IMG/VR virus record: IMGVR_UViG_3300034356_000326 | Span: 37,653 to 101,652 of that record | DNA: 64,000 nucleotides | DNA from: a virus | Strand: one strand, 5' to 3' | Shown here: one piece after another, positions 1-64,000 of the stretch | How the letters are laid out: every line of letters starts with the position of its first letter | Numbering within the stretch: position 1 is the stretch's first letter | Notes under the pieces: model-generated | Told to the model about the DNA's origin: nothing | Databases searched by the model: none | Seen by the model: only the letters and a program-made list of their open reading frames with translations | Translations under genes and position numbers: made by a program

Positions 1-1
1 T

Positions 2-3000
2 ACATTAAATAGTTTAAAGAAAGACAATAGCTCAATACATAAAGTATTTAAAGGATACTTCTTGTCAGAGTTAGCTGTTTCTAGAGAAGGTCGTAAGATT
101 GTACAAGATGAGAACGAGACTAGAAAGTCTACAGACCTGCGTTTCTTCAAGAATATATTAGGACCATCATTACATGAAGATATTGTATCATATGATCCAA
201 GCAAAGAGAAATCTCTTGAGGATGTTTACACACACTTTGAATCAAGAATAAACACTGCTATAGACGCATTTGTTAAGAAGGATATTGAGAGAAGAAAAGC
301 TGTGTATTCTAATTACAATATTCTTTCTGAAGATGAGAATGGTTTTAACTTTAATGGAGTGGAATTTGAAAAGAAAAGATCTTTAAGTGAGAATGATGTT
401 GATGTGAATATCAAGTACTTATCTGTTAACTATATGATTAATAACATAGAGTTACATAAACTTGTATACTCAGATCCATATTTCTACAAAGATGAATTGA
501 AGCGTATTAAGAGTTTTTTATCTCCACGTCAGGCTATCATATATGGTTCAGCAGGTTTAAATGCTGTAATGAATAATGTATATAATGATGACTATACAGA
601 TATTGATGATCTTGGATACACTGACTTCACAGCTGACTATTTCAAAACCATCACATTAGAGGATGTCAAAGGTGTAGCAGATGTAGAAGGATTTGCTAAA
701 GAGTATTCATCATTCACTGAAACAGATGGTGGTGGTATGATTAGTATGCAAGCATATCGCAACTTTAGAATACGTGCTTCAAATTGGAACCCTAATGAGG
801 AAAGACAATACAGATATGATGTTGCTTTTGAGAAAAGAGACAAGGGTCAGGACCTTTCTCCTAATGAATCAAATTTATTAGAAGCAGGCAATCCTCAAGT
901 AAAGAGTGCATACACTCCATTGAAACCAGTTGTAGCTGGGGCTAAGATGAGTAAACAATCTTACAATGATGTTGTATTAGATAAGTTTGCCCTTTATCCA
1001 TTGAGTTACAGAGTGTTACATGAGATTAATAAAGATTCAAATGCTATCAAGTTATACAACAAGATGCAGAAAGATAAGATTGACTACGCTGTATTTGACA
1101 GTGGTAGAAAGGTGGGGGCTGATGTATTAGTTAAATTATATGATAGCAAGGGTAACTTTAATGATGCTCCTATTGCAGATGCAGATAAGATTAATATACC
1201 ATTTAGTATTATAAGTGTACAGTCTGAGGTGCCTTCTAAGGATGAGGCTTTTGTAACAAGAGGTTCTCAGATTACCAAATTGGTAACATTAGACTTCTTA
1301 CAAGCTGGTGTACCTTTTGACTTCATGTCTGATGAGAAAGATTTTAACAAGCGTTTAGAAGCTTGGGAAAACTTAGAAGATGAAACAGCTATGGCTAATG
1401 CATCTCCATTCTTCAAAGAGATATTGGAGAACCAAGACTTACTAGAGGAAATGACTGATATTGGTTATAAAAACCTTCTTGATAGATTAGGTATTAAACA
1501 AACCAAAGCAGGATTTGAGATTGTAGATCCTGAGAAGATTGCTCAAACATTACGTTCTGAGTTATTCAAAAGAGAAGTGAATCGCAATATAGTGGCTGCA
1601 CTTGTGGGCTTTGAGAAAGGTCAAGTTTTAATTGAAGCTAGCCCTATGTACAGTCAAGTGAGAAACATTCTTTATTCTATAGTGGATAAGAACATTGTAC
1701 GTCCAAAGATTAATGGTGGATTAAAAGTACAGATTCCTTCTACAGGATTTGAATCAGTAAGACCTGTAGGAAAGAATGGATTGTTTGAGTCAGATGTATT
1801 AAAGTTTTATGAGAAAGGTGGAGAGCGTGTAGCTGAGGTGATGGTAGGAAGATGGTTTGATAGTGATATGTCTGATGAGGACTTATTAAAATATTTAAAC
1901 ACTACAGATGAAGGTCAAGCTTTATTAAAGGGTGTAGCGTTTCGTATACCTACACAGAAGCAAAACTCTGTGGATGTAATTAAGATAGCTAAGTTTCTTC
2001 CTAAGGAGTTTGGTGACTCTGTTGTTGTACCAGCTGCGTTAGTTCAGAAGGTTGGATCTGACTTTGATATAGATAAGTTATCTATGTATTTCAAGAACAT
2101 CTACAAAGGAAAAGATGGTAAGCCTAAGTTGATTCCATACTTTGGAATGGGCAAGGATGCTATCAAGAAGTTTGAAGAAATGTTTGACAAAGGAGAGTTC
2201 TTAACTAAAGAACAATTACAAGAGCTTGACAGATACATAGCAGAAGAACAAATCATGTTGGAAGACTTGATTGAAGAGAAGTCTAATGCAAGTAAGTTAA
2301 TTACAGCAATAGTTGGAAACTTAAATGGTCTTATTAATGAAGAGGAATTAACACAGGAATTTACTAGAGGTATCAAAGCTAAAGATCAAATAATCAATCT
2401 ATTATACAAGAAGTCTATTGAGAACCAATACATTCAGTCTTTAGAAAACATTATTGGAAGTGAGGCTAACTACACTAGATTAGTTACACCAAACAATGCT
2501 AAAGTGTTAAAAGATATGTCAATTGATATTACAGACAAGTTAGGTCTTGGTTCATTTGATTATTCTTCCACTGACAATATGTTGAATCAAATATTCATGT
2601 CTAGACTTAGACAGGCATTTGTACGTGGTAAATATGCAATTGGTCTTGCTGCTGTAGCTCAAACTAATCATGCTCAGAACCAACGTTCTAATATGTATGT
2701 TGATAAATCAATGATGTATAAATTAAGCAAGTCTGATCAGAAGTGGTTAGGAGATGCTAATGTTAACTTTAGCAAATATAATACAGTGAGGGTTGGTGGT
2801 AGAACAGTGCCTAGTCTTTCTGGTATTAAAGATGCTAACAATAAATATGACATATCTGATATCATTGGTCAGTTTATTGATGGATATGTGGATATTGCTA
2901 AGGGTCCTTGGATTATGGAATTAGGTGCAAGTCCTAATGTAGCTCCTACATGGTTGTTCTTAGTTAAGATTGGAGTTCCAATTAAAGAAGTTGCCTACTT

Positions 3001-4642
3001 TATGAACCAACCAATCATTCGTGATTATGTACGTGAGTTAGAAAACAGTGGATACACTTGGTTATTTAATGACTCAACTGTAGCTGCTATTAAAGACTCT
3101 GAGAAATATAAGGTGGACCCAAGTAAGGTACAAGGATTGAATAGTATTCCTAACGTTGCTGCTCTTGAGAAGAACATAGGTAAGAAGTCTTTTGATGTTG
3201 CTGGAAAAGCTGAACAACAATTCATATTAAATGAGTTCTTGAAGTATGGCATGATGGCTAATCAATTGTTTAAAGTGGTACAAGGATCTAACTTTGATAC
3301 AACAGCGTTCAATGACCCAATGTTAATCTTTAAGAAAGAAGAGCAGTTATCTCAAGCTAGAGAAACTATTATATCTTCTGTAGATAACTTATTAAATAAA
3401 TCTTTCATAGGTAGAGTTAGAATAGGATTACGTGATAGTAGAAATGCTATTGGTCAGACAGCTTTGACTTCTGATACAAGAAGGGTAAGAGGTGTGCTTC
3501 AAAGCGTACTAAGACCTTACGTTAACTTGAACGATAGACAGTTTGTTAAGGTGGCTAGAAAAGCTGTTAATGATCTTTTTGACTGGGCTGTGCAAATCAA
3601 TCCTACATTTAAGATCAATATGGAGAGAGACCTATTATCTAAAGATGGTACAGCAAAACAGATTACAGATTATTTTAATGATATTAAAAATGATCCTGAG
3701 CACGTTTTACATAACAATGTTATTGTAAACTCTTTGGCTCCTAAGTTTGCAGGAACAGAAGAAGAGCGTCCTAATAATCTTTACATGCCAGGTAAGGATA
3801 ACAAAGTATATGATCAAAACAAAGTTATATATGGCTTTGAAGAGTTGAGAAACTATATGGAGTCTACAGGTGATCTTCCTTTGTATAAGAAGTTGGTAAA
3901 GCTTTCTATATTACAATCTGGTTTATCTACATCTGCTATATCTTTCACTTCTCTTATTCCTTATGATGACTTTGTAGAAGAATACAATGATATTTTGTCC
4001 AAGTTAGAAACTTTACCTAACTTAGCTGACTTTGCTACATTGAATGTTTTTGAAAGAAACAACTGGAATGATGATGAAATTGTTCCTCACAAGAAAGCAC
4101 AATGGAAAACAGAGAAGCAAAAAGATGGTAAGTTAAAGACTAGATATGATAATAATGCATTAACTATCTTAAACACTGGTGCAAATATTGCAATGAGAGA
4201 TAAGAAGATACCTCAAGTTATTAAGATATCAACATTGTCTAGAGAGAGCACTAAGGATATCATTGTATATAGTTGGGAAGAAATACCTGCAGGAAAGACA
4301 AGAGCAGAGATGGTCAAAGCATCAGATTTCTCTTTTATTAAGAAAGGGTTATTTAAGAAAGTGATAGATGATGGTATTGATCCTTTAATTACATATAACA
4401 GATCAGGATATACATTCATTGTCTACAAAGCCATCAATGCTTGGGGTGATAGTTTTAGAGCTAATGAGTTCTATGACTTTGCTAACAAGTCTAAGATTGA
4501 TAATGGGTTCATAGAGGTAGATGAGGTTAGTGATGATACTATTAAATCAGTATTCATAGGTGGTCAAAAGACTCCTCCTGTTGAAGCTTCAGAAATAGAT
4601 GACGTATTAAATAAGAAAGATAAAGGCTGTAAAAAACAATAA
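2..4642 (+). CDS. Virion-packaged DNA-dependent RNA polymerase, crAss-like (5' partial)
   Basis: The reading frame is open to the left edge of the window, so the true start lies upstream; a TTG at 62 is only the first internal start-like codon. The visible part is about 1546 residues. The diagnostic motif is GSDFDIDK at 2054-2077, which supplies the three aspartates of a DxDxD metal-binding loop as in the double-psi-barrel RNA polymerase of Cellulophaga phage phi14:2. In that family the enzyme is carried in the virion, enters with the DNA and transcribes early genes. Roughly 860 residues follow the motif, which fits the family layout with an N-terminal part missing here. The next gene begins 11 bases later and looks like a co-packaged partner. 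I recognise no other domain in the C-terminal third. The family call rests on the motif, the size and the context. Confidence 0.8.
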   Translation, partial: TLNSLKKDNSSIHKVFKGYFLSELAVSREGRKIVQDENETRKSTDLRFFKNILGPSLHEDIVSYDPSKEKSLEDVYTHFESRINTAIDAFVKKDIERRKAVYSNYNILSEDENGFNFNGVEFEKKRSLSENDVDVNIKYLSVNYMINNIELHKLVYSDPYFYKDELKRIKSFLSPRQAIIYGSAGLNAVMNNVYNDDYTDIDDLGYTDFTADYFKTITLEDVKGVADVEGFAKEYSSFTETDGGGMISMQAYRNFRIRASNWNPNEERQYRYDVAFEKRDKGQDLSPNESNLLEAGNPQVKSAYTPLKPVVAGAKMSKQSYNDVVLDKFALYPLSYRVLHEINKDSNAIKLYNKMQKDKIDYAVFDSGRKVGADVLVKLYDSKGNFNDAPIADADKINIPFSIISVQSEVPSKDEAFVTRGSQITKLVTLDFLQAGVPFDFMSDEKDFNKRLEAWENLEDETAMANASPFFKEILENQDLLEEMTDIGYKNLLDRLGIKQTKAGFEIVDPEKIAQTLRSELFKREVNRNIVAALVGFEKGQVLIEASPMYSQVRNILYSIVDKNIVRPKINGGLKVQIPSTGFESVRPVGKNGLFESDVLKFYEKGGERVAEVMVGRWFDSDMSDEDLLKYLNTTDEGQALLKGVAFRIPTQKQNSVDVIKIAKFLPKEFGDSVVVPAALVQKVGSDFDIDKLSMYFKNIYKGKDGKPKLIPYFGMGKDAIKKFEEMFDKGEFLTKEQLQELDRYIAEEQIMLEDLIEEKSNASKLITAIVGNLNGLINEEELTQEFTRGIKAKDQIINLLYKKSIENQYIQSLENIIGSEANYTRLVTPNNAKVLKDMSIDITDKLGLGSFDYSSTDNMLNQIFMSRLRQAFVRGKYAIGLAAVAQTNHAQNQRSNMYVDKSMMYKLSKSDQKWLGDANVNFSKYNTVRVGGRTVPSLSGIKDANNKYDISDIIGQFIDGYVDIAKGPWIMELGASPNVAPTWLFLVKIGVPIKEVAYFMNQPIIRDYVRELENSGYTWLFNDSTVAAIKDSEKYKVDPSKVQGLNSIPNVAALEKNIGKKSFDVAGKAEQQFILNEFLKYGMMANQLFKVVQGSNFDTTAFNDPMLIFKKEEQLSQARETIISSVDNLLNKSFIGRVRIGLRDSRNAIGQTALTSDTRRVRGVLQSVLRPYVNLNDRQFVKVARKAVNDLFDWAVQINPTFKINMERDLLSKDGTAKQITDYFNDIKNDPEHVLHNNVIVNSLAPKFAGTEEERPNNLYMPGKDNKVYDQNKVIYGFEELRNYMESTGDLPLYKKLVKLSILQSGLSTSAISFTSLIPYDDFVEEYNDILSKLETLPNLADFATLNVFERNNWNDDEIVPHKKAQWKTEKQKDGKLKTRYDNNALTILNTGANIAMRDKKIPQVIKISTLSRESTKDIIVYSWEEIPAGKTRAEMVKASDFSFIKKGLFKKVIDDGIDPLITYNRSGYTFIVYKAINAWGDSFRANEFYDFANKSKIDNGFIEVDEVSDDTIKSVFIGGQKTPPVEASEIDDVLNKKDKGCKKQ

Positions 4643-4653
4643 AATCAATCCAA

Positions 4654-7600
4654 ATGGCTGAATGTCAAGTATTTAGAAATGATGATGGTGTAATTGAAAG
4701 AGTAGAAGCTCCTAATGGGCAGCCTTCTACTCTATATAAAACTCTGCAAGATCTTGTAAAAGACAAGGAGCAAGCCTTACGTCTATGGGCACAGGTGTAC
4801 ACTGGTTCATTTAAGAACTGGTTTGGTGATTGGGAAAGAAAGCAAGGTTCTAAAGTAGTTGATGAAAATGGTGAACCATTAATAGTAAATGGTGATAAAT
4901 TTCAATCAGATATAGTAACACCTGGACCTAATCAATTTAAGTCTGTACTTAATGAAGGATCATTTGCCATTGACAAGGGTGGATATGATAATACACAGGT
5001 AAGAACAGAAGCTATTCCTAGTGGAGAGGGAGTGGTAGCACGTAAGACAGCAAGAAGACAAGAACTTGAATCACTTGGTGCATTTAATGTACAGTTTGTT
5101 GAAGGAGGGATTAAGTATAGCTTTGATCCTACTAATGTTTATTTCCAAGATAAGAACATGGCAAGTTCTATTGCTTCTCCACAGACTGTGGCTAAGATAA
5201 AAGAAGTGCTTGCTAAAATGGGTGTTAGCATAGAAGACTTATATGAATATGCAAAAAACACAGACATTGATGTAAAAGGTAAGACAGCATTAGCTGACCT
5301 TACTAGAGGTGTCATAGCCATAGCTAATCAACAAGAAGGACAAGCATTAACAGAGGAGATGGTACACATAGCTACAGCTATGATAGAACAAACCAACCCT
5401 GGATTAATTACTCAAATGATTTCTAAGATAGATAGATTTAAAATCTACAAGGAAACATATGATGCATACAAAGACACTTATACACTTCCTAATAGCAAAC
5501 CTGACATTCGTAAGATAAAGAAGGAGGCTGTAGATAAGTTAATAACTGAACTGATTGTTAACCAAATGGAGAACACAGATCAGTTCCCTGAGTTAAGAGA
5601 AGAAATTAATCAATCTTTTGTAAGAAACCTATGGAATGCTATTCTTGATTTCATTAATGGAATGTATAGAAAAGCAAACATTGATATATTTACAGAGGTA
5701 GCTTCTCAGATAGGATCAGGAGATATCAGTGGTGATATAGCTGACATCAAACAAGGAGGTATATTCTTCCAATTGTCTGATGCTCAGAAAAAAATTACAG
5801 ATAGCTTAGATCAAACTAAGAATACTATAACTAAGGTTTATGAAGATCAAGAAAAGGTAGATCCTATTCTATTAGATTCAGAAGAAGCAAGTAACTTTTA
5901 TCAAGCTCAGAAACCTGATGGTACAACTGAAAGAGTACTCAAGAGAGTTACTGACAGAGTAAAGGCTTGGTATAAAAAGAAGTTTCCTGGTAAGGTGTTT
6001 ACTAAACAAGAGAAAGAGTTCAATGAACTAAAAAGAAAGTTTGGTGTTAAAGGACACCAAGATCTTGAGGATATCCATCATAGATACTATAATGAAGATG
6101 GTACAAGAAGAGTAAAACCTGTAGATGCTCCAAGCACATTTAACTTAGAGACTAAACAGATGTATCAACTTCTTGAAAACTATTATGTAAAATTAATTGA
6201 TAGTTTCCCAGAGGGTACAATCATTAGAGCTGAGGTTATTATATACAATCCTAAAGATAAAGAAGCTGGTACAATTGACTTCTTAGCAATTGAGCCAGAT
6301 GGTAAAACGCATATACTAGACTGGAAGTTCTTGCAGTTTGCAGAAGGTTCAGAAGATGTAGCGTTCTTTAAACAAGGGGCATATGATATACAGTTAGGAA
6401 CTTACAAAGACATCTTACGTAACTATTATGGAGTTAAGAGCTTTGGTATGACTAGAGCTATTCCTATAATGATGAAGATGGAAACACAGAACAAACCAGA
6501 TGGTACATCTGAGAATGTTATAAAAGGTATAGCAGTGGGTTCTGTAAATGCAAAAGAGATTACAGACTTAAGATTACTTCCTGTATCTGAAAAGACAGAG
6601 TCTACTGGTTATGAAAAACTTGATAAGTATTTGGCAAAGTTAAATACTCTATACGAGCGTATTTCTGGTCAGAAAGCTGAAGAGGAAGAGCGTCAATTTA
6701 AGTATGCTCGTATGAGAGAACTTAAGAGAGCCATTCGTCTTGCACAAGGAACAGGAAACATTGCTGAATTAATCAATGTAATTCTAACAACTAGAGCTAA
6801 GGGAGAGCAAATCATCAATACATATGACACTATATTCAAAGATAGAGATGCTTCTTCTGAAGACTCTACTAATAAAGAACTGTCTGAGTTTGCAGGAGAG
6901 TTAAGAAATTATATAGAGACTGCTGAAATCTTTGATAGAGTTGATGCTGAGATTGGTGATCTTATATATAGTCCTGAGATGGAAATAGACGCTAAGACTG
7001 ATGAAGATAAAAAGTTACTTACTGAGTTAAGAGAATTAAGAGCTAACCTTGAAAAGGAAGCTAAGAACATCTACAAGTCTAAGCAAGAGCTTATTGACAT
7101 TGCTTTTAAGTTTGCAGATAAACATATAGGTCAAAGAAACTTAACAACAGGATTAACCAAACCTGAGGTTGTTACAAAAGGATTGGCTGCTAACTTTAGA
7201 GGTGTAGAAGACCTTGGACAAAGATCTTTGAACGTACTTGCTAAATTAAATAGACAAGCTAGAAGCAATGCTAATGCTGATTCCTTAGAAGAGATTAAAG
7301 AGCTAATGGAGATCAGAGAGAGGTTTGTTAAAAGAGGTGGTGATATCAGACAAACTATCAAAAAGGTATATCAAAAGGATGAGAAGGGACAATGGATAAA
7401 CAGACTGATCTACAAATATGATGAAAAGTTTCGTAGTGAGGTTGATGCCAGAGCTGCAGCAGGAGGAGATATAACTTGGCTTAAAAATAACATTGATATA
7501 GAAGCATATAAGAAAGAAGCTGATGCTGTGTTAGAAAAGAATCTTAAGCGTATCAATGATGACTTCCCTGGTAACAGTCCAGAGATTGTAGAGAAAAGAG

Positions 7601-9888
7601 AGAAAGCAATTATTCAAGAGAGTCGTAAGTATGACATAACTAGAAAGGACTTTAATGGTTGGAACAACTACATCATTAAAAACCATCCTTTAAGTAAGTG
7701 GGAATCAGCTGAGTATAAGGACATTAAGAATGATCCAGATCTATTTGCATTGTATAACTTCATTAGTAAGACTAATAAAAAAGCTAAAGATGAAGGGTTT
7801 ATTCAAAACTCTATATCTTCTTTCTTCTTACCATTTGTTAGAAAAACAATGGCAGAGAGTCTTGTTTGGGATGGTAAGTTATCTGTAATGGAAAACTTCT
7901 ATCAAAGCTTAAAGATTAATCCTGATGATGTAGGATATGGTAAGTTTGATGAGATTACAGGTAAGATGGAAAACTCTATACCTAAGTATTATACATATGA
8001 CTTTACAAATACAGATGGTGTAAATGATTATTCTGAGGTGAGTGAAGACTTATTTAAGAACATGATTTTGTACATCCAACAGATTAATAAATACAAATAT
8101 CTAACAGAGGTAGAAGAACAAGTTAAGTTCTTAAGTACAATTGAAGAATTTAAGAACGCTCACCTTGCTGTGGATAGAGTGAGTAATATTGTATTGGATG
8201 ATGATGGTGAACCTAAGGTGATGACAGGTAACGCTGAAAACATGAAGACCTTAGATGAGTTTACAAGAGCTGTCTTCTATGAACAAAAGTATGTACTATC
8301 TGATACTGACACTCCTTTGTACTTTGGCAAGGTGGTAAATGGTATGAAAGGTGTAGTTAACTCTATAGCTGGAAGAGAAGTGTTTAAACCAAATGAAGAA
8401 GTGTCAGCAACATCTATGATTAAAACCATGGATGCTATGAATAGAGGATTCCAAATAAAGACTCTTGGTCTTGAGTTTTTATCAGGTGCTGTCAATGCAT
8501 TTGGTACAAACATTCAGATGGCTGCACAAGCAGGAGAATACTTCAAAGCTAGAGAGTTTGCTAAGAATGAAGCAAAGCTTTTATTACAAAATGTAGGTGA
8601 TAAAGAAAAGTTTGTTCAACTACTTAATACATTCTTACCTCTTTCAGAAGACCCTTCTTATGAGCTATTTAAGAAAGCAGGTTTAACTACATTAACTCAG
8701 AACAATCTAGGAGACATGTTAATGATCTTTATGAAGTATCCTGAACAACATGCAGAAAAGGCAACCTTCTTTACATTATTAGAAAACACAATGGTGGTAG
8801 ATGGTAAGATTGTGAGTATTCCTAAATATGTAAAAAACAAATATAAAGATCGTAACTCTAGTCAAGCTAGATATAGAGAAACTAAACCTTTGATAGAGAA
8901 GGAGATAGAGGAGTTAAAGAAAGACAAATCTATTGCTGTTACATCAAAGATGGAAGATGGCAAGTTAGTCATCCCTGGTTTGGATCTAAGCAACAAGAAA
9001 GAGTTACAAAGACTGGGGTTATTAAGTAGACGTCTATCTGAAGCAGCAACTGGTAATACTAGCAAGGAAAACATGAACAGAATGGGTATGTCTATTTGGA
9101 CAGCTAGTATGATGGTATTTAAAAGATGGATTCCTAAACTTGCTGATACACGTTTCTCTGAATTTAGAAAGGTATCAAATGACTTCTCTGTAGAGTTTGG
9201 AGAAGAAGGTATAGAAGGAGAAAGTTATGATATTGGTAGGCTTCGTCTGCTAGGTTCTGTATTAGGAAGATCTATAATGGAACGTAGTAATTATATTAAG
9301 GACATTCTTGCTATGAATGATGCTGGTATTGCAGAGCTTGATAGAATGTTCTTTGAATACGCTCAGGAGTTCAAAAAAAGAACTGGTGAAGAAATGACTA
9401 TGTCTAAGGATGACTTTATAGATATGGTTAGAAACAACTTACGTAACCAGCTTAAGGAATTAACTATCTTGTTATCTTTGTTTGGAGCAATGCTTGCTCT
9501 TGGTGTAATGGCCCCAGATGATGATGAAGGAGATAGAGCTTCTAGAAACTTCCATAGATATAGTCAAAAGGTAGTTGATAGATTTGTAGGTGAGCTTTCA
9601 TTCTTCTACAATCCTGCTGAGGTACAAAAGCTAGCTAGTGGTAGCATCTTCCCAGCAATTGGTCTATTAGATGATGTAACTAAGTTTACAAGACACTTCT
9701 TTATAGAAACAACAGGCATGGACTTTGATCCAAGCACAACAGATGAAGAAGCTAGAAAGAAAGCAAGACCTATCAAGTACTTAATGAAAGCAGCTCCTGT
9801 AACTAAATCTTTCTTAACTTATGGAGCTATATTTAGCCCTGAGTTTGCTACAGAGTTTGACATAACCATACAGAAACAAAATAGATAG
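4654..9888 (+). CDS. Giant polyvalent virion cargo protein with ART-type motif and PD-(D/E)XK-like domain
   Basis: This 1744-residue protein is translated right after the RNA polymerase. Near residues 52-75 it has the segment KNWFGDWE followed by KVVDENGEPL, a signature that recurs in phage polyvalent proteins linked to ADP-ribosyltransferase-type modules. At residues 525-565 there is a GTIDFLA strand followed by a HILDWKF strand, the D...DxK arrangement of PD-(D/E)XK nucleases. Around residue 232 an EEMVHIATA helix is reminiscent of phage zincin helices but lacks the HExxH order. Most of the rest is charged and helical. A hydrophobic segment (LLSLFGAMLALGVMA) lies near residue 1610. The likely role is an injected or capsid-internal multifunctional protein acting early in infection; that role is inference. 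It could instead be a tail-tube or ejection protein. Confidence 0.6.
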   Translation: MAECQVFRNDDGVIERVEAPNGQPSTLYKTLQDLVKDKEQALRLWAQVYTGSFKNWFGDWERKQGSKVVDENGEPLIVNGDKFQSDIVTPGPNQFKSVLNEGSFAIDKGGYDNTQVRTEAIPSGEGVVARKTARRQELESLGAFNVQFVEGGIKYSFDPTNVYFQDKNMASSIASPQTVAKIKEVLAKMGVSIEDLYEYAKNTDIDVKGKTALADLTRGVIAIANQQEGQALTEEMVHIATAMIEQTNPGLITQMISKIDRFKIYKETYDAYKDTYTLPNSKPDIRKIKKEAVDKLITELIVNQMENTDQFPELREEINQSFVRNLWNAILDFINGMYRKANIDIFTEVASQIGSGDISGDIADIKQGGIFFQLSDAQKKITDSLDQTKNTITKVYEDQEKVDPILLDSEEASNFYQAQKPDGTTERVLKRVTDRVKAWYKKKFPGKVFTKQEKEFNELKRKFGVKGHQDLEDIHHRYYNEDGTRRVKPVDAPSTFNLETKQMYQLLENYYVKLIDSFPEGTIIRAEVIIYNPKDKEAGTIDFLAIEPDGKTHILDWKFLQFAEGSEDVAFFKQGAYDIQLGTYKDILRNYYGVKSFGMTRAIPIMMKMETQNKPDGTSENVIKGIAVGSVNAKEITDLRLLPVSEKTESTGYEKLDKYLAKLNTLYERISGQKAEEEERQFKYARMRELKRAIRLAQGTGNIAELINVILTTRAKGEQIINTYDTIFKDRDASSEDSTNKELSEFAGELRNYIETAEIFDRVDAEIGDLIYSPEMEIDAKTDEDKKLLTELRELRANLEKEAKNIYKSKQELIDIAFKFADKHIGQRNLTTGLTKPEVVTKGLAANFRGVEDLGQRSLNVLAKLNRQARSNANADSLEEIKELMEIRERFVKRGGDIRQTIKKVYQKDEKGQWINRLIYKYDEKFRSEVDARAAAGGDITWLKNNIDIEAYKKEADAVLEKNLKRINDDFPGNSPEIVEKREKAIIQESRKYDITRKDFNGWNNYIIKNHPLSKWESAEYKDIKNDPDLFALYNFISKTNKKAKDEGFIQNSISSFFLPFVRKTMAESLVWDGKLSVMENFYQSLKINPDDVGYGKFDEITGKMENSIPKYYTYDFTNTDGVNDYSEVSEDLFKNMILYIQQINKYKYLTEVEEQVKFLSTIEEFKNAHLAVDRVSNIVLDDDGEPKVMTGNAENMKTLDEFTRAVFYEQKYVLSDTDTPLYFGKVVNGMKGVVNSIAGREVFKPNEEVSATSMIKTMDAMNRGFQIKTLGLEFLSGAVNAFGTNIQMAAQAGEYFKAREFAKNEAKLLLQNVGDKEKFVQLLNTFLPLSEDPSYELFKKAGLTTLTQNNLGDMLMIFMKYPEQHAEKATFFTLLENTMVVDGKIVSIPKYVKNKYKDRNSSQARYRETKPLIEKEIEELKKDKSIAVTSKMEDGKLVIPGLDLSNKKELQRLGLLSRRLSEAATGNTSKENMNRMGMSIWTASMMVFKRWIPKLADTRFSEFRKVSNDFSVEFGEEGIEGESYDIGRLRLLGSVLGRSIMERSNYIKDILAMNDAGIAELDRMFFEYAQEFKKRTGEEMTMSKDDFIDMVRNNLRNQLKELTILLSLFGAMLALGVMAPDDDEGDRASRNFHRYSQKVVDRFVGELSFFYNPAEVQKLASGSIFPAIGLLDDVTKFTRHFFIETTGMDFDPSTTDEEARKKARPIKYLMKAAPVTKSFLTYGAIFSPEFATEFDITIQKQNR

Positions 9889-9904
9889 TTATTGCTATAT
9901 TATG

Positions 9905-9921
9905 TAGGAATAATTTTCCTA
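9905..9921 (+). terminator. Weak hairpin after the RNA polymerase/cargo operon
   Basis: A six-base stem (TAGGAA paired with TTCCTA) with a short AT loop lies 16 bases after the stop of the giant cargo gene and just before the next promoter. It has no clear U-tract, so it is at best a weak terminator or an mRNA 3' end stabiliser. Confidence 0.3.
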
Positions 9922-9926
9922 ACTCA

Positions 9927-9955
9927 TTGAAAATAAATTAAATTCACTACTTTTG
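9927..9955 (+). promoter_or_regulatory. Bacteroidota-type promoter for the fibre operon
   Basis: TTG at 9927-9929, 18 bases, then TACTTTTG at 9948-9955. This matches the primary sigma factor consensus of Bacteroidota (TTG, about 19 bases, TAnnTTTG). Initiation about seven bases downstream would start the transcript at the hairpin at 9961. It drives the two long fibre genes. Confidence 0.75.
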
Positions 9956-9960
9956 CTAAT

Positions 9961-9993
9961 ATAGGTGCATTCTTTCTACAAAAGTGCACCTAT
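9961..9993 (+). promoter_or_regulatory. 5'-leader stem-loop of the fibre transcript
   Basis: A perfect nine-base stem (ATAGGTGCA 9961-9969 with TGCACCTAT 9985-9993) with a 15-base loop lies almost exactly at the predicted transcription start. It is not followed by a U-tract, so it is more likely a 5' mRNA stabilising or regulatory structure than a terminator. The rest of the leader up to 10057 is AT-rich. Confidence 0.55.
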
Positions 9994-10057
9994 TTGCATA
10001 TCATTGATGTACATATAAAATATATTTATAATGTCATCTTTTTAATCTAAGACACAC

Positions 10058-12118
10058 ATGGCTAACATTACTTGTAATGCACAACAGTGCCCAATTATAC
10101 TAGATAGCACCTGCGTTTTCTACGAAGGTCCTAACTTGGTATTTAGTGGTATTAATACTAATGACAATTTACAAACTGTAATACAGAAGATTAATGCTGC
10201 ATTTGCTACAAATGGCTATGGTACGTCAGGTACTTCTGGAGCTAGTGGCACATCTGGCAGTTCTGGTAGCAGTGGTAAATCTGGTACAAGTGGTACGTCT
10301 GCATCTTCTGGTTCCTCTGGATCAAGTGGTACGTCTGGTAAATCTGGAACATCAGGTACTTCTGGTAGTTCAGGCTCATCAGGTACTTCAGGTTCTTCTG
10401 GATCGAGTGGTACATCAGGTTCATCTGGAACATCTGGTTCATCAGCTACATCTGGTTCATCAGGCACTGGAGGAACTAGTGGATCTAGTGGCACATCAGG
10501 TAGCTCTGGTCTTGCTGGTGATAGATATGCTACCTTCTCAACTACACCTTTTACTTTAGGTAATGCAGGTACAATAACAGTAGGAACTGGCTTAGCATAC
10601 ACAGTGGGTCAATCTGTGCTCATAGCAAATAATCAATTTAATTATCAACATAGCGTAGTTATTTCATATATTTCTGGAACAGGAGCTTTACAATTTGCAG
10701 CACCTGATGTATTAGTAGGATCTGGAACATATTCTATCTGGTCTGTTAACCTTGTAGGTGCAGCAGGTGGTGATGGTTCTAGTGGAACATCAGGCTCTTC
10801 TGGTACCTCTGCTACAAGTGGGTCTTCTGGCTCAAGTGGTAGTTCAGGTACAAGTGCTACTAGTGGATCTAGTGGAACTAATGGAAGCTCAGGAACATCT
10901 GCATCTTCAGGTACTTCTGGCTCATCAGGTACTGATGGTAGTTCTGGAACTGCTGGTACTTCTGGTACCTCTGGCACAGCTGGTTCTAATGGAACATCAG
11001 GAACAAATGGTACTGATGGTAGCAATGGTACATCTGGTACCTCTGGAACAAATGGTTCATCTGGAACTGATGGTTCATCAGGTACTAATGGATCTTCTGG
11101 AACAAGTGGAACGTCTGCATCAAGTGGAACGAGTGGAACAAGTGGTACAAGTGGAACTAATGGAACATCTGGATCGTCTGGTAAAGATGGTAGTACAGGT
11201 GCAGCTATTGCTAACTGGTATGGAGAGTTCTCTAGTACACAAACACAACCATTGCTTGGAGTGAATACTCCTACAATATGGACGTTTGACACTACAAGTT
11301 TATCTTATGGTATTTCTGTAGTGGCTAGCTCAAGAGTAACAGTTTCACATCCTGGTCAATATGAATTCATCTTCTCAGCACAGGTTAGTAAAACAACATC
11401 TCCAATTGCTGAGGTACAGATATGGCCTAGAATCAATGGCTTTGATGTAGCTAATTCAAATTCATTTATAGAAATACAGCAAACAGAGGTGGAATACATT
11501 CCTACTATTGCTTATATATTTAATCTACAAGCTAATGATTATGTACAGTTTGTCTTTGCATCTGCTGATTCAACAGTTCAACTTGTTGCTAAACCTGCAC
11601 AAGTTTCTCCTTATGCATCTCCAGCTGCTCCTTCAATAATATTAACTGCTAAGCAAGTGGGTGTTGCTGTTTCAGGTACATCTGGTACAAGTGGAACAAC
11701 TGGCACATCTGGTACTTCTGCATCAAGTGGAACTTCTGGATCTTCTGGAACAAGTGCTAGCTCAGGTACATCAGGTACAGATGGTAGCTCAGGCACTGCA
11801 GGTACTAGTGGTAGCACAGGTACATCAGGTACTGCAGGTACGTCAGGATCATCTGGAACTTCAGCTAGCTCTGGTAGTGATGGATCATCTGGCACTAGTG
11901 GCACTGATGGAAGTTCTGGTACGAGTGGAACGAGTGGAACTAGTGGAACTGATGGGTCTTCTGGAACAGCAGGAACAACAGGTACAGCAGGAACAACAGG
12001 AACTAGTGGTACTGTAGGTACATCTGGAACATCAACAACAAGTCTTGGTACAAGTGGAGATTCAATCACTATACCTCCTTCAGAAGGAACTACAACTACA
12101 ACAACCACTGCACCTTAA
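10058..12118 (+). CDS. Collagen-like (Gly-Ser/Thr) fibre protein with C1q-like domain
   Basis: This 686-residue protein starts with an N-terminal head (residues 1-50) holding several cysteines. The rest alternates three long triplet-repeat blocks with two folded insertions. The repeats (about 52-150, 238-384 and 535-665) have glycine every third position, with Ser, Thr or Ala in the other two and almost no proline. The first insertion (about 151-237) is a beta module with a TVGTGLAYTVGQ core, also found twice in the next gene. The second (about 383-533) resembles a C1q/TNF-type jelly roll. The protein ends in a run of threonines followed by AP. It is probably a trimeric tail or capsid fibre. 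The Ser/Thr-rich stalk is a plausible O-glycosylation substrate for the neighbouring glycosyltransferases (inference). A promoter and hairpin precede it; the next gene follows after 24 bases. Confidence 0.75.
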   Translation: MANITCNAQQCPIILDSTCVFYEGPNLVFSGINTNDNLQTVIQKINAAFATNGYGTSGTSGASGTSGSSGSSGKSGTSGTSASSGSSGSSGTSGKSGTSGTSGSSGSSGTSGSSGSSGTSGSSGTSGSSATSGSSGTGGTSGSSGTSGSSGLAGDRYATFSTTPFTLGNAGTITVGTGLAYTVGQSVLIANNQFNYQHSVVISYISGTGALQFAAPDVLVGSGTYSIWSVNLVGAAGGDGSSGTSGSSGTSATSGSSGSSGSSGTSATSGSSGTNGSSGTSASSGTSGSSGTDGSSGTAGTSGTSGTAGSNGTSGTNGTDGSNGTSGTSGTNGSSGTDGSSGTNGSSGTSGTSASSGTSGTSGTSGTNGTSGSSGKDGSTGAAIANWYGEFSSTQTQPLLGVNTPTIWTFDTTSLSYGISVVASSRVTVSHPGQYEFIFSAQVSKTTSPIAEVQIWPRINGFDVANSNSFIEIQQTEVEYIPTIAYIFNLQANDYVQFVFASADSTVQLVAKPAQVSPYASPAAPSIILTAKQVGVAVSGTSGTSGTTGTSGTSASSGTSGSSGTSASSGTSGTDGSSGTAGTSGSTGTSGTAGTSGSSGTSASSGSDGSSGTSGTDGSSGTSGTSGTSGTDGSSGTAGTTGTAGTTGTSGTVGTSGTSTTSLGTSGDSITIPPSEGTTTTTTTAP

Positions 12119-12142
12119 TAATAAATAAATAAAGAAATAAAA

Positions 12143-14977
12143 ATGCCTTATAGTAACATTACAATAACCATTCAGACAGGTCTTACGTTTATTCCTGGAC
12201 AATATGTCCAAGTGATACATGATGAGAACAACTATATGTTTGGTCAAGTTGTATCATATAATTCAGGAACAGGACAATTCATATTTGAACCAGTTAGTTA
12301 TTTAGGAGCTGGTACATTTACTAGTTGGACTGTTGTAACTTCAGCTGCTCCTGGTGAGGATGGAACAAGTGGTACGTCTGGAACTGCTGGATCTAGTGGT
12401 TCAACAGGAACCTCAGGTTCTAGTGGAACTGATGGTAGTTCAGGAACAAGTGGAAGTGCAGGTACTAGTGGCACTGATGGCTCTAGTGGTACATCAGCAT
12501 CTTCAGGAACAAGTGGATCTTCAGGAACTGATGGTTCATCTGGAACATCTGCTACGTCTGGATCTACTGGTACAAGTGGATCGAGTGGATCAAGTGGTTC
12601 ATCTGGTAGCTCAGGTACTTCTGCTTCTAGTGGATCTTCTGGCACATCTGGAACAGATGGATCTAGTGGTACATCAGGAACAGATGGCTCAAGTGGAACT
12701 GCAGGAACTACTGGTACATCAGGTACGAGTGGTAGTGATGGTTCTTCTGGTACAAGTGCAACAAGTGGCTCATCTGGTACGTCAGCTTCTAGTGGTTCCT
12801 CTGGAACTTCTGGTTCAAGTGGTAGTGCAGGTACTGCAGGTCTTTCTGGAGACTTATATAAAACAACATCAACTACATCATTAGCAATAGGAACAGGTAC
12901 AAAGAATCTTACTGTTGGTACAGGTTTATCTTACACAGTGGGACAGGTTGTAGTTCTTGCTTATGATCTAAGCAATAGCATGGGTGGTGATATTATATCT
13001 TATAATTCTGGATCAGGTGCAATGTCTGTAAACGTAACTGCTACTACTGGTAGTGGTACTTATGCAGCATGGGATGTAAACTTAGGTGGTGCTGCTGGAG
13101 GTGATGGATCTTCAGGTACTAGTGGTGCAGATGGTATTGATGGTAATCTTGCTATATGGAGATTCTCTACAAACACAGATACAAGCACAGACCCAGGTAG
13201 TGGATATTTTAGATTAAACTCTGCAACATGGGGAGCAAGCGTAACAGCAATTGCTATTGACAATCAATCATACTCTCCAAGCGTAAACTTTGGTACATAC
13301 CTAGATACATTACAGAACAACTCTATTATAAAACTTGTATATGTTAGTGATAAGAATACATTCAAGATTTTAAGAATAGATGCTCTTCTTCCTAATCAAA
13401 CAGGATTTGAAGAATTCACTGTAACACAATTAGGATCAGGTGGTACAGATCCTAATGATAATGATCAATTCTATTTTGAATTTAATGGTATAAGTGGATC
13501 TTCTGGTACTTCAGGTACGAGTGGAACATCTGGCACTACAGGTACTAATGGTTCGTCTGGTACTGATGGTTCTTCAGGAACGTCAGGATCAAGTGGAACT
13601 TCAGCATCTAGTGGTACGTCAGCTTCCTCTGGTACATCAGGTACATCAGGCACTGATGGGTCTAGTGGAACATCTGCTTCTAGTGGATCAAGTGGTACTG
13701 ATGGATCGTCTGGTACTTCTGGTACTGATGGCTCATCTGGTACAAGTGGATCGTCTGGCACTGATGGATCAAGTGGTACTAGTGGTACTTCTGCTTCTTC
13801 TGGAACTAGTGGTTCAAGTGGAACAGATGGCTCTAGTGGAACAAGTGGAACAACAGGAACAAGTGGAACATCAGGTTCTTCAGGTACTAATGGAAGTTCT
13901 GGTACATCAGCTTCAAGTGGTTCTTCTGGTACAGATGGTAGTTCTGGAAAGAATGGATCATCTGGAACTAGTGCATCTAGTGGTACAAGTGGTACGAGTG
14001 GATCAAGTGGAAGTTCAGGAAGTAGTGGAAGCTCTGGAACTTCAGGATCTTCTGGTTCTTCTGGTTCTTCAGGCTCTTCTGGAAAGGCTGGTTCATCAGG
14101 TACATCTGGAGCCAATGGAGCTACAGGTCCTCAAGGTCCAACAGGTGGACCTGGCCCAACTGGACCACAAGGAGCAACTGGACCACAAGGTGCAACAGGT
14201 GGACCAGGCCCTACTGGTCCTCAAGGTGCACAAGGACCACAAGGTGCAACAGGACCACAAGGACCTCAAGGTCCAGGTGGGCCTCCAGGACCAACAGGAC
14301 CAACAGGACCACAAGGACCTACAGGTGTTGTTGGTGGATTGAGTCAAGGTGTACAAACATATGGTTCTGTTGTAACAACAACAGCTAATAATGGATGGGC
14401 TGGTTATCAAACAACAACAGCTGGTGTATATCATCAATTGATGTCAGCTGGTGGTGATTATGGATTGTATTCTAATAGTTATAGCTGGGGACATTATTAT
14501 AGTGCTGGTAACAATGGTTGGGGTATTCGTGGAAGCACCACTGTAAACTGGGCTGCTTGTACTACGAATGGTACAATGTATTATACATCAGAGTCTTATG
14601 CTACATATAATATGTTTGCTGTATCCTTTGTACCTACTTCTGATGTTAGACTTAAAGAAAACTTTGCTCCATTAGAAAACTCTCTTGATAAACTTAAAGG
14701 CTTACAAGGTGTATCTTATAACAGAATTGAAGATATTACTAAGAGAAGAGAGATTGGTTTTGTAGCACAAGAGGTTGAGAAAACATTGCCAGAGTTTGTA
14801 CATTATCATGAAGATACAGATGTATATGGTATTGCTTATGATAAGATGACAGCTTTACTTACAGAAGGTTTGAAAGAAGAAGATCAGAAAGTAGATGCTA
14901 TAGAGGCAAGAGTCTTAACTTTAGAAGCCAAGATTGCAACATTAGAAACACGTTTAGGTAACTTAGAAAATATATAA
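12143..14977 (+). CDS. Collagen-like tail fibre with C-terminal S74 self-cleaving chaperone
   Basis: This 944-residue fibre begins directly with the beta module seen in the previous gene (residues 1-72). It continues with Gly-Ser/Thr triplets (73-231), a second copy of the module (233-322), a distinct globular insertion (338-450) and more triplets (451-655). A true Gly-Pro-rich collagen stretch (661-731, GPQGPTG type) follows, then a receptor-proximal globular part (732-832). The C-terminus is a peptidase S74 intramolecular chaperone: SDVRLKEN at 833-840, GFVAQEVE near 872 and a terminal coiled coil. Ser833 and Lys838 have the Ser-x4-Lys spacing of the catalytic dyad known from endosialidase tailspikes. 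The chaperone should drive trimerisation and then cut itself off before Ser833. This is probably a host-recognition fibre. Confidence 0.85.
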
Positions 14978-14979
14978 TT

Positions 14980-15375
14980 ATGTCAAAAGAATATAGATGG
15001 GGGATACAGGATTTAAAGATAGCTAAGTCTGCTGATGGATTAACAAATGTAATAAAGAAAGTTTATTACAGAAGAAGTCTTAAGCAAATTGTAAATGATA
15101 TACAACATGATGTTCATTACTTTGGTGAGTTTAAATTAGCTCCTGCAAATCCTACAAGCTTTACAGAATATCAAAATCTCACTCAGGAACAAATATTTAC
15201 ATGGTTAGATGCTATTCTTCCTGTAGATTTTATAAACTCTAGGTTGGATGATTACATGGCTAAGAAGCTTGAGAAAGATGAACTTGAAGCATTCCAACTT
15301 CCTAATCGACTAGTCACTGAAGAAGTAGATCCTACAAAACTTCCAAACTCACCAGGAGGTCAGATAGGAGAATAA
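14980..15375 (+). CDS. Small tail-region protein (DUF7936-like)
   Basis: This 131-residue acidic protein starts two bases after the S74 fibre gene and so belongs to the same operon. The middle part, with a YQNLTQEQIFTWLD segment followed by a short amphipathic helix, resembles a family of small proteins often found next to tail-fibre genes in other phages (DUF7936 type). No catalytic motif is visible. A fibre-associated or assembly role is suggested by position only. Confidence 0.5.
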   Translation: MSKEYRWGIQDLKIAKSADGLTNVIKKVYYRRSLKQIVNDIQHDVHYFGEFKLAPANPTSFTEYQNLTQEQIFTWLDAILPVDFINSRLDDYMAKKLEKDELEAFQLPNRLVTEEVDPTKLPNSPGGQIGE

Positions 15376-15383
15376 AACAATTT

Positions 15384-15414
15384 TTGGAAAGGGTGCAAGG
15401 ATTAACTATCTTTG
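15384..15414 (+). promoter_or_regulatory. Bacteroidota-type promoter ahead of the hydroxylase gene
   Basis: TTG at 15384-15386, 20 bases, then TATCTTTG at 15407-15414, followed 18 bases later by the ATG of the hydroxylase gene. The -7 element lies inside a hairpin (15389-15421), an arrangement repeated at 40829-40868 on the other strand. Confidence 0.75.
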
Positions 15415-15421
15415 TACCCTT
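15389..15421 (+). promoter_or_regulatory. Hairpin overlapping the promoter (terminator/promoter composite)
   Basis: AAGGGTGCAA (15389-15398) pairs with TTGTACCCTT (15412-15421) over ten bases with one G-U pair that forms only in plus-strand RNA. An A/T-rich run follows (AATTATTTAAT). It may end the fibre transcript while the -7 element in its right half starts the next one. Confidence 0.5.
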
Positions 15422-15432
15422 AATTATTTAAT

Positions 15433-16035
15433 ATGAAAAACAAAACATTAGTCTTTCCTCAAAAAGAAATAGATGTTCAAAACTATTATTGGTTTAAACA
15501 TGGATTTGATGATAATGCATTGAATCAAATTTATCAAGATGTTGCCACTCTTCCTTTTATGGATGCTGGGACAGGAGATGATAATATTCAGGATAAGAAG
15601 GTAAGATCATCAAAGATAAAATGGATTCCCCAAGAAGATAAGTGGGAGTGGGTATATGCAAGATTAATGGGAATGATTGTCGAAGCAAATAAATCTTTAT
15701 GGAACTTTGATTTACATAGTGTATTAGATAATATTCAATATACAGAATATCATGCTGAGGATGGTGGACATTATGATTGGCATCAAGATCTTGGACCAGG
15801 TTGGTTATCAAGAAGAAAGATAAGCATCACTGTACAATTATCTGATCCTAGTGAATATGAAGGAGGTGAATTAGAATATTGGAAAGGTGGTCCACCTGAA
15901 AATGCAGATAAAGCACCTAAAGGAAAAGGAGTTGTATTTATATTTCCTTCATACATGATGCACAGAGTGACACCAGTTACAAAGGGAGTGAGAAGATCAT
16001 TGGTATTGTGGATAGGAGGAATTCCTTTTAAATAG
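15433..16035 (+). CDS. 2-oxoglutarate/Fe(II) dioxygenase, PKHD-type (prolyl hydroxylase-like)
   Basis: This 200-residue protein has the conserved elements of the prolyl-4-hydroxylase superfamily. The iron ligands are His117 and Asp119 in HYDWHQD, and His177 in the segment FPSYMMHRVTPV; Arg187 binds 2-oxoglutarate. The strand SITVQLSD with EYEGGELEYW is typical of the PKHD-type hydroxylase group. It lies directly downstream of two collagen-like fibre genes, one with a Gly-Pro block, so hydroxylation of fibre residues is an attractive but unproven role. It has its own promoter. Its stop codon overlaps by eight bases the end of the convergent heptosyltransferase-like gene. Confidence 0.8.
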   Translation: MKNKTLVFPQKEIDVQNYYWFKHGFDDNALNQIYQDVATLPFMDAGTGDDNIQDKKVRSSKIKWIPQEDKWEWVYARLMGMIVEANKSLWNFDLHSVLDNIQYTEYHAEDGGHYDWHQDLGPGWLSRRKISITVQLSDPSEYEGGELEYWKGGPPENADKAPKGKGVVFIFPSYMMHRVTPVTKGVRRSLVLWIGGIPFK

Positions 16036-17119
16036 GAAGTTTAGACATAACATCATTTACTGAAATACTCTTATGACATTCAAAATGTCTAGGAGTATTT
16101 TCATTTTCAGGACACCACATCCAGTCTCCTTTGTTAAACTTGAACATAGGATTGTTCCAACATCCATTACATACATCCTTATTAGTTATGCGTATACAGT
16201 TGTTTTGAAACTCATGGTCTTCTGTTGTGAAGTTAGATATCATAACTCCTTGCTTACCTAATCCCCAATTGAGCCAACTGATTCCACTAGATAATCCTAT
16301 GTATGTATCTGCATACCACAGATAGTTCATTACATTCTCAAGAGATGTATCTTCTAACTTCTCTGCTCCATAGTCATCTGCTTCCTGAGATAGTTCAAAC
16401 ACTCTATATCCTTTAATCTTTAGTGTTTGTATTAGTTCTGGCCAGTAATACCAGTGCTTACACTGAGCTGTAGATCTAGTGGAGATACAAATATATTCAT
16501 TAACTGCAGGTCTTTCTTTAGGAGTGAATGCAATCCTAGGCTGTAACTCTTCATGCTCTAAGCACAAGATATTACTAGCTGCCTGTTGTAATGGTATAGT
16601 GGCAGGATGTACAGGTTCTTTTGATTCATCCCAATACCAGCCAATCTCCATCATTGCAATTATATTAGGAACAGACTGTCCTCTTCCTACAAACTCTAAT
16701 TCAGGATATACATCTTTGAATAGTTCATTCCTGAACGTGGATACAATAACATGACAATCATACACTTCTTTAAACTTTAAACAATAGGGCATCCAGGCAA
16801 TGCTATCTCCTAATGATTTACTTTCAAAAGATATAAACACTCTCTTTCCTTTCACCTCATCTAATATGTTGATTTGCTTAACTGTACGTCCTTGGTATTT
16901 GACAAAGATGGCTATGTCAGATAGATACTTTCTATTAAGTCTAGCCCATGCTCCTGGCTTTAGTTTTGTTTCATAGATAGTTATGTGTTGATCTGTAAAC
17001 ATACCATCCACCTTACCTTTTCTATCTACAAACTGTATATCATACTCTCTATCTTTTCCTTCGTCTCCTGTTAGTTCAAAGTATAAACCATTAACATGGT
17101 GTAAGTTATATGTTATCAT
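16028..17119 (-). CDS. TibC-like protein O-heptosyltransferase (GT9 relative) with cysteine iron-binding motif
   Basis: This 363-residue protein has an N-terminal beta-rich part and a GT-B-like C-terminal half. Near the C-terminus, Cys317, Cys320, Cys336 and Cys348 lie in a pattern (VCNGCWN, DWMWCPE, RHFECHKSI) that closely matches the iron-binding cysteine motif of autotransporter O-heptosyltransferases (TibC/Aah/BAHT family). Those enzymes add heptose to serines in repetitive adhesin domains. Here the gene sits a few kilobases from serine-rich Gly-Ser/Thr fibre genes. It is the last gene of the minus-strand island and overlaps the preceding oxygenase gene by four bases (ATGA type). It could alternatively use another NDP-sugar. 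Confidence 0.7.
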   Translation of the reverse strand: MITYNLHHVNGLYFELTGDEGKDREYDIQFVDRKGKVDGMFTDQHITIYETKLKPGAWARLNRKYLSDIAIFVKYQGRTVKQINILDEVKGKRVFISFESKSLGDSIAWMPYCLKFKEVYDCHVIVSTFRNELFKDVYPELEFVGRGQSVPNIIAMMEIGWYWDESKEPVHPATIPLQQAASNILCLEHEELQPRIAFTPKERPAVNEYICISTRSTAQCKHWYYWPELIQTLKIKGYRVFELSQEADDYGAEKLEDTSLENVMNYLWYADTYIGLSSGISWLNWGLGKQGVMISNFTTEDHEFQNNCIRITNKDVCNGCWNNPMFKFNKGDWMWCPENENTPRHFECHKSISVNDVMSKLPI

Positions 17120-17694
17120 TTCTCTGTATTAAAAAAGAATGTTTGAAATAGTCTACCATCTTGTAGATCTTTGCCAAAGTAATCCAAAGATACATGGAAT
17201 AAGTCACCTCTATATAAAATAAGTCTGTTATATACATTACCTATTCTATCTACCATCTCCCACTTTGTATAATCCATACCTTCAACATGTGGTGCTGCAG
17301 TTTTTGTTTCTTCTTCTGTATGTTCAGTATATATCCAATTCTTAAGACCTGTTTCTTTGTGTCTAAAGATACCTGTGCCTGAAGACAAAGGAGCATCAGG
17401 AGTAAGATAGCACACACCTGCCCAATTTGTAGTGCCATCACTGTGAATCCATGATCTATCTTGTGCTGTTGTGTATTGGAAAGCACCTGAATTATCATCT
17501 CCCCACCAAACTACATCACCTGCAAAGGGTCTAATATTATCTTGTATTATTTGTTTAATACTATCATTTAGAAAAGACTTAGTTCTTCTACCAGGATAGT
17601 TACCAGACTCACCAAATTCTTGACTCATAGCAAACGCTCTCACCTCATCTGGGTTATTGTAAAAGTCTGATATGGATAACATTTCTACTCTCAT
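17116..17694 (-). CDS. 2OG/Fe(II) oxygenase-like protein (DUF6445 type)
   Basis: This 192-residue protein contains His84 and Asp86 in WIHSDG, then a conserved WAGVCYLTPDAP strand, GTGIFRHK, a distal His167 (GDLFHVS) and Arg181 (GRLFQTFFF). This is the HxD...H...R layout of a jelly-roll 2-oxoglutarate oxygenase, and the N-terminal NNPDEVRAFA helix fits the DUF6445 group. It lies in an overlapping operon between a TibC-like transferase and a GT4 transferase, implying a role in glycan or protein modification. The substrate is unknown. Confidence 0.6.
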   Translation of the reverse strand: MRVEMLSISDFYNNPDEVRAFAMSQEFGESGNYPGRRTKSFLNDSIKQIIQDNIRPFAGDVVWWGDDNSGAFQYTTAQDRSWIHSDGTTNWAGVCYLTPDAPLSSGTGIFRHKETGLKNWIYTEHTEEETKTAAPHVEGMDYTKWEMVDRIGNVYNRLILYRGDLFHVSLDYFGKDLQDGRLFQTFFFNTEK

Positions 17695-18713
17695 AAGTTG
17701 TTGTATGCGTTTATATATAATTGTCTTGTTCTGTCTGATGTATATCCTTCATTAATCTTCAGTATGTTATAATAATACTTAGCCAAGATTTTAGCTACAT
17801 TGTCCCAGCTATATTCTTCACGTCTATCTAATATAGCCTGTCTACGTTCTTCATAGTTGTGTATTACATTTACAATACCATCTACCACAGACTCTGTTGT
17901 AATTTTATTAATCACATGCATACCAGGGATAGGTTTACTACCTCTATAAGTTCCCACAATAGGAACTCCACATGCTGTAGCTTCCATCAATGTTAGATTA
18001 GGATGTCCTGCTTCTAGCATAGATGGATGTACAAAGATTGTACTAGATCTGTATAACTCTCTAGTCTCATCATCTGTAGGGTTTGTTAACTTTAAAGTTA
18101 ACTTTGGATAATCCAATAGCTCAGAATGTATCTCAAAGAACTTGTTGTTATCAGGATGCCCAGCTATTGTAATAGGTAGGTTTAATAACTTAGCTGCTTC
18201 TATACCAAATCTAAATCCTTTTCTATCATATCCAGAATCACCTGCTAATCCATTGTTAGCTAACATTAATAAAGAGTGTGGTCTTGGTGCATAGTCAGGA
18301 GTAAAGAATTCTGTATTAGCCCCATGTGGTAGATAGAATAATTTATCTGTAGCATCAAAGTAATCTATAAGATATTCAGCATGCGTAAAAGATATAATGC
18401 TATGCTTCATAGCCTCTAGGTTTTGCTTAAACACCCAGCTATCTTTACCATACCATTCTGTGTGGTGATCATGTAGAGAGTATACATAAGGTATACCTTT
18501 ATCTCTACAATATAAAGCTTGATTAGCTAAATGAGCATGAACAATTGTGTTAGGCCATTTCTCTAAGTCATTCATATATTTAACATCTACAACATGTCCT
18601 TGTTTCTCAAGGGCAACCTTATATTCCCATGTAAGCCTTTCAACAGCTCCCCATCCATTTGGTGGTATGGTGATTAGTCCTGTTGCTACATGTACTGATT
18701 TTATTGGTTCCAT
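17691..18713 (-). CDS. Glycosyltransferase family 4 (GT-B fold)
   Basis: This 340-residue protein shows an N-terminal acceptor domain with VHAHLANQALYCR and SLHDHHTEWYG, and a donor domain with RKGFRFGIEAAKLL, STIFVHPSMLEAGHPNLTLMEATACG and VGTYRGSKPI. The E-x7-E region (EAGHPNLTLMEA) marks a retaining GT4 enzyme. It overlaps both neighbours by a few bases and so is translated as part of the island. Donor and acceptor cannot be read from the sequence. Confidence 0.8.
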   Translation of the reverse strand: MEPIKSVHVATGLITIPPNGWGAVERLTWEYKVALEKQGHVVDVKYMNDLEKWPNTIVHAHLANQALYCRDKGIPYVYSLHDHHTEWYGKDSWVFKQNLEAMKHSIISFTHAEYLIDYFDATDKLFYLPHGANTEFFTPDYAPRPHSLLMLANNGLAGDSGYDRKGFRFGIEAAKLLNLPITIAGHPDNNKFFEIHSELLDYPKLTLKLTNPTDDETRELYRSSTIFVHPSMLEAGHPNLTLMEATACGVPIVGTYRGSKPIPGMHVINKITTESVVDGIVNVIHNYEERRQAILDRREEYSWDNVAKILAKYYYNILKINEGYTSDRTRQLYINAYNNL

Positions 18714-19375
18714 TTGGTTCTAAATTTAATTTCATCAATTCTAAACTTCCTTTCTTTCTCTTCACTCATACCTCCCACATTTAATGTTTCCATATGACAG
18801 ACAATAGAATGTCTTACAAGAGCATGTTTAATACCAGCCTGCTTTAGTCTTTCTGCATAGTCGTTGTCTTGATAGTACATATCAAACAACTCATCAAATG
18901 GTAAGATCTTATCTAGTGCAGACTTCTTAATCACTGTACACCAACCTTGTAATGCTTCTGTCACAGCATAAGATTCATGATACTTACTATCAGTTCCTAC
19001 AAAATGATTAGGGAACCATCTAGCATATAACAATGGGTCTTTAGGAGAGAATGCTTCTATGTCTTCTCTGTAGTCATGTACCTTCATCATCTCTGAGAAC
19101 CACCATCTTTCATAAGCTACATCATCATTAGATATAACCACCCAATCACCTTGGCAATATGTAAATGCTATGTTTAAAAACTTGTTGTAGTTAAAAGAAT
19201 TCTCAGGATGTATATAGTTATGAATACGTGCATACCTATTTGGATCTTGTGTACCTGAGTCTACTAATTGCACACGAAACCTAAAGTCAATCTCACTATC
19301 ATGCAATGTATCTATTGTACGTTGTGTCAGAGCCACATTAGTGCTATCTGTTAATATGATTACATCTATTGTCAT
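18701..19375 (-). CDS. Glycosyltransferase family 2-like (GT-A fold)
   Basis: This 224-residue protein begins MTIDVIILTDST and carries a nucleotide-sugar binding GT-A core. VVISNDDVAYERWW supplies the acidic metal-binding motif, and LQGWCTVIKK and MYYQDNDYAERLKQAGIKH follow as in GT2 enzymes. It overlaps the next GT4 gene by 13 bases and the upstream large transferase by four bases (ATGA). The sugar is unknown. Confidence 0.75.
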   Translation of the reverse strand: MTIDVIILTDSTNVALTQRTIDTLHDSEIDFRFRVQLVDSGTQDPNRYARIHNYIHPENSFNYNKFLNIAFTYCQGDWVVISNDDVAYERWWFSEMMKVHDYREDIEAFSPKDPLLYARWFPNHFVGTDSKYHESYAVTEALQGWCTVIKKSALDKILPFDELFDMYYQDNDYAERLKQAGIKHALVRHSIVCHMETLNVGGMSEEKERKFRIDEIKFRTKWNQ

Positions 19376-22035
19376 TTCTTTCTGAATGATTTATGTGTAT
19401 TGTCTATTAAAGAAAATCCATCTGCTTGGGTAGTAAGTCTTTTCTTAACCATTCCCATTTGAGGCCCTGCAAAGATACTATTAAAATACATATCAGCAGC
19501 ATCCCATTTGTGTGTTCTTAAGTTGTTCTTTAAAAACTTAGCTGCCTCTTTTGGAAACATAATAGATTGTAAACCAATGATATGATTGGTTACATACATT
19601 TCATTATTGATATCTTTAACAATAGGTGATTGTGGCCAGCCATGTTCTAGTGTATCAGCATCTCCAAAAGACATATAGTTTATGTTGTTTGGTACCAATA
19701 AGTGTGCACATTCCTCAACTTTTCGTACGAAAAAGTGTATGTCTGTCTCAATGATACAATCTCCTTCACACACCATTAAGAAGTCACAATCATGAAACTC
19801 TGTTAAGATGGCATTCTTAAATGCTTCGTAGCATCCATAATGTGCTGGGGTAAGTGCAGTGCCATACTGTTGAATTTGTTGCTCATTGAAGAGTTCCATT
19901 GAAACACAATCTGGTCTGAGACAGTTATGCTTGGGTGGTAATGACTTATAGGGCTCGTTAAACTGTATGACATATTCCCAGCCATGGTCTTTGACTCTTT
20001 CAAGGGATGCTCTACTTTGTTGTTCTCTTTCATCATTTAATGTGGTTTGTATATGAACTAATTTAATCTTAGGTCTTTCGTTCTTCCATTCAAACTTTCC
20101 TGTGTGTTGGTACTTATGTAAGTTATCTTTGGTCAGCTTAAACTCTTCCAACTTATATTGAACATCTCCATCATAAAAATCCATTTTAATATCTATAGGA
20201 TCTCCTTTGAATTCAAACTGATAAACAAGTTCATGGTTCTTAGCTGGTATTATTCTTTTCCACATGTAATCTTCAATAGATACATAGATGTTTCTATAGT
20301 CTCTGTTATATGTAAAGAAGTAGAACACATAATTGTTTGGTTTTCCAACAACAGGGATGATAGAATAATACTCACTATTTGATGCTACACCTAATCCACT
20401 GTGAACTAACAAGGTATCCTTATCATTAGTAACTAACTGTATATCATTTGGGTTGAAGCTAAAGATAACCTTTGACAAATAGTCTTCTAGATAGTTCTCA
20501 CATCTTCTTCTCTTACACACTTCGTTCCATTCTTCTGGTGTACGCACATCATCAAACTCTTTCAAGAAGAAGTCTGTGTCAAACATAATACCATTGGTCT
20601 GAATTCCCTTACCCTGTGGAGTGGGTAGGGTAGCAGCATATAACTTTTTATCTGTTCTGAATGCATCATTTACTGCAGGGATATCTCTAGGATCTAATAC
20701 AACATCATATGTAGTATAGAAGAACCTCTTAAACCCAAGCTCTTTAGCAACCTTAGCTGCATTAAATATATTAGTTAAGACAGTCAATGACTGGTTACTA
20801 TTCTTCAATCCATTGATGTTGATCTCAGCAAAGTAGTCTGGTCTGTCATTGTAAAACCTGGTGTAATAACTGTGATGAGTCAAAGGATTATGCACATCGT
20901 ATATATAACAATCCACCATGTTTTGAATGTCTATATCTACAGGATAGTGAGACACTAGTATAATCTTTCTACCCAATGGTTTAAGACTATTGATAGTATC
21001 CTTAGTCCATTGAATCCTATCCTTAATGTTTGGATAGGTGCCTAAGATGATACACTCTTCTTCCATTACATCTAAGTTTAATTTTTTGATAATATTGGTA
21101 GCATCACTACCAAGATCTCCAGTTAAATAAACCATGTTCTCTTCATTGTTATATTTGTTACAGTATACATCTAGATTATACATCACTTTGATCAAGTCAT
21201 CATATTCCATGGCTTCTTTAATAGCAATAGGATTTAACTCCTTGTTACCTCTATCTCCCTTTGATGGAAAGAAGAATACATCACATGCTTTTAAGAAGTC
21301 ACTTACATCATCACGCTCTCCCCAGACAACACAGTTGTTTGGTTTATTAGCCATCAGTGGCTTCCAATAATTCTCAAAGTTACCTGCTTGGTTACCTAGG
21401 AAGTGAAACTTCACCTTATAGTTCTTAAGTCTTTCTGCTAGTTGAAATGCATAAGCTTGATTCTTTCTAGGTGTAAATAGTCCTACAGTTACAAAGTGTT
21501 TGTATTCAGGATCTAAGCCATAGTCTTTTTGTCTTTCTACTTTATTTCTAACCTTCTTATCAATAGGATATTCAATTACTTCTGTAGGTACATCTAAGTC
21601 TATGTATTGGAATGAGTTGTAAGAGCTAACAAATATAAACTTGTCAGGCATCCATCTCTTGTGCTTAGGATTGAATGAGCTGTCATGCGTAGTCTCTGAT
21701 ATCTTCCAAGTTCTATTATCTGAATAGATGAATGCAGAAAGCTTGTCGTCCATGAACATCTCAGGAAACTCTTCCATCACTATAACATCTGGATTGAACT
21801 GTTCAATAATTCCAGACAGTTCACCATACTTATCTTCTCCTAAAGAATGGAAGTTAACTCCTTCTGTAAGCATTTGAATGATCTTGTTTCGCTGTACAAC
21901 AAATGACCATGCTAGAAATGAATACTCTACCACCTTAATTTCAAAGTAATCTTTTAACAGTTCCACTTTGTTTACTGTTACCTGAGGAGCCCCTCCTGTT
22001 GATAGGTGAGGAGTGATTATTAATAGCTTTTTCAT
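19372..22035 (-). CDS. Large three-module glycosyltransferase (GT4 + GT-A-like + GT25-like)
   Basis: This 887-residue protein looks like three transferase modules in one chain. Residues 1-320 are GT-B/GT4-like, with ITPHLSTGGAPQ at the start and VGLFTPRKNQAYAFQLAERL, DVFFFPSKGDRG and LNPIAIKEAME later. Residues about 330-600 form a second domain with LGFKRFFYTTYDVVLDP, an acidic metal-site-like strand. Residues about 660-887 begin IKLVHIQTTLNDEREQQS and contain ALTPAHYGCYEAF and DFLMVCEGDC, the pattern of GT25-type transferases. Such fusions build several linkages of one glycan. The gene starts one base before the end of the upstream oxygenase gene. The boundaries of the middle module are uncertain. 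Confidence 0.65.
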   Translation of the reverse strand: MKKLLIITPHLSTGGAPQVTVNKVELLKDYFEIKVVEYSFLAWSFVVQRNKIIQMLTEGVNFHSLGEDKYGELSGIIEQFNPDVIVMEEFPEMFMDDKLSAFIYSDNRTWKISETTHDSSFNPKHKRWMPDKFIFVSSYNSFQYIDLDVPTEVIEYPIDKKVRNKVERQKDYGLDPEYKHFVTVGLFTPRKNQAYAFQLAERLKNYKVKFHFLGNQAGNFENYWKPLMANKPNNCVVWGERDDVSDFLKACDVFFFPSKGDRGNKELNPIAIKEAMEYDDLIKVMYNLDVYCNKYNNEENMVYLTGDLGSDATNIIKKLNLDVMEEECIILGTYPNIKDRIQWTKDTINSLKPLGRKIILVSHYPVDIDIQNMVDCYIYDVHNPLTHHSYYTRFYNDRPDYFAEININGLKNSNQSLTVLTNIFNAAKVAKELGFKRFFYTTYDVVLDPRDIPAVNDAFRTDKKLYAATLPTPQGKGIQTNGIMFDTDFFLKEFDDVRTPEEWNEVCKRRRCENYLEDYLSKVIFSFNPNDIQLVTNDKDTLLVHSGLGVASNSEYYSIIPVVGKPNNYVFYFFTYNRDYRNIYVSIEDYMWKRIIPAKNHELVYQFEFKGDPIDIKMDFYDGDVQYKLEEFKLTKDNLHKYQHTGKFEWKNERPKIKLVHIQTTLNDEREQQSRASLERVKDHGWEYVIQFNEPYKSLPPKHNCLRPDCVSMELFNEQQIQQYGTALTPAHYGCYEAFKNAILTEFHDCDFLMVCEGDCIIETDIHFFVRKVEECAHLLVPNNINYMSFGDADTLEHGWPQSPIVKDINNEMYVTNHIIGLQSIMFPKEAAKFLKNNLRTHKWDAADMYFNSIFAGPQMGMVKKRLTTQADGFSLIDNTHKSFRKK

Positions 22036-22731
22036 TTATGTAAATCTCTTTTTGTATGGATTATCAATTGTCTGATCTTCTACTGTAATATTTAAAAAGT
22101 TAAAACCTTGTAATGGACCACTAAGATACCCTATCTTGCCTGAAAAAAAAGTATTAAATGCAAGGCTTATTCTAGTTTTATCATCACTTGTTGTTGGAAC
22201 ACTATGTTCTGTAGTAGATGGGAATAGAACAATATCTCCTTTATTTACAGGGAAATAAGCTTCAACACAAGTATACATGTTTTGTTCTTTTGCCTGTATT
22301 TGTAAATTATTAGGCAATGCTCTTCCAAACATTATCTTATCTGTATTCTTATCTGCATTGAAATATAAACATCCACTAATTATACTGTTTGGATGATGGT
22401 GCTGATGATGTGATTGTTCTTTCTTTGTGTAATTAAACCAAGACTGAGTTATAGATAATTTAAGTCCTTCTGGATTTATAGGATTATACACGTTTATCAA
22501 GTAATCATTAAGAATGGACTCAATGAATAGTTTTACATTACTAAGTTTAGGATTGTTTAAAACATACAAATTGTGTGTTGTAGAGTTTGATGAATTTCTA
22601 AATACATCACTTTCATACTCATATGCACATTCTATTTCTTCATTAGTAAAGTCTCTATTGATGTTATTTAATAAAACAGGGATAGGGAAGATTGGTACTA
22701 TTACTCCTCCTTGGTTTTGTTGTTCTGACAT
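22036..22731 (-). CDS. 2OG/Fe(II) oxygenase (TIGR02466-like)
   Basis: This 231-residue protein has a His-rich metal region (residues 108-113) followed by PNSIISGCLYFNAD. Further on, GDIVLFPSTTEHSVP contributes the distal His176, and Arg187 follows (KTRISLAFNTFF). This matches the family of small putative 2OG-Fe(II) oxygenases often encoded by tailed phages. It is the third oxygenase-like gene of the island. It starts next to the end of the GT9-like gene and runs directly into the three-module transferase. The substrate is unknown. Confidence 0.75.
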   Translation of the reverse strand: MSEQQNQGGVIVPIFPIPVLLNNINRDFTNEEIECAYEYESDVFRNSSNSTTHNLYVLNNPKLSNVKLFIESILNDYLINVYNPINPEGLKLSITQSWFNYTKKEQSHHQHHHPNSIISGCLYFNADKNTDKIMFGRALPNNLQIQAKEQNMYTCVEAYFPVNKGDIVLFPSTTEHSVPTTSDDKTRISLAFNTFFSGKIGYLSGPLQGFNFLNITVEDQTIDNPYKKRFT

Positions 22732-22732
22732 A

Positions 22733-23659
22733 TTATAAATTATTATTGATTGCGTGAATTACTTGTTCTACAGATGGATGACATTCAAAAGTTTCTTTCT
22801 TCTCTAAGCATCCTATTAATGGTTGTACATAATCTATTGTTGGCCAATACTCAAGAGCATATTTCATATTAGAATTACAATGTAATCCACAACCTCCTCT
22901 TACATATATGTGCTTGCCTTCTTGTCTATGTGGTGTACGAAACTCTGGATTGATAGGAGATCCTAACTCAACAATGTCAGTTTTGGTTGTGCCTGCTAGA
23001 TGTAGAATACCTGAGTCCATGGTGATAACAACCTTAGCATTGTTAATGAGATGCCAAGTTTGAGCGATGGATGTCTTATTCATAAGGTTTATAACGTTAT
23101 CGTCCATCTTATGTACAGGTTTGTTTACATTAAAGAATCCTGTCTCAGAACTATCCTTACCAACTGCCACCACTTTGTAGCCCCATTTATTTAATTCATC
23201 AACTAGTTTAAGCCAGTTCTCTTGTGACCAAGTTCTATTGGGCCAGCTATTAACAGGATGTATCACAGCATATCTACCCTCTACAGAAACATTAGGTTCT
23301 TCTGTAGGCTGATAGAAACATTCTAATTCATCTTTTCCAAGCATAAATCCTAGATGTATAGCATGGAACTGCCTAATATCCATCATGTTGTGCTTCATCT
23401 CTATACCACGCTCATCTTTCTTACCCACTAGATAGAATGAATTATGTATAATGTAATTACTTTGTATGTACGTCATGTCTATAGAGCTAGCTTTGTAGCT
23501 CTTTTCTACATAAGGGTTCATCTTAAACAACTCAGGCATCTGAGAGATGACTATAATCTTTCTTTGATACGCATCATGAAGCTTTTTAATAGTGGGGGTG
23601 GCACAGATAAGATCACCCAATCCATTACATTCTTCTAGATTTAAACAAACTGGTTTCAT
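22733..23659 (-). CDS. GT9-like heptosyltransferase
   Basis: I take the ATG at 23659 (MKPVCLNLEECNGLGD) as the start because a longer frame would run through the divergent promoters and into the neighbouring gene. The protein is then 308 residues. The N-terminal GLGDLICATPTIKKL is the GxGD motif of family 9 (ADP-heptose-type) transferases. The donor half has YAVIHPVNSWPNRTWSQENWLKLV, the HP...W..E.W pattern, and VITMDSGILHLAGTT. It is the first gene of the minus-strand modification operon, about ten bases from the predicted transcription start. A heptose donor fits the TibC-like enzyme at the end of the same operon. Confidence 0.8.
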   Translation of the reverse strand: MKPVCLNLEECNGLGDLICATPTIKKLHDAYQRKIIVISQMPELFKMNPYVEKSYKASSIDMTYIQSNYIIHNSFYLVGKKDERGIEMKHNMMDIRQFHAIHLGFMLGKDELECFYQPTEEPNVSVEGRYAVIHPVNSWPNRTWSQENWLKLVDELNKWGYKVVAVGKDSSETGFFNVNKPVHKMDDNVINLMNKTSIAQTWHLINNAKVVITMDSGILHLAGTTKTDIVELGSPINPEFRTPHRQEGKHIYVRGGCGLHCNSNMKYALEYWPTIDYVQPLIGCLEKKETFECHPSVEQVIHAINNNL

Positions 23660-23662
23660 CTG

Positions 23663-23693
23663 TTGGTTATTTAAAACAAAGTTACTATATTTG
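23663..23693 (+). promoter_or_regulatory. Promoter for the DUF6165 gene (plus arm of a divergent pair)
   Basis: TTG at 23663-23665, 20 bases, then TATATTTG at 23686-23693, with the ATG at 23718. The -7 element abuts the mirror-image -7 element of the minus-strand operon. Confidence 0.75.
23677..23684 (-). promoter_or_regulatory. -7 element of the modification-island operon (minus arm of the divergent pair)
   Basis: On the minus strand the sequence reads TAACTTTG, matching TAnnTTTG, and predicts a start about ten bases before the GT9-like ATG. No clear TTG lies at the expected upstream spacing, so this arm may be weaker or need help. Confidence 0.5.
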
Positions 23694-23717
23694 TTGGAAA
23701 TAAAAAACATTTTTACT

Positions 23718-24086
23718 ATGAAAATTGAAGTTTCTGTGGGGGAAGTTGTAGACAAATGGACTATACTTTCTATCAAAGCTCTGAACATTACAGACAAAGA
23801 CAAACTAGTTAATGTTTTCAAAGAGAAAACTTATCTAAATGATGCTGTACATCCTGAGATATTACATGATCCTTTGACAGACATGTTGCTTGAAGTTAAT
23901 AAAGCTCTTTGGAAAGTGGAAGATCTTATAAGAGACTTTGAAAGAGCTAATAGTTTTGGAGAAGAGTTTATTGATTTAGCTAGATCTGTCTACAAGTTGA
24001 ATGATAAAAGAGCACATATTAAAAAAGAAATTAATATTAAGTATGGGTCTGACTTTGTAGAGGAGAAATCCTACCAGCCCTACTAA
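23718..24086 (+). CDS. DUF6165 family protein
   Basis: I choose the ATG at 23718 (MKIEVSVGEVVDKWTILSIKAL) because it follows the promoter at a sensible distance; an upstream in-frame extension would cross that promoter and the divergent gene. The 122-residue helical protein shows the DUF6165 pattern: VSVGEVVDKxTIL, then VNKALWKVED, FGEEFIDLARSVYKLNDKRAHIKKEIN and a VEEKSY end. From family knowledge, these proteins are found in surface-sugar gene clusters; their biochemical role is unknown. Its position beside the glycosyltransferase island agrees with that. Confidence 0.7.
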   Translation: MKIEVSVGEVVDKWTILSIKALNITDKDKLVNVFKEKTYLNDAVHPEILHDPLTDMLLEVNKALWKVEDLIRDFERANSFGEEFIDLARSVYKLNDKRAHIKKEINIKYGSDFVEEKSYQPY

Positions 24087-24094
24087 AAAAATAT

Positions 24095-24125
24095 TTGGTA
24101 GTTTCAACTTTTTTACTTAGTTTTG
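24095..24125 (+). promoter_or_regulatory. Bacteroidota-type promoter for the lysis block
   Basis: TTG at 24095-24097, 20 bases, then TAGTTTTG at 24118-24125. The leader to the first gene at 24218 is about 85 bases and contains a small hairpin. Confidence 0.75.
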
Positions 24126-24171
24126 CCAGGAATTAGATAGCTTAACTTAAATAGGTCTTTCTGACCATATT

Positions 24172-24203
24172 ATACACTCATGTCCTGGGTGTATTTTTAT
24201 TTC
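24172..24203 (+). terminator. Leader hairpin with U-tract (possible attenuator)
   Basis: ATACAC (24172-24177) can pair with GTGTAT (24189-24194), followed by TTTTATTTC. It lies between promoter and first lysis gene, so it could attenuate lysis transcription or end the DUF6165 transcript. The stem is short and the call weak. Confidence 0.35.
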
Positions 24204-24217
24204 TACAACTTACTATA

Positions 24218-24538
24218 ATGACGACAAAACAACAGAGTTCTGTTATTGCAGAAATTAAAAACTGGCTATTTCCTGGTATTGTTACAATCATTGGGATATT
24301 TGCTGGTATGACGTTAAAAGACATCAAAGATGACTTAGCTGAGGTAAAGTCAGATGTCAAAGCCCTAATGGCTCAATCTAATGTAGACAAGACACGTATA
24401 GACAACTTGGAAAGAGTAGTTTATAAAACAGCTACTTCTTTTCCTACTAGTATTCCTATAGAAACAAGAGTATTTAGAGAGATGGCTATGCTTCCTAACA
24501 ATAAATTAATTATAAAAAATGAAAAAGTTCTTCTCTGA
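24218..24538 (+). CDS. Small membrane protein with coiled coil (lysis block)
   Basis: This 106-residue protein has a transmembrane segment at about residues 16-32 (WLFPGIVTIIGIFAGMTL). A heptad-like charged helix follows (DDLAEVKSDVKALMAQSNVDKTRIDNLERV). The fold resembles phage holin-accessory or Rz-like membrane proteins. It is the first gene of the lysis block and overlaps the next gene by 20 bases. The exact role (holin, antiholin or inner-membrane spanin) cannot be decided. Confidence 0.5.
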   Translation: MTTKQQSSVIAEIKNWLFPGIVTIIGIFAGMTLKDIKDDLAEVKSDVKALMAQSNVDKTRIDNLERVVYKTATSFPTSIPIETRVFREMAMLPNNKLIIKNEKVLL

Positions 24539-24770
24539 TCTATTTGATGATAACAATTCTATTAATGAGAAGGCTGTAATTGGATTTGCAGCTTTTATTA
24601 TGATGATTATATTTGCTGTAGCAGACATTGTTACAGGGGCTATGAACCAACCATTGTTAGTTAATGAGTTTATATTTGACTCATTCAAAATATTAACAAT
24701 AGCTTGCTTTGGTATAGCATCTGTTGATAAGTGGATAAACAAAAAAAACCAAAATGAATCTGATGAATAA
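24519..24770 (+). CDS. Putative holin (two transmembrane segments)
   Basis: This 83-residue protein has a charged N-terminus and two hydrophobic helices, about residues 20-42 (GFAAFIMMIIFAVADIVTG) and 54-68 (FKILTIACFGIA). It ends in a polar KNQNESDE tail. Size, topology and position just upstream of the endolysin gene fit a class II-type holin, which would open the inner membrane to release the endolysin. It overlaps both neighbours by 17-20 bases. Confidence 0.6.
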   Translation: MKKFFSDLFDDNNSINEKAVIGFAAFIMMIIFAVADIVTGAMNQPLLVNEFIFDSFKILTIACFGIASVDKWINKKNQNESDE

Positions 24771-25356
24771 AATACTAGGTGCTATCATAGTTATACTATT
24801 GATGATTTTGTCTTTTGAAAAGAGTGGATGTAACGCTCCTCAAATAAAAGCTGACACTGTAACATTACATGATACAACTTGGCAGATACATGACTCATTG
24901 ATTATCAAGAAGTTAAAGATCAAAGAGGTGATTCATGACACTCTTCCTCCTGAATACATAGCAGACACAAACTACCCTAAACTTAAAGCACAATATGATG
25001 CATTAGTTGTTTCCTATTTAGCAAAGAATATCTATGCTGACACAGTGAAACTAGATACTTTGGGCTATGTAGCTGTAGCTGATACAGTGTATAAGAATGA
25101 GATACATAGTAGATCTTACAAATACAACTACAAGATTCCTACAGTTACTGTGACAAACACCATTACTAAATATGCTCCTGCTAAGGGGGCTCTGTTTATG
25201 GGTGGTGGGATTGCAGGTAACAAAAATGGTGTAGAATTGTTACAGGGAGGATTCTTATACAAATCTAAAAAAGATAAAGTTTTTGGATTAAACCTTGGTA
25301 TAAATGGCAATAGTCAAATTATATATGGTGTTCAATCTTATTGGAAAATTAAATAA
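24754..25356 (+). CDS. Membrane-anchored protein of the lysis block (spanin-like candidate)
   Basis: This 200-residue protein has an N-terminal hydrophobic segment (ILGAIIVILLMILSF) followed at once by a cysteine. The periplasmic part has repeated HDT/ADT motifs (LHDTTW, IHDTLP, ADTNYP, ADTVKL, ADTVYK) and ends in a glycine-rich, strand-like region (GALFMGGGIAGNKNGVELLQGGFLY). Cell-wall-spanning or outer-membrane-contacting function is possible. It lies between the holin candidate and the endolysin, three bases before the latter. Confidence 0.4.
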   Translation: MNLMNKILGAIIVILLMILSFEKSGCNAPQIKADTVTLHDTTWQIHDSLIIKKLKIKEVIHDTLPPEYIADTNYPKLKAQYDALVVSYLAKNIYADTVKLDTLGYVAVADTVYKNEIHSRSYKYNYKIPTVTVTNTITKYAPAKGALFMGGGIAGNKNGVELLQGGFLYKSKKDKVFGLNLGINGNSQIIYGVQSYWKIK

Positions 25357-25358
25357 TT

Positions 25359-25964
25359 ATGAACTTAGATAAATTAAAAGGACACATTCCTGATGGAGTG
25401 ATTGCTCAGATTCCTGCTGTGCAGGAGAAGTTTGAGATCAATACACCTTTACGTTTAGCTCATTTCCTAGCACAAACAGGACATGAGTCAGGTGGATTCA
25501 AAGCTGTTTCAGAGAACTTAAACTATGGTGCTGCTGGTTTACAGAGCATATTTAAGAAATACTTTACTGCTGAGAGTGCTAAGGAGTTTGAACGCAAACC
25601 TGAAAAGATTGCTAACATTGTCTATGCTAATCGTATGGGTAATGGACCTCAAGCAAGTGGAGAAGGATTTAAGTTTAGAGGACGTGGTTACATCCAGTTA
25701 ACAGGAAAGGATAACTACACTGCTTTTGATAAAGTGGTAGAGGATGACATCTTAGCTAACCCAGAACTTGTAGCTACAAAGTACCCACTTTTATCTGCTG
25801 CTTGGTTCTTCCATAAGAATGGATTACATAAGATTGCTGATGAGGGAGCTACAGATGCTGTGGTAACCAAGGTGACTAAGCGTGTTAATGGTGGTACAAT
25901 TGGTCTTGCTGATCGTATCAAACATTTTAATGAATACAACAACCTTTTAAATGGTAGTATATAA
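25359..25964 (+). CDS. Endolysin, glycoside hydrolase family 19 (chitinase/lysozyme-like)
   Basis: This 201-residue protein consists of a single GH19 domain. LAHFLAQTGHESGGF carries His42 and the catalytic Glu43, and FRGRGYIQLTGKDNY is the second family signature. An NYGAAGLQSIFKKYF segment and a C-terminal LADRIKHFNEYNNLL helix complete the fold. It should cut peptidoglycan glycan strands at the end of infection. There is no signal peptide, so release depends on the holin. Its stop codon overlaps the ATG of the next small gene (TAATG). Confidence 0.88.
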   Translation: MNLDKLKGHIPDGVIAQIPAVQEKFEINTPLRLAHFLAQTGHESGGFKAVSENLNYGAAGLQSIFKKYFTAESAKEFERKPEKIANIVYANRMGNGPQASGEGFKFRGRGYIQLTGKDNYTAFDKVVEDDILANPELVATKYPLLSAAWFFHKNGLHKIADEGATDAVVTKVTKRVNGGTIGLADRIKHFNEYNNLLNGSI

Positions 25965-26110
25965 TGGCTAACGCTAAGAAAAAACCTAAAGCAATGCGTA
26001 GCAGACGCTCTGGAGTTAAAAAAGCAGAACTATTAAAACATAACAGTGAGGTATTGTACAATGTATGGACAGCACTTAATGCTCAACAAGTTTTAAAAAA
26101 CTATAAATAA
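25964..26110 (+). CDS. Small basic protein, unknown
   Basis: This 48-residue protein starts MANAKKKPKAMRSRRSG, with a very basic N-terminal third followed by an amphipathic helix (VLYNVWTALNAQQVL). Both its start and stop are coupled to neighbours through TAATG overlaps, which strongly supports translation. It is not recognised. The basic N-terminus resembles that of the 42-residue protein at 27084. Confidence 0.6.
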   Translation: MANAKKKPKAMRSRRSGVKKAELLKHNSEVLYNVWTALNAQQVLKNYK

Positions 26111-26412
26111 TGGCAGCAAAAAAAGAAACAAACATTTCAGCAAACCCTTTACCTATATCGTTTAAGGAGTTTGCTAAAAACCCAATAGTGGGCACCCTTT
26201 TCTTGGTGCTCATTGCTATTTCATACCTGTACATAGACGTTCGTACAACATTCAAAGAGCAGGCAACTTCTCAGAATGTACGTATTGATAAGGTGGAAAC
26301 TAGATTGGATAGAGTGCAGGAAGCACTTAGAGTGAGTGATTCAGCCAAAGCTGTAACTAGTACTCAGTTACAGACATTACAACAATTAGGAGCAATTAAA
26401 AAGCTTAACTAA
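26110..26412 (+). CDS. Single-pass membrane protein with coiled coil (inner spanin candidate)
   Basis: This 100-residue protein has one transmembrane helix at about residues 28-46 (VGTLFLVLIAISYLYIDV), followed by a long predicted coiled coil (VRIDKVETRLDRVQEALRV). This is the layout of inner-membrane spanins (Rz-like). A lipoprotein gene follows at once, its ATG overlapping this stop codon. The pair could bridge the envelope during lysis. Confidence 0.5.
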   Translation: MAAKKETNISANPLPISFKEFAKNPIVGTLFLVLIAISYLYIDVRTTFKEQATSQNVRIDKVETRLDRVQEALRVSDSAKAVTSTQLQTLQQLGAIKKLN

Positions 26413-26753
26413 TGAAATACTTATTAATCATATTAATACCATTCATCTATGGGTGCCAAAATACAACTGCTCAAAAAATTGATAGCTCTGTTGAAGAAGA
26501 CAGGAAGTTTGAACAACTTCTTAACGAAGTTGAAACAAATACTAAAATAAGCCTACAGGTTCAAGCCAAGGCTAGTGAGACACAAAAGAAGATTGTAAAA
26601 GAAACAGTTCAAAATATAACCAACCTCAAAGAAGAGGTTACCACTCTCAAAACAGAATTAAATGAAGCTAAAGCAGCTCTTGATAGTGTTAGCATTGACA
26701 CTGGTATCAGTTTCATCTTATTGCCAATACCCAAAGACAAGAAGAATAGGTAA
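26412..26753 (+). CDS. Small lipoprotein with coiled coil (outer spanin candidate)
   Basis: The 113-residue product starts MKYLLIILIPFIYGCQ, a short type II signal with the lipobox cysteine at residue 15. An almost wholly helical, charged body follows (DRKFEQLLNEVE, EEVTTLKTELNEAKAAL). This suits an outer-membrane lipoprotein partner of the preceding membrane protein. The last 92 bases also encode, in another frame, the signal sequence of the next gene, an overlap typical of spanin gene pairs. Confidence 0.55.
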   Translation: MKYLLIILIPFIYGCQNTTAQKIDSSVEEDRKFEQLLNEVETNTKISLQVQAKASETQKKIVKETVQNITNLKEEVTTLKTELNEAKAALDSVSIDTGISFILLPIPKDKKNR

Positions 26754-27078
26754 AGATTCTGTAGTCATTATGACTGTAGAACAGGGAGATCAAATCAATA
26801 CTTTGTATAAAAACTACAGAGCTCAGATAGATCTCTTAAAGGTTGATACTCAATTAAATAGAGTAAAGATTGACTCCTTGCAAAGAAAATATGATAGTCT
26901 TGGAAGACTAATGTATGAAGCTATGCAATACAAATGGAAGTATGAAGCAAACAGGGAGATATTCTTGAGTCAAGAGAAAGATCAACGTGGTAGAGATAGG
27001 TTACATGAAATATCTAAAGGACTATTAATATTAATTGTTCTTATACAATTTGGTACAATTTCATCATTACATAAATAA
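26662..27078 (+). CDS. Secreted/anchored helical protein overlapping the lipoprotein gene
   Basis: This 138-residue protein begins MKLKQLLIVLALTLVSVSS, a clear signal sequence written inside the 3' end of the lipoprotein gene in a different frame. The middle is a coiled-coil-rich segment (RVKIDSLQRKYDSLGRLMYEA). The C-terminus has a second hydrophobic helix (GLLILIVLIQFG). A role in lysis (spanin or spanin accessory) is likely from position. Function remains inferred. Confidence 0.6.
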   Translation: MKLKQLLIVLALTLVSVSSYCQYPKTRRIGKDSVVIMTVEQGDQINTLYKNYRAQIDLLKVDTQLNRVKIDSLQRKYDSLGRLMYEAMQYKWKYEANREIFLSQEKDQRGRDRLHEISKGLLILIVLIQFGTISSLHK

Positions 27079-27083
27079 CCAAC

Positions 27084-27212
27084 ATGGCAAAAGCAAAAGG
27101 AGCATCAAATGCTAAGAAAATTACCTTTGGAAAACGCAAAGGAGGAAAGGCTACTAAGTTCAAAGGTCCTAAGGACAAAGCAACTAAGCCTTACAACAGA
27201 CAGGGCAGATAA
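27084..27212 (+). CDS. Very basic 42-residue protein
   Basis: This short gene starts five bases after the preceding stop and encodes MAKAKGASNAKKITFGKRKG followed by further Lys/Gly/Thr-rich sequence. It resembles the lysine-rich proteins encoded at 31-34 kb and may bind nucleic acid. It ends its transcription unit: the next promoter starts at 27272. Confidence 0.55.
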   Translation: MAKAKGASNAKKITFGKRKGGKATKFKGPKDKATKPYNRQGR

Positions 27213-27271
27213 TAACTAAAAAAGTTAAAACACTTATAACTAAAATTGTTATTGTAAATTATTGACAGTCA

Positions 27272-27301
27272 TTGTTAATAGTAAAAAGTAACATACCTTT
27301 G
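27272..27301 (+). promoter_or_regulatory. Bacteroidota-type promoter for the third fibre operon
   Basis: TTG at 27272-27274, 19 bases, then TACCTTTG at 27294-27301, with the fibre ATG at 27321. The match to TTG-N19-TAnnTTTG is exact. Confidence 0.78.
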
Positions 27302-27320
27302 GGCATTAATTTTTTCAATC

Positions 27321-28289
27321 ATGGCTATACCAAGCAGACAGATAGGATGGGGAACAGAAGAAAACCTTTTATGGCAAATTTCTAAGCAATTAGAAGCTAT
27401 AAATGGTGTTGCATATAACGCAGGTGGTGGTGGTGGCACTGGTACCTCTGGTACAAGTGGTGCTGCTGGTTTATCAGGAACATCAGGAACTAGTGGTGTT
27501 GTAGGTACGTCTGGAACTTCAGGTCTTTCTGGTACATCTGGTATCAGTGGTACCAATGGTATCAGTGGTACTAATGGAGTTAGTGGAACAAGTGGTACTT
27601 CAGGAATTGATGGAACTTCTGGTATAGATGGTACTAGTGGAATAAATGGAACAGCTGGAACTTCAGGTGATAATGGTTCATCAGGAACAAGTGGCGAAAC
27701 TGGTACTTCTGGTATAGATGGTACTTCAGGAACATCAGGTGAATCAGGTACTTCAGGAGTAAGTGGTACAGCTGGAACAGCTGGTATTGCAGGAACTGCA
27801 GGAACTAGTGGAGTTAATGGGGTTGTTGGTGGTTATTTAGGATCTTTCTATGATACTACAAGTCAAACAGGTCTTGCAGGAGCTGTTCTTACAATGGGTC
27901 TTACTAATTCAGATTCTTGGAATAATGGTGTTTCACTTGTTTCTGGTAATCAAATAACAATAGCTAATCCTGGTGTATATAATATACAATTTAGTGCACA
28001 GATGGTAAAAAATGCTGGTAACACTGCAACGCATGCACACATTTGGCTATCACAAAATGGTACAAATGTACCTACTAGTGCTTCTCAATTAGGATTTCCT
28101 TCTAACTCTGTGTATGTTGTAGCAGCTTGGAATTTCTTTTTCAAGACAACAGTGGCTAATGAATATGTACAGCTTAAATGGGAAATAAATAGTAATGTAA
28201 ACGATGCAATAGTTATCCAATCAGCTGCAGCTACAGGAAATGTTCCTGCTATCCCTGGTCTAATTGTAACAGTAAATCAAGTAGGATAA
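27321..28289 (+). CDS. Gly-Ser/Thr repeat fibre with C1q-like head
   Basis: This 322-residue protein has an N-terminal helix region ([23 protein letters not shown]) followed by collagen-like triplets (about 35-170) of [12 protein letters not shown] and GTA type. The C-terminal domain (about 175-322) has a jelly-roll-like pattern with [12 protein letters not shown] and [11 protein letters not shown]. It resembles the second insertion of the fibre at 10058 (HPGQYEFIFSAQ). It is probably a short trimeric fibre or head decoration. Isoleucine and asparagine are more common in the repeats than in the two large fibres. Confidence 0.75.
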
Positions 28290-28301
28290 AATATATTAAT
28301 A

Positions 28302-28439
28302 ATGGCAATACCTTCACAACAAATAGGCTGGAGTCAAAAATCTAAATTGCTTTGGCAAATATCTAAGCAATTGGAATACCTTACAGGTATATTATATAAA
28401 GGTGGGACGACTACTACAACCACTACAGCTACTCCTTAA
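28302..28439 (+). CDS. Short paralogue of the fibre N-terminus with threonine tail
   Basis: The 45-residue product starts MAIPSQQIGWSQKSKLLWQI and is nearly identical in pattern to the first 30 residues of the preceding fibre, but then goes straight to a run of seven threonines and ATP. It may be a remnant of a duplicated fibre gene, or a working small protein sharing the same docking segment. It starts 12 bases after the fibre stop. Confidence 0.6.
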   Translation: MAIPSQQIGWSQKSKLLWQISKQLEYLTGILYKGGTTTTTTTATP

Positions 28440-28465
28440 TAAAGAGAAACCAACAAACTACATAT

Positions 28466-29482
28466 ATGAAGGATCTTAAATTTATCTGTGCACAACCAGA
28501 TGATGTCTACTACACATGGCAAGTACATCTATGGTTGGAAAGCTTGAAGAAGCTTGGACACTCAGACAAGGCAATTGTTTTAGTGTATACACCTAGTTTT
28601 AGAGAATACAATGGCAAATGGGAGAAGATCATGGAACTGTATCCTGAAGCAAAGTTTGCTTTCTACAAGGATTCAGGAGACGTAAGTCAGTATTTAGGAG
28701 TTTATATTCCTATTCTACGTCCTTACTGCTTAATGAGATATTTCCAGGATAATCCTGATATGGTTACCAAAGCAGTGTTTTACTGTGATTGTGACGTAAT
28801 CTTTACAGATAAATTTGATGTTGACAAGTTTAAAGATGATGATATAAACTATCTATCTGATACAAACAGTTACATCAATGCTTCATATTTTGATAGTAAA
28901 TTAAAAGATGTCTTATTTGATAAGGTGGAAGAGTACCAAACTAGAGATGTCTTAGCTGAGCTTACAAGCTTAGTGGGTATAACAAGAGAGATAGCTGAAG
29001 CTAACAATGATCACTCAGGAGGAGCTCAGTATTTCTTAAAGAACATAGACTCTAACTTCTGGAAGAAGGTGATGAATGACTGTATATTAATACGTGTCTA
29101 CCTTCAGAATATAAACAAAGAGTTCTTTAAAGATGAGAACACAGGGTTCCAAAGCTGGTGTGCAGATATGTGGGCTGTGTTATGGAACATTTGGCTTAGA
29201 GAACAAGAAGCAAAGAACATTCCTGAGATGGAATTCTGTTGGTCTTCAGATCCTATAGAGAAGCTTGATAGAACAACAATATTACATAACGCAGGTATTA
29301 CAGGACAGAACACAATGGGATACCCTGCTTTCTATAAAGGAGCATATCACACTGGTAAAGATCCTTTTCTAGATACACACATACTAAAAGTGCTTAGTGA
29401 TGAGACTACTAAAAAACATGCTAATCATTACTACACTCAACAACTAATAGAAATAAAAAACAAATATAATATAAATTATTAA
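28466..29482 (+). CDS. GT-A-type glycosyltransferase
   Basis: This 338-residue protein has a nucleotide-diphospho-sugar transferase core: KAVFYCDCDVIFTD near residues 101-114 provides a DxD metal motif, and DHSGGAQYFLKNID lies further on. The C-terminal part contains ILHNAGITGQ and FYKGAYH, as in some metal-dependent retaining or arabinosyl-type transferases. The precise family is unclear. It is the only transferase within the plus-strand fibre operon, placed between fibre-type genes and genes with Ser/Thr tails, which hints at glycosylation of these proteins. Confidence 0.7.
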   Translation: MKDLKFICAQPDDVYYTWQVHLWLESLKKLGHSDKAIVLVYTPSFREYNGKWEKIMELYPEAKFAFYKDSGDVSQYLGVYIPILRPYCLMRYFQDNPDMVTKAVFYCDCDVIFTDKFDVDKFKDDDINYLSDTNSYINASYFDSKLKDVLFDKVEEYQTRDVLAELTSLVGITREIAEANNDHSGGAQYFLKNIDSNFWKKVMNDCILIRVYLQNINKEFFKDENTGFQSWCADMWAVLWNIWLREQEAKNIPEMEFCWSSDPIEKLDRTTILHNAGITGQNTMGYPAFYKGAYHTGKDPFLDTHILKVLSDETTKKHANHYYTQQLIEIKNKYNINY

Positions 29483-29484
29483 TT

Positions 29485-29739
29485 ATGGCCCAGAATACTA
29501 ATCGCCCTCTCAAAGCCTATGTACGCTTTGATGGTACTGGAAGAATCGTTCCAAGTAGCCTAATTCTAAGAAGAAAGAAACCAAAAGTGGGTAAGTGGGT
29601 AGAGATCCCAGCTTATGAATGCTGCAATTACGTTCCTTCTACAACTACTACTACAAGTACAAGCACTAGCACTAGTACAACAACAACTACTACGACTGCT
29701 ACTCCTACTACTACTACAACTACCACTCAACCTACTTAA
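29485..29739 (+). CDS. Small beta protein with Ser/Thr-run tail (copy 1)
   Basis: This 84-residue protein has a conserved N-terminal part (LKAYVRFDGTGRIVPSSLIL, then PKVGKWVEIPAYECCN) and a low-complexity tail of almost only threonine and serine ending TTQPT. It is a paralogue of the next gene. The tail could be O-glycosylated or act as a flexible linker. It begins two bases after the transferase stop. Confidence 0.65.
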   Translation: MAQNTNRPLKAYVRFDGTGRIVPSSLILRRKKPKVGKWVEIPAYECCNYVPSTTTTTSTSTSTSTTTTTTTATPTTTTTTTQPT

Positions 29740-29751
29740 ACTTAAATAAAA

Positions 29752-29997
29752 ATGGCAAATAGCAATAATAAATTAAAAGCATATGTACGTTACGATGGTA
29801 CAGGACGTGTCATAGCAGGTAGTTTGATCTTACAAAGATTCAAACCAAAGGTTGGTAACTGGCAAGAGATAGATGCAAATGAGTGTTGTAATCCTCCTAC
29901 TACAACTACAACATCTACTAGTAGCACAAGTACAACTACTACTACTACTAGCACTTCTACTAGCACAACTACCACAACAACAACTAGTCCTGGATAA
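29752..29997 (+). CDS. Small beta protein with Ser/Thr-run tail (copy 2)
   Basis: This 81-residue paralogue of the preceding gene has LKAYVRYDGTGRVIAGSLIL, then PKVGNWQEIDANECCN and a Thr/Ser run ending TTSPG. The folded halves are conserved while the tails vary in length and order, as expected for a tandem duplication. Function is unknown; a virion decoration role is possible. Confidence 0.65.
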   Translation: MANSNNKLKAYVRYDGTGRVIAGSLILQRFKPKVGNWQEIDANECCNPPTTTTTSTSSTSTTTTTTSTSTSTTTTTTTSPG

Positions 29998-30011
29998 TAA
30001 AACCAAACAAC

Positions 30012-30416
30012 ATGGCAAAATCATTATTCCCTGAAGAGATGATGAAATCAGGGGAATTAAACTTGGAAACAATAGCTGGGAAGCTTACATATTTCCATGA
30101 GCAACTACACCTATTACATTGGCAGACAAAAAGTTATGCTGAGCACCAAGCTTTAGGAGGATTGTATGATTATGTACATGACTTTAAAGATGGTGTGATA
30201 GAGAAGCTTATGGGTTATACAGGTAAACGTCCTGGTGTATATAAAATAGAAGCATTGAGCGGTGCAGACTCTAATTCAGTTGTCACAGCACTAATGGACT
30301 TCTCTAGTAACTTAAAGAGATATGCTGAATCAAACAGCTATCACGATATAGCCAATTTAGCTGATGCCCTAAGTGGTGAAGCAGCAAAAACTAAATACTT
30401 ATTAACCTTGTCTTAA
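30012..30416 (+). CDS. Dps/ferritin-like phage protein (DUF5856-like)
   Basis: This 134-residue all-helical protein has the segment FHEQLHLLHWQTKSYAEHQALGG and YDYVHDFKDGVIEKLMG. The spaced His, Asp and Glu residues resemble the Dps-like ferroxidase region and the DUF5856 family of phages. It may bind DNA or metal or protect the virion genome. It precedes the block of lysine-rich proteins and overlaps the next gene by one base. Confidence 0.6.
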   Translation: MAKSLFPEEMMKSGELNLETIAGKLTYFHEQLHLLHWQTKSYAEHQALGGLYDYVHDFKDGVIEKLMGYTGKRPGVYKIEALSGADSNSVVTALMDFSSNLKRYAESNSYHDIANLADALSGEAAKTKYLLTLS

Positions 30417-30709
30417 TGCAAATTAACAAGAAATTTTTTCCTCAGGTGATGCAAGATAATGAACTTGCTTATTTTGCACACCTTGAGGGAATTATATCCT
30501 CAGTTGATGAACTATCTACGTTAGAGATTACTAAAAATCCTAATTCGTATCACTTTAGATTGGCACCTTCAGTACCCATGTACAATGAAATGTTGCTAGA
30601 AGAAATCTTAAAGTTTCATAACATGTTCAAGATTAGACTGAATCTGTCTAAGAGTATTAAAAGTTCAGCAACTATAACGTTTGAAATAAATTTGGAAGAT
30701 ACGCAATAA
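30416..30709 (+). CDS. Hypothetical protein
   Basis: This 97-residue protein starts in the TAATG overlap with the Dps-like gene, supporting translational coupling. It has mixed alpha/beta composition with LEGIISSVDELSTLEI and a C-terminal strand-rich part (SSATITFEINLE). I do not recognise it. The promoter of the next operon overlaps its last codons. Confidence 0.55.
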   Translation: MQINKKFFPQVMQDNELAYFAHLEGIISSVDELSTLEITKNPNSYHFRLAPSVPMYNEMLLEEILKFHNMFKIRLNLSKSIKSSATITFEINLEDTQ

Positions 30710-30722
30710 ATGCATATCTTTG
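30692..30722 (+). promoter_or_regulatory. Bacteroidota-type promoter for the lysine-rich protein operon
   Basis: TTG at 30692-30694, 20 bases, then TATCTTTG at 30715-30722; the first ATG is at 30747. The TTG lies inside the end of the upstream coding sequence. Confidence 0.75.
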
Positions 30723-30746
30723 TGACTAAACCAAAAATATAATTAT

Positions 30747-31013
30747 ATGGCAGAGATTATTGATTTACAACAACAACAAGGTCCTAAGTTTGATCCAAAC
30801 AAGAAGTATACGTGGAATATGGATGCAAAGTTTGTATTAGATGGTGGTGATTTTGGAATGTTATTAAACGCAATGCGTGCAGTTATTAATACAAAGGAAG
30901 CACAAACTATTTTATTAGCTAAACAAGCAGGAGATGTTCTTGAAGAGACATTGGCTGCTGGAGTTGAATCTGGTTTAGTAGTAGAGGTTCCAGAAAATAA
31001 ATCTAGTTTATAA
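30747..31013 (+). CDS. Small acidic protein heading the lysine-rich operon
   Basis: This 88-residue protein includes a QQQQ stretch, FDPNKKYTWNMDAKFVLDGGDFGMLLNAMRAVI, and an acidic C-terminal part. It is the only non-basic member of the operon and is coupled to the next gene by a TAATG overlap. It might be a partner of the basic proteins. I do not recognise a family. Confidence 0.55.
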   Translation: MAEIIDLQQQQGPKFDPNKKYTWNMDAKFVLDGGDFGMLLNAMRAVINTKEAQTILLAKQAGDVLEETLAAGVESGLVVEVPENKSSL

Positions 31014-31483
31014 TGGCAACAATTAAGAAAGCTCAAGCTGGTATTAAGAAATCAGCTTCTAAAATGGTACCAGGTGAAATGACTGGTAAAATGTACAAGA
31101 AGTCTGAAATAGATGAGATTGGCAGAAAGCAAGCTAAAGAGCTAGACAAATCTGGTGTGTTTGGTAAAGCTGCTATGGCTAAGAAGAAAGCTTCAGCTAA
31201 GACAAATAATCCTTTGAAAGAAATGATTTCTAACTTCTCAGAAGCTGAAATAAAGAAAGCAAAAGCAGCTACTAAAAAACCTAAATTAACTGCTGCAAAA
31301 GTTTCTAAAGCTATAGATGAAGTTGCAGGTATGAAAAATGGTGGTATGCTAAAGCGTGCTGATGGTTCATATTCTAAAAGAGGACTATGGGATAACATTA
31401 GAGCTAACAAAGGGTCTGGAAAGAAGCCTACAGCTGCTATGTTAAAACAAGAAAAGAAAATTAAAGCTAAAACTAAAAAATAA
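31013..31483 (+). CDS. Lysine-rich protein with KKAQxG and NGG motifs
   Basis: This 156-residue protein is very rich in lysine and alanine. It starts MATIKKAQAGIKK and has a central run of AAT/KKP-type sequence. The C-terminal GLWDNIRANKGSGKKPTAAM segment recurs in phage proteins in my memory, without a known function. A MKNGGMLKRADGS segment resembles others in this cluster. A DNA-binding, genome-condensing virion protein is a reasonable guess. Confidence 0.6.
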   Translation: MATIKKAQAGIKKSASKMVPGEMTGKMYKKSEIDEIGRKQAKELDKSGVFGKAAMAKKKASAKTNNPLKEMISNFSEAEIKKAKAATKKPKLTAAKVSKAIDEVAGMKNGGMLKRADGSYSKRGLWDNIRANKGSGKKPTAAMLKQEKKIKAKTKK

Positions 31484-31818
31484 TGGCAAAGGTAAAAAAA
31501 GACAGAATGGGTAGTCTTTCAGGAATGAAAGCTTCTGATAAGCGTGTAGGTCCTGTAGATCCTAATGGTGCTTGGACTAAAGTTCAAGAGGCTACTCTAG
31601 CTGATGCTAGAATGAAACCTACATTAAAAAAAGATAAAGAACTTGGTGCTACTAGTATGGGACGTTCTGAAAAGTCTTATGGTCTTGATAAGAAGACTCC
31701 AGCTTACAAAGAAATGAATCCAGCTACATTCAGAAAAGCAGCGTTAAAGCGTGAATCTGAATTGATAGAAAAGCGTAGTGGTGAAATGGCTCCTAAGTTA
31801 AAATCTAAAAAGAAATAA
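31483..31818 (+). CDS. Lysine-rich small protein
   Basis: This 111-residue basic protein (MAKVKKDRMGSLSGMKASDK...) has a middle part GATSMGRSEKSYGLDKK and a lysine-rich end (KLKSKKK). It is coupled to the previous gene by TAATG. No catalytic motif is visible. Confidence 0.55.
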   Translation: MAKVKKDRMGSLSGMKASDKRVGPVDPNGAWTKVQEATLADARMKPTLKKDKELGATSMGRSEKSYGLDKKTPAYKEMNPATFRKAALKRESELIEKRSGEMAPKLKSKKK

Positions 31819-31820
31819 TC

Positions 31821-32270
31821 ATGGCAACAGCTAAAAAGGTTAAAAAGGCTCAAACTGGAATGTCTGTAGGGACACGTACAACTATGGATAGTAAAACTGG
31901 TACCTATGATAAACTTGATAGATTTAAAACTTCTCAAGGAGATAGATATTATAGATCTACTGGTAAAGATTTGTATAATTTAGAAAAACAGAATAGTAGA
32001 AAAGCTATGATGAATAGTGCTGATTCTGTTAGATATAACACTCTTACACCAGAAGAAAAAAAATATATAGCTAGTCAAGAAAATCCTAAAGCTAAAGATG
32101 GCAAATGGATTCAAAAAGCTATTAAGAAGCCAGGAGCTTTACGTGCTCAACTTGGTGCTAAACCAGGTAAACCTATCCCTGCTGCTAAGCTTGCTAAGGC
32201 TGCCAAAGCAAAAGGTAAATTAGGTCAACGTGCTCGTTTAGCAATGACATTAAAGAAGATGAAAAAATAA
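31821..32270 (+). CDS. Lysine-rich protein with KKAQTG N-terminus
   Basis: This 149-residue basic protein starts MATAKKVKKAQTGMSVGTR. A tyrosine-rich middle (DRYYRSTGKDLYN) is followed by a histone-like Ala/Lys/Pro tail (PGKPIPAAKLAKAAKAKG). The shared N-terminal KKAQxG motif links it to the genes at 31013 and 33193. It ends in a TAATG overlap with the next gene. Confidence 0.6.
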   Translation: MATAKKVKKAQTGMSVGTRTTMDSKTGTYDKLDRFKTSQGDRYYRSTGKDLYNLEKQNSRKAMMNSADSVRYNTLTPEEKKYIASQENPKAKDGKWIQKAIKKPGALRAQLGAKPGKPIPAAKLAKAAKAKGKLGQRARLAMTLKKMKK

Positions 32271-32782
32271 TGGCTAGAATACCTAAGACAAAAGTTTATA
32301 ACCCACAGAAAGCAGAAGCTTATGTAGGTAAAAGAGTTCTTAGAAATGGAGATACACTTCCAGCTATCAAAGGTGCTATAACACCTGTTCCTAATGGTCA
32401 TCTAATTAAAAAAGATGGTACATCATTAAAGAATGGTGGTAAGATAAAATGTTGGACAGGGTATGTTAAGAAGGGTACAAAGAAAAAAGGTGGTAGAATA
32501 GTTAACAACTGTGTTAAAAAAACCATGGAAGATGGAGGGAAGGTAAAAGTAATGGCTGGTGGAGAGAAGCATTTAGTATATAAAAAGACTAGTCCTACAG
32601 GAGTTGGAAAAGGTAAGAAGGGTAACATTATGGTTAACCATCCTACCAAAGACAAAGGCAAGTGGGATACAATAGATCTTACAAAGATTGGAAGAGCCAA
32701 AACTGTTAAACAGGGTGTAGCTTCTACAAAGAAATGGCACAAAGATAATCCTGATTACAAATATAAAGGTAAAAAGAAATAG
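32270..32782 (+). CDS. Lysine/glycine-rich basic protein
   Basis: This 170-residue protein contains repeated NGG/DGG-type turns (LKNGGKIKCWTG, KKKGGRIVNNC, MEDGGKVKVMAGG) and a lysine-rich end with KKWHKDNPDYKYKGKKK. Two to three cysteines are spaced in the middle. It is probably nucleic-acid binding; the function is otherwise unknown. Confidence 0.6.
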   Translation: MARIPKTKVYNPQKAEAYVGKRVLRNGDTLPAIKGAITPVPNGHLIKKDGTSLKNGGKIKCWTGYVKKGTKKKGGRIVNNCVKKTMEDGGKVKVMAGGEKHLVYKKTSPTGVGKGKKGNIMVNHPTKDKGKWDTIDLTKIGRAKTVKQGVASTKKWHKDNPDYKYKGKKK

Positions 32783-32784
32783 CT

Positions 32785-33174
32785 ATGGCTACAATTAAAA
32801 AAGCTTCTCTAAAACCAGTAGATAGTTCTAAGAAACCTGGTTTGGCTAAACTCCCTAAGGAAGTTAGAAATAAAATGGGCTACCAAAAAAGTGGTGGTTC
32901 TACACCAGCATGGCAACGCAAAGAAGGAAAGAATCCTGAAGGTGGATTGAATGCTAAAGGTGTAGCTTCTTATAGAAGAGCTAACCCAGGCAGCAAACTA
33001 AAGACAGCTGTTACAACTAAACCATCAAAGCTTAAAGCTGGTTCTAAAGCAGCAAGTAGACGTAAGTCTTTCTGTTCTAGAATGTCAGGTATGAAAAAGA
33101 AACTTACATCTGCTAAGACAGCTAATGATCCTAATAGCAGAATTAATAAATCACTTCGTAAATGGAATTGTTAA
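32785..33174 (+). CDS. Basic phage protein, DUF6321-like
   Basis: This 129-residue protein has a conserved core found widely in phages: AWQRKEGKNPEGGLNAKGV, then SYRRANPGSKLKTAVTT and a KSFCSRMSGMKKKL segment with one cysteine, ending RKWNC. I associate this with the DUF6321 type from memory. It is strongly basic and suits a small virion or DNA-associated protein. The N-terminus MATIKKAS echoes its neighbours. Confidence 0.6.
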   Translation: MATIKKASLKPVDSSKKPGLAKLPKEVRNKMGYQKSGGSTPAWQRKEGKNPEGGLNAKGVASYRRANPGSKLKTAVTTKPSKLKAGSKAASRRKSFCSRMSGMKKKLTSAKTANDPNSRINKSLRKWNC

Positions 33175-33192
33175 AATATTAAATTATAAAAA

Positions 33193-33660
33193 ATGAAGAA
33201 AGCTCAAAATGGAATTGCAAAGATGAAAAAAGCTGAAAAAACAGCGTTTGGAATGTTATCAGTAAAAAAAGGTATAGATAATAATCCTAATCCTACATTT
33301 GCAGATAAGATTGCAGGTGCTAAGAAAAAAGCTATGTCTGGTATGGAAATGATGAAAATGGGTGGTAAAGCTGCTAAGCAAGCTGCAATAGCAATCGCTA
33401 TGAAGAAAGCTGGTAAAACTCCTAAGAAGAAAATGCAATATGGTGGTGAAGCTGCTTCTATGGTACCTAAGAAGATGATGAAAAATGGTGGTATATTATC
33501 TGCTCCTAAGAAAGATGGCTTATCTATGCAATTAGGTTCTTACAAAGATATAATTGGTAAAAACTACAAAGGTAAAAATACAAAAGCTGTAGGTTTAACT
33601 AAAGCTAAGTATGGCAAATCTGTGATGAAGATGGGTGGTAAGTGTAAAAATGGTTGCTAA
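33193..33660 (+). CDS. Lys/Met/Gly-rich protein with repeated MGG/NGG motifs
   Basis: This 155-residue protein begins MKKAQNGIAKMKK and repeats a short unit of basic helix plus GG turn: KMGGKAAK, MQYGGEAASM, MKNGGILSAPKK and MKMGGKCKNGC. The periodic KMGG units suggest an internal repeat of a DNA- or membrane-binding element. Its stop overlaps the next ATG. Confidence 0.6.
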   Translation: MKKAQNGIAKMKKAEKTAFGMLSVKKGIDNNPNPTFADKIAGAKKKAMSGMEMMKMGGKAAKQAAIAIAMKKAGKTPKKKMQYGGEAASMVPKKMMKNGGILSAPKKDGLSMQLGSYKDIIGKNYKGKNTKAVGLTKAKYGKSVMKMGGKCKNGC

Positions 33661-33863
33661 TGAAATCTAAAGTAAGCGTTAAACAAGCAAAGTCAGTAAA
33701 GCCAATGACTGCAGGTAAAGCTAAAGGATCAGGTAAACCAAGACCTGCACCTAAGGTGGCTCCTCCTAATCCAATTAATGGTAATTATATGAAGGAAGCT
33801 GATACAAAGCTTAGATTGAGAAGTAAAATGTGGCCTCTTAAACAAAAGAGACTATCAAAATAA
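33660..33863 (+). CDS. Small Lys/Pro-rich basic protein
   Basis: I take the ATG at 33660, overlapping the preceding stop (TAATG), rather than an upstream TTG. The 67-residue product (MKSKVSVKQAKSVKPMTAGKAK...) is rich in Lys, Pro and Ala. It is the last gene of the plus-strand block and is followed by a strong bidirectional terminator. Confidence 0.6.
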   Translation: MKSKVSVKQAKSVKPMTAGKAKGSGKPRPAPKVAPPNPINGNYMKEADTKLRLRSKMWPLKQKRLSK

Positions 33864-33868
33864 AAGAA

Positions 33869-33896
33869 AAGCCCCCAGAAATGGAGGCTTTTTTTA
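33869..33896. terminator. Bidirectional intrinsic terminator between convergent blocks
   Basis: An AAGCC...GGCTT stem with an internal mismatch has a run of T after it on the plus strand (TTTTTTTATT) and A-rich sequence before it, so it can work in both directions. It separates the plus-strand lysine-rich operon from the minus-strand sugar cassette. Confidence 0.75.
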
Positions 33897-34532
33897 TTAG
33901 TCTATTATATCATTTGTACCAAACATTGGTACATGCATAATTCTATAAGATAAATTGGTACTTTTTGATTTTTCTCCTTTCCCTTCTTTTGACATACCAT
34001 ATATAAATTCCCAGTCGTGTCCATATATTGGTAAATGTTCTGGTAATTTTTTGGCTAGTTCTGTTGTTAATATTATTTCACTATGACCTATTTCACAATT
34101 AGCAAATTTTGACACTCTAGCTTTATTAATAGGATCTATGAAGGAGTCAAAGAACATATAATCTAAATTGGTATTTTCTATTTCTAGGTAATTACTAAAA
34201 TGACTACTAAGTATAATATCATCATTTGCATAGAATATAAAATATTTACCTGTAGCATTTTGTATTGCATAGTTAATTAATTTATATCCACATCCTCCTC
34301 CATTTTCTTTAGCATTAAAGAAATGAATAATGTTTCCTTTTTTTTCTTGTTCCTCTTTAATAGATTGTAAATATCCACTATCAATAAGTTTTTGAAAATC
34401 TGGACAACAGTCTCCCATTATAAAGGCTTCCCAATTATTAGTATCTTGGTCTAATATACATTGTATAGATCGTTTGGTTCTCTCAGGTCTACCATAACAA
34501 GCCATACTAATTGTTATTCTTGGCTGCATCAT
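33897..34532 (-). CDS. Glycosyltransferase family 2
   Basis: This 211-residue GT-A protein starts MMQPRITISMACYGRPERTKRSIQCIL, has an early QDTNNWEAFIMGD acidic site, and YFIFYANDDIILSSHFS with the DD metal motif. It overlaps the acyltransferase gene by 26 bases; an internal Met may be the true start. It is the last gene of a three-gene surface-sugar cassette. Confidence 0.75.
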   Translation of the reverse strand: MMQPRITISMACYGRPERTKRSIQCILDQDTNNWEAFIMGDCCPDFQKLIDSGYLQSIKEEQEKKGNIIHFFNAKENGGGCGYKLINYAIQNATGKYFIFYANDDIILSSHFSNYLEIENTNLDYMFFDSFIDPINKARVSKFANCEIGHSEIILTTELAKKLPEHLPIYGHDWEFIYGMSKEGKGEKSKSTNLSYRIMHVPMFGTNDIID

Positions 34533-35001
34533 TGTTTCCTATGTGTTTTACAGGCACTCCTGCATATTTTTGATAAGATTCGAGTTTACTTTTTTTAATA
34601 ACTACACTATTCATGCCAATCATAATTCCTTCTGGTAAGGTTGTTTTTTGATGAATAGCTGCTCCCATACCAAGGTTCACTTTATTTCCTACAGTACAAA
34701 ATCCAGCTAATTTAGAACCAGCACTCATAGTTACACTAGACCCAAGAATACAATCATGAGCTACATAAGCATGTTTCATAAGATAACAATTATTACCAAT
34801 TACAGTTTGTCTTTCTGCTCCTGAATCAATAGTGACCATTCCAGTAAGTATAGTACCACTTTTAATTAAAACACCTTTATCTTCATTCTCTTTACCTTTC
34901 CATTCAGGTGGCATTCCTATAACACAATAAGGACCTATGTATACATCGTCCTCTATTGTAACGTTATTGCCAATAACAGCTGTACTATGTATTGTTTTCA
35001 T
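34507..35001 (-). CDS. Left-handed beta-helix (hexapeptide) acyltransferase-like protein
   Basis: This 164-residue protein consists of hexapeptide repeats (IHSTAVIGNNVTIEDDVYIGPYC, IGNNCYLMKHAYVAHDCILG, VTMSAGSKLAG), typical of LpxA-like UDP-sugar acyltransferases and of sugar O/N-acetyltransferases. His residues in KHAYVAHDC could be catalytic. Placed between two GT2 genes, it may acylate a sugar for the same glycan. Confidence 0.75.
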   Translation of the reverse strand: MKTIHSTAVIGNNVTIEDDVYIGPYCVIGMPPEWKGKENEDKGVLIKSGTILTGMVTIDSGAERQTVIGNNCYLMKHAYVAHDCILGSSVTMSAGSKLAGFCTVGNKVNLGMGAAIHQKTTLPEGIMIGMNSVVIKKSKLESYQKYAGVPVKHIGNNDAAKNNN

Positions 35002-35740
35002 TACAGAAGTCTTTTAACATTTTAATATAATCCTTTTCCCAATAAGGAATAAGGTGAATGTTTCCTGTAGGAACTCTTCCCATAGTTCTTTCTCTTTCAA
35101 TATGAGCACTATGTCTTTGAATAGCATTAAGTTTCCCAGGTTGATCATGGCCCTGTCCACTCATGTGATATCCTCTTCCTCCCCACATATAGAACCAGCT
35201 AGCTTCTTCTTTAGGTGGTTTGGCAAATAGTCTACCTCCATGGATGTGTAGTCTTTCAATGAAAGTCATATCATATCCAGCATTTTCAAGAGGATGTCCT
35301 CCTATTGCTTTCCAAGCTGATTTTCTAAAGACAATACCAGAGTTACCTATCCAACCAACATTCTCAATACCTGTGACATGACATAAGACTCCTGTCTCCC
35401 AATGAAGAATGTTAACTTCTTCTGTCATATACTTAGCTACGTTCTTTAAATGATTTGGTAGGGCTACATCATCATCGTCCCATTGACATATAATTTCTCC
35501 TTGACATAGTTCTGTAGCATAGTTTTCCTTCTCTCCTATAGTGATAAATGTCTCAGACAAATTAACTATCTTAATTCGAGGATGCTCAAATATAAGAGTT
35601 TGTAAAGGGTAGTCATTAACTATGATGAGTTCACATTTATCTGCAGGATAGTCCTGCTTGAGGAAAGATTCAATGCTCTCCTCAAGCGTAGCCACCCTCC
35701 CATAAGTTATACATTTACATGATATAAATGGATATTCCAT
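34985..35740 (-). CDS. Glycosyltransferase family 2 with extended C-terminus
   Basis: This 251-residue protein shows a clear GT2 core: SCKCITYGRVATLEESIESFL, IIVNDYP, ICQWDDDDVALPNHL with the DDD metal site, and a following IVFRKSAWKAIGGHP. It starts two bases from the GroES-like gene and overlaps the acyltransferase gene. Sugar donor unknown. Confidence 0.8.
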   Translation of the reverse strand: MEYPFISCKCITYGRVATLEESIESFLKQDYPADKCELIIVNDYPLQTLIFEHPRIKIVNLSETFITIGEKENYATELCQGEIICQWDDDDVALPNHLKNVAKYMTEEVNILHWETGVLCHVTGIENVGWIGNSGIVFRKSAWKAIGGHPLENAGYDMTFIERLHIHGGRLFAKPPKEEASWFYMWGGRGYHMSGQGHDQPGKLNAIQRHSAHIERERTMGRVPTGNIHLIPYWEKDYIKMLKDFCNENNT

Positions 35741-35741
35741 A

Positions 35742-36032
35742 TTACCAGATTTGAATTACATCAAATGGAGATACCAATATTACACGTTCTTCACCATCGT
35801 CAGAGATAGGAACTAGTGTAGCTCTGTTTAAAGCTGCTGGATCTACCAACACCCAATCTCCCACCTTAATTTCTGTAACAACAGTGCCCACTTGTAACAC
35901 TTTTAATTTAGACATCTTATTAAGCAATTCTCTTTGTAATGCTTCTTTTGTGTTCTCGTCTACAATTAACTTACTTGATTCATCTTCCTTAGGCATTTCT
36001 AAGTAGATTCTGTTTCCTAATAACTTTGGCAT
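35742..36032 (-). CDS. GroES-like co-chaperonin (putative)
   Basis: This 96-residue protein has the order of a Cpn10 fold: an N-terminal LGNRIYLEMPK strand, a variable middle that may form the mobile loop, VLQVGTVVTEIKVGDWVLVDP, and a C-terminal VSPFDVIQIW strand. Similarity is limited, so the call rests on the strand pattern. Phage GroES relatives help host GroEL fold capsid or fibre proteins. Confidence 0.5.
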   Translation of the reverse strand: MPKLLGNRIYLEMPKEDESSKLIVDENTKEALQRELLNKMSKLKVLQVGTVVTEIKVGDWVLVDPAALNRATLVPISDDGEERVILVSPFDVIQIW

Positions 36033-36034
36033 GA

Positions 36035-36301
36035 TTATTTGTTTAAATTGTGAAATCTAGTTACATCTTCACCAGTCAGTGTAATTTCTGTTTGGTAAGT
36101 ATTACGCTCTCTCTTTTGTCCCTTTACTGCTCTTGTTTTAGGATCAACATCAGGTACGTTTTCTGAACGCTCGTGTAAGTCATCTAATACAAGGATTACT
36201 TTGTTTTCATCTACTTGCATAGATCTAATTACCTTGTTTAAGTTAAAACTGTCTGTGTAGATCTTTCCATCTACTTCTCTTGTGTAAAAGAATAAACTCA
36301 T
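36035..36301 (-). CDS. Hypothetical protein
   Basis: This 88-residue protein starts MSLFFYTREVDGKIYTD and has charged, mixed alpha/beta sequence. It overlaps the neighbour at 36298 by four bases (ATGA) and precedes the GroES-like gene, so it is probably co-translated with both. Not recognised. Confidence 0.5.
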   Translation of the reverse strand: MSLFFYTREVDGKIYTDSFNLNKVIRSMQVDENKVILVLDDLHERSENVPDVDPKTRAVKGQKRERNTYQTEITLTGEDVTRFHNLNK

Positions 36302-36744
36302 TGTATTTTGTTTACTTGGTTATAAAATTGCGTTGTTAAATATTGTAATTCATATGCAAATGCTTCTTCTGTTTCAGAATGAAGTTCCATACCTGCCCAA
36401 TACATTTTGTATAATGTAGCATGAAAGAATTCATGTGCTACTACACCTTTATCTTCTGCATCAGACAACCATATGATAATAGGTTTGCCTTCCTGAGGAC
36501 CAAATGTAACAGCTCTTGCATCAAAGTCTTTACCAGTCACAGTGGAGTCTAAATTATCACGTACATATTGTGCAGCATAAGCTGTATCTTCTGTAACTAA
36601 GACTATGACATCCATGTCAAAGGTAGACCCTGTTATAAAGACTGTTTTAGACTGTGAGAAAAAACCTGGCTTAGGTGTACAAGTTGAGTATAAAGTTACA
36701 ACTACTATTAGTACAGCAAACATAGCCATTAATAATTTATACAT
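36298..36744 (-). CDS. Membrane-anchored HExxH metalloprotease-like protein
   Basis: This 148-residue protein has an N-terminal hydrophobic segment (MAMFAVLIVVVTLYSTC), possibly a lipoprotein signal with a cysteine, and a zincin helix HEFFHATLYKMY. The conserved EEAFAYEL segment downstream could supply the third zinc ligand. It could cut a virion or envelope protein. The fold is otherwise unfamiliar. Confidence 0.6.
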   Translation of the reverse strand: MYKLLMAMFAVLIVVVTLYSTCTPKPGFFSQSKTVFITGSTFDMDVIVLVTEDTAYAAQYVRDNLDSTVTGKDFDARAVTFGPQEGKPIIIWLSDAEDKGVVAHEFFHATLYKMYWAGMELHSETEEAFAYELQYLTTQFYNQVNKIQ

Positions 36745-37135
36745 TGTATTTCTGTTTTAATTGTTCACGTCTTTTGTTCACCTCTTCATACCTAGTTGGG
36801 TCCATCTCTACTTGGTCATGTTCTTCCCATGTCAAAAGTATGATATTTTCTTGATCCAGAGAAGCTTCTGGGTATTTACTTTTAGGTAAAATGTGATGAA
36901 AGTATGTTGACAGTGCTTCTGATCCTAGAGACGCTCCACTAACTTCTGATTTGTGAGGTCTTTTCTTCCAGATTTGTAAGAAGAATGTTTGCATTATAAC
37001 AATGTTATGCATCTCTTCTTCATACTTCTTGATAGGAGTTTTAAATCCTTTACTAGAAGGTAATGGTTTTCTAGGTTTGTGCATAAAACAATACTCATTA
37101 TCACATTTCTTACCACAGGTTTTGCACGTACTCAT
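36737..37135 (-). CDS. HNH-type nuclease with N-terminal zinc knuckle (putative)
   Basis: This 132-residue protein begins with a Cys/His cluster (MSTCKTCGKKCDNEYCFMHKP). The C-terminal half has YFHHILPKSKYPEASLDQENIILLTWEEHDQVEMDP, the H-H...N...H spacing of an HNH endonuclease, as in NinG-like recombination proteins. It overlaps both neighbours by a few bases. DNA recombination or repair is the likely area. Confidence 0.55.
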   Translation of the reverse strand: MSTCKTCGKKCDNEYCFMHKPRKPLPSSKGFKTPIKKYEEEMHNIVIMQTFFLQIWKKRPHKSEVSGASLGSEALSTYFHHILPKSKYPEASLDQENIILLTWEEHDQVEMDPTRYEEVNKRREQLKQKYNV

Positions 37136-37578
37136 TTGAGACCAGTTGATCCAAAGCCTCCCTCACCTCTTTCTGATTCTTCCAATTCAGGAACAACATC
37201 AAAAGATATAGACAAGACTTCTTCAAAATAAATTTGTGCCACTCTATCTCCTACAGCATAAGGAAAGGCTTCATTCTTACGTGGAAATGTTTCATTCCCA
37301 ATAGATGTAAAGATGGCCATCCATTCACCTCTGTAGTCTGAGTCAATAACACCAAAAGAGTTGTTTAACACCCAGTTAAACTTAGTTAAGTTACTGCGTG
37401 GAACAATGATGCCTTTGTAGCCCTTAGGTATTTCTGTCTTGAATCCAAGACCCACTTTTACTTTACCTCCTGTTTCTGTTATGCTGTGAGCATATACATC
37501 ATATGCAGCAGCGTGCTCGCTACCCTTGATGGGCATGCGAGCATCTTCTGTAACTTTTTGTAGTTTAATCTTCAACAT
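37132..37578 (-). CDS. dut: dUTP pyrophosphatase
   Basis: The 148-residue protein has all five dUTPase motifs: AAYDVYAH (I), VPRSNLTKF (II), GVIDSDYRGEW (III), VGDRVAQIYF (IV) and the C-terminal RGEGGFGSTG (V). It hydrolyses dUTP to dUMP, keeping uracil out of DNA and feeding thymidylate synthesis. It overlaps the RecA-like gene by 14 bases. Confidence 0.92.
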   Translation of the reverse strand: MLKIKLQKVTEDARMPIKGSEHAAAYDVYAHSITETGGKVKVGLGFKTEIPKGYKGIIVPRSNLTKFNWVLNNSFGVIDSDYRGEWMAIFTSIGNETFPRKNEAFPYAVGDRVAQIYFEEVLSISFDVVPELEESERGEGGFGSTGLK

Positions 37579-38599
37579 CTGCTAATTCAATTTTAGGTTC
37601 AATTTGTTTAATCTTGTTTATGATACTTTGTTTGATTTCAGTATAAAACTCTTCATTGTCTAACAACATGCGTTTGAATTCTTCAAGGTTATACTTGATT
37701 TCATTGAACGTCATTGTCTGACCATACTTTCTACCAAGCTCATACTCATTTAACAAGTCCATAATCTCTTTCACCTTATCAATACCTACACCATATACAA
37801 TCTCAAAACTAGTCATTCTAAATGGAGGACTCATTCTGTTCTTAGCACACTTCACTTTAGTAATGTTACCATAAGTTACATCACCATCTTTAGCAGCTGA
37901 CTTGCTGACTTCTATACGAGCATCTGATGCAAACTTCAATGCATGACCACCTTGTGTAGTAGTAGGATTACCAAACATCACACCAATCTTCTCTCTGTAT
38001 TGAGAAATGACAATAACGCATGTGTTATTGATAGACATGGCAGACTTTAGTTTTGAATACACGCTGCTGTTTAATCTAGCCTTTAAGCCAATTGATGAAT
38101 CACCCACTTCACCATCCAATACTTTCTTAGGAATTAATGATGAGTCTGAGTCAATAATCAAAAGATCAACTTCACCAGTCTTAATCATTTCTAATGCAAC
38201 GTTAAATCCTTCTTCACCACATGATGGTTGAGAGATTAACATCTCTGATGTATCAACACCAATTGCTTCAAAATAGTTTTTATCAACAGCATGTTCGCCA
38301 TCAATATAAACTACTTTACCTCCTGCCTTCTGACATTCAGCAACTGCGTGACCACAGATGGTAGACTTACCTGAGCCTTCCCATCCCATAAGTTCATACA
38401 ACTTACCTTTTACAAATCCACCAGTACCTAACGTAATCCAATCAAATCCAATTGAACCTGTACTGATTACATCATAATGACCATCTGTTTTGGAATCAAG
38501 TGCAAGAACTGTACCTGTACCATATGCTTTGTTTAATTTATCCAAAGCGTCTTGGAGTTTAGAGACACCACTGTCTGTTGGTTTTACTGCTTTCGCCAT
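37565..38599 (-). CDS. recA: RecA-family recombinase
   Basis: This 344-residue protein has a Walker A motif GWEGSGKST (72-80), a Walker B-like LLIIDSDSSLIP, and the RecA segments IVISQYREKIGVMFGNPTTTQGGHALKFASDARIEV. It is a recombinase for strand exchange and replication fork repair, of the type used by large phages. A TAAATTTG -7 element precedes it, and a terminator of the upstream unit lies just before that. Confidence 0.88.
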   Translation of the reverse strand: MAKAVKPTDSGVSKLQDALDKLNKAYGTGTVLALDSKTDGHYDVISTGSIGFDWITLGTGGFVKGKLYELMGWEGSGKSTICGHAVAECQKAGGKVVYIDGEHAVDKNYFEAIGVDTSEMLISQPSCGEEGFNVALEMIKTGEVDLLIIDSDSSLIPKKVLDGEVGDSSIGLKARLNSSVYSKLKSAMSINNTCVIVISQYREKIGVMFGNPTTTQGGHALKFASDARIEVSKSAAKDGDVTYGNITKVKCAKNRMSPPFRMTSFEIVYGVGIDKVKEIMDLLNEYELGRKYGQTMTFNEIKYNLEEFKRMLLDNEEFYTEIKQSIINKIKQIEPKIELADVED

Positions 38600-38618
38600 A
38601 ATTGTTAATTTTGTGATA

Positions 38619-38626
38619 CAAATTTA
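38619..38626 (-). promoter_or_regulatory. -7 element ahead of the RecA-like gene
   Basis: On the minus strand the sequence is TAAATTTG, matching TAnnTTTG, with a short leader to the RecA ATG at 38599. No good TTG is seen at the usual distance upstream, so it may be a weaker or activated promoter. Confidence 0.5.
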
Positions 38627-38660
38627 AAACTTTTTGTGCATATTTCCATCTTTTTTCATT

Positions 38661-38697
38661 AAAAAAATTAGCCCCTAATGTAGAAACACCAGGGGCT
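38661..38697 (-). terminator. Intrinsic terminator after the nrdJ/DUF5522 unit
   Basis: On the minus strand, AGCCCCT (38697-38691) pairs with AGGGGCT (38676-38670), followed by a run of T. It ends transcripts coming from the ribonucleotide reductase unit, before the RecA promoter. Confidence 0.75.
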
Positions 38698-38762
38698 GAC
38701 ACAATTAACGAAAAACAGAGATGCAAACATACGTATATACACGCATATAAACGCAAACTATT

Positions 38763-40800
<2,038 letters not shown>

Positions 40801-40828
40801 GTTAATTTGTGTTTTTTAGTTAAAAAAT

Positions 40829-40857
40829 GAAGGGTCGCAAATTTACTGCAACCCTTC
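40829..40857 (-). promoter_or_regulatory. Hairpin overlapping the nrdJ promoter
   Basis: In minus-strand RNA, a ten-base stem (GAAGGGTTGC with GCGACCCTTC) with one U-G pair encloses the -7 element, followed by ATTTTTTAAC. On the plus strand that pair would be a C-A mismatch. The structure looks like a terminator whose loop holds a promoter. Confidence 0.55.
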
Positions 40858-40868
40858 TTATAAACCAA
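40838..40868 (-). promoter_or_regulatory. Bacteroidota-type promoter for nrdJ
   Basis: Minus strand: TTG at 40868-40866, 20 bases, then TAAATTTG at 40845-40838. The nrdJ ATG is at 40800. Confidence 0.7.
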
Positions 40869-40883
40869 GAGAATTACAAAATT

Positions 40884-41135
40884 CTATCTAACTAAATTTC
40901 TTATTTTGTAACCAAGTTCTGCATCATTTGAATAATCTTTAACTAATTTAGTTATTTCTTTATTCTGAGAAATAAGCTTTTGGATGTATAGTGTTGCATC
41001 CATCAATTCTTCCTGTAGATGCTTTAGATAGTTATCATGATTGTTCTGTTCAAGTGTAGTTCCATACTTATTGATTCCTATCTCACTACGCTGAGCATAC
41101 TTCTCTATAACCTCTAATACTATTTGGTCACTCAT
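40884..41135 (-). CDS. Small MazG-like helical protein
   Basis: This 83-residue protein has INKYGTTLEQ followed by LKHLQEELMDATLYIQKL. The EELMD segment and preceding KYG resemble phage MazG-like nucleotide pyrophosphohydrolase fragments. Only one of the two acidic helices is clear, so activity is uncertain. It lies upstream of the reductase gene. Confidence 0.5.
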   Translation of the reverse strand: MSDQIVLEVIEKYAQRSEIGINKYGTTLEQNNHDNYLKHLQEELMDATLYIQKLISQNKEITKLVKDYSNDAELGYKIRNLVR

Positions 41136-41497
41136 AACTTATCATTTAAGATTTGGAATGCTGCTTCAATAGCTGCTTTCTCAGCCAATATTCTTAGTTC
41201 ATAGTCATTGCTTTCTACATGACCACCATCAAAAGAATATCTAAAGCATTCATTTTCAAGATCTACACTTATTTGAATATAAATGTCATTTGAATCAAAT
41301 ACATCAAATAATATTCTAGGATTTCCATCTATGAATTTTGCAATGTATTCATTATCAAACTCTTGTTGTTTTACCAACTCTTTAAACTCTTCTGGAATAT
41401 CTTCTGTACTTAATGATTCTATCATTTTACTATGATAGAATTCGTTAACAGTTTCAGCTGCTCGAGGATAAGTTTCTAATAACTCAATTGCTTTCAT
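41132..41497 (-). CDS. Hypothetical protein
   Basis: This 121-residue acidic protein (MKAIELLETYPRAAETVNEFY...) overlaps both neighbours by four bases, typical of translational coupling. It is mixed alpha/beta with a FRYSFDGGHVESND turn. Not recognised. Confidence 0.5.
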   Translation of the reverse strand: MKAIELLETYPRAAETVNEFYHSKMIESLSTEDIPEEFKELVKQQEFDNEYIAKFIDGNPRILFDVFDSNDIYIQISVDLENECFRYSFDGGHVESNDYELRILAEKAAIEAAFQILNDKL

Positions 41498-41700
41498 ATT
41501 CTTTGTTTTAATTGTTTACCACTCTCAGCCCACCAGTCTCTTTCAAATCTCCATTCGTTAGGTTCTGGGTAGTGCTGCTTGTCTTCATCTACTGAGTCTG
41601 CTAAGAGAGCGTTCTTTTCACGCTCCATATCACAGAATTTAATTACATCATCTATACCATATTTGGTAATTAGATGGTTTAAGATATCACTGTTATACAT
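41494..41700 (-). CDS. Hypothetical protein
   Basis: The 68-residue product starts MYNSDILNHLITKYGIDDVIKFC and contains EWRFERDWWAESGKQL. It overlaps its neighbours by four and eight bases. Not recognised. Confidence 0.5.
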   Translation of the reverse strand: MYNSDILNHLITKYGIDDVIKFCDMEREKNALLADSVDEDKQHYPEPNEWRFERDWWAESGKQLKQRI

Positions 41701-42244
41701 GCTCTTTAATTTTATTAAGGTCTAACGTTTCAAATTCCTCAAAGAAACCATGCCAAACTTCTAGGTCTTCTGGAAGTTGCATTCCTAGTTTATCTTCCCA
41801 AAACTGTACAAGATCATCTGTCTTATTAAAGACTCTATATTGCAAAGATATCTCATCTCTACGCAATCCCTTCTTCTTAATCTGTACAACTTTAGGAAAT
41901 ATTCCTTGAAAAGCAGGAGAAGTTTTAGAATATTTGCCCTGTTTTATCAATTCTATATCATTTTTTAATTTAGGATTGATCTCATAAACAACCACTACAT
42001 AACCATCTTCATAGTCATAGTCATCTATAATGGACTTTGTTCTCTCATACTCTCCATCTAGAAAAACTCTAAATTTGTCTAGGTTCTCTGGTTTAAAGAG
42101 AATATACACAGCATTTTCATACTGTGTATCTCTCATACCATCTTTTATATATCCATTTACAAATCCATTGTCTATCAACTTTTCTTTGCCAATGCTAAGA
42201 GTTGGGACAATGAAAATGCTAGTGATTGTGTGTTTTCTCTCCAT
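41693..42244 (-). CDS. Hypothetical protein
   Basis: This 183-residue protein has repeated beta-hairpin-like segments with charged residues (SIFIVPTLSIGKEKL, DDYDYEDGYVVVVYEI). It ends one base from the start of the upstream nuclease's last codon. Not recognised; position suggests a DNA metabolism accessory role. Confidence 0.5.
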   Translation of the reverse strand: MERKHTITSIFIVPTLSIGKEKLIDNGFVNGYIKDGMRDTQYENAVYILFKPENLDKFRVFLDGEYERTKSIIDDYDYEDGYVVVVYEINPKLKNDIELIKQGKYSKTSPAFQGIFPKVVQIKKKGLRRDEISLQYRVFNKTDDLVQFWEDKLGMQLPEDLEVWHGFFEEFETLDLNKIKEHV

Positions 42245-43327
42245 TTAGTCTAGGTTTACAATGCCATTGTTAATATGATTCTCTCTTGAAATGTTCCACA
42301 CATCATTCTCTAAAGTCCATTTAAGGTTTTTGATTAGATCTGCAACACCTGGATATTCTCTTCCTTTGTATTCAAATCCAAACTCAGCAGCTTCATCAGC
42401 TTCTTCGCTCATATTATAGATCAATGGACTCATATAGTTTGTACTGTCACATACAATAAACTTCATATTTAAAACTTTATAACCTTGATTATCAACAAGA
42501 TCTTTAAAGTGATAAAGCACTGCACACATGTACAAATAACCCTGAATATATGCTCTTCTATATAAATAATACTCTTCATAAAAGTTTTCTACAGACCATG
42601 TACATTTTAAATCATATGGCTGAATAGTCTTTCTTTTATGATTTACAATCACCTTATCTAACATAGACTTAAATTGATGTCCTAGCACCTCGTAGCCTTC
42701 AATTTGTAACTGATTGTATACAGTATAGTCAACATCAGATACAGTGTTTACAATATCTGCTGTAATAGGATTAGTTTTTAATTCTAGAACAATCTTCTCA
42801 GCGTTTTCTATTTCTTTAGTAGTTACCACTGTAAGCTTCTTAGATCTAACTTCTCTAATCTCTTTGTAATATATCTCAGCTTCAGATCCTATAAACTTAT
42901 TTAATACAGCATCTAATTTAATCTTAAATCCTGAATCTGTATATGCATCTTGTACAAGATCTTCAAAGTTTCTAGTCACTGTACCATCTTCAGCTGTAGC
43001 CTCCACTGTGTGTTTATATAATGCTTCTACAAAATCTAACATCAAACCAGTTGGTGTAGATATACATGTAGATATATGAAACTTCTCATCAAATAGATGG
43101 GGCTCCATTAGTAATGTTTCTACAAGTCTACCTGTAGTGGCTGCTTTACTTTCTTCGTCCTCAACCACTTGGTTAAGTATATATTTCTTATGGTACTTTT
43201 TCCTATCCATGGAAAAGTCCTTTAAACTAGAACTGCTGTCTAGATAAATTGCTCTATATTGAGCTTCTGTTTTCGTTTCCCCTTGTATCATTCTTCTTAT
43301 ATTTATACTGTTGTAAAATTTGGTCAT
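42245..43327 (-). CDS. PD-(D/E)XK nuclease (RecB/exonuclease VIII-like)
   Basis: This 360-residue protein has an N-terminal AATTGRLVETLLMEPHLFDEKF segment that fits the first acidic helix of phage PD-(D/E)XK exonucleases. Later, KTIQPYDLKCTWS gives the D-x-K core, followed by the helix YEEYYLYRRAYIQGYLYM. The fold is that of a RecB-like exonuclease used with single-strand annealing. It overlaps the upstream gene by 74 bases; an internal Met at 43291 is a possible start. Confidence 0.65.
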   Translation of the reverse strand: MTKFYNSINIRRMIQGETKTEAQYRAIYLDSSSSLKDFSMDRKKYHKKYILNQVVEDEESKAATTGRLVETLLMEPHLFDEKFHISTCISTPTGLMLDFVEALYKHTVEATAEDGTVTRNFEDLVQDAYTDSGFKIKLDAVLNKFIGSEAEIYYKEIREVRSKKLTVVTTKEIENAEKIVLELKTNPITADIVNTVSDVDYTVYNQLQIEGYEVLGHQFKSMLDKVIVNHKRKTIQPYDLKCTWSVENFYEEYYLYRRAYIQGYLYMCAVLYHFKDLVDNQGYKVLNMKFIVCDSTNYMSPLIYNMSEEADEAAEFGFEYKGREYPGVADLIKNLKWTLENDVWNISRENHINNGIVNLD

Positions 43328-43529
43328 GAGCTGCTCTAATCTTAGCAGGGACGTTCTTAAAGAACCACCTCACCTCCATTTCATACTCATTACCATACTG
43401 GTCTTCGCCCTGAGGATCAATTAACCAAAACTGGTGCTTGATGTCTCCTTCTTCTATGTAGCCTTCATACCACACTTCTGTAAATGCAGGCTTTCCACTT
43501 ACAAATACGTTAGTCAGTTCCTTTCTCAT
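43254..43529 (-). CDS. Hypothetical protein
   Basis: I choose the Met at 43529 (MRKELTNVFVSGKPAFTEVWYEGY) since a longer frame overlaps the upstream gene too much. The 91-residue product has IKHQFWLIDPQGED and a basic C-terminus. Its end overlaps the nuclease start. Not recognised. Confidence 0.5.
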   Translation of the reverse strand: MRKELTNVFVSGKPAFTEVWYEGYIEEGDIKHQFWLIDPQGEDQYGNEYEMEVRWFFKNVPAKIRAAHDQILQQYKYKKNDTRGNENRSSI

Positions 43530-43773
43530 CTTTTGTAGTTTTAGTAGGTTCCCATAAATAAGATAGTAAGTGATATGGCTCTTCACCATACTTTGGTTTC
43601 TCAATGTACTGTCTGCTTAGACACTTTGTTTTGAGATCTTCTGGTGTGAGTGTCATCACTTTACCTCTGTACTCAACTTCAAAGTTTTCATTCTTTTGAA
43701 TGCATTCTCTTACCTTGTGATCAATTAGATCAGCGTACTTCTTGTCATGAAGCTTTAGAATTGTTCTTTTCAT
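43510..43773 (-). CDS. Hypothetical protein
   Basis: Starting at the Met at 43773 (MKRTILKLHDKKYADLIDHKV), the product has 87 residues, with FEVEYRGKVMTLTPEDLKTK. It is basic and overlaps both neighbours. Not recognised. Confidence 0.5.
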   Translation of the reverse strand: MKRTILKLHDKKYADLIDHKVRECIQKNENFEVEYRGKVMTLTPEDLKTKCLSRQYIEKPKYGEEPYHLLSYLWEPTKTTKDEKGTD

Positions 43774-44170
43774 ATTTGTCTGTTTTTGTTTTCTTGTCAT
43801 GGCATTTCTCACACAACACCTGTAATCCAGTCACCTCACAAAACAATCTATCTACAAATCCTGGTAGATCTTTTGAAGAGTTTAGACTTCCTGCAGGGAC
43901 AATGTGATCAACGTTTATCTTTCTCTCTATGAACCAGTTTTTACATACATTGCATTGATACTCATACTTTTGTCTCTTATTTGTTCCCTTGTACAATCTG
44001 CGTGCCTGAAGCTTAGCTTCTGTAATAGGTTTCCAAAATCTAGACTTTTGTCTAAGAGCACTACGTATAAAGCTCCAGAATGCTGATTCTGTCATAGTTC
44101 CATGACATCTTGGTTTAACAGCCACTTTTCTAGGTATCTTAGAGATTCTTTTTGTTGCGTTCTTTTTCAT
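43745..44170 (-). CDS. HNH endonuclease
   Basis: The 141-residue basic protein has a zinc-binding CNVCKNWF, then INVDHIVPAG (His of the HNH motif), LNSSKDLPGFVDRLF, and LQVLCEKCHDKKT with the second CxxC and the final His. This is a complete HNH nuclease domain. It could be a homing-type or a DNA-processing nuclease. It follows the rIIB-like gene behind a hairpin and a -7 element. Confidence 0.8.
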   Translation of the reverse strand: MKKNATKRISKIPRKVAVKPRCHGTMTESAFWSFIRSALRQKSRFWKPITEAKLQARRLYKGTNKRQKYEYQCNVCKNWFIERKINVDHIVPAGSLNSSKDLPGFVDRLFCEVTGLQVLCEKCHDKKTKTDKYEKNNSKAS

Positions 44171-44182
44171 AATGTTAAATTA

Positions 44183-44209
44183 AGTCCAGGAGCATTACAC
44201 CCCTGGACT
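44183..44209 (-). promoter_or_regulatory. Hairpin between the rIIB-like and HNH genes
   Basis: In minus-strand RNA AGTCCAGGGG pairs with CTCCTGGACT over ten bases, including one G-U pair, with a seven-base loop. It lies right after the -7 element and before TTAATTTAAC, so it is either a terminator or a 5'-leader hairpin. Confidence 0.55.
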
Positions 44210-44210
44210 A

Positions 44211-44218
44211 CAAATTTA
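44211..44218 (-). promoter_or_regulatory. -7 element for the HNH gene, overlapping the rIIB-like stop codon
   Basis: The minus strand reads TAAATTTG, whose TAA is also the stop codon of the upstream gene. No TTG lies at the expected distance, so confidence is moderate. Confidence 0.45.
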
Positions 44219-45688
44219 ATCAATTTTTACAATTCTCTTAGATATTTCTTGTTTAATTTCATCAAGACTCTTAACAATTGTATAAACTTCTACAGCAGAC
44301 AAAGCAGGTAAGTTGAAATCATACTTCTTAGCTTCTGCAGTGAATCCTTGCTTAGCCTTCTCAGCTAAGTTATCTAGCTCACGCACAGCATAAGACTCAT
44401 CCAACTCAAGAGTGTCAAAGTCTAAGTCATGTAAGATTTCTGTTGCTTCTTCACGTGGCACAGTCATAATTGGTAAATACTCATAGCATCTACCCTTAGA
44501 CTGACCAATACCTACCACCTTCATAGGATTGATAAGTACAAGCACGCTTGTGTCACCACAACCTACATAATGAATCTCATCACTAGTGAAGTGTAATCCT
44601 TCAGCACCACAGTCGTCAGTATTCCAACGACATGATTCCATAGGCATATCTACTGGTCTACCAATTCTGATGTCAAATGTTCTTGTGTGAGCATCTGTAT
44701 ATCTATTCTCTGCTCTATTAGGCAAATCGAGATATAGCTCAGTTAAGTTACCAATCTCTTCACCATGATCTACACGAACAAGGTCTTTGTATATTCCTTG
44801 TTCATCACACTCATAACACTGACCACTATCATCATATTCTTCATCATATTCAGGAGTTGTTCCTGAACCATCACAATAAGAACATGTAACCATTTCTTCT
44901 CTAAACATTGCGTCCATGTGAACCATTTTGTACTCACCATTTTGCAAGAAGACACTATAGTCATCTGGTTTCTTCTTCCATACAGCTTTCACTTTATTAT
45001 ATGCATTGGACACAAAGTCTACAAGTTCTGTACCTCCATGTAATGTCACTACGTTTCTCAAAGCTACAAAGAAGCCCTGTTTAGTGATACTAAAGCTATT
45101 CTTCTTCAAGAAGTTAAATAACTTATCTGCCACTTCAGCTCTAGGGTTCAAGCAACACCACATGAAGAATCTATGCAAAGCATTGAATTCATCATTGTCT
45201 GTGCCACCATGTCTACCTACCACTTCTAAGAACTCTTCCACTAGTAATGGAGGTAAGCTTCTGTTGATGCCTTTTAGATACAAAGCATTGTTTTTCATTT
45301 CAAATTGCTCAAGGGTAGCTAAATACTCAGCACCTCTTTGAATAGCTTTAGCTTTCTCATACTCAGCTTCAGCTTTTCTTTTCTCATCTCTAATCTCCTG
45401 TGTGCTAACAAGATTAATTAGACAAGCTTCTGTTCTACAGTCTCTAGCAGCATTGAAATCATCTGCTGTTGCTGGAGATTTAGTAATGATATTACCATCA
45501 TTCATTACAATAGTCAATGTATCATTAACCATTTTAATGTTTAGATAGGGCTTTCCTGAAGGATGATAAGAAGGGGCTACTTGCCCCTCCTCATTATCCA
45601 ATTCATTAAAAGCCTGCTCAATTTTGTTTTCTACTACCTTTTCAATTGTGCGTTCAATAGCACTCTTAAACCATTTTAAGCTTAACAT
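44216..45688 (-). CDS. rIIB-like protein with zinc-ribbon
   Basis: This 490-residue protein follows the rIIA-like gene by 11 bases. The segment DKLFNFLKKNSFSITKQGFFVALRNV (near residues 187-212) matches the conserved core of T4 rIIB relatives (LxxFLxxNxLPITxxGxFxAY). A CSYCDGSG...QCYECDEQG region near residue 270 looks like a four-cysteine zinc-binding motif. The N-terminus is charged coiled coil. In T4 the rII proteins influence lysis and superinfection exclusion; the role here is inferred. Confidence 0.6.
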   Translation of the reverse strand: MLSLKWFKSAIERTIEKVVENKIEQAFNELDNEEGQVAPSYHPSGKPYLNIKMVNDTLTIVMNDGNIITKSPATADDFNAARDCRTEACLINLVSTQEIRDEKRKAEAEYEKAKAIQRGAEYLATLEQFEMKNNALYLKGINRSLPPLLVEEFLEVVGRHGGTDNDEFNALHRFFMWCCLNPRAEVADKLFNFLKKNSFSITKQGFFVALRNVVTLHGGTELVDFVSNAYNKVKAVWKKKPDDYSVFLQNGEYKMVHMDAMFREEMVTCSYCDGSGTTPEYDEEYDDSGQCYECDEQGIYKDLVRVDHGEEIGNLTELYLDLPNRAENRYTDAHTRTFDIRIGRPVDMPMESCRWNTDDCGAEGLHFTSDEIHYVGCGDTSVLVLINPMKVVGIGQSKGRCYEYLPIMTVPREEATEILHDLDFDTLELDESYAVRELDNLAEKAKQGFTAEAKKYDFNLPALSAVEVYTIVKSLDEIKQEISKRIVKID

Positions 45689-45699
45689 GTTTTGCTTTT

Positions 45700-48048
45700 T
45701 TAAATTGTTTGTAATTCTTCAATTGTGTCTTGTGTCAATGTCTCCTCTAAAGGAGCATCTTCTGTTAATATGAGCTTGTAATGCTCTAGGTTTACCTTTT
45801 GCTTGTGATACTTAAATAGATCAACAATAGCTGTAATAAAAGGACTATCACTATTTCCACTTCTGTATCCCATTCTATCTAATAGTACATTTAAGAATGG
45901 TAGCTTAGTAAACACTTCATTAACCTGATTGTAAACTATATATACAGGTTGGTCAAACAGGTTATTTTCTTTTGCATGTTCTACAATAAGATTTTTGGTT
46001 GTACCATCAGCATAATACATACTGTTATCTCTATGATACTTGTTTAGTAGTTCTAACTTATCTGCTAGATCATTAGAAATCTCTCTAACAATTTCAATTC
46101 TGTTGAATGTTGCTTTCTTATCTTCAAAAAGTCGTTCAATCAAGAACTCTGTAGCCATGGTTTTAAATGGTCTGTTTTTACCTTCCATAAATTTATCTAT
46201 TGTTATCCAGTTATGTAAATCAGCTTTCTGTAAGTTATCTATTGTAGCTTGGGCAACAATAACAAAGTTTGCTTGTCCATTAAATACTGACCATAGTCTA
46301 TCTAATTCTTTCTTATCAGACTCTTTACCATAAATGTGTAACTTAGATGACCTATGGATGTCTTCCATCTTAAATGTTGTAGGAACAAACTTACAATATT
46401 GATCAGACATATGTATTTCCATTTTTGTACCCACCTTACCAGAGAACTCACCTTTCATTCTTATCTTCTTAGGACCCTTTATAGCTGCAACTGATATCTT
46501 CATTCTCTTAGCCTTCTGAGCATCCTTAAATGATTGTGGAATCTCAATAGCATCTACATCTATAAAGTCTTTAGCATACAGCCCCACTACATATTGAAAC
46601 TCTTGAATAACTTCTCTCCATTGAGATTTTGGATACATATTAAGTCCTAATACAGAGTCATAATACTTAGCATAATCTACTTGACCAGTTTTACTTCTAA
46701 GTTTAAATGGTGATTTCTTAACAAAATATATGTGTTTATTATCTGGTAGAATAGTTCTTAGATAGTCTTGTTTACCTTTAGAAAGCTCATTTTCATAAAT
46801 ATATACACCACCAAAGTTATAAGCTGTAAAGTCTGACATTCTTAGATACTCGTGATAATAATTTTTCATAGTTTGAAACTTACCAGTAAATCTGTATTTA
46901 AACTTGTATTCAGCCAAGATATACTCCTTTGATTTTACAGCAAGTCTTTCTAAATTCAGCAACTTTATGTTATCTAGTTTAGGCTGTGCTACAGGTGTAG
47001 AAGAATGAATTACAAGATCATCTATACAAACTTCATCGTCTGTACCCTTGTACCAAGACTTAATATACTTGTTGTTTTTGCTATAGAATTGCATAATAGC
47101 TTTGATATCACTTTGTGTAGTGATGGCTTCATTAAACTTTTCCATAAATACATTAGCCACTGTAGCTATCTTGTTAAGAATAGTTTCTTTAGCTTCTTGT
47201 GTATATCTAATAGCTTCTCTGTTTGGTGTAGGGAATAATCCATCACTAAGACTGAATCTCAAAGCCATTTTGATACCTATTCTGCTTATGCCAAGCTTAT
47301 CCCAATCAATAGGATAACTAACATTGTCTAAACAAAGATGCATGTCACTATTAGTAGCTAAGCTAGAATATTGGAAATGTTCAGCTCTGTGTATTGTGAA
47401 GTCATTGGTAACAGAATAACTACCCATTGGTTCTACATCAAAATAGACATTCTCAAAATAAGCCAATTGCTCTTTGATTTTATTAACAAAATTGTATCTA
47501 TCATAGTAGGTTACAGGTACAATCACCTTTACACCATTTGGTTCGTCTGTTGCCCTTTCGTACAACAAGTCAATACTATTTGTATCTTCTCCTTCGTACA
47601 TCATGTACTTACGTTCCATACCATCTTTTCTAGCTATAAAGTAGAAGCTAGAACTGTATGCCAATGGAGCCTTGAAACCAAGACCCATCATACCTAGTTC
47701 TGTGTTGCTGTTACGCTTAGTTGACTTACCATACTTACTGATGATATTTACTACATCATCTGCATCTAAGCCAATACCAAAGTCTTCAACAGCAAATTCA
47801 TATGTATCTGCCTGATTGTTTCTCTTAAATGAAACAATGATAGGCTTGTCACTTCCAGCTCTTCTGTGACTATCTAGTGCATTGGATGCACATTCTCTGA
47901 TAGTAGAGCCTATTGAATCTGAATAAAGATTCTTACTTAACATCTGCATCAGAACCTGAGCAGAATCTAAGTCTAGTGACATTTTCACAGTTTCCTGTGT
48001 GGTTCCTTCTTGAAGGATGTGTGATTCTGTTTGTTTTTCGAGTATCAT
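45700..48048 (-). CDS. rIIA-like GHKL ATPase
   Basis: This 782-residue protein has an N-terminal GHKL ATPase domain. The N-box is IRECASNALDSH (Glu52, Asn56), the second box is EDFGIGLDADD (Asp89, Gly91, Gly93), and the third is ELGMMGLGFKAPLAYS. The size and domain plan match T4 rIIA. It precedes the rIIB-like gene, as in T4-type phages. Confidence 0.75.
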   Translation of the reverse strand: MILEKQTESHILQEGTTQETVKMSLDLDSAQVLMQMLSKNLYSDSIGSTIRECASNALDSHRRAGSDKPIIVSFKRNNQADTYEFAVEDFGIGLDADDVVNIISKYGKSTKRNSNTELGMMGLGFKAPLAYSSSFYFIARKDGMERKYMMYEGEDTNSIDLLYERATDEPNGVKVIVPVTYYDRYNFVNKIKEQLAYFENVYFDVEPMGSYSVTNDFTIHRAEHFQYSSLATNSDMHLCLDNVSYPIDWDKLGISRIGIKMALRFSLSDGLFPTPNREAIRYTQEAKETILNKIATVANVFMEKFNEAITTQSDIKAIMQFYSKNNKYIKSWYKGTDDEVCIDDLVIHSSTPVAQPKLDNIKLLNLERLAVKSKEYILAEYKFKYRFTGKFQTMKNYYHEYLRMSDFTAYNFGGVYIYENELSKGKQDYLRTILPDNKHIYFVKKSPFKLRSKTGQVDYAKYYDSVLGLNMYPKSQWREVIQEFQYVVGLYAKDFIDVDAIEIPQSFKDAQKAKRMKISVAAIKGPKKIRMKGEFSGKVGTKMEIHMSDQYCKFVPTTFKMEDIHRSSKLHIYGKESDKKELDRLWSVFNGQANFVIVAQATIDNLQKADLHNWITIDKFMEGKNRPFKTMATEFLIERLFEDKKATFNRIEIVREISNDLADKLELLNKYHRDNSMYYADGTTKNLIVEHAKENNLFDQPVYIVYNQVNEVFTKLPFLNVLLDRMGYRSGNSDSPFITAIVDLFKYHKQKVNLEHYKLILTEDAPLEETLTQDTIEELQTI

Positions 48049-48052
48049 GTGT

Positions 48053-48409
48053 CTAGTAGTTTACTGTAATGTTGAATTCTTTGAATATTTCTTTTGCTTC
48101 TAGTATTGTTTCTATTGTCTTTTGATCTGTAATGTTATCTCTGTTTAGTTTAAGAATTCTAGTATCTCTTGGTGTATTTAGAAAGTCTTTCCAAAGATGT
48201 TTAATTGTAAACTGTCCTGCTGCTTCACCAAGTTTCTTTACTCTTTCTTCATGACGTTGTTTACAATATGTAGGAGTAGTATATCTATAATACTGAACTG
48301 TACCACCTGCTCCTCTACCAAAATAAATACCAACAGTGAAGTCATTACCATTGCTTACTGCTATTAAATCTCCTTTGTGGATGTCTCCACCATGTAATAC
48401 TGTATACAT
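48053..48409 (-). CDS. Hypothetical protein
   Basis: This 118-residue protein starts MYTVLHGGDIHKGDLIAVSNG and has a beta-rich first half (FTVGIYFGRGAGG) and a helical C-terminus. It lies between the UDG-like and rIIA-like genes with gaps of four to ten bases. Not recognised. Confidence 0.5.
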   Translation of the reverse strand: MYTVLHGGDIHKGDLIAVSNGNDFTVGIYFGRGAGGTVQYYRYTTPTYCKQRHEERVKKLGEAAGQFTIKHLWKDFLNTPRDTRILKLNRDNITDQKTIETILEAKEIFKEFNITVNY

Positions 48410-48419
48410 AATTGTGTTT

Positions 48420-49136
48420 TTAAAATGGTGTGTCTAATAACCAATCTATTGATAGATTGTTGTTGTCTTTTAATATTGTATTTACCTTTGTAAATACTCC
48501 TTCTGTGTCCCAATCAGTCTGCTTGTAAGAAGCACTGGCTGGATGACTTAGTGTAAAACTCCATGTGAATGGAGCAATATACTTTTGATATTTAGCTGCG
48601 TCCTTACCTAGGAAGATTACAGGTGCTCCTGTTGTTGCTAAGACTTCTTCTAACAAATACTTAGTAAAGGGTTCCCACAGATCAATGTGAGAGCCTGCTT
48701 TATTAATTTCTGTAGTCAAAGCTGCGTTATACATTAACACACCCTGCTTAGCTAGGAATGACATATCTGGTGATCTTTCACATGTTACACACAAACCACT
48801 ATAAAATTCTTTCTCTATAGCATCATAGAATTTTATTAGAGATGGTTGTAATATACCTGTTGTAGAGCAACTCATTAGAAGACCATCTGCCACATATTCT
48901 CCATTCTTTATAGAGTGATAAGGACACATACCTATCATAATCACCTTCAGCTCATCATATGGTGTCTCATAGAAACACCTATAAACATTCTGAGAGAGAG
49001 GAGCAATCTTCTTGCCCCTCTGACTTTCAGATTTGAGATATTTATAGATGTTATCACACGCTTCACTTTCAATGAAAGGTTGCATAAACCTATGCCAAGA
49101 AGGATGAAACTGATCTTTAAATTTCTCCCAATTCAT
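48420..49136 (-). CDS. Uracil-DNA glycosylase family 1 relative with altered active site
   Basis: I choose the ATG at 49136 (MNWEKFKDQFHPSW), one base from the upstream stop. The 238-residue protein follows family 1 UDG: VIMIGMCPYHS, ADGLLMSC, GVLMYNAALT and LSHPASASY. The catalytic motif GQDPYH is GMCPYH here, so Cys71 replaces the water-activating aspartate and Met70 the usual Gln. The fold and uracil pocket seem kept. The protein may be slow, binding-only, or a processivity factor rather than a normal glycosylase. Confidence 0.75.
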   Translation of the reverse strand: MNWEKFKDQFHPSWHRFMQPFIESEACDNIYKYLKSESQRGKKIAPLSQNVYRCFYETPYDELKVIMIGMCPYHSIKNGEYVADGLLMSCSTTGILQPSLIKFYDAIEKEFYSGLCVTCERSPDMSFLAKQGVLMYNAALTTEINKAGSHIDLWEPFTKYLLEEVLATTGAPVIFLGKDAAKYQKYIAPFTWSFTLSHPASASYKQTDWDTEGVFTKVNTILKDNNNLSIDWLLDTPF

Positions 49137-49137
49137 G

Positions 49138-49899
49138 TTAAAATATTGATAATTGATTAAATGTTGCTTCTTGAGCTTCCCATGGTGCTGTTGCAATCTC
49201 TGAGTATTCATTAAAGAACTTATGTGCTTTGATGTGACTCTCCATCCATTGAGCTGGATGTGTTTCTTTCATAGCAAATGTTGTATAGTTGTACAACTCC
49301 CATAAGCTATCTTTAGCACCATAATCATGTGTAGGAGCTTTTAACTCTCTACTGATGATGTTTAACTGTGTAGATGTAATGAACTGCTCTTCTAGCATCA
49401 TTCTACCAACTAACTCAGCTTTGGTACGCTTGGTGATTTCTATTTGCTTCATAGACTCTCTTTGCTTTTGCATAATTGTAAATGCTTCACCTGCTTGTGC
49501 AATATATTCTACAATAGCACCTGGTGTAAATGATTGAATCTCACCTACATGCTTTCTTTTAAACGCACCAAAGTCACCTGATACACAACCATTAGAACAA
49601 ACTAATATACGTGTACCAATAGCAAACTTTAATGTAAGCTGTTTGTTGTAGCTATTCTGCCAGCCAATCTGTAATTGCATCTCGCTGTCTGCTACATTGC
49701 TGATAGAGAATCTACCATTAGCAACCTGACCATCCACTGCAGAAGAATAAGTTTCTTTGTCTAACTTGAATCCTGCTTTCTCAATACTGTTTAATGTAAG
49801 ATCAATCAATTGTGAATGACTCACTGGTTTATATGTACGTGTTTGTACAGGAACTGGTGTATTCATTATCAGTTCCTTTGTGGTGTTAAATGTATCCAT
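49138..49899 (-). CDS. DUF932-like protein
   Basis: This 253-residue protein has the segment LKFAIGTRILVCSNGCVSGDFGAFKRKHVG, which is characteristic of DUF932 (phage/plasmid-like) proteins. The C-terminal half is helical with MEKETHP-type stretches. It starts at the stop of the primase gene (one-base overlap). The function of this family is unknown; it often lies near replication genes. Confidence 0.6.
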   Translation of the reverse strand: MDTFNTTKELIMNTPVPVQTRTYKPVSHSQLIDLTLNSIEKAGFKLDKETYSSAVDGQVANGRFSISNVADSEMQLQIGWQNSYNKQLTLKFAIGTRILVCSNGCVSGDFGAFKRKHVGEIQSFTPGAIVEYIAQAGEAFTIMQKQRESMKQIEITKRTKAELVGRMMLEEQFITSTQLNIISRELKAPTHDYGAKDSLWELYNYTTFAMKETHPAQWMESHIKAHKFFNEYSEIATAPWEAQEATFNQLSIF

Positions 49900-50903
49900 T
49901 ATAACAGGTTTTTACTTTTTAAATATGTTTCTATTGCTTGTAATCCATGGGCTTTTGCAAGGTCAGCCCAATCTTTAATCCCTTCTGCTAGATACTGACG
50001 TGGGACGTTAGTATATTCAAAGTCAAACATCTTTGTAATCTGTACAGAATTCTGTACACCTACGTCATCTGCATCAAAAGATAGGATTTGTCTGTCAGAG
50101 TTAGCTTTTAGATATTCTACATTCTCATGTGAGAAACATCCAAGACCTTCGTTCTGGACAGCACAGCTGCAGGGGAATAACTTCTTCATCACCATATAGT
50201 CTTTCTTACTCTTGTTGATGAATGCTACGCTGCAGTTCTTTATGTTCTCTTTACCATCCATTGCTGTGATAGGTACATTGTTAGGCATCCATTTGTGTTT
50301 CTTATCTGCAAATGGTCTATATATCTTCCAATACTGTCCCTCATAGAGATAGCCAAACCTGAGTTCGTTCTCTCCTAGTGGAAATCTTTGCCTATTAAGA
50401 TATAGTTCTTTGATAGAATAGATATTGTTATCTCTAAGGTCTTGTATGTCCTGGTGATACTGGGCCCAATAGTCTAGCTCATCTTGTGTAAACTTTCTAG
50501 TCTTTACTTGGATGAGAGAGTATCTCTTCTCTATCTCAGGTTGTTTATACTCAGATATAATCTTCTTATATTCTCCTGTCATCACACCTGTAGAGAAACC
50601 AAGACCAAAGTCTCTATCTATCATCTTCAAAGTATCACTGACGCTAGGAAGATTATGTAGCATTTGTACAAAGTTGAAACAATCACCACGTTTACTAGTG
50701 TCTGTATAGTCTATAAACATAAGATAGCCCAACTTGTTACCAATCATGAATGATGGATTGTTCTCATGTCTGAATGGAGAATAGGTCACCCTATTAATCT
50801 TCCAGTCTTGGTGAGGCATATAATATCTAAATATATCATACTCTGATATCCTGCTTAGAATAGCATCTATGGATATCTTTACTTTTCTTTCTCCACTAAT
50901 CAT
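49899..50903 (-). CDS. DnaG-like primase
   Basis: The 334-residue protein has an N-terminal region resembling the zinc-binding domain (RVTYSPFRHENNPSFMI, then FNFVQMLHNL) but without the zinc cysteines. Its core resembles a TOPRIM domain, with a possible first Glu (AVQNEGLGCFS) and ILSFDADDVGVQNS as the DxD part. It would make RNA primers for replication. It lies between the SSB-like gene and the DUF932 gene. Confidence 0.7.
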   Translation of the reverse strand: MISGERKVKISIDAILSRISEYDIFRYYMPHQDWKINRVTYSPFRHENNPSFMIGNKLGYLMFIDYTDTSKRGDCFNFVQMLHNLPSVSDTLKMIDRDFGLGFSTGVMTGEYKKIISEYKQPEIEKRYSLIQVKTRKFTQDELDYWAQYHQDIQDLRDNNIYSIKELYLNRQRFPLGENELRFGYLYEGQYWKIYRPFADKKHKWMPNNVPITAMDGKENIKNCSVAFINKSKKDYMVMKKLFPCSCAVQNEGLGCFSHENVEYLKANSDRQILSFDADDVGVQNSVQITKMFDFEYTNVPRQYLAEGIKDWADLAKAHGLQAIETYLKSKNLL

Positions 50904-50914
50904 AATGTAAGGTT

Positions 50915-50942
50915 AATGAAAAGGCCCCACAAGTGTGAGGCC
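50915..50942 (-). terminator. Intrinsic terminator after the SSB-like gene
   Basis: In minus-strand RNA GGCCTCAC...GTGGGGCC forms a stem with one mismatch, followed by TTTTCATT. It would limit read-through from the SSB-like gene into the primase gene. Confidence 0.65.
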
Positions 50943-50964
50943 AATTCTTATTTAGAGGGGCACA

Positions 50965-51840
50965 CTAAAAGTCAGAATCATCATCTGCAATCACCTTGTC
51001 AGATGCTACTAAATTGTCTCCAGAACTATATTCTTTCAACTCTTTAAATGTGAAATAGTCTTTACAACCATACTCACCTACTACGTTCAATACAAAACGC
51101 TCGTGAGGTTTTAAGTCTTTAGAAGACTTCTGACGTAAAGCACTAACTGAGTCAGCTCTATTATAGTCTACCAATCTGAAAGCTTTGATGCTATATGGAG
51201 GTAAGAATGCTTTGTTATATACATTCTGATACTCTTTTACACCATCTTCTGTTTCTTTACTACTGATAGTCGCTAAAGCTACAACGTTGTTAGCCCATTC
51301 ACCAATTATTTGTTCTTTAAGTTCTTTAACATTACCCTTAATTAGTTTGTTAAACTCTAATTGTAATGTAGATTTCTTACTACTGAAGTCAATGTTACTT
51401 AACCAAGAGCGTAAGAAGTTATATAAATCTTCTTCACCAACAAATGCTACACGATTCTCTCTTTCTTTGAACCATGTTGGTAAGTTGTTTGGACTATCTG
51501 CCCAAGTACAACGTCCTACATTATTGATGTATTGTTTCTTTGTTCCATCTTTATTCTCTTTCTCTTTGTTCTCAATAAAGAAAGTCAATTTGTATTTCTC
51601 TTCTGTCTTAACTTCTGCTAACCAAAAGTCAATACGCAATCTAGCATTGCCATCTTTGCTTGTACCTAAGTAGTCAGTAGCTTTGCTTTCTTCTTTTAGC
51701 TCTCTGCCTAAGACATCAGCATACTCTTCTCTTGTTGGGTTTACTGCAATCACTTTTGCTTCAAATAGACCAACCTTTTTAGGAAAGTCTTTTTCTTCAA
51801 ATACTGGGTTTTCTCTTTTTTCTCCTCCAATGTTACTCAT
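50965..51840 (-). CDS. Single-stranded DNA-binding protein (SSB-like)
   Basis: This 291-residue protein has an OB-fold-like beta-rich core (LRIDFWLAEVKTEEKYKLTFFIENKE), a middle helical region and an acidic C-terminal tail ending ADDDSDF, as in SSBs where the terminal acidic-plus-Phe tail recruits partners. Position among replication genes supports the call. The family is not certain. Confidence 0.6.
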   Translation of the reverse strand: MSNIGGEKRENPVFEEKDFPKKVGLFEAKVIAVNPTREEYADVLGRELKEESKATDYLGTSKDGNARLRIDFWLAEVKTEEKYKLTFFIENKEKENKDGTKKQYINNVGRCTWADSPNNLPTWFKERENRVAFVGEEDLYNFLRSWLSNIDFSSKKSTLQLEFNKLIKGNVKELKEQIIGEWANNVVALATISSKETEDGVKEYQNVYNKAFLPPYSIKAFRLVDYNRADSVSALRQKSSKDLKPHERFVLNVVGEYGCKDYFTFKELKEYSSGDNLVASDKVIADDDSDF

Positions 51841-51861
51841 TTTTTCTGATTTTAATGTTTA

Positions 51862-52533
51862 TTAATTGTAATATTCGTCAATTGAATCGACTACTTGTTG
51901 TAAGTTATTAGGTATCTTGATATCTGCAAACATTCCATCAGGACTCTTTGCTGGATACTTCTTAAATCTATTAGTTACAAAATTATATGTGGCTGAGCCA
52001 TCTTTGCTCTCTTCCACGTGTGTGTATAAACACACTGTAAGTAAACCTTCTAACACAATTTGGTTATCAATTAACTTACCTGCTGTTTTGATTTTGTATC
52101 CTACAATCTCACCACCATCTTCAATAGTTTCAGGGTGTGTAAAATAGAACACTTTTAAATCATCACGTAATCTTCTAGCTTCTCTAAATAGTTCCACCAT
52201 ATCTTTAGCCATAATGGTAAACTTGGTGAATCCTACTTCTGTAGCTCTTGCCAACATATTGAATCCCATAATGTAATTAGAGTCTTCAATAATGATGTTC
52301 TTGATGTGTGGTGCTTTCTCTGAGATGGTCTTTAACAGACGTGTAATCTCATTTGCATCATCCACTTCTTTGTAGTTTTTACTCTCTGAATTGTACAACT
52401 TCTCTGCTCCTTTGAAAGGTAATTCTTTCTTAGCAACATTGATGATGTAAGTCTCTTTGGGATCTAAATGTTTCACTGATGTTGACTTGCCAGTGCCTGT
52501 AGCACCAACAATTCCAATTAATTTGCTTGCCAT
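51862..52533 (-). CDS. Sak4-like RecA-fold ATPase (AAA_24)
   Basis: The 223-residue protein starts MASKLIGIVGATGTGKST (Walker A) and has HIKNIIIEDSNYI as Walker B, then VFYFTHPETIEDGG. This is the phage nucleotide-binding family that includes Sak4 single-strand annealing proteins. It may load or assist recombination with the SSB-like protein encoded just downstream. Confidence 0.7.
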   Translation of the reverse strand: MASKLIGIVGATGTGKSTSVKHLDPKETYIINVAKKELPFKGAEKLYNSESKNYKEVDDANEITRLLKTISEKAPHIKNIIIEDSNYIMGFNMLARATEVGFTKFTIMAKDMVELFREARRLRDDLKVFYFTHPETIEDGGEIVGYKIKTAGKLIDNQIVLEGLLTVCLYTHVEESKDGSATYNFVTNRFKKYPAKSPDGMFADIKIPNNLQQVVDSIDEYYN

Positions 52534-52537
52534 GTTT

Positions 52538-52750
52538 TTACTGATTTGTTTCCTCCAAAGGTAACGTAATTTCTTGAGATTTCAAAATATTTTTTTGATG
52601 TTTTAACAAATCTGGATTAGCAACAATCTCATTATAAAACGTCTCTGCAGACTCTCTGTGGGCAAACCATTTGATTGTATAATCATCTGCTTTCACTGCA
52701 TACATTGTGCCATTTCCTGGATTGATTTCTTCTATTAACTCTAGTTTCAT
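52538..52750 (-). CDS. Small hypothetical protein
   Basis: The 70-residue product (MKLELIEEINPGNGTMYAVKADDYTIKWF...) has a short alpha/beta pattern ending LPLEETNQ. It lies between the helicase and ATPase genes, overlapping the helicase stop by four bases. Not recognised; a short accessory protein is possible. Confidence 0.5.
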   Translation of the reverse strand: MKLELIEEINPGNGTMYAVKADDYTIKWFAHRESAETFYNEIVANPDLLKHQKNILKSQEITLPLEETNQ

Positions 52751-53844
52751 AAATATGTTATTTTTTTACTGTCAAAAAACTCTAATGCTTTTCTAAGCCA
52801 TTTCTTCTCTACATCTTCTGTAGAACAGATGATGTAAATGTGTGCCTTTTTATCAGGTGTGTTATACTCCATAGCCATGCATCTGTTAATCTTTTGTGCA
52901 AGATTCTCAGCGTTGCTATCAAAGTAGTTGATTATCACTCTATTAAGAGGCTTATATGTAACTCCTGTATTACCTATCTTTACAACAGCCAGGTGATTAC
53001 CTTTACCAGATGCAAAGTCTTCAAACACTTGTTTGTCACCTGCTTTGCTATGATATACAGGAATGCCTAATGCATCTGCAATCTTTGTGACACCACAGAA
53101 TACTAGAATACGCTCGTCTTTATGTTTTGCTAGAAGTTCTTTAGTCTTGTTAAGTTTTGCAAGACTGTTCTGAACAATTCTCATCCTAGCAAGACGTAAA
53201 AACATTGTACTCTTTCTCTGTTTCTCCATCTGATCTATAACCCAACCATAAGCATCAAATTGCTTCTTTTCAGTTTTCCATTTGCCTTTATAGTTGTTGT
53301 CCACTTTGTTATCTAATGCTACAGAAATCACTTTGATCTCGTAGTCTGTAATAACACCTTCTTTAATTGCTTGTTCTATGGGATATGTAGCTAAAACTGG
53401 TAGCTTTAACTCTAGTCCTAATGTTTCTTCTGTATTTGATGTTAAAGTTCCTGTAAGACCTAACACTCTTTTGCAACATAATTCCTTTACAGCCTCTATT
53501 TGTGCTTCTGAGAGTAAATGTATCTCATCAAGTACAACTAGGTCATAAAAGCATTCTGTGTGCTTTTTAATAGATAAATGTGTAGTATAAGTTATATTAC
53601 TATTCTTATACTTTCTAGTTAAGAAGTCTTGTTCCCATGCTGATTTAATCTTTAGATCAGGGTAGGCGATCAATATACTAATATCCTTGGGTAATTGCTC
53701 CAATATATTGATAGTTGTATATATTTTTCCAAACCTAGGACATAGATTAAGAATACCAGACTCTTCATGATCTAAAAATATCTTAGCAAACTGTTGCTGC
53801 CTCTTATCTCGTAATGTAAGGGTGTGGGGCTTTTGGTTTGCCAT
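52747..53844 (-). CDS. SF2 helicase (DEAD/DEAH-like)
   Basis: This 365-residue protein has CPRFGKIYTTINIL in place of Walker A, VVLDEIHLLSE (DExH box), VLGLTGTL (motif III-like), AVVKIGNTGVTYKPL and NLAQKINRCMAM (motif VI). The Walker A is unusual (RFGKIYTT rather than GxGKT). It probably remodels replication intermediates. Its start overlaps the preceding small gene by 41 bases. Confidence 0.75.
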   Translation of the reverse strand: MANQKPHTLTLRDKRQQQFAKIFLDHEESGILNLCPRFGKIYTTINILEQLPKDISILIAYPDLKIKSAWEQDFLTRKYKNSNITYTTHLSIKKHTECFYDLVVLDEIHLLSEAQIEAVKELCCKRVLGLTGTLTSNTEETLGLELKLPVLATYPIEQAIKEGVITDYEIKVISVALDNKVDNNYKGKWKTEKKQFDAYGWVIDQMEKQRKSTMFLRLARMRIVQNSLAKLNKTKELLAKHKDERILVFCGVTKIADALGIPVYHSKAGDKQVFEDFASGKGNHLAVVKIGNTGVTYKPLNRVIINYFDSNAENLAQKINRCMAMEYNTPDKKAHIYIICSTEDVEKKWLRKALEFFDSKKITYL

Positions 53845-54013
53845 AGCTTATAATTGTTGTAAATGACCAAAATAAATACTCAGCATTCACAGCTACGTAT
53901 GGGTCATGTTTTTGTATGTTGTTCATCAAACTGACTGTAGGGAACAACACCACTTGCCACCAATGGCTCTTTTTAGTGGGTAATGTATTATACATTTTGA
54001 AGTTTAATTTCAT
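53804..54013 (-). CDS. Small aromatic-rich hypothetical protein
   Basis: This 69-residue protein (MKLNFKMYNTLPTKKSHWWQ...) is rich in aromatic residues (HWWQVVLFP, YLFWSFTTII). It fills the gap between two helicase genes with a one-base spacing upstream. The overlap with the SF2 helicase start leaves some doubt. Not recognised. Confidence 0.5.
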   Translation of the reverse strand: MKLNFKMYNTLPTKKSHWWQVVLFPTVSLMNNIQKHDPYVAVNAEYLFWSFTTIISYGKPKAPHPYITR

Positions 54014-54014
54014 G

Positions 54015-55076
54015 TTACTTGTTTAAAAAGAAAGTTTTATTAATAATCTCATTGTATACGTTTTCATTCATATACTTTACTTTTGGTAGCTCTTTGAACA
54101 TACCAATCTGACCTAGGAAACCTAGACCAATTCTTACATCATCCTCACCATATGAATTCTTAATGAGTCTTAATGATCTAAAGTACTTTGCACCATACTC
54201 ATCTCTAAGTTTGTTCAGGTCATATCCTGATGGGTCTTGTACTTTATATCTCATAGGGTCAAACAATGCTAGGACAACGTCAGCATCGTTCTGGGTTTGT
54301 GAACTGTCAGCAAAGTCTTCCAACTGTGGTTCTACATCACCATTCTTTAGTCTCATTGGACTAGAAATGTCTCTGTTGAACTGACTGACAATCACAGGAC
54401 TATAACCATACATATCTCTAGCATATCTAAGCTCATCTGACATTTTATCTATCAGTTGCTTCTTAGTAGGATAGTCTTTTGTTGGTTTCAATAAACCTAT
54501 ATGATCAATAACAACAATAGTTAGTTCACTCTCATTATTAGGAATGTATCTTTTGTTATACTGATCTACATCTTCTATTACACCATTTTGTAATGCATGT
54601 TCTTTTAGATGTTTAGATATGCCTATTGGGTTATCTGGTCCATCAATGATTGTAATGACATCTTTCATGTTCTCTAAGTAATCTTCATACATCAAGAATA
54701 GATCGTGCTCATCACTCGTCATCTTCTCTGTCCAACCTAATAGCTTTGGCACAGGAATAATTACTCCTTGGTCTAGAAATATCTTTCTACTGACCCACTT
54801 GGCATACTTGTACGTTCTACTACGCTCCATTGAGCGATATATGATGCGTAACTTCAGTTCTGGAGGTTTGTTATCAATGTACCAATCAAATGGATTTAAA
54901 ACATAAGCGTCATCAATGAAGCTAGTTTTACCTGATCCAGTGAGACCACCCACAAGTGTGTACATAGACTTCCTAATGCCAATGTATCTGTTCAATCTAT
55001 CAAAGCCCATAGGTATACCATTGTTTCTACCATCTAGGCCAGCTTGAACTTCTCGTTTTAAATCTTCAAAACTCAT
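54015..55076 (-). CDS. Replicative DNA helicase (DnaB-like)
   Basis: The 353-residue protein has a RecA-like helicase core: GGLTGSGKT (43-51), IIYRSMERSRTYK, IVVIDHIGLLKP, SPVIVSQFNRDIS and a C-terminal FRSLRLIKNSYGEDD. This is the DnaB-type superfamily 4 fold without the usual N-terminal domain. It would unwind the fork for the family B polymerase. It is coupled to the next upstream gene by a four-base overlap. Confidence 0.8.
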   Translation of the reverse strand: MSFEDLKREVQAGLDGRNNGIPMGFDRLNRYIGIRKSMYTLVGGLTGSGKTSFIDDAYVLNPFDWYIDNKPPELKLRIIYRSMERSRTYKYAKWVSRKIFLDQGVIIPVPKLLGWTEKMTSDEHDLFLMYEDYLENMKDVITIIDGPDNPIGISKHLKEHALQNGVIEDVDQYNKRYIPNNESELTIVVIDHIGLLKPTKDYPTKKQLIDKMSDELRYARDMYGYSPVIVSQFNRDISSPMRLKNGDVEPQLEDFADSSQTQNDADVVLALFDPMRYKVQDPSGYDLNKLRDEYGAKYFRSLRLIKNSYGEDDVRIGLGFLGQIGMFKELPKVKYMNENVYNEIINKTFFLNK

Positions 55077-55699
55077 ATGTCCATTCCTTTAATTGGTTCG
55101 TCAGCCTCTTTAATTACCACACCCTGATTGATAAGCTCTATATAGTTTTGAAATGAGCGTTGATTCAAATAAGTAAGACTGCCTTGCATGTAACTTAATC
55201 TATTTGTACCTGTCTTGAAAGAATTCTCTTTCTTTTGCGTCACTTCATATTCTAATGCTGCTATGAGCTGATCAACTGTGTATTCTCCTTCAGCAAGGAT
55301 AGCATCTAGTTTTAGTTGGCAGTCATCTTTGTAAACACGCAGTGTTCTACCACCTGAGAAGCTTTTACCTTTATGTGTAAAGATATCAGTTCCTGGATAT
55401 GCAGCCCACCATCTCTCAAACTCAGCAAAGGTTTGTGTTTTCTTTACAATCTTACTAGTCTTAGCACGTGTGTTCATGAATTCCAATAGATTCCTACCAA
55501 GGACTGTAATCTTAAATTGCTCAGACACTAATCCTTTTCTACGCAATGTCTGACATAGCATATCTGTCTTTGCTCCTCCTTCAGCTAATGTCTTGATGTC
55601 AAATTCTTCATCTATCAGCTTGAGAAGAAATACCATGTCTAATGTATATCCATCTTTGAGTAGTTGCTCAAAATGGTAAGGGGTTACTTTGATGTTCAT
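55073..55699 (-). CDS. Replication-associated winged-helix protein (possible helicase loader)
   Basis: This 208-residue protein has an N-terminal helical winged-helix-like part (LAEGGAKTDMLCQTLRRKGLVSE). A segment FAEFERWWAAYPGTD follows; a tryptophan-rich F..W..YP motif of this kind is common in phage replication initiators and loaders. It is translationally coupled to the DnaB-like helicase gene. Loader function is an inference. Confidence 0.5.
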   Translation of the reverse strand: MNIKVTPYHFEQLLKDGYTLDMVFLLKLIDEEFDIKTLAEGGAKTDMLCQTLRRKGLVSEQFKITVLGRNLLEFMNTRAKTSKIVKKTQTFAEFERWWAAYPGTDIFTHKGKSFSGGRTLRVYKDDCQLKLDAILAEGEYTVDQLIAALEYEVTQKKENSFKTGTNRLSYMQGSLTYLNQRSFQNYIELINQGVVIKEADEPIKGMDI

Positions 55700-55859
55700 G
55701 TTCTCTGTTTAGTATTTTGTCTTTATCAATTACTACTATCTGAGCAGGCAGTTTTATTCTTCTAAACTCCTCTTCAAGTATCTGTTGTGTCTCTTGCAAA
55801 TATACTAAATCTTTGAGAGATTCTCTCTCCCAATCTTCATTAATTTGTAGATTTTTCAT
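55668..55859 (-). CDS. Small hypothetical protein
   Basis: I start at the Met at 55859 (MKNLQINEDWERESLKDLVYL), giving 63 residues, because a longer frame overlaps the upstream gene. The product is helical with an acidic front and a VVIDKDKILN strand. Not recognised. Confidence 0.45.
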   Translation of the reverse strand: MKNLQINEDWERESLKDLVYLQETQQILEEEFRRIKLPAQIVVIDKDKILNREHEHQSNPLPF

Positions 55860-56067
55860 CTTTTTTATATTGTGCGTTGTTCCAAAAGAATGGACATGCC
55901 ACTGTAATAACACCTAGTGTTACATCATGTTCATCTAACATCATGTTCACTTTATATGGGGGATCTGAAAAATATGATTGTCCCAACTCATCAGGAATTG
56001 CTGTATATCTATGACAATTTAGTCTTAACATACAACTACCACCTTTACAACATGAAATATCTGGCAT
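55840..56067 (-). CDS. Small cysteine-containing hypothetical protein
   Basis: This 75-residue protein starts MPDISCCKGGSCMLRLNCHRY, with several cysteines close together that may bind metal, and a VACPFFWN segment. It overlaps the next gene by 20 bases. Not recognised. Confidence 0.5.
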   Translation of the reverse strand: MPDISCCKGGSCMLRLNCHRYTAIPDELGQSYFSDPPYKVNMMLDEHDVTLGVITVACPFFWNNAQYKKDEKSTN

Positions 56068-56068
56068 C

Positions 56069-56299
56069 TTATTTGTTTTTATGATTAATGTATATACGTA
56101 GTGTCTTATGTGTATCTTCTATCAAAGCTATCACTTTGGCATTCTTATCCCAATTGTAATACTTAACTACACCATCTTCTACAACTTCAATTTGTGTAAC
56201 TAGTGTAGTGTTTAATATATTTTTACTAGGTAGAGGTAGTTTGTTTAGGGATATGTCCCTTGTACTCATTGGTCTGTGATAAGGATATTTTCCTGACAT
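56069..56299 (-). CDS. Hypothetical protein
   Basis: I choose the Met at 56299 (MSGKYPYHRPMSTRDISLNKL), giving 76 residues. The C-terminal half is a beta-hairpin-like region (TLVTQIEVVEDGVVKYYNWD). Not recognised. Confidence 0.45.
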   Translation of the reverse strand: MSGKYPYHRPMSTRDISLNKLPLPSKNILNTTLVTQIEVVEDGVVKYYNWDKNAKVIALIEDTHKTLRIYINHKNK

Positions 56300-56313
56300 A
56301 TGTTTAGTTTTAA

Positions 56314-56871
56314 TTATTCTGCTGCATAACCAAAGAATATCCACTCACCATCTCTTTCTGTTGGTGATTTTTTGTATGTTATCTTAGCTACTAAGTTGTC
56401 ACCTTTCTCTAAGAACTTCTTGATTACTATTGATGTAGTTACTTGATACTTTTCTGTATATTTACGAGCGTCTTTTACAGCATCCCCTTTTGTATCCCAT
56501 GAACCAATAACATGATCACCACGTTGAACAACATATTTAAGTACCCACTTCTTCGTACCTGGTGTAACTATGTGCTCCACTTGAGATTGAGTCTTGTTCT
56601 TATTACCTACAGGTTGTACAACACATATAGCTGAACAATCACGTTTGTTCATAGCATGACTATCAAATCTGTCACGTATGTAAGCAGATACATCATTAAA
56701 CTTACTTTTCTTATATGCTTCTGTTTCATCTCTAAATCCATGGGTAGTACTAATTGTACCATTGTAGCCATCTTGATGACCATACTCAAGTTCAGCTTCT
56801 TCACAAGCTCTGTTATATGCTTCTTCTGCTGTTTTACCACCATATCTTGCTTTAAATTGACATGCTCCCAT
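56314..56871 (-). CDS. Hypothetical protein
   Basis: This 185-residue basic protein (MGACQFKARYGGKTAEEAYNR...) has two similar-looking alpha/beta parts (VLKYVVQRGDHVIGSWDTKG; IVIKKFLEKGDNLVAKITY). Repeated TKG/GD turns suggest a nucleic-acid-binding fold, but no family is recognised. Confidence 0.5.
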   Translation of the reverse strand: MGACQFKARYGGKTAEEAYNRACEEAELEYGHQDGYNGTISTTHGFRDETEAYKKSKFNDVSAYIRDRFDSHAMNKRDCSAICVVQPVGNKNKTQSQVEHIVTPGTKKWVLKYVVQRGDHVIGSWDTKGDAVKDARKYTEKYQVTTSIVIKKFLEKGDNLVAKITYKKSPTERDGEWIFFGYAAE

Positions 56872-56882
56872 AATTATTTATT

Positions 56883-57068
56883 TTATCTGCCATTCCAGGC
56901 AGGTGATGTAAATGAAATTCCTCCTTCTGTTCTATGATTGTTATTAATCTGATTGTCAGATGGTTCATCGTCTTCTTCATCTTCCCAATCGCAATGATCC
57001 CTACATTCAGGACAAATGTCTATCTCAGGCATACGAGAGTATGCCCCACAACATGTTGAATAAGCCAT
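56883..57068 (-). CDS. Small zinc-ribbon-like protein
   Basis: The 61-residue product begins MAYSTCCGAYSRMPEIDICPECRDHCDWEDEEDD, giving a CC...CPEC cluster followed by a very acidic stretch. It may be a metal-binding regulator. It starts 11 bases after the SET-domain gene. Confidence 0.5.
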   Translation of the reverse strand: MAYSTCCGAYSRMPEIDICPECRDHCDWEDEEDDEPSDNQINNNHRTEGGISFTSPAWNGR

Positions 57069-57079
57069 AAATTTTAGTT

Positions 57080-57481
57080 TTATTTTACTTCAATGTGATT
57101 CCTACCATCATTCCAATAACTTATGTCACCATACCATACAAAGATTTCTTCGTCTGGTTGTATGAGCTTTGTAGCAACAAACTCAAATGTGTTGCGTTCT
57201 ATGTTGGATCTCCAAGCAGCGTTGGCTGTGTCTGAATGATTATAGAATGAACCAAACCCACCAGCTACCACTTGTTTCTCCCATCCTGATCCACCACCCT
57301 GTGGCCAATTGAATCTGTAATCTATGACACAAGGAGAAACTTCTCCATTCTTCATACCTACATCAAAAAAGGGACACTCTTCTATGATGTCCCCTTCAAA
57401 TATTACCTTGTCTGCAAATACTCCCCAGCCATGTATGCTGCTTGGAGCCATGTAGACTTTTGTTGATTGATAGATACGCAT
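57080..57481 (-). CDS. SET-domain protein (putative lysine methyltransferase)
   Basis: This 133-residue protein shows the core of a SET domain: SSIHGWGVFADKVIFEGDIIEE, a central variable part, GFGSFYNHSDTANAAW (NHS/ND motif) and LIQPDEEIFVWYGDISYW (the GxxY-like end). SET enzymes methylate protein lysines with S-adenosylmethionine. The phage also encodes unusually lysine-rich basic proteins, which are possible substrates. Confidence 0.75.
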   Translation of the reverse strand: MRIYQSTKVYMAPSSIHGWGVFADKVIFEGDIIEECPFFDVGMKNGEVSPCVIDYRFNWPQGGGSGWEKQVVAGGFGSFYNHSDTANAAWRSNIERNTFEFVATKLIQPDEEIFVWYGDISYWNDGRNHIEVK

Positions 57482-57483
57482 AA

Positions 57484-57756
57484 TTAATCTTTTATTCTCA
57501 AACCAAACTGTAAGTCAAACCATTGAAAGTTTGCCTCAGCTCTTGATTTGTTTATTTTAAATACTTTCTTCATTAATGGAATAGCGTAAGCTTTAAACTG
57601 ATCATGTTGTTCTTGTGTCATAGTCCATTTGCTATACCATTCTTTAGTCATAAATGCTTCTTGTGTAGACTTACCAATCATTCCTAATTGATAGTCTACT
57701 AAATGATCACCTATGTTCTCTCTATTTATCTTTGCCATGCTTTTTGATTTCTTCAA
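57484..57756 (-). CDS. Hypothetical protein
   Basis: This 90-residue protein may start at Met7 (MAKINRENIGDHLVDYQLGM), which would lessen the overlap with the upstream gene. It has helical segments (EQHDQFKAYAIPLMKKVFKI). Not recognised. Confidence 0.5.
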   Translation of the reverse strand: MKKSKSMAKINRENIGDHLVDYQLGMIGKSTQEAFMTKEWYSKWTMTQEQHDQFKAYAIPLMKKVFKINKSRAEANFQWFDLQFGLRIKD

Positions 57757-57946
57757 TTACTTCATCCCAGTATTGTGGATCATTATCTAGTCCAGAACCC
57801 ATCCACATATCTTTGGCTTTTGTATCCATTATTTCATGTGCTGTTAGCGATGCACAGTCTGCTGCTTTATATATATCTCCAACTATGGATAAATGATTGA
57901 GTACGAGATATGCTGCTTTTACTTTTGCTTCCATTGTGTGTCTCAT
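57722..57946 (-). CDS. Hypothetical protein
   Basis: The 74-residue product (MRHTMEAKVKAAYLVLNHLSI...) is helical with a C-terminal WDEVIEEIKKH. Its start overlaps the last base of the polymerase gene. Not recognised. Confidence 0.5.
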   Translation of the reverse strand: MRHTMEAKVKAAYLVLNHLSIVGDIYKAADCASLTAHEIMDTKAKDMWMGSGLDNDPQYWDEVIEEIKKHGKDK

Positions 57947-59898
57947 TAGAATAAACTCATTTGATTAGGATTAACAATAACTTTACGTTTCTTACCTTCT
58001 AGTTGTATCTTGTGTATTATGCGTTCAGCACGCTCAATATAATATGCATGATTGATGTTGTCCAGAGGATGATCTGATGTTAGATGATTACATACATGCA
58101 TCACCCAATCACCTGCTTCCACTTGTGATACATCAACAGCTGTGCTATCTGAATTCTCGTTCTTCACCTTCAGTAGCTTCTCTCCTGTATTAGATACATA
58201 ATATCTAATCAGCTTGTTATAGACTGTCTTCGTCTCTTTGCTGTGACCTTCGTAATGAAAGTCTTTACTAGCTTTCTGTCTGAGACAAAAGTCATATATA
58301 TTTGTATGATTGCGAATGGTATCAGCCACAGGCACGTCATTAACAAAAAAATGCTCAAGTGCAATAGGGACAACCCTAGCACTCTTATTTTTGTGTAGTT
58401 CAAAGTCTGTAAGGAAGTCACCCTTCTTTTTGATTTCGCCATCTGTTTTGATTGCTAGATAGTCATTTACTGTCGAGAATATAATCTTAGCATAGTCTGT
58501 ACGTTCTAACTCATAACTGGTTAGATCCATCCACCACTTGTTAATCTCATGCATCTTCTCAACTTTGTCTTTGTGCACCTTGATTGTCACACCATCTGTA
58601 TTTGCAGATATAATGTTTATACCAGCTAATTCATATGCTTCGATGAGCATCAGAAGACTTAGTTCTCCTGTGATGGTTGTGAACATTGTGAGCTGTCTGT
58701 CATAGATCCAAGACTGCATGTCAGAAGACTTACCATAAACTGAATTGACTGCGAGTTTGAGTGCTCCAACAATACCTTTAATCTTTTTATCCTTTTTAGC
58801 AAGAGGCTTGAGCTCCAATCTTTTATCAAACATGGTTTTGTATCCTCTAAGGAACTCAGGGCCCAAATGATGAGGATATTTACCATTATTAATAATGATA
58901 GCAGGGTAATAACTGGATACATCCCAATCCACAATAATATAATCAGCATCAGCTTCAAATATCTTAGGCTTGTTCTCTGTATGTAAGCCACCCTTTGCAA
59001 AAGTGTATATGTTGTCATAAAACTCTAATGATTCTTTAAATTCATCTTTGATAGTTAGTTTCTCTTTGCTAATTGCTTTTAAGAACTGTTGTAGTTTTGG
59101 TGTCTGGAATGTAATGTAATCAGCAATACAATGTCTCACCTTTACTTCAGTTCTAAACAAGCCTTTCTTTGGTAAATCAGAATATAATATGTTCTTTTCT
59201 TGACAATAGAACTTCTTAATCATCTCATCACCAATCTTACTATCAGAATAGTTTAAACATGGTATGCCAAACTCTTCTTCAATATCTTGTCTGAGCTCTA
59301 TCTGATTATTGCCCTTATACAATGGATGCTCAGTTTGACCTATTGTTACCTTGTAGAACTCATAGGTAGCCATAACATCATTCTTACAATAGTCTTTAGT
59401 CAGTTGAATCTCTTCATCTGTCATGTTAATCTTTGTATGATGTATAGGCATCTCTTCAATGTTCTCTAGATCCATCTCAAACTCTAGTCGTTTCAGTGAG
59501 ACCATTCTATTCTTGTTATCATAGTGGTTCACTCTGAATACATCTATCTGCTTAAGTGTAAGCCATTCTTCTCTGTACTCAGGAAATACATCATAGTTAG
59601 CATCATGGATAATATCAGCAGCCTTTTGTGCTATCTTAGCAGCTGTCTCAAGAGCTGTGAGCTCATGCCAGTTTTCATAGTTACGCAAGATCCACTCAAT
59701 CACTTGAGAGTCAAAGCGTAAGTTATTATAACCAACCCAATAGTATTCAGGATGTTGTTCAATAAATCTCATATACCCATCTAGTTGGTTCTTATCCTTA
59801 CTCACTTCAAACTCTGTATAAGTTTTGCTCCCAGGATTATATATGCCAATGAGGAATAACTCCTGCATTGTCTCAATATCATAGATGAGTATATTCAT
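57946..59898 (-). CDS. DNA polymerase family B
   Basis: This compact 650-residue polymerase has all three exonuclease motifs: YDIET (Asp7, Glu9), YNNLRFD (Asn59, Asp63) and YCKNDV (Asp174). The polymerase motifs are DWDVSSYYP (motif A, Asp326), KLAVNSVYG (motif B, 381-389) and NTDG (motif C, 433-436, with Asn replacing the first Asp of DTD). The C-terminus NPNQMSLF fits the bacterial sliding-clamp-binding consensus. It is the main replication polymerase of this phage. Confidence 0.9.
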   Translation of the reverse strand: MNILIYDIETMQELFLIGIYNPGSKTYTEFEVSKDKNQLDGYMRFIEQHPEYYWVGYNNLRFDSQVIEWILRNYENWHELTALETAAKIAQKAADIIHDANYDVFPEYREEWLTLKQIDVFRVNHYDNKNRMVSLKRLEFEMDLENIEEMPIHHTKINMTDEEIQLTKDYCKNDVMATYEFYKVTIGQTEHPLYKGNNQIELRQDIEEEFGIPCLNYSDSKIGDEMIKKFYCQEKNILYSDLPKKGLFRTEVKVRHCIADYITFQTPKLQQFLKAISKEKLTIKDEFKESLEFYDNIYTFAKGGLHTENKPKIFEADADYIIVDWDVSSYYPAIIINNGKYPHHLGPEFLRGYKTMFDKRLELKPLAKKDKKIKGIVGALKLAVNSVYGKSSDMQSWIYDRQLTMFTTITGELSLLMLIEAYELAGINIISANTDGVTIKVHKDKVEKMHEINKWWMDLTSYELERTDYAKIIFSTVNDYLAIKTDGEIKKKGDFLTDFELHKNKSARVVPIALEHFFVNDVPVADTIRNHTNIYDFCLRQKASKDFHYEGHSKETKTVYNKLIRYYVSNTGEKLLKVKNENSDSTAVDVSQVEAGDWVMHVCNHLTSDHPLDNINHAYYIERAERIIHKIQLEGKKRKVIVNPNQMSLF

Positions 59899-59913
59899 AA
59901 TTGTTTATTTTTG

Positions 59914-60030
59914 TTAGTCCATCCATTTGCCATGTGTTCTTAAATGCCAAAATCTATGGCTTAACACTGCAACTATTATACCCCAAAATGTATCAGCTTC
60001 ATATGAGCCTTCTTTAACTATTAGTTTCAT
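59914..60030 (-). CDS. Small hypothetical protein (38 residues)
   Basis: MKLIVKEGSYEADTFWGIIV... ends LRTHGKWMD. It is short and basic and is coupled to the next gene by TAAT-ATG spacing (one base). The gap before the polymerase gene otherwise holds no features. Not recognised. Confidence 0.5.
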   Translation of the reverse strand: MKLIVKEGSYEADTFWGIIVAVLSHRFWHLRTHGKWMD

Positions 60031-60031
60031 A

Positions 60032-60154
60032 TTATCTTTTATATGTTTTAATGTATTCTTTAATACACCATTTAATCATGTCCCATAGATAATATCTTTG
60101 TTTTGATTTAGAAAGCTTGTGTAAGCTTTCATAATAACTAAAATATTCATTCAT
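60032..60154 (-). CDS. Small basic hypothetical protein (40 residues)
   Basis: MNEYFSYYESLHKLSKSKQR continues into a lysine- and tryptophan-containing helix (WDMIKWCIKEYIK). It is compact and co-directional with its neighbours. Not recognised. Confidence 0.5.
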   Translation of the reverse strand: MNEYFSYYESLHKLSKSKQRYYLWDMIKWCIKEYIKTYKR

Positions 60155-60164
60155 AATTAGAAGT

Positions 60165-60431
60165 TTATTTCTCTTTTACTGATTTCTTAGCTGTTTTCAC
60201 AGACTTTTTACTCTTATTAGAAATATAGTTCTCTTTACTATCTAATAATGTAAGAAACGCTGCACTAATAACATCATATAAATATTTATCTTCAAGCATA
60301 GCTGATGCAAATGATGCAGCTAATATTGTTTTATCACCATCGTCATCATATAATGTATGTACAGTGCCATCACCTATAGACATAAAGAAATGAGCTTTGA
60401 GCTTTGCTATTTGTGCTTTACTTTTTGCCAT
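60165..60431 (-). CDS. Small hypothetical protein with lysine-rich tail
   Basis: The 88-residue product (MAKSKAQIAKLKAHFFMSIGDG...) has a central acidic helix (YDDDGDKTILAASFASAML) and a Lys/Ser-rich C-terminus (KKSVKTAKKSVKEK). Not recognised; early-region accessory protein is likely. Confidence 0.5.
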   Translation of the reverse strand: MAKSKAQIAKLKAHFFMSIGDGTVHTLYDDDGDKTILAASFASAMLEDKYLYDVISAAFLTLLDSKENYISNKSKKSVKTAKKSVKEK

Positions 60432-60519
60432 ATTTATCTTTTAAACGTTGATAAACATAAGTTACCATATATGCCCAGCATATCACTGCTAAGACTATTT
60501 GAATGTAGAATAAAATCAT
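60418..60519 (-). CDS. Small membrane protein (33 residues)
   Basis: MILFYIQIVLAVICWAYMVT is a single hydrophobic helix followed by a basic tail (QRLKDKYGKK). The start overlaps the stop of the gene before it (ATGA), which supports translation. It overlaps the next gene by 14 bases. Confidence 0.5.
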   Translation of the reverse strand: MILFYIQIVLAVICWAYMVTYVYQRLKDKYGKK

Positions 60520-60725
60520 AAATTTATATTATATCTTTCTAATGAGATGTTCTTACAGAATCTAATCTCTTTGTTTGTTAATGTCCATATTTGTCCATCA
60601 TCCATAGCACATGTAAATAAAAGGTTATGCTCCTGGCTATAATCTATAACCAAAAAAGCATAACCTTCCATTTTATCAGATACCCTTACTATTGGTATCA
60701 TTGGATTTAATTGCAGAATCATCAT
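60516..60725 (-). CDS. Small hypothetical protein
   Basis: The 69-residue product may really start at Met9 (MIPIVRVSDKMEGYAFLVID), since the upstream part overlaps another gene. It has a strand pattern VIDYSQEHNLLFTCAMDDG. Not recognised. Confidence 0.5.
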   Translation of the reverse strand: MMILQLNPMIPIVRVSDKMEGYAFLVIDYSQEHNLLFTCAMDDGQIWTLTNKEIRFCKNISLERYNINL

Positions 60726-60819
60726 CTTTATTTGTATTATCGTCTATAAATGGGGCATTTATCCATTCAACTATGATCCATACCCAAACAAGTAATACAA
60801 AGATAATAAAATAAATCAT
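60676..60819 (-). CDS. Small membrane protein (47 residues)
   Basis: MIYFIIFVLLVWVWIIVEWI forms one transmembrane helix, followed by an acidic/serine tail (DDNTNKDDDSAIKSN). It overlaps the next gene by 50 bases, a packed nest of micro-genes. Possible early membrane-directed function. Confidence 0.45.
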   Translation of the reverse strand: MIYFIIFVLLVWVWIIVEWINAPFIDDNTNKDDDSAIKSNDTNSKGI

Positions 60820-60820
60820 G

Positions 60821-61060
60821 TCAATAGTTTTTAAATCTAATAAGTTTATACTCATCAGAGCTGATATACATATATCTGCGTCCTTTGATGTGTAATCTCT
60901 TAGATGGTTTATAATTTGCTTTCACAGCAAATATACTATCTATTAGTTTAGAACAAGAATTAATTGTTCTTCTATAAGAAGAATCTTGTTGGTCTGGTTC
61001 GTACACTGTAATTGTATGTGTGCAATGTGGTTTTGCACTAAAGATTAGGCTGTAAGACAT
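60821..61060 (-). CDS. Hypothetical protein
   Basis: This 79-residue basic protein starts MSYSLIFSAKPHCTHTITVY and ends with KGRRYMYISSDEYKLIRFKN. It could be a small nucleic-acid-binding protein. Not recognised. Confidence 0.5.
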   Translation of the reverse strand: MSYSLIFSAKPHCTHTITVYEPDQQDSSYRRTINSCSKLIDSIFAVKANYKPSKRLHIKGRRYMYISSDEYKLIRFKNY

Positions 61061-61078
61061 GTGTGTTGGTATTAGTGG

Positions 61079-61387
61079 TTAAAAGAAGAATGTCATACCT
61101 GTTTCAGATATCTCTATCTTTGTAGGCTTTCTAAACGTAACAGATCTTTTAAGAGGCATCTTTGTAGATACTGTCTTTGTCATAACTGGTTGACGTCTAG
61201 TGCGTTGTGGTGCCATGTCTAACATTTTAATGTAAACACCATTAACTGGTCTGTTAAGACTGTTAGCTACAAACTTTGATAACTTAGCCATGGACATAGG
61301 CTTTGCAGTCTTTTTGTTGTCCATCATCATTGTCTTGATTGTTCTTAATTCCTTCTTGGAATAGTTGTTTGATCCTTTCTTTCTCAT
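61079..61387 (-). CDS. Basic hypothetical protein
   Basis: This 102-residue protein (MRKKGSNNYSKKELRTIKTM...) is strongly basic with helix-like segments and a TFFF C-terminus. It overlaps the next gene by 104 bases; a start at 61327 (third of three consecutive Met) would lessen this. Not recognised. Confidence 0.45.
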   Translation of the reverse strand: MRKKGSNNYSKKELRTIKTMMMDNKKTAKPMSMAKLSKFVANSLNRPVNGVYIKMLDMAPQRTRRQPVMTKTVSTKMPLKRSVTFRKPTKIEISETGMTFFF

Positions 61388-61685
61388 TTTGCTTTATTTT
61401 TTTGTTTAGTAAATACTGTTTTCTTTTAATTCTAGCTTCCTTTCTTTTCTTATTATGTTTCTTATTAATAGGTCCAGCTTGTTGCTGTCTCAATATTTGT
61501 TTTGGTGTTGTATCAAGACTAGTTAGCGTTTCACCTATTTTAGCTGATAAAGCTGTTCTAGGTTTTAATGGTAAAGGTATATTATGATGACTCATATGAC
61601 CAGTATCAACACTTAAATCAATCTCTTTCACCAAACGTGGAGGGTTTTTAATCCTTCTCTTTCTTGTATTTCCTTTTAATATCAT
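61284..61685 (-). CDS. Very basic hypothetical protein
   Basis: This 133-residue protein is rich in Arg and Lys (MILKGNTRKRRIKNPPRLVK..., KHNKKRKEARIKRKQYLLNKK) with a C-terminal Gln/Asp-rich tail. It begins just after an intrinsic terminator. It is probably nucleic-acid binding; no family recognised. Confidence 0.5.
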   Translation of the reverse strand: MILKGNTRKRRIKNPPRLVKEIDLSVDTGHMSHHNIPLPLKPRTALSAKIGETLTSLDTTPKQILRQQQAGPINKKHNKKRKEARIKRKQYLLNKKIKQNEKERIKQLFQEGIKNNQDNDDGQQKDCKAYVHG

Positions 61686-61706
61686 ACGCTCTTCTATTTT
61701 ATGTGT

Positions 61707-61736
61707 AATAAAAAAGCCCTACATTTCTGCAGGGCT
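61707..61736 (-). terminator. Intrinsic terminator after the 61756 gene
   Basis: In minus-strand RNA AGCCCT...AGGGCT forms a six-base stem followed by TTTTTATT. It separates two groups of small minus-strand genes. Confidence 0.7.
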
Positions 61737-61755
61737 CTCGCTTACTAACCACACA

Positions 61756-61968
61756 TTAACCTAACCTTAATTTATTATCGTCCCATAATGCACTGACATT
61801 TAACTCTTTACACCATTGGTTGAACTTTTCACGCTCTGTAGGTGTAAATGGTTTGTTAATCTTTACAGTGATTTTGGGTCTGTCTTCTGTCTTTTGCTTG
61901 TTTTTAAATAATTCTAAGATATTTCTCATAGCTATTTCGTTTTGAATGTTAATATTATTCTGTTTCAT
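61756..61968 (-). CDS. Small hypothetical protein
   Basis: Taken from the Met at 61968 (MKQNNINIQNEIAMRNILEL), giving 70 residues, because this leaves only a 14-base overlap with the upstream gene. It contains the strand TVKINKPFTPTEREKFNQW. Not recognised. Confidence 0.45.
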   Translation of the reverse strand: MKQNNINIQNEIAMRNILELFKNKQKTEDRPKITVKINKPFTPTEREKFNQWCKELNVSALWDDNKLRLG

Positions 61969-62524
61969 GGTCTGCATCATTTGGTTCAGGATCATATTCA
62001 GTGAGGTCATCTTCATCTAAATCATCCTCCCAATCCTCATCATCATCATCATCGTATTCATGCTCATCCACAAAACTTACATGTCTAATAGTCACCTTAT
62101 CATGAAAAAAGACTACATTTCTATGTATACCTTCTTCATCTTCAGAGTCAAATACTTCCAATGCTATATCACCATTCTCACCATCTTCACCATAAACATA
62201 GGCATTAATGATTTGAACTGTGAGGTCTTCCAAGTCATCAGAACTATCACCTTGGTCCCACCAACCTATTTGGTCAGGTGTTGCAAGGATTTCTTCTTTA
62301 TCATCCTTATTCTGTGTTGGCATAACAATGTATGGCTCAACTGGTGCACCATTGAAAGCAATGTAGCTTTCCATATCTTGTGGTATGTGTGTTAGTTCAT
62401 GGAGTTGTAGGTATTCATATACCTGTCCATAAACCACATCCTTTTGCTTTGATGCAAACCACATGCCTTTCTCTAGTTGTCTAGGCATATATGATTTGAA
62501 TACAAGTTTAGCTAGTGTAAACAT
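61955..62524 (-). CDS. Acidic hypothetical protein
   Basis: This 189-residue protein has a globular first part (MFTLAKLVFKSYMPRQLEKGM...) and an extremely acidic C-terminus (DDDDDEDWEDDLDEDDLTEYD). Acidic tails are typical of DNA mimics or of partners of basic proteins. It follows a -7 element. Not recognised. Confidence 0.55.
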   Translation of the reverse strand: MFTLAKLVFKSYMPRQLEKGMWFASKQKDVVYGQVYEYLQLHELTHIPQDMESYIAFNGAPVEPYIVMPTQNKDDKEEILATPDQIGWWDQGDSSDDLEDLTVQIINAYVYGEDGENGDIALEVFDSEDEEGIHRNVVFFHDKVTIRHVSFVDEHEYDDDDDEDWEDDLDEDDLTEYDPEPNDADHETE

Positions 62525-62549
62525 ATCGTGTGTTTTTAGTGTATGTTAG

Positions 62550-62557
62550 CAAATATA
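62550..62557 (-). promoter_or_regulatory. -7 element ahead of the acidic protein gene
   Basis: Minus strand TATATTTG, about 26 bases before the ATG at 62524. The -33 TTG is not apparent, so moderate confidence. A terminator-like hairpin lies just upstream. Confidence 0.4.
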
Positions 62558-62576
62558 GGTTAATTAGTTAATATAA

Positions 62577-62603
62577 GGACCCAGCTAGGGGAAGCTGAGC
62601 CCT
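62577..62603 (-). terminator. Terminator-like hairpin upstream of the acidic protein gene
   Basis: In minus-strand RNA GGGCTCAGC pairs with GCTGGGTCC over nine bases with two wobble pairs (which do not exist in plus-strand RNA), loop TTCCCCTA, then TTATATT. It probably ends the upstream transcript. The remaining bases to 62667 are AT-rich and hold nothing I recognise. Confidence 0.5.
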
Positions 62604-62667
62604 ATATATCTCACACAAACTAACCACTAATATTGTATTGTTATAAAGTCAGGTAATTCGTTCATGG

Positions 62668-62946
62668 CTAAAGTGTGTTAGTTAATTTCTCTTGTTTATA
62701 TTCTTCCACTGCTATTTTAAGCTTCTCTCTTTGTTGATGAGCATAATCTTCAGTGACAAAACTAAGCTCCATCGTGTTATCTGTTCCTGGTTCAGAACAG
62801 CGTCCACCATACTTAAGCTTACCTAAATGTCCCCAAAAGTACATATCTCTAACCATCTCAATGGCTTCGAGTTCGTCTTCTGTCTCTCTAATAATCTTAT
62901 AACCACTCAAGTTGTTGTTGTCATCCCTAATTAGTTCTAGTTTCAT
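62668..62946 (-). CDS. Small acidic hypothetical protein
   Basis: This 92-residue protein (MKLELIRDDNNNLSGYKIIR...) has a short alpha/beta fold with DELEAIEMVRDMYFWGHLG and HQQREKLKIAVEEYKQ. It follows the structured noncoding stretch at 63058-63280. Not recognised. Confidence 0.5.
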   Translation of the reverse strand: MKLELIRDDNNNLSGYKIIRETEDELEAIEMVRDMYFWGHLGKLKYGGRCSEPGTDNTMELSFVTEDYAHQQREKLKIAVEEYKQEKLTNTL

Positions 62947-63057
62947 AATCGTGTGTTTAGAATGTGTGTGTAAAAAGCGAATATATAGCCTAATGTTGCC
63001 TCAGCTGTATATTCTTATGTGTATGTCATAACGCAACAAATAAAATCCCTCTGTACT

Positions 63058-63151
63058 CAAATGTATAATCTGTGGTTCAGGCTCATACGTCCTTTATGAT
63101 AGTCCACCCTACCTCTATGTCTAGACCATAGATTAATTGATTATACATTTG
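63058..63151 (-). ncRNA. Candidate structured RNA 1 (three-way junction)
   Basis: A perfect 13-base inverted repeat (CAAATGTATAATC at 63058-63070 with GATTATACATTTG at 63139-63151) closes a domain containing one hairpin (CTATG 63115-63119 with CATAG 63127-63131) and a composite stem (GTGG 63072-63075 with CCAC 63104-63107, then TCATA 63083-63087 with TATGA 63095-63099). These form a three-way junction. The strand is assigned from its neighbour. Together with candidate 2 it fills the gene-free stretch 62947-63297. Confidence 0.45.
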
Positions 63152-63184
63152 TCTATCCTTGGGAAATAGAAATGGTACATTAAA

Positions 63185-63280
63185 TGATTAAATAGCTGTA
63201 TTACAATTCAATTACCTCCAAGCAAATAAGCTTGATAGGACGTAATAGGTCATGCATAACCTTTTACAACTATTTAATCA
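63185..63280 (-). ncRNA. Candidate structured RNA 2 (three-way junction)
   Basis: A 16-base stem (63185-63200 with 63265-63280) is complete only in minus-strand RNA, where one pair is U-G; in the plus strand it is a mismatch. Inside are AGGTT...GACCT (63246-63262 region, again with a minus-strand wobble) and CAAGC/GCTTG (63219-63234). This again gives a three-way junction. The strand-specific wobbles favour a minus-strand RNA. Confidence 0.5.
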
Positions 63281-63297
63281 ATATAATAAAGAGCAGA

Positions 63298-63537
63298 CTA
63301 ATTGCCTGCTCCAATATCCTGAACAAAATAGAACTCACCACCATGAATGAGTCTAATACCACCATATAATATACCATCTATATGAACAAACTTATCCAAC
63401 ACACCTTGTATTGGCAATTCCATAGACTTAATACTATCAATAGAGACTTGTTCACTCTCTATAAAGAAATCATCCTTACTAATAGGACTAATGTTATTGC
63501 CAAATAATGTATAGGCAAGTTGTTGTGCGTTATTCAT
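63298..63537 (-). CDS. Small hypothetical protein
   Basis: The 79-residue product (MNNAQQLAYTLFGNNISPIS...) has IPLQ-type strands (MELPIQGVLDKFVHIDGILYGGIRLIHG) and ends FVQDIGAGN. It precedes the structured noncoding region in the direction of transcription. Not recognised. Confidence 0.5.
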   Translation of the reverse strand: MNNAQQLAYTLFGNNISPISKDDFFIESEQVSIDSIKSMELPIQGVLDKFVHIDGILYGGIRLIHGGEFYFVQDIGAGN

Positions 63538-63700
63538 ATAAATGCTATTTAATGCTATATATATTGTATTGTATAGCGTGAATTAATGTATCTTGAAAAG
63601 ATAGCTAAAAGGGCCTATTAAGCACACACCTCTTCAAACATTCACACGAAATATATTGATTATCAGTGTGTTATATTGTCTGAAGTCTTGATGTTGTATA

Positions 63701-63724
63701 AAAAAGGGGGCACGAGGCCCCCTT
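63701..63724 (-). terminator. Intrinsic terminator after the 63729 gene
   Basis: In minus-strand RNA AAGGGGGC pairs with GCCCCCTT over eight bases (loop CTCGT), followed by TTTTATAC. Five bases downstream of the 63729 gene, so it ends that transcript. The 160 bases up to the next gene (63538-63700) hold a short TATCTT/AAGATA hairpin and otherwise nothing clear. Confidence 0.75.
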
Positions 63725-63728
63725 AATG

Positions 63729-63998
63729 CTAGTAAGCAGCTAGTTCTTCGTAACTAACAGCTTGCTTAGCAGTGCTATCAATTACAAATTCTTCTTCTTC
63801 ACCACCTTTACCAACTGGTGCACAGATTGTAGTGATCTTACCATCAAGGCTTTCACAAATGTTAAGCTTCAAAATGGCAGCAATCACGTCTCTTTTAGGT
63901 GCCCCATTATCAAGAGCGTTCTTCACAGTCAAGCTAACTCTCTTACTTAATGGACAAGTGGTGCTTGTACCATCTTTTAGTGTTAATACCATTGACAT
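63729..63998 (-). CDS. Small hypothetical protein
   Basis: This 89-residue protein (MSMVLTLKDGTSTTCPLSKR...) has a helical middle (NALDNGAPKRDVIAAILKLN) and an acidic GGEEEEFVID stretch. It starts two bases from the window edge; a Met at residue 3 is another start choice. Not recognised. It stands alone in front of a strong terminator, as many single early transcripts do. Confidence 0.5.
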   Translation of the reverse strand: MSMVLTLKDGTSTTCPLSKRVSLTVKNALDNGAPKRDVIAAILKLNICESLDGKITTICAPVGKGGEEEEFVIDSTAKQAVSYEELAAY

Positions 63999-64000
63999 TG

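Follow-up and report, generated by a model that had tools for sequence, protein, structure and literature searches.

A covarying pseudoknotted three-way-junction RNA with exchangeable inserts in uncultivated relatives of crAssphage

Flavivirus-type xrRNAs are three-way junctions in which the stretch immediately 3′ of the closing helix base-pairs with a hairpin loop, and integron attC sites have conserved ends and a variable middle. The RNA element described here, which we call E1, shares traits with both. E1 resembles xrRNAs in having a three-way junction and a loop-tail pairing; however, its tail pairs with the first hairpin (P2) and that of xrRNAs with the second, the sequences are unrelated, E1 comes from phages of bacteria whereas xrRNAs come from RNA viruses, and nuclease resistance of E1 is hypothetical. 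E1 has the conserved ends, the variable middle and an adjoining small ORF in common with attC sites, but it is a pseudoknotted three-way junction, co-directional with its neighbours, usually single-copy and free of a cassette array. The hatchet (RF02678), pistol and twister-sister ribozymes resemble E1 in their small size, their pseudoknotted or multi-helix folds, their variable peripheral stems and their location in phage intergenic regions; hatchet differs from E1 in sequence and fold, and the self-cleavage that characterizes hatchet is putative for E1. All three ribozyme classes were discovered because they accompany phage genes and other ribozymes (PMC4604425). Orphan structured RNAs from metagenomes and phages have also been described, for example a set of 104 candidates (PMC2864571). 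E1 is similar to such motifs, including the ornate GOLLD and ROOL RNAs, in being a function-orphan RNA recognized by comparative genomics and often situated near phage tRNAs; it differs from them in lying outside Rfam 15, in its much smaller core and in the exchange of structured modules between scaffolds. E1 is a new family within a known kind, the orphan structured phage RNAs, and it is unusual in that structured cargo is swapped between RNA scaffolds.

The window analysed is a 64-kb stretch of a 101.7-kb virus record. The initial annotation had pointed to two tandem RNA structures within a long noncoding gap, which is indeed the longest internal ORF-free gap of the window (62947-63297, 351 nt) and is flanked by minus-strand ORFs of 79 and 92 aa. 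Both of the inverted repeats that it had described are present, the first with 13 of 13 pairs (63058-63070 with 63139-63151; structure 1) and the second with 15 of 16 (63185-63200 with 63265-63280; structure 2). The two inner hairpins of each structure are as described, but the centroid fold of structure 1 keeps just one of them. The 16-nt stem is unbroken in minus-strand RNA, with one G-U pair, whereas the plus strand has a C/A mismatch, in agreement with the strand asymmetry previously proposed.

Compared with dinucleotide shuffles, the minus-strand fold of structure 2 showed a z value of −5.47 (equalled by 0 of 200 shuffles) and that of structure 1 a value of −3.6 (equalled by 1 of 200), with somewhat weaker folds on the plus strand (z −4.4 and −3.3, respectively). 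By folding energy among 5112 window segments, structure 2 ranked 9 and structure 1 ranked 123, and structure 1 is unremarkable within the window by this measure alone. Since the region was only moderately exceptional by energy, the question needed to be settled by comparison. Four other minus-strand segments of the window (38626-38735, 45501-45635, 48951-49085 and 60576-60710) fold even more stably than the region described here; the second and the fourth lie inside ORFs, and the first is intergenic and terminates in a terminator-like hairpin with the loop GGUGUUUCUACA, which is also present ahead of an E1-like copy in contig L167.

Conservation of the 92-aa ORF (62668-62946, minus strand; without family match) allowed homologous gaps to be found via relatives of its product, and these were then aligned by eye. 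The conserved blocks lay just outside structure 1, with GUACCAUUUC...UUCCCAAGG...GACA on its 5′ side and UGAGUACAGAGGGAUUU on its 3′ side, the 13-bp stem being a variable arm between them. Scans of viral contigs with both conserved ends returned at least 120 stretches, and a structural descriptor identified 142 distinct E1 elements in environmental viral contigs. Among 41 trimmed cores, double compensatory changes were observed in 20 of 26 pairs, and the covariation score was 0.461 compared to 0.158 ± 0.011 in shuffled alignments; slid controls collapsed. The search behind this core set had required both P1 and P2, which inflates the percentages for these stems there and in a later helix-pair tally, and the test was therefore rerun without conditioning. 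A search with the 5′ motif only, AATGYACCA-N7/8-TTCCCAAGG, gave 145 unique matches, 139 of which had a fully paired P2 (mean after shuffling 33.6, maximum 46). In 135 of the 145 matches the 3′ motif followed within 330 nt, and in 134 of these 135 elements the variable P1 pair (Y:R) matched. The pseudoknot, too, was tested without being a search requirement: all six non-CCC P2 loops had a compensated tail (CAC:GUG three times, UCC:GGA, CCA:UGG and CCU:AGG), and a CCC loop with a non-matching tail occurred in 2 of 136 cases. The helices make use of G-U pairs. In the GTDB cellular genomes the 5′ motif matched 29 times, 28 of them lacking P2; the sole match with the E1 structure is L217, a 4.6-kb MAG contig that is probably phage. 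With compensatory changes backing each of P1, P2, P3 and the pseudoknot, we conclude that E1 is an RNA selected for structure. The initial annotation had made its proposal of a genuine structured minus-strand RNA depend on covariation in relatives, and the proposal stood, with folds that beat shuffles and very strong covariation.

In the window, E1 spans 63045-63182 on the minus strand, from U63182-AA to GGGAU63045. The covariance model R1 scored it at 80.6 bits (E 2e-17) on the window's own record, and it has about 140 distinct homologs. The 5′ strand of P1, UGUAC (63175-63179), pairs with GUACA (63052-63056), and P2 is the hairpin UCUAU-UUCCCAAGG-AUAGA (63152-63170). The 3′ strand of P1, a GA and the second pseudoknot strand occupy 63047-63056, where GGG (63047-63049) pairs with the CCC of the P2 loop (63161-63163). 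P3 occupies 63058-63151 with an inner module at 63071-63138, and all 12 of its pairs showed double-sided changes in alignment A1. The 5′ half of the consensus reads U-AA, P1 (UGYAC), CA (2-4 nt; CAUU), P2 (5 bp), the loop UU-CCC-AAGG and P2′; the 3′ half reads P3 (3 to 12 or more bp), insert, P3′, A, P1′ (GURCA), GA and GGG(A/G)U. E1 elements measure 51-234 nt, with three helices round a three-way junction, and about 20 of their unpaired or end nucleotides are nearly invariant. Their ends are sharp, and conservation is absent upstream of the 5′ boundary. Pairing of the P2 loop with the tail that immediately follows P1 means that P1 and the pseudoknot together join the two ends of the element. 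The hypervariable part is P3, sometimes together with the P2 loop, and holds structured RNA modules; as minimal forms of 51-67 nt exist, among them a 55-nt E1 in L119 (2896-2950), the P3 cargo is dispensable for the core. Judged from the aligned relatives, structure 1 (63058-63151) is the hypervariable P3 arm of this conserved RNA. It had originally been delimited as a unit by its inverted repeat, outside which the true RNA ends (63182 and 63045) lie, and the idea of a tandem duplication was not borne out, structures 1 and 2 having no sequence similarity and not being copies of each other.

The P3 inserts range from a few nucleotides to more than 150 nt, and some of them recur. Module A (55 nt) lies within P3 of four E1s (L005, L029, L072 and L092) and recurs in L303, a phage in which no E1 was detected; the strands that close it there are quite different, and its closing pair has changed from C-G to U-A. 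Module B was found inside P3 in L034 and outside E1 in two contigs, standing free behind the element in L009 and lacking E1 flanks in L340, and module C is a P2-loop insertion found in seven contexts. This account of module exchange rests on hand-checked cases; an automated count outside E1 was inflated by duplicate contigs and was not used. Since inserts recur in unrelated scaffolds, they look like structured RNAs themselves, grafted onto different stems. A recurrent P2-loop module starting GTGGATATGAAGACTTC was observed in L005 (4406-4560), L056, L167, L103, L131 and L333, in several of which it ends in AATCAGCT ahead of CCCAAGG. The window's own insert (63071-63138) had no sequence relatives beyond near-identical contigs and is unique so far.

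Structure 2 abuts E1 on its upstream side as a hairpin domain, P0 (63185-63280, minus strand), closed by the 16-pair stem. Such an arrangement is common: 51% of E1s have a stem with a score of at least 10 that stops no more than 8 nt from their start, compared to 10-15% at control offsets, and the values for strong stems are 17% and 0-2%, respectively. These upstream stems are of two sorts, either terminator-like or domains of 50-100 nt with long, unrelated closing stems. Structure 2 is one of the latter, different from structure 1 and non-conserved, and homologs of it were found only in near-identical contigs. Downstream of E1, the window lineage carries E2 (62979-63037, minus strand), a predicted H-type pseudoknot about 30 nt ahead of the 92-aa ORF, which is conserved in about 30 loci with the layout GUUGC (63037-63033), GAAUAUA (63014-63008), GCAAC (62999-62995) and UAUAUUC. 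Its covariation is weak (L033, L070) owing to the small number of sequence changes. On the other side, upstream of P0 and E1, the 79-aa ORF (63298-63537, minus strand) has no family match and has relatives only in two near-identical contigs. It is preceded by the promoter-like motif AUAUAUAGCAUUAA (63549-63562, minus strand), of which the 12-mer ATATAGCATTAA is present upstream of E1 in 34 loci; the motif, (G)AATATATATAGCATTAA at about −230 from E1, is possibly a promoter recognized by the phage or the host polymerase. In another sublineage (L155, L160, L128, L071, L069 and others) a second uncatalogued scaffold, E6, lies upstream of E1. E6 follows the pattern UACUCUCAUCCAA..CAAGGGUUGCAACCUUGUGAGAGUAC and consists of a closing stem UACUCUCA:UGAGAGUA, a hairpin CAAGG(GUUGCAA)CCUUG and a variable insert of 10-120 nt, with modest covariation; a possible pseudoknot, UUGCAG:UUGCAA, covaries in L069/L155 (UUGUAG:AUUACAG). 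Hatchet ribozymes lie in the intergenic region of E1, about 1 kb upstream of it and on its strand, in L055 (8553-8720, minus), L108 (6387-6553, plus) and L103 (5635-5767, plus), and none was found in G000. Several E1 loci have tRNAs nearby, and the E1-bearing contig L112 contains a tmRNA gene (69-403, minus strand; Rfam RF00023, 100 bits).

E1 is carried by many environmental relatives of crAssphage. A crAss-type terminase (PHROG 6681) was present in 19 of the 20 records with E1, whole or partial, that were searched; among these, only the window's own record, possibly a fragment, gave no match. The terminases belong to very different sequence groups: at one end, identity with gut crAssphages (Suoliviridae) is 43%, and at the other, identity with named phages of any kind is about 25-40%. 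Whole records usually have one E1, sometimes two or three adjacent ones. E1 and the terminase block lie on opposite strands, and the element is reached a few hundred to about 1500 nt after the start of the divergent operon; in several deep-branching records its distance to the terminase reaches about 24 kb, with the opposite orientation kept. Of 350 ORFs within 800 nt of E1, 329 were co-directional with it. The gene that often stands just before E1 has no family match and, from reading its sequence, is probably SSB-like, and the downstream side is occupied by different small genes in different phages, with no consistent gene. E1 is missing in 14 of 51 close relatives that have the region, so its function is dispensable; with position and orientation kept and presence patchy, E1 is best described as an accessory element at a conserved kind of position. 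Among 15 named crAss-like or related phages, including crAss001, phi14:2, phi4:1 and Lbo-JY46, R1 detected no credible E1, and BLASTN of E1 against phages gave chance matches only. The closest named terminase, with 40% identity to that of the window's clade, is that of Leptolyngbya phage Lbo-JY46 (PP438436.1), which has a large tRNA cluster just upstream of its terminase. Since the cultured host of Lbo-JY46 is a cyanobacterium, a Bacteroidota host should not be assumed for E1 phages.

Searches with Rfam 15 (4227 families) gave no match for the window gap, even at lax thresholds, nor for the minimal 55-nt form of E1 at E ≤ 10. E1 itself was not matched by the hatchet model RF02678 at its gathering score, and no tRNA or tmRNA was detected in the window with ARAGORN and Rfam. 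A partial search of the literature found no description of E1.

Our leading proposal, which we hold tentatively and at slightly less than even confidence, is that E1 marks a transcript boundary as a scaffold with sealed ends, where it serves to protect or process early transcripts and to present cargo. E1 would be transcribed within the polycistronic RNA of the neighbouring operon, which the analogy with crAss-like phages suggests to be early, and would form there an autonomous, end-sealed RNA domain. A transcript boundary would fall at E1, with a hairpin at the end of the upstream RNA and P1 at the start of the RNA that runs from U-AA; E1 might be the agent of any cut at this boundary, a nuclease might be, or there might be no cut. 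E1 would then shield that end, or an excised RNA, from nucleases and hold out the P3 module as a cargo that differs among phages. The covarying fold, the single copy, the sense orientation, the sharp ends, the adjoining hairpins and the exchange of cargo all speak for this scaffold. Against it stand the lack of E1 in 14 of 51 close relatives, by which its function is dispensable, and the resemblance of many upstream hairpins to ordinary intrinsic terminators. The possible role as decoy or nuclease-resistant RNA suggested by the initial annotation lies close to this mechanism.

Conservation of the unpaired core nucleotides exceeds what a passive scaffold would require, which favours catalysis or the binding of a ligand or protein. 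The main alternative to the end-sealed scaffold, which we regard as unlikely but as a serious contender, is a small self-cleaving ribozyme of a new class; its cut at the 5′ boundary, near U-AA, would free the upstream hairpin-ended RNA. The compact, pseudoknotted core of E1, made of three helices with covariation support and many invariant unpaired nucleotides would suit a ribozyme, as would the dispensable peripheral arm, the sharp 5′ boundary with an unconserved upstream side and the hatchets found about 1 kb upstream. On the other hand, hatchet was found in just 3 of the 28 loci scanned and in a single one of 20 whole records, known ribozyme models gave no match even at lax thresholds, and an RNA that only cuts would not be expected to carry recurrent, conserved cargo. 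A rather improbable further reading is modular RNA display, in which the pseudoknot-sealed E1 and the analogous E6 would present cargoes, swapped between phages, that act in trans, for example as decoys or inhibitors of host defence.

Cis-acting control and DNA-level roles fit less well than the scaffold or the ribozyme. Control of the early operon by E1 as an unprocessed RNA, through antitermination, through a leader or attenuation, or as a protein- or ligand-binding site, is rather improbable: single copy, promoter-proximal position, strict co-directionality and adjoining terminator-like hairpins agree with it, but these hairpins lie upstream and not downstream of E1, a consistent downstream gene is absent, which also makes a metabolite riboswitch unlikely, and the exchangeable cargo modules are left unexplained. 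The riboswitch candidate was rejected on this ground, the gene set downstream of E1 varying between phages. That E1 acts as folded single-stranded DNA, as a recombination or integration site or a MITE-like mobile element, seems very doubtful. Such a role would be in keeping with conserved ends and a variable middle, as in attC sites, and with modules being exchanged, and the UAA of E1 is an in-frame ORF stop in 12 of 136 cases; yet the helices use G-U pairs, the orientation follows the genes, one copy per genome is usual, and neither a cassette array nor a recombinase was noticed beside E1. Two specific forms were discarded, an attC site proper, since the multi-copy array is absent and one E1 per record is the rule, and an element always placed at a stop codon as an integron cassette, given the same 12 of 136 and the mostly single copy. 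AT-rich palindromes or ordinary terminators with no further function, a reading to which we give hardly any credence and which the AT-rich genome and the unexceptional energy of structure 1 would permit, are refuted for E1 by four helices with compensatory changes in about 140 sequences and by the lack of P2 in 28 of 29 chance motif matches in cellular genomes, although they may still explain structure 2 and the corresponding hairpins next to other E1s.

As an RNA family, E1 is well supported, lies outside Rfam and is carried by many uncultivated relatives of crAssphage, some of them with a known self-cleaving ribozyme nearby. If E1 self-cleaves, it would represent a new ribozyme class. If the display reading is true, E1 would correspond, at the RNA level, to anti-defence gene cassettes, and if E1 is a scaffold for exchangeable cargo, it would provide a new route by which phages deploy and diversify noncoding RNAs during infection.
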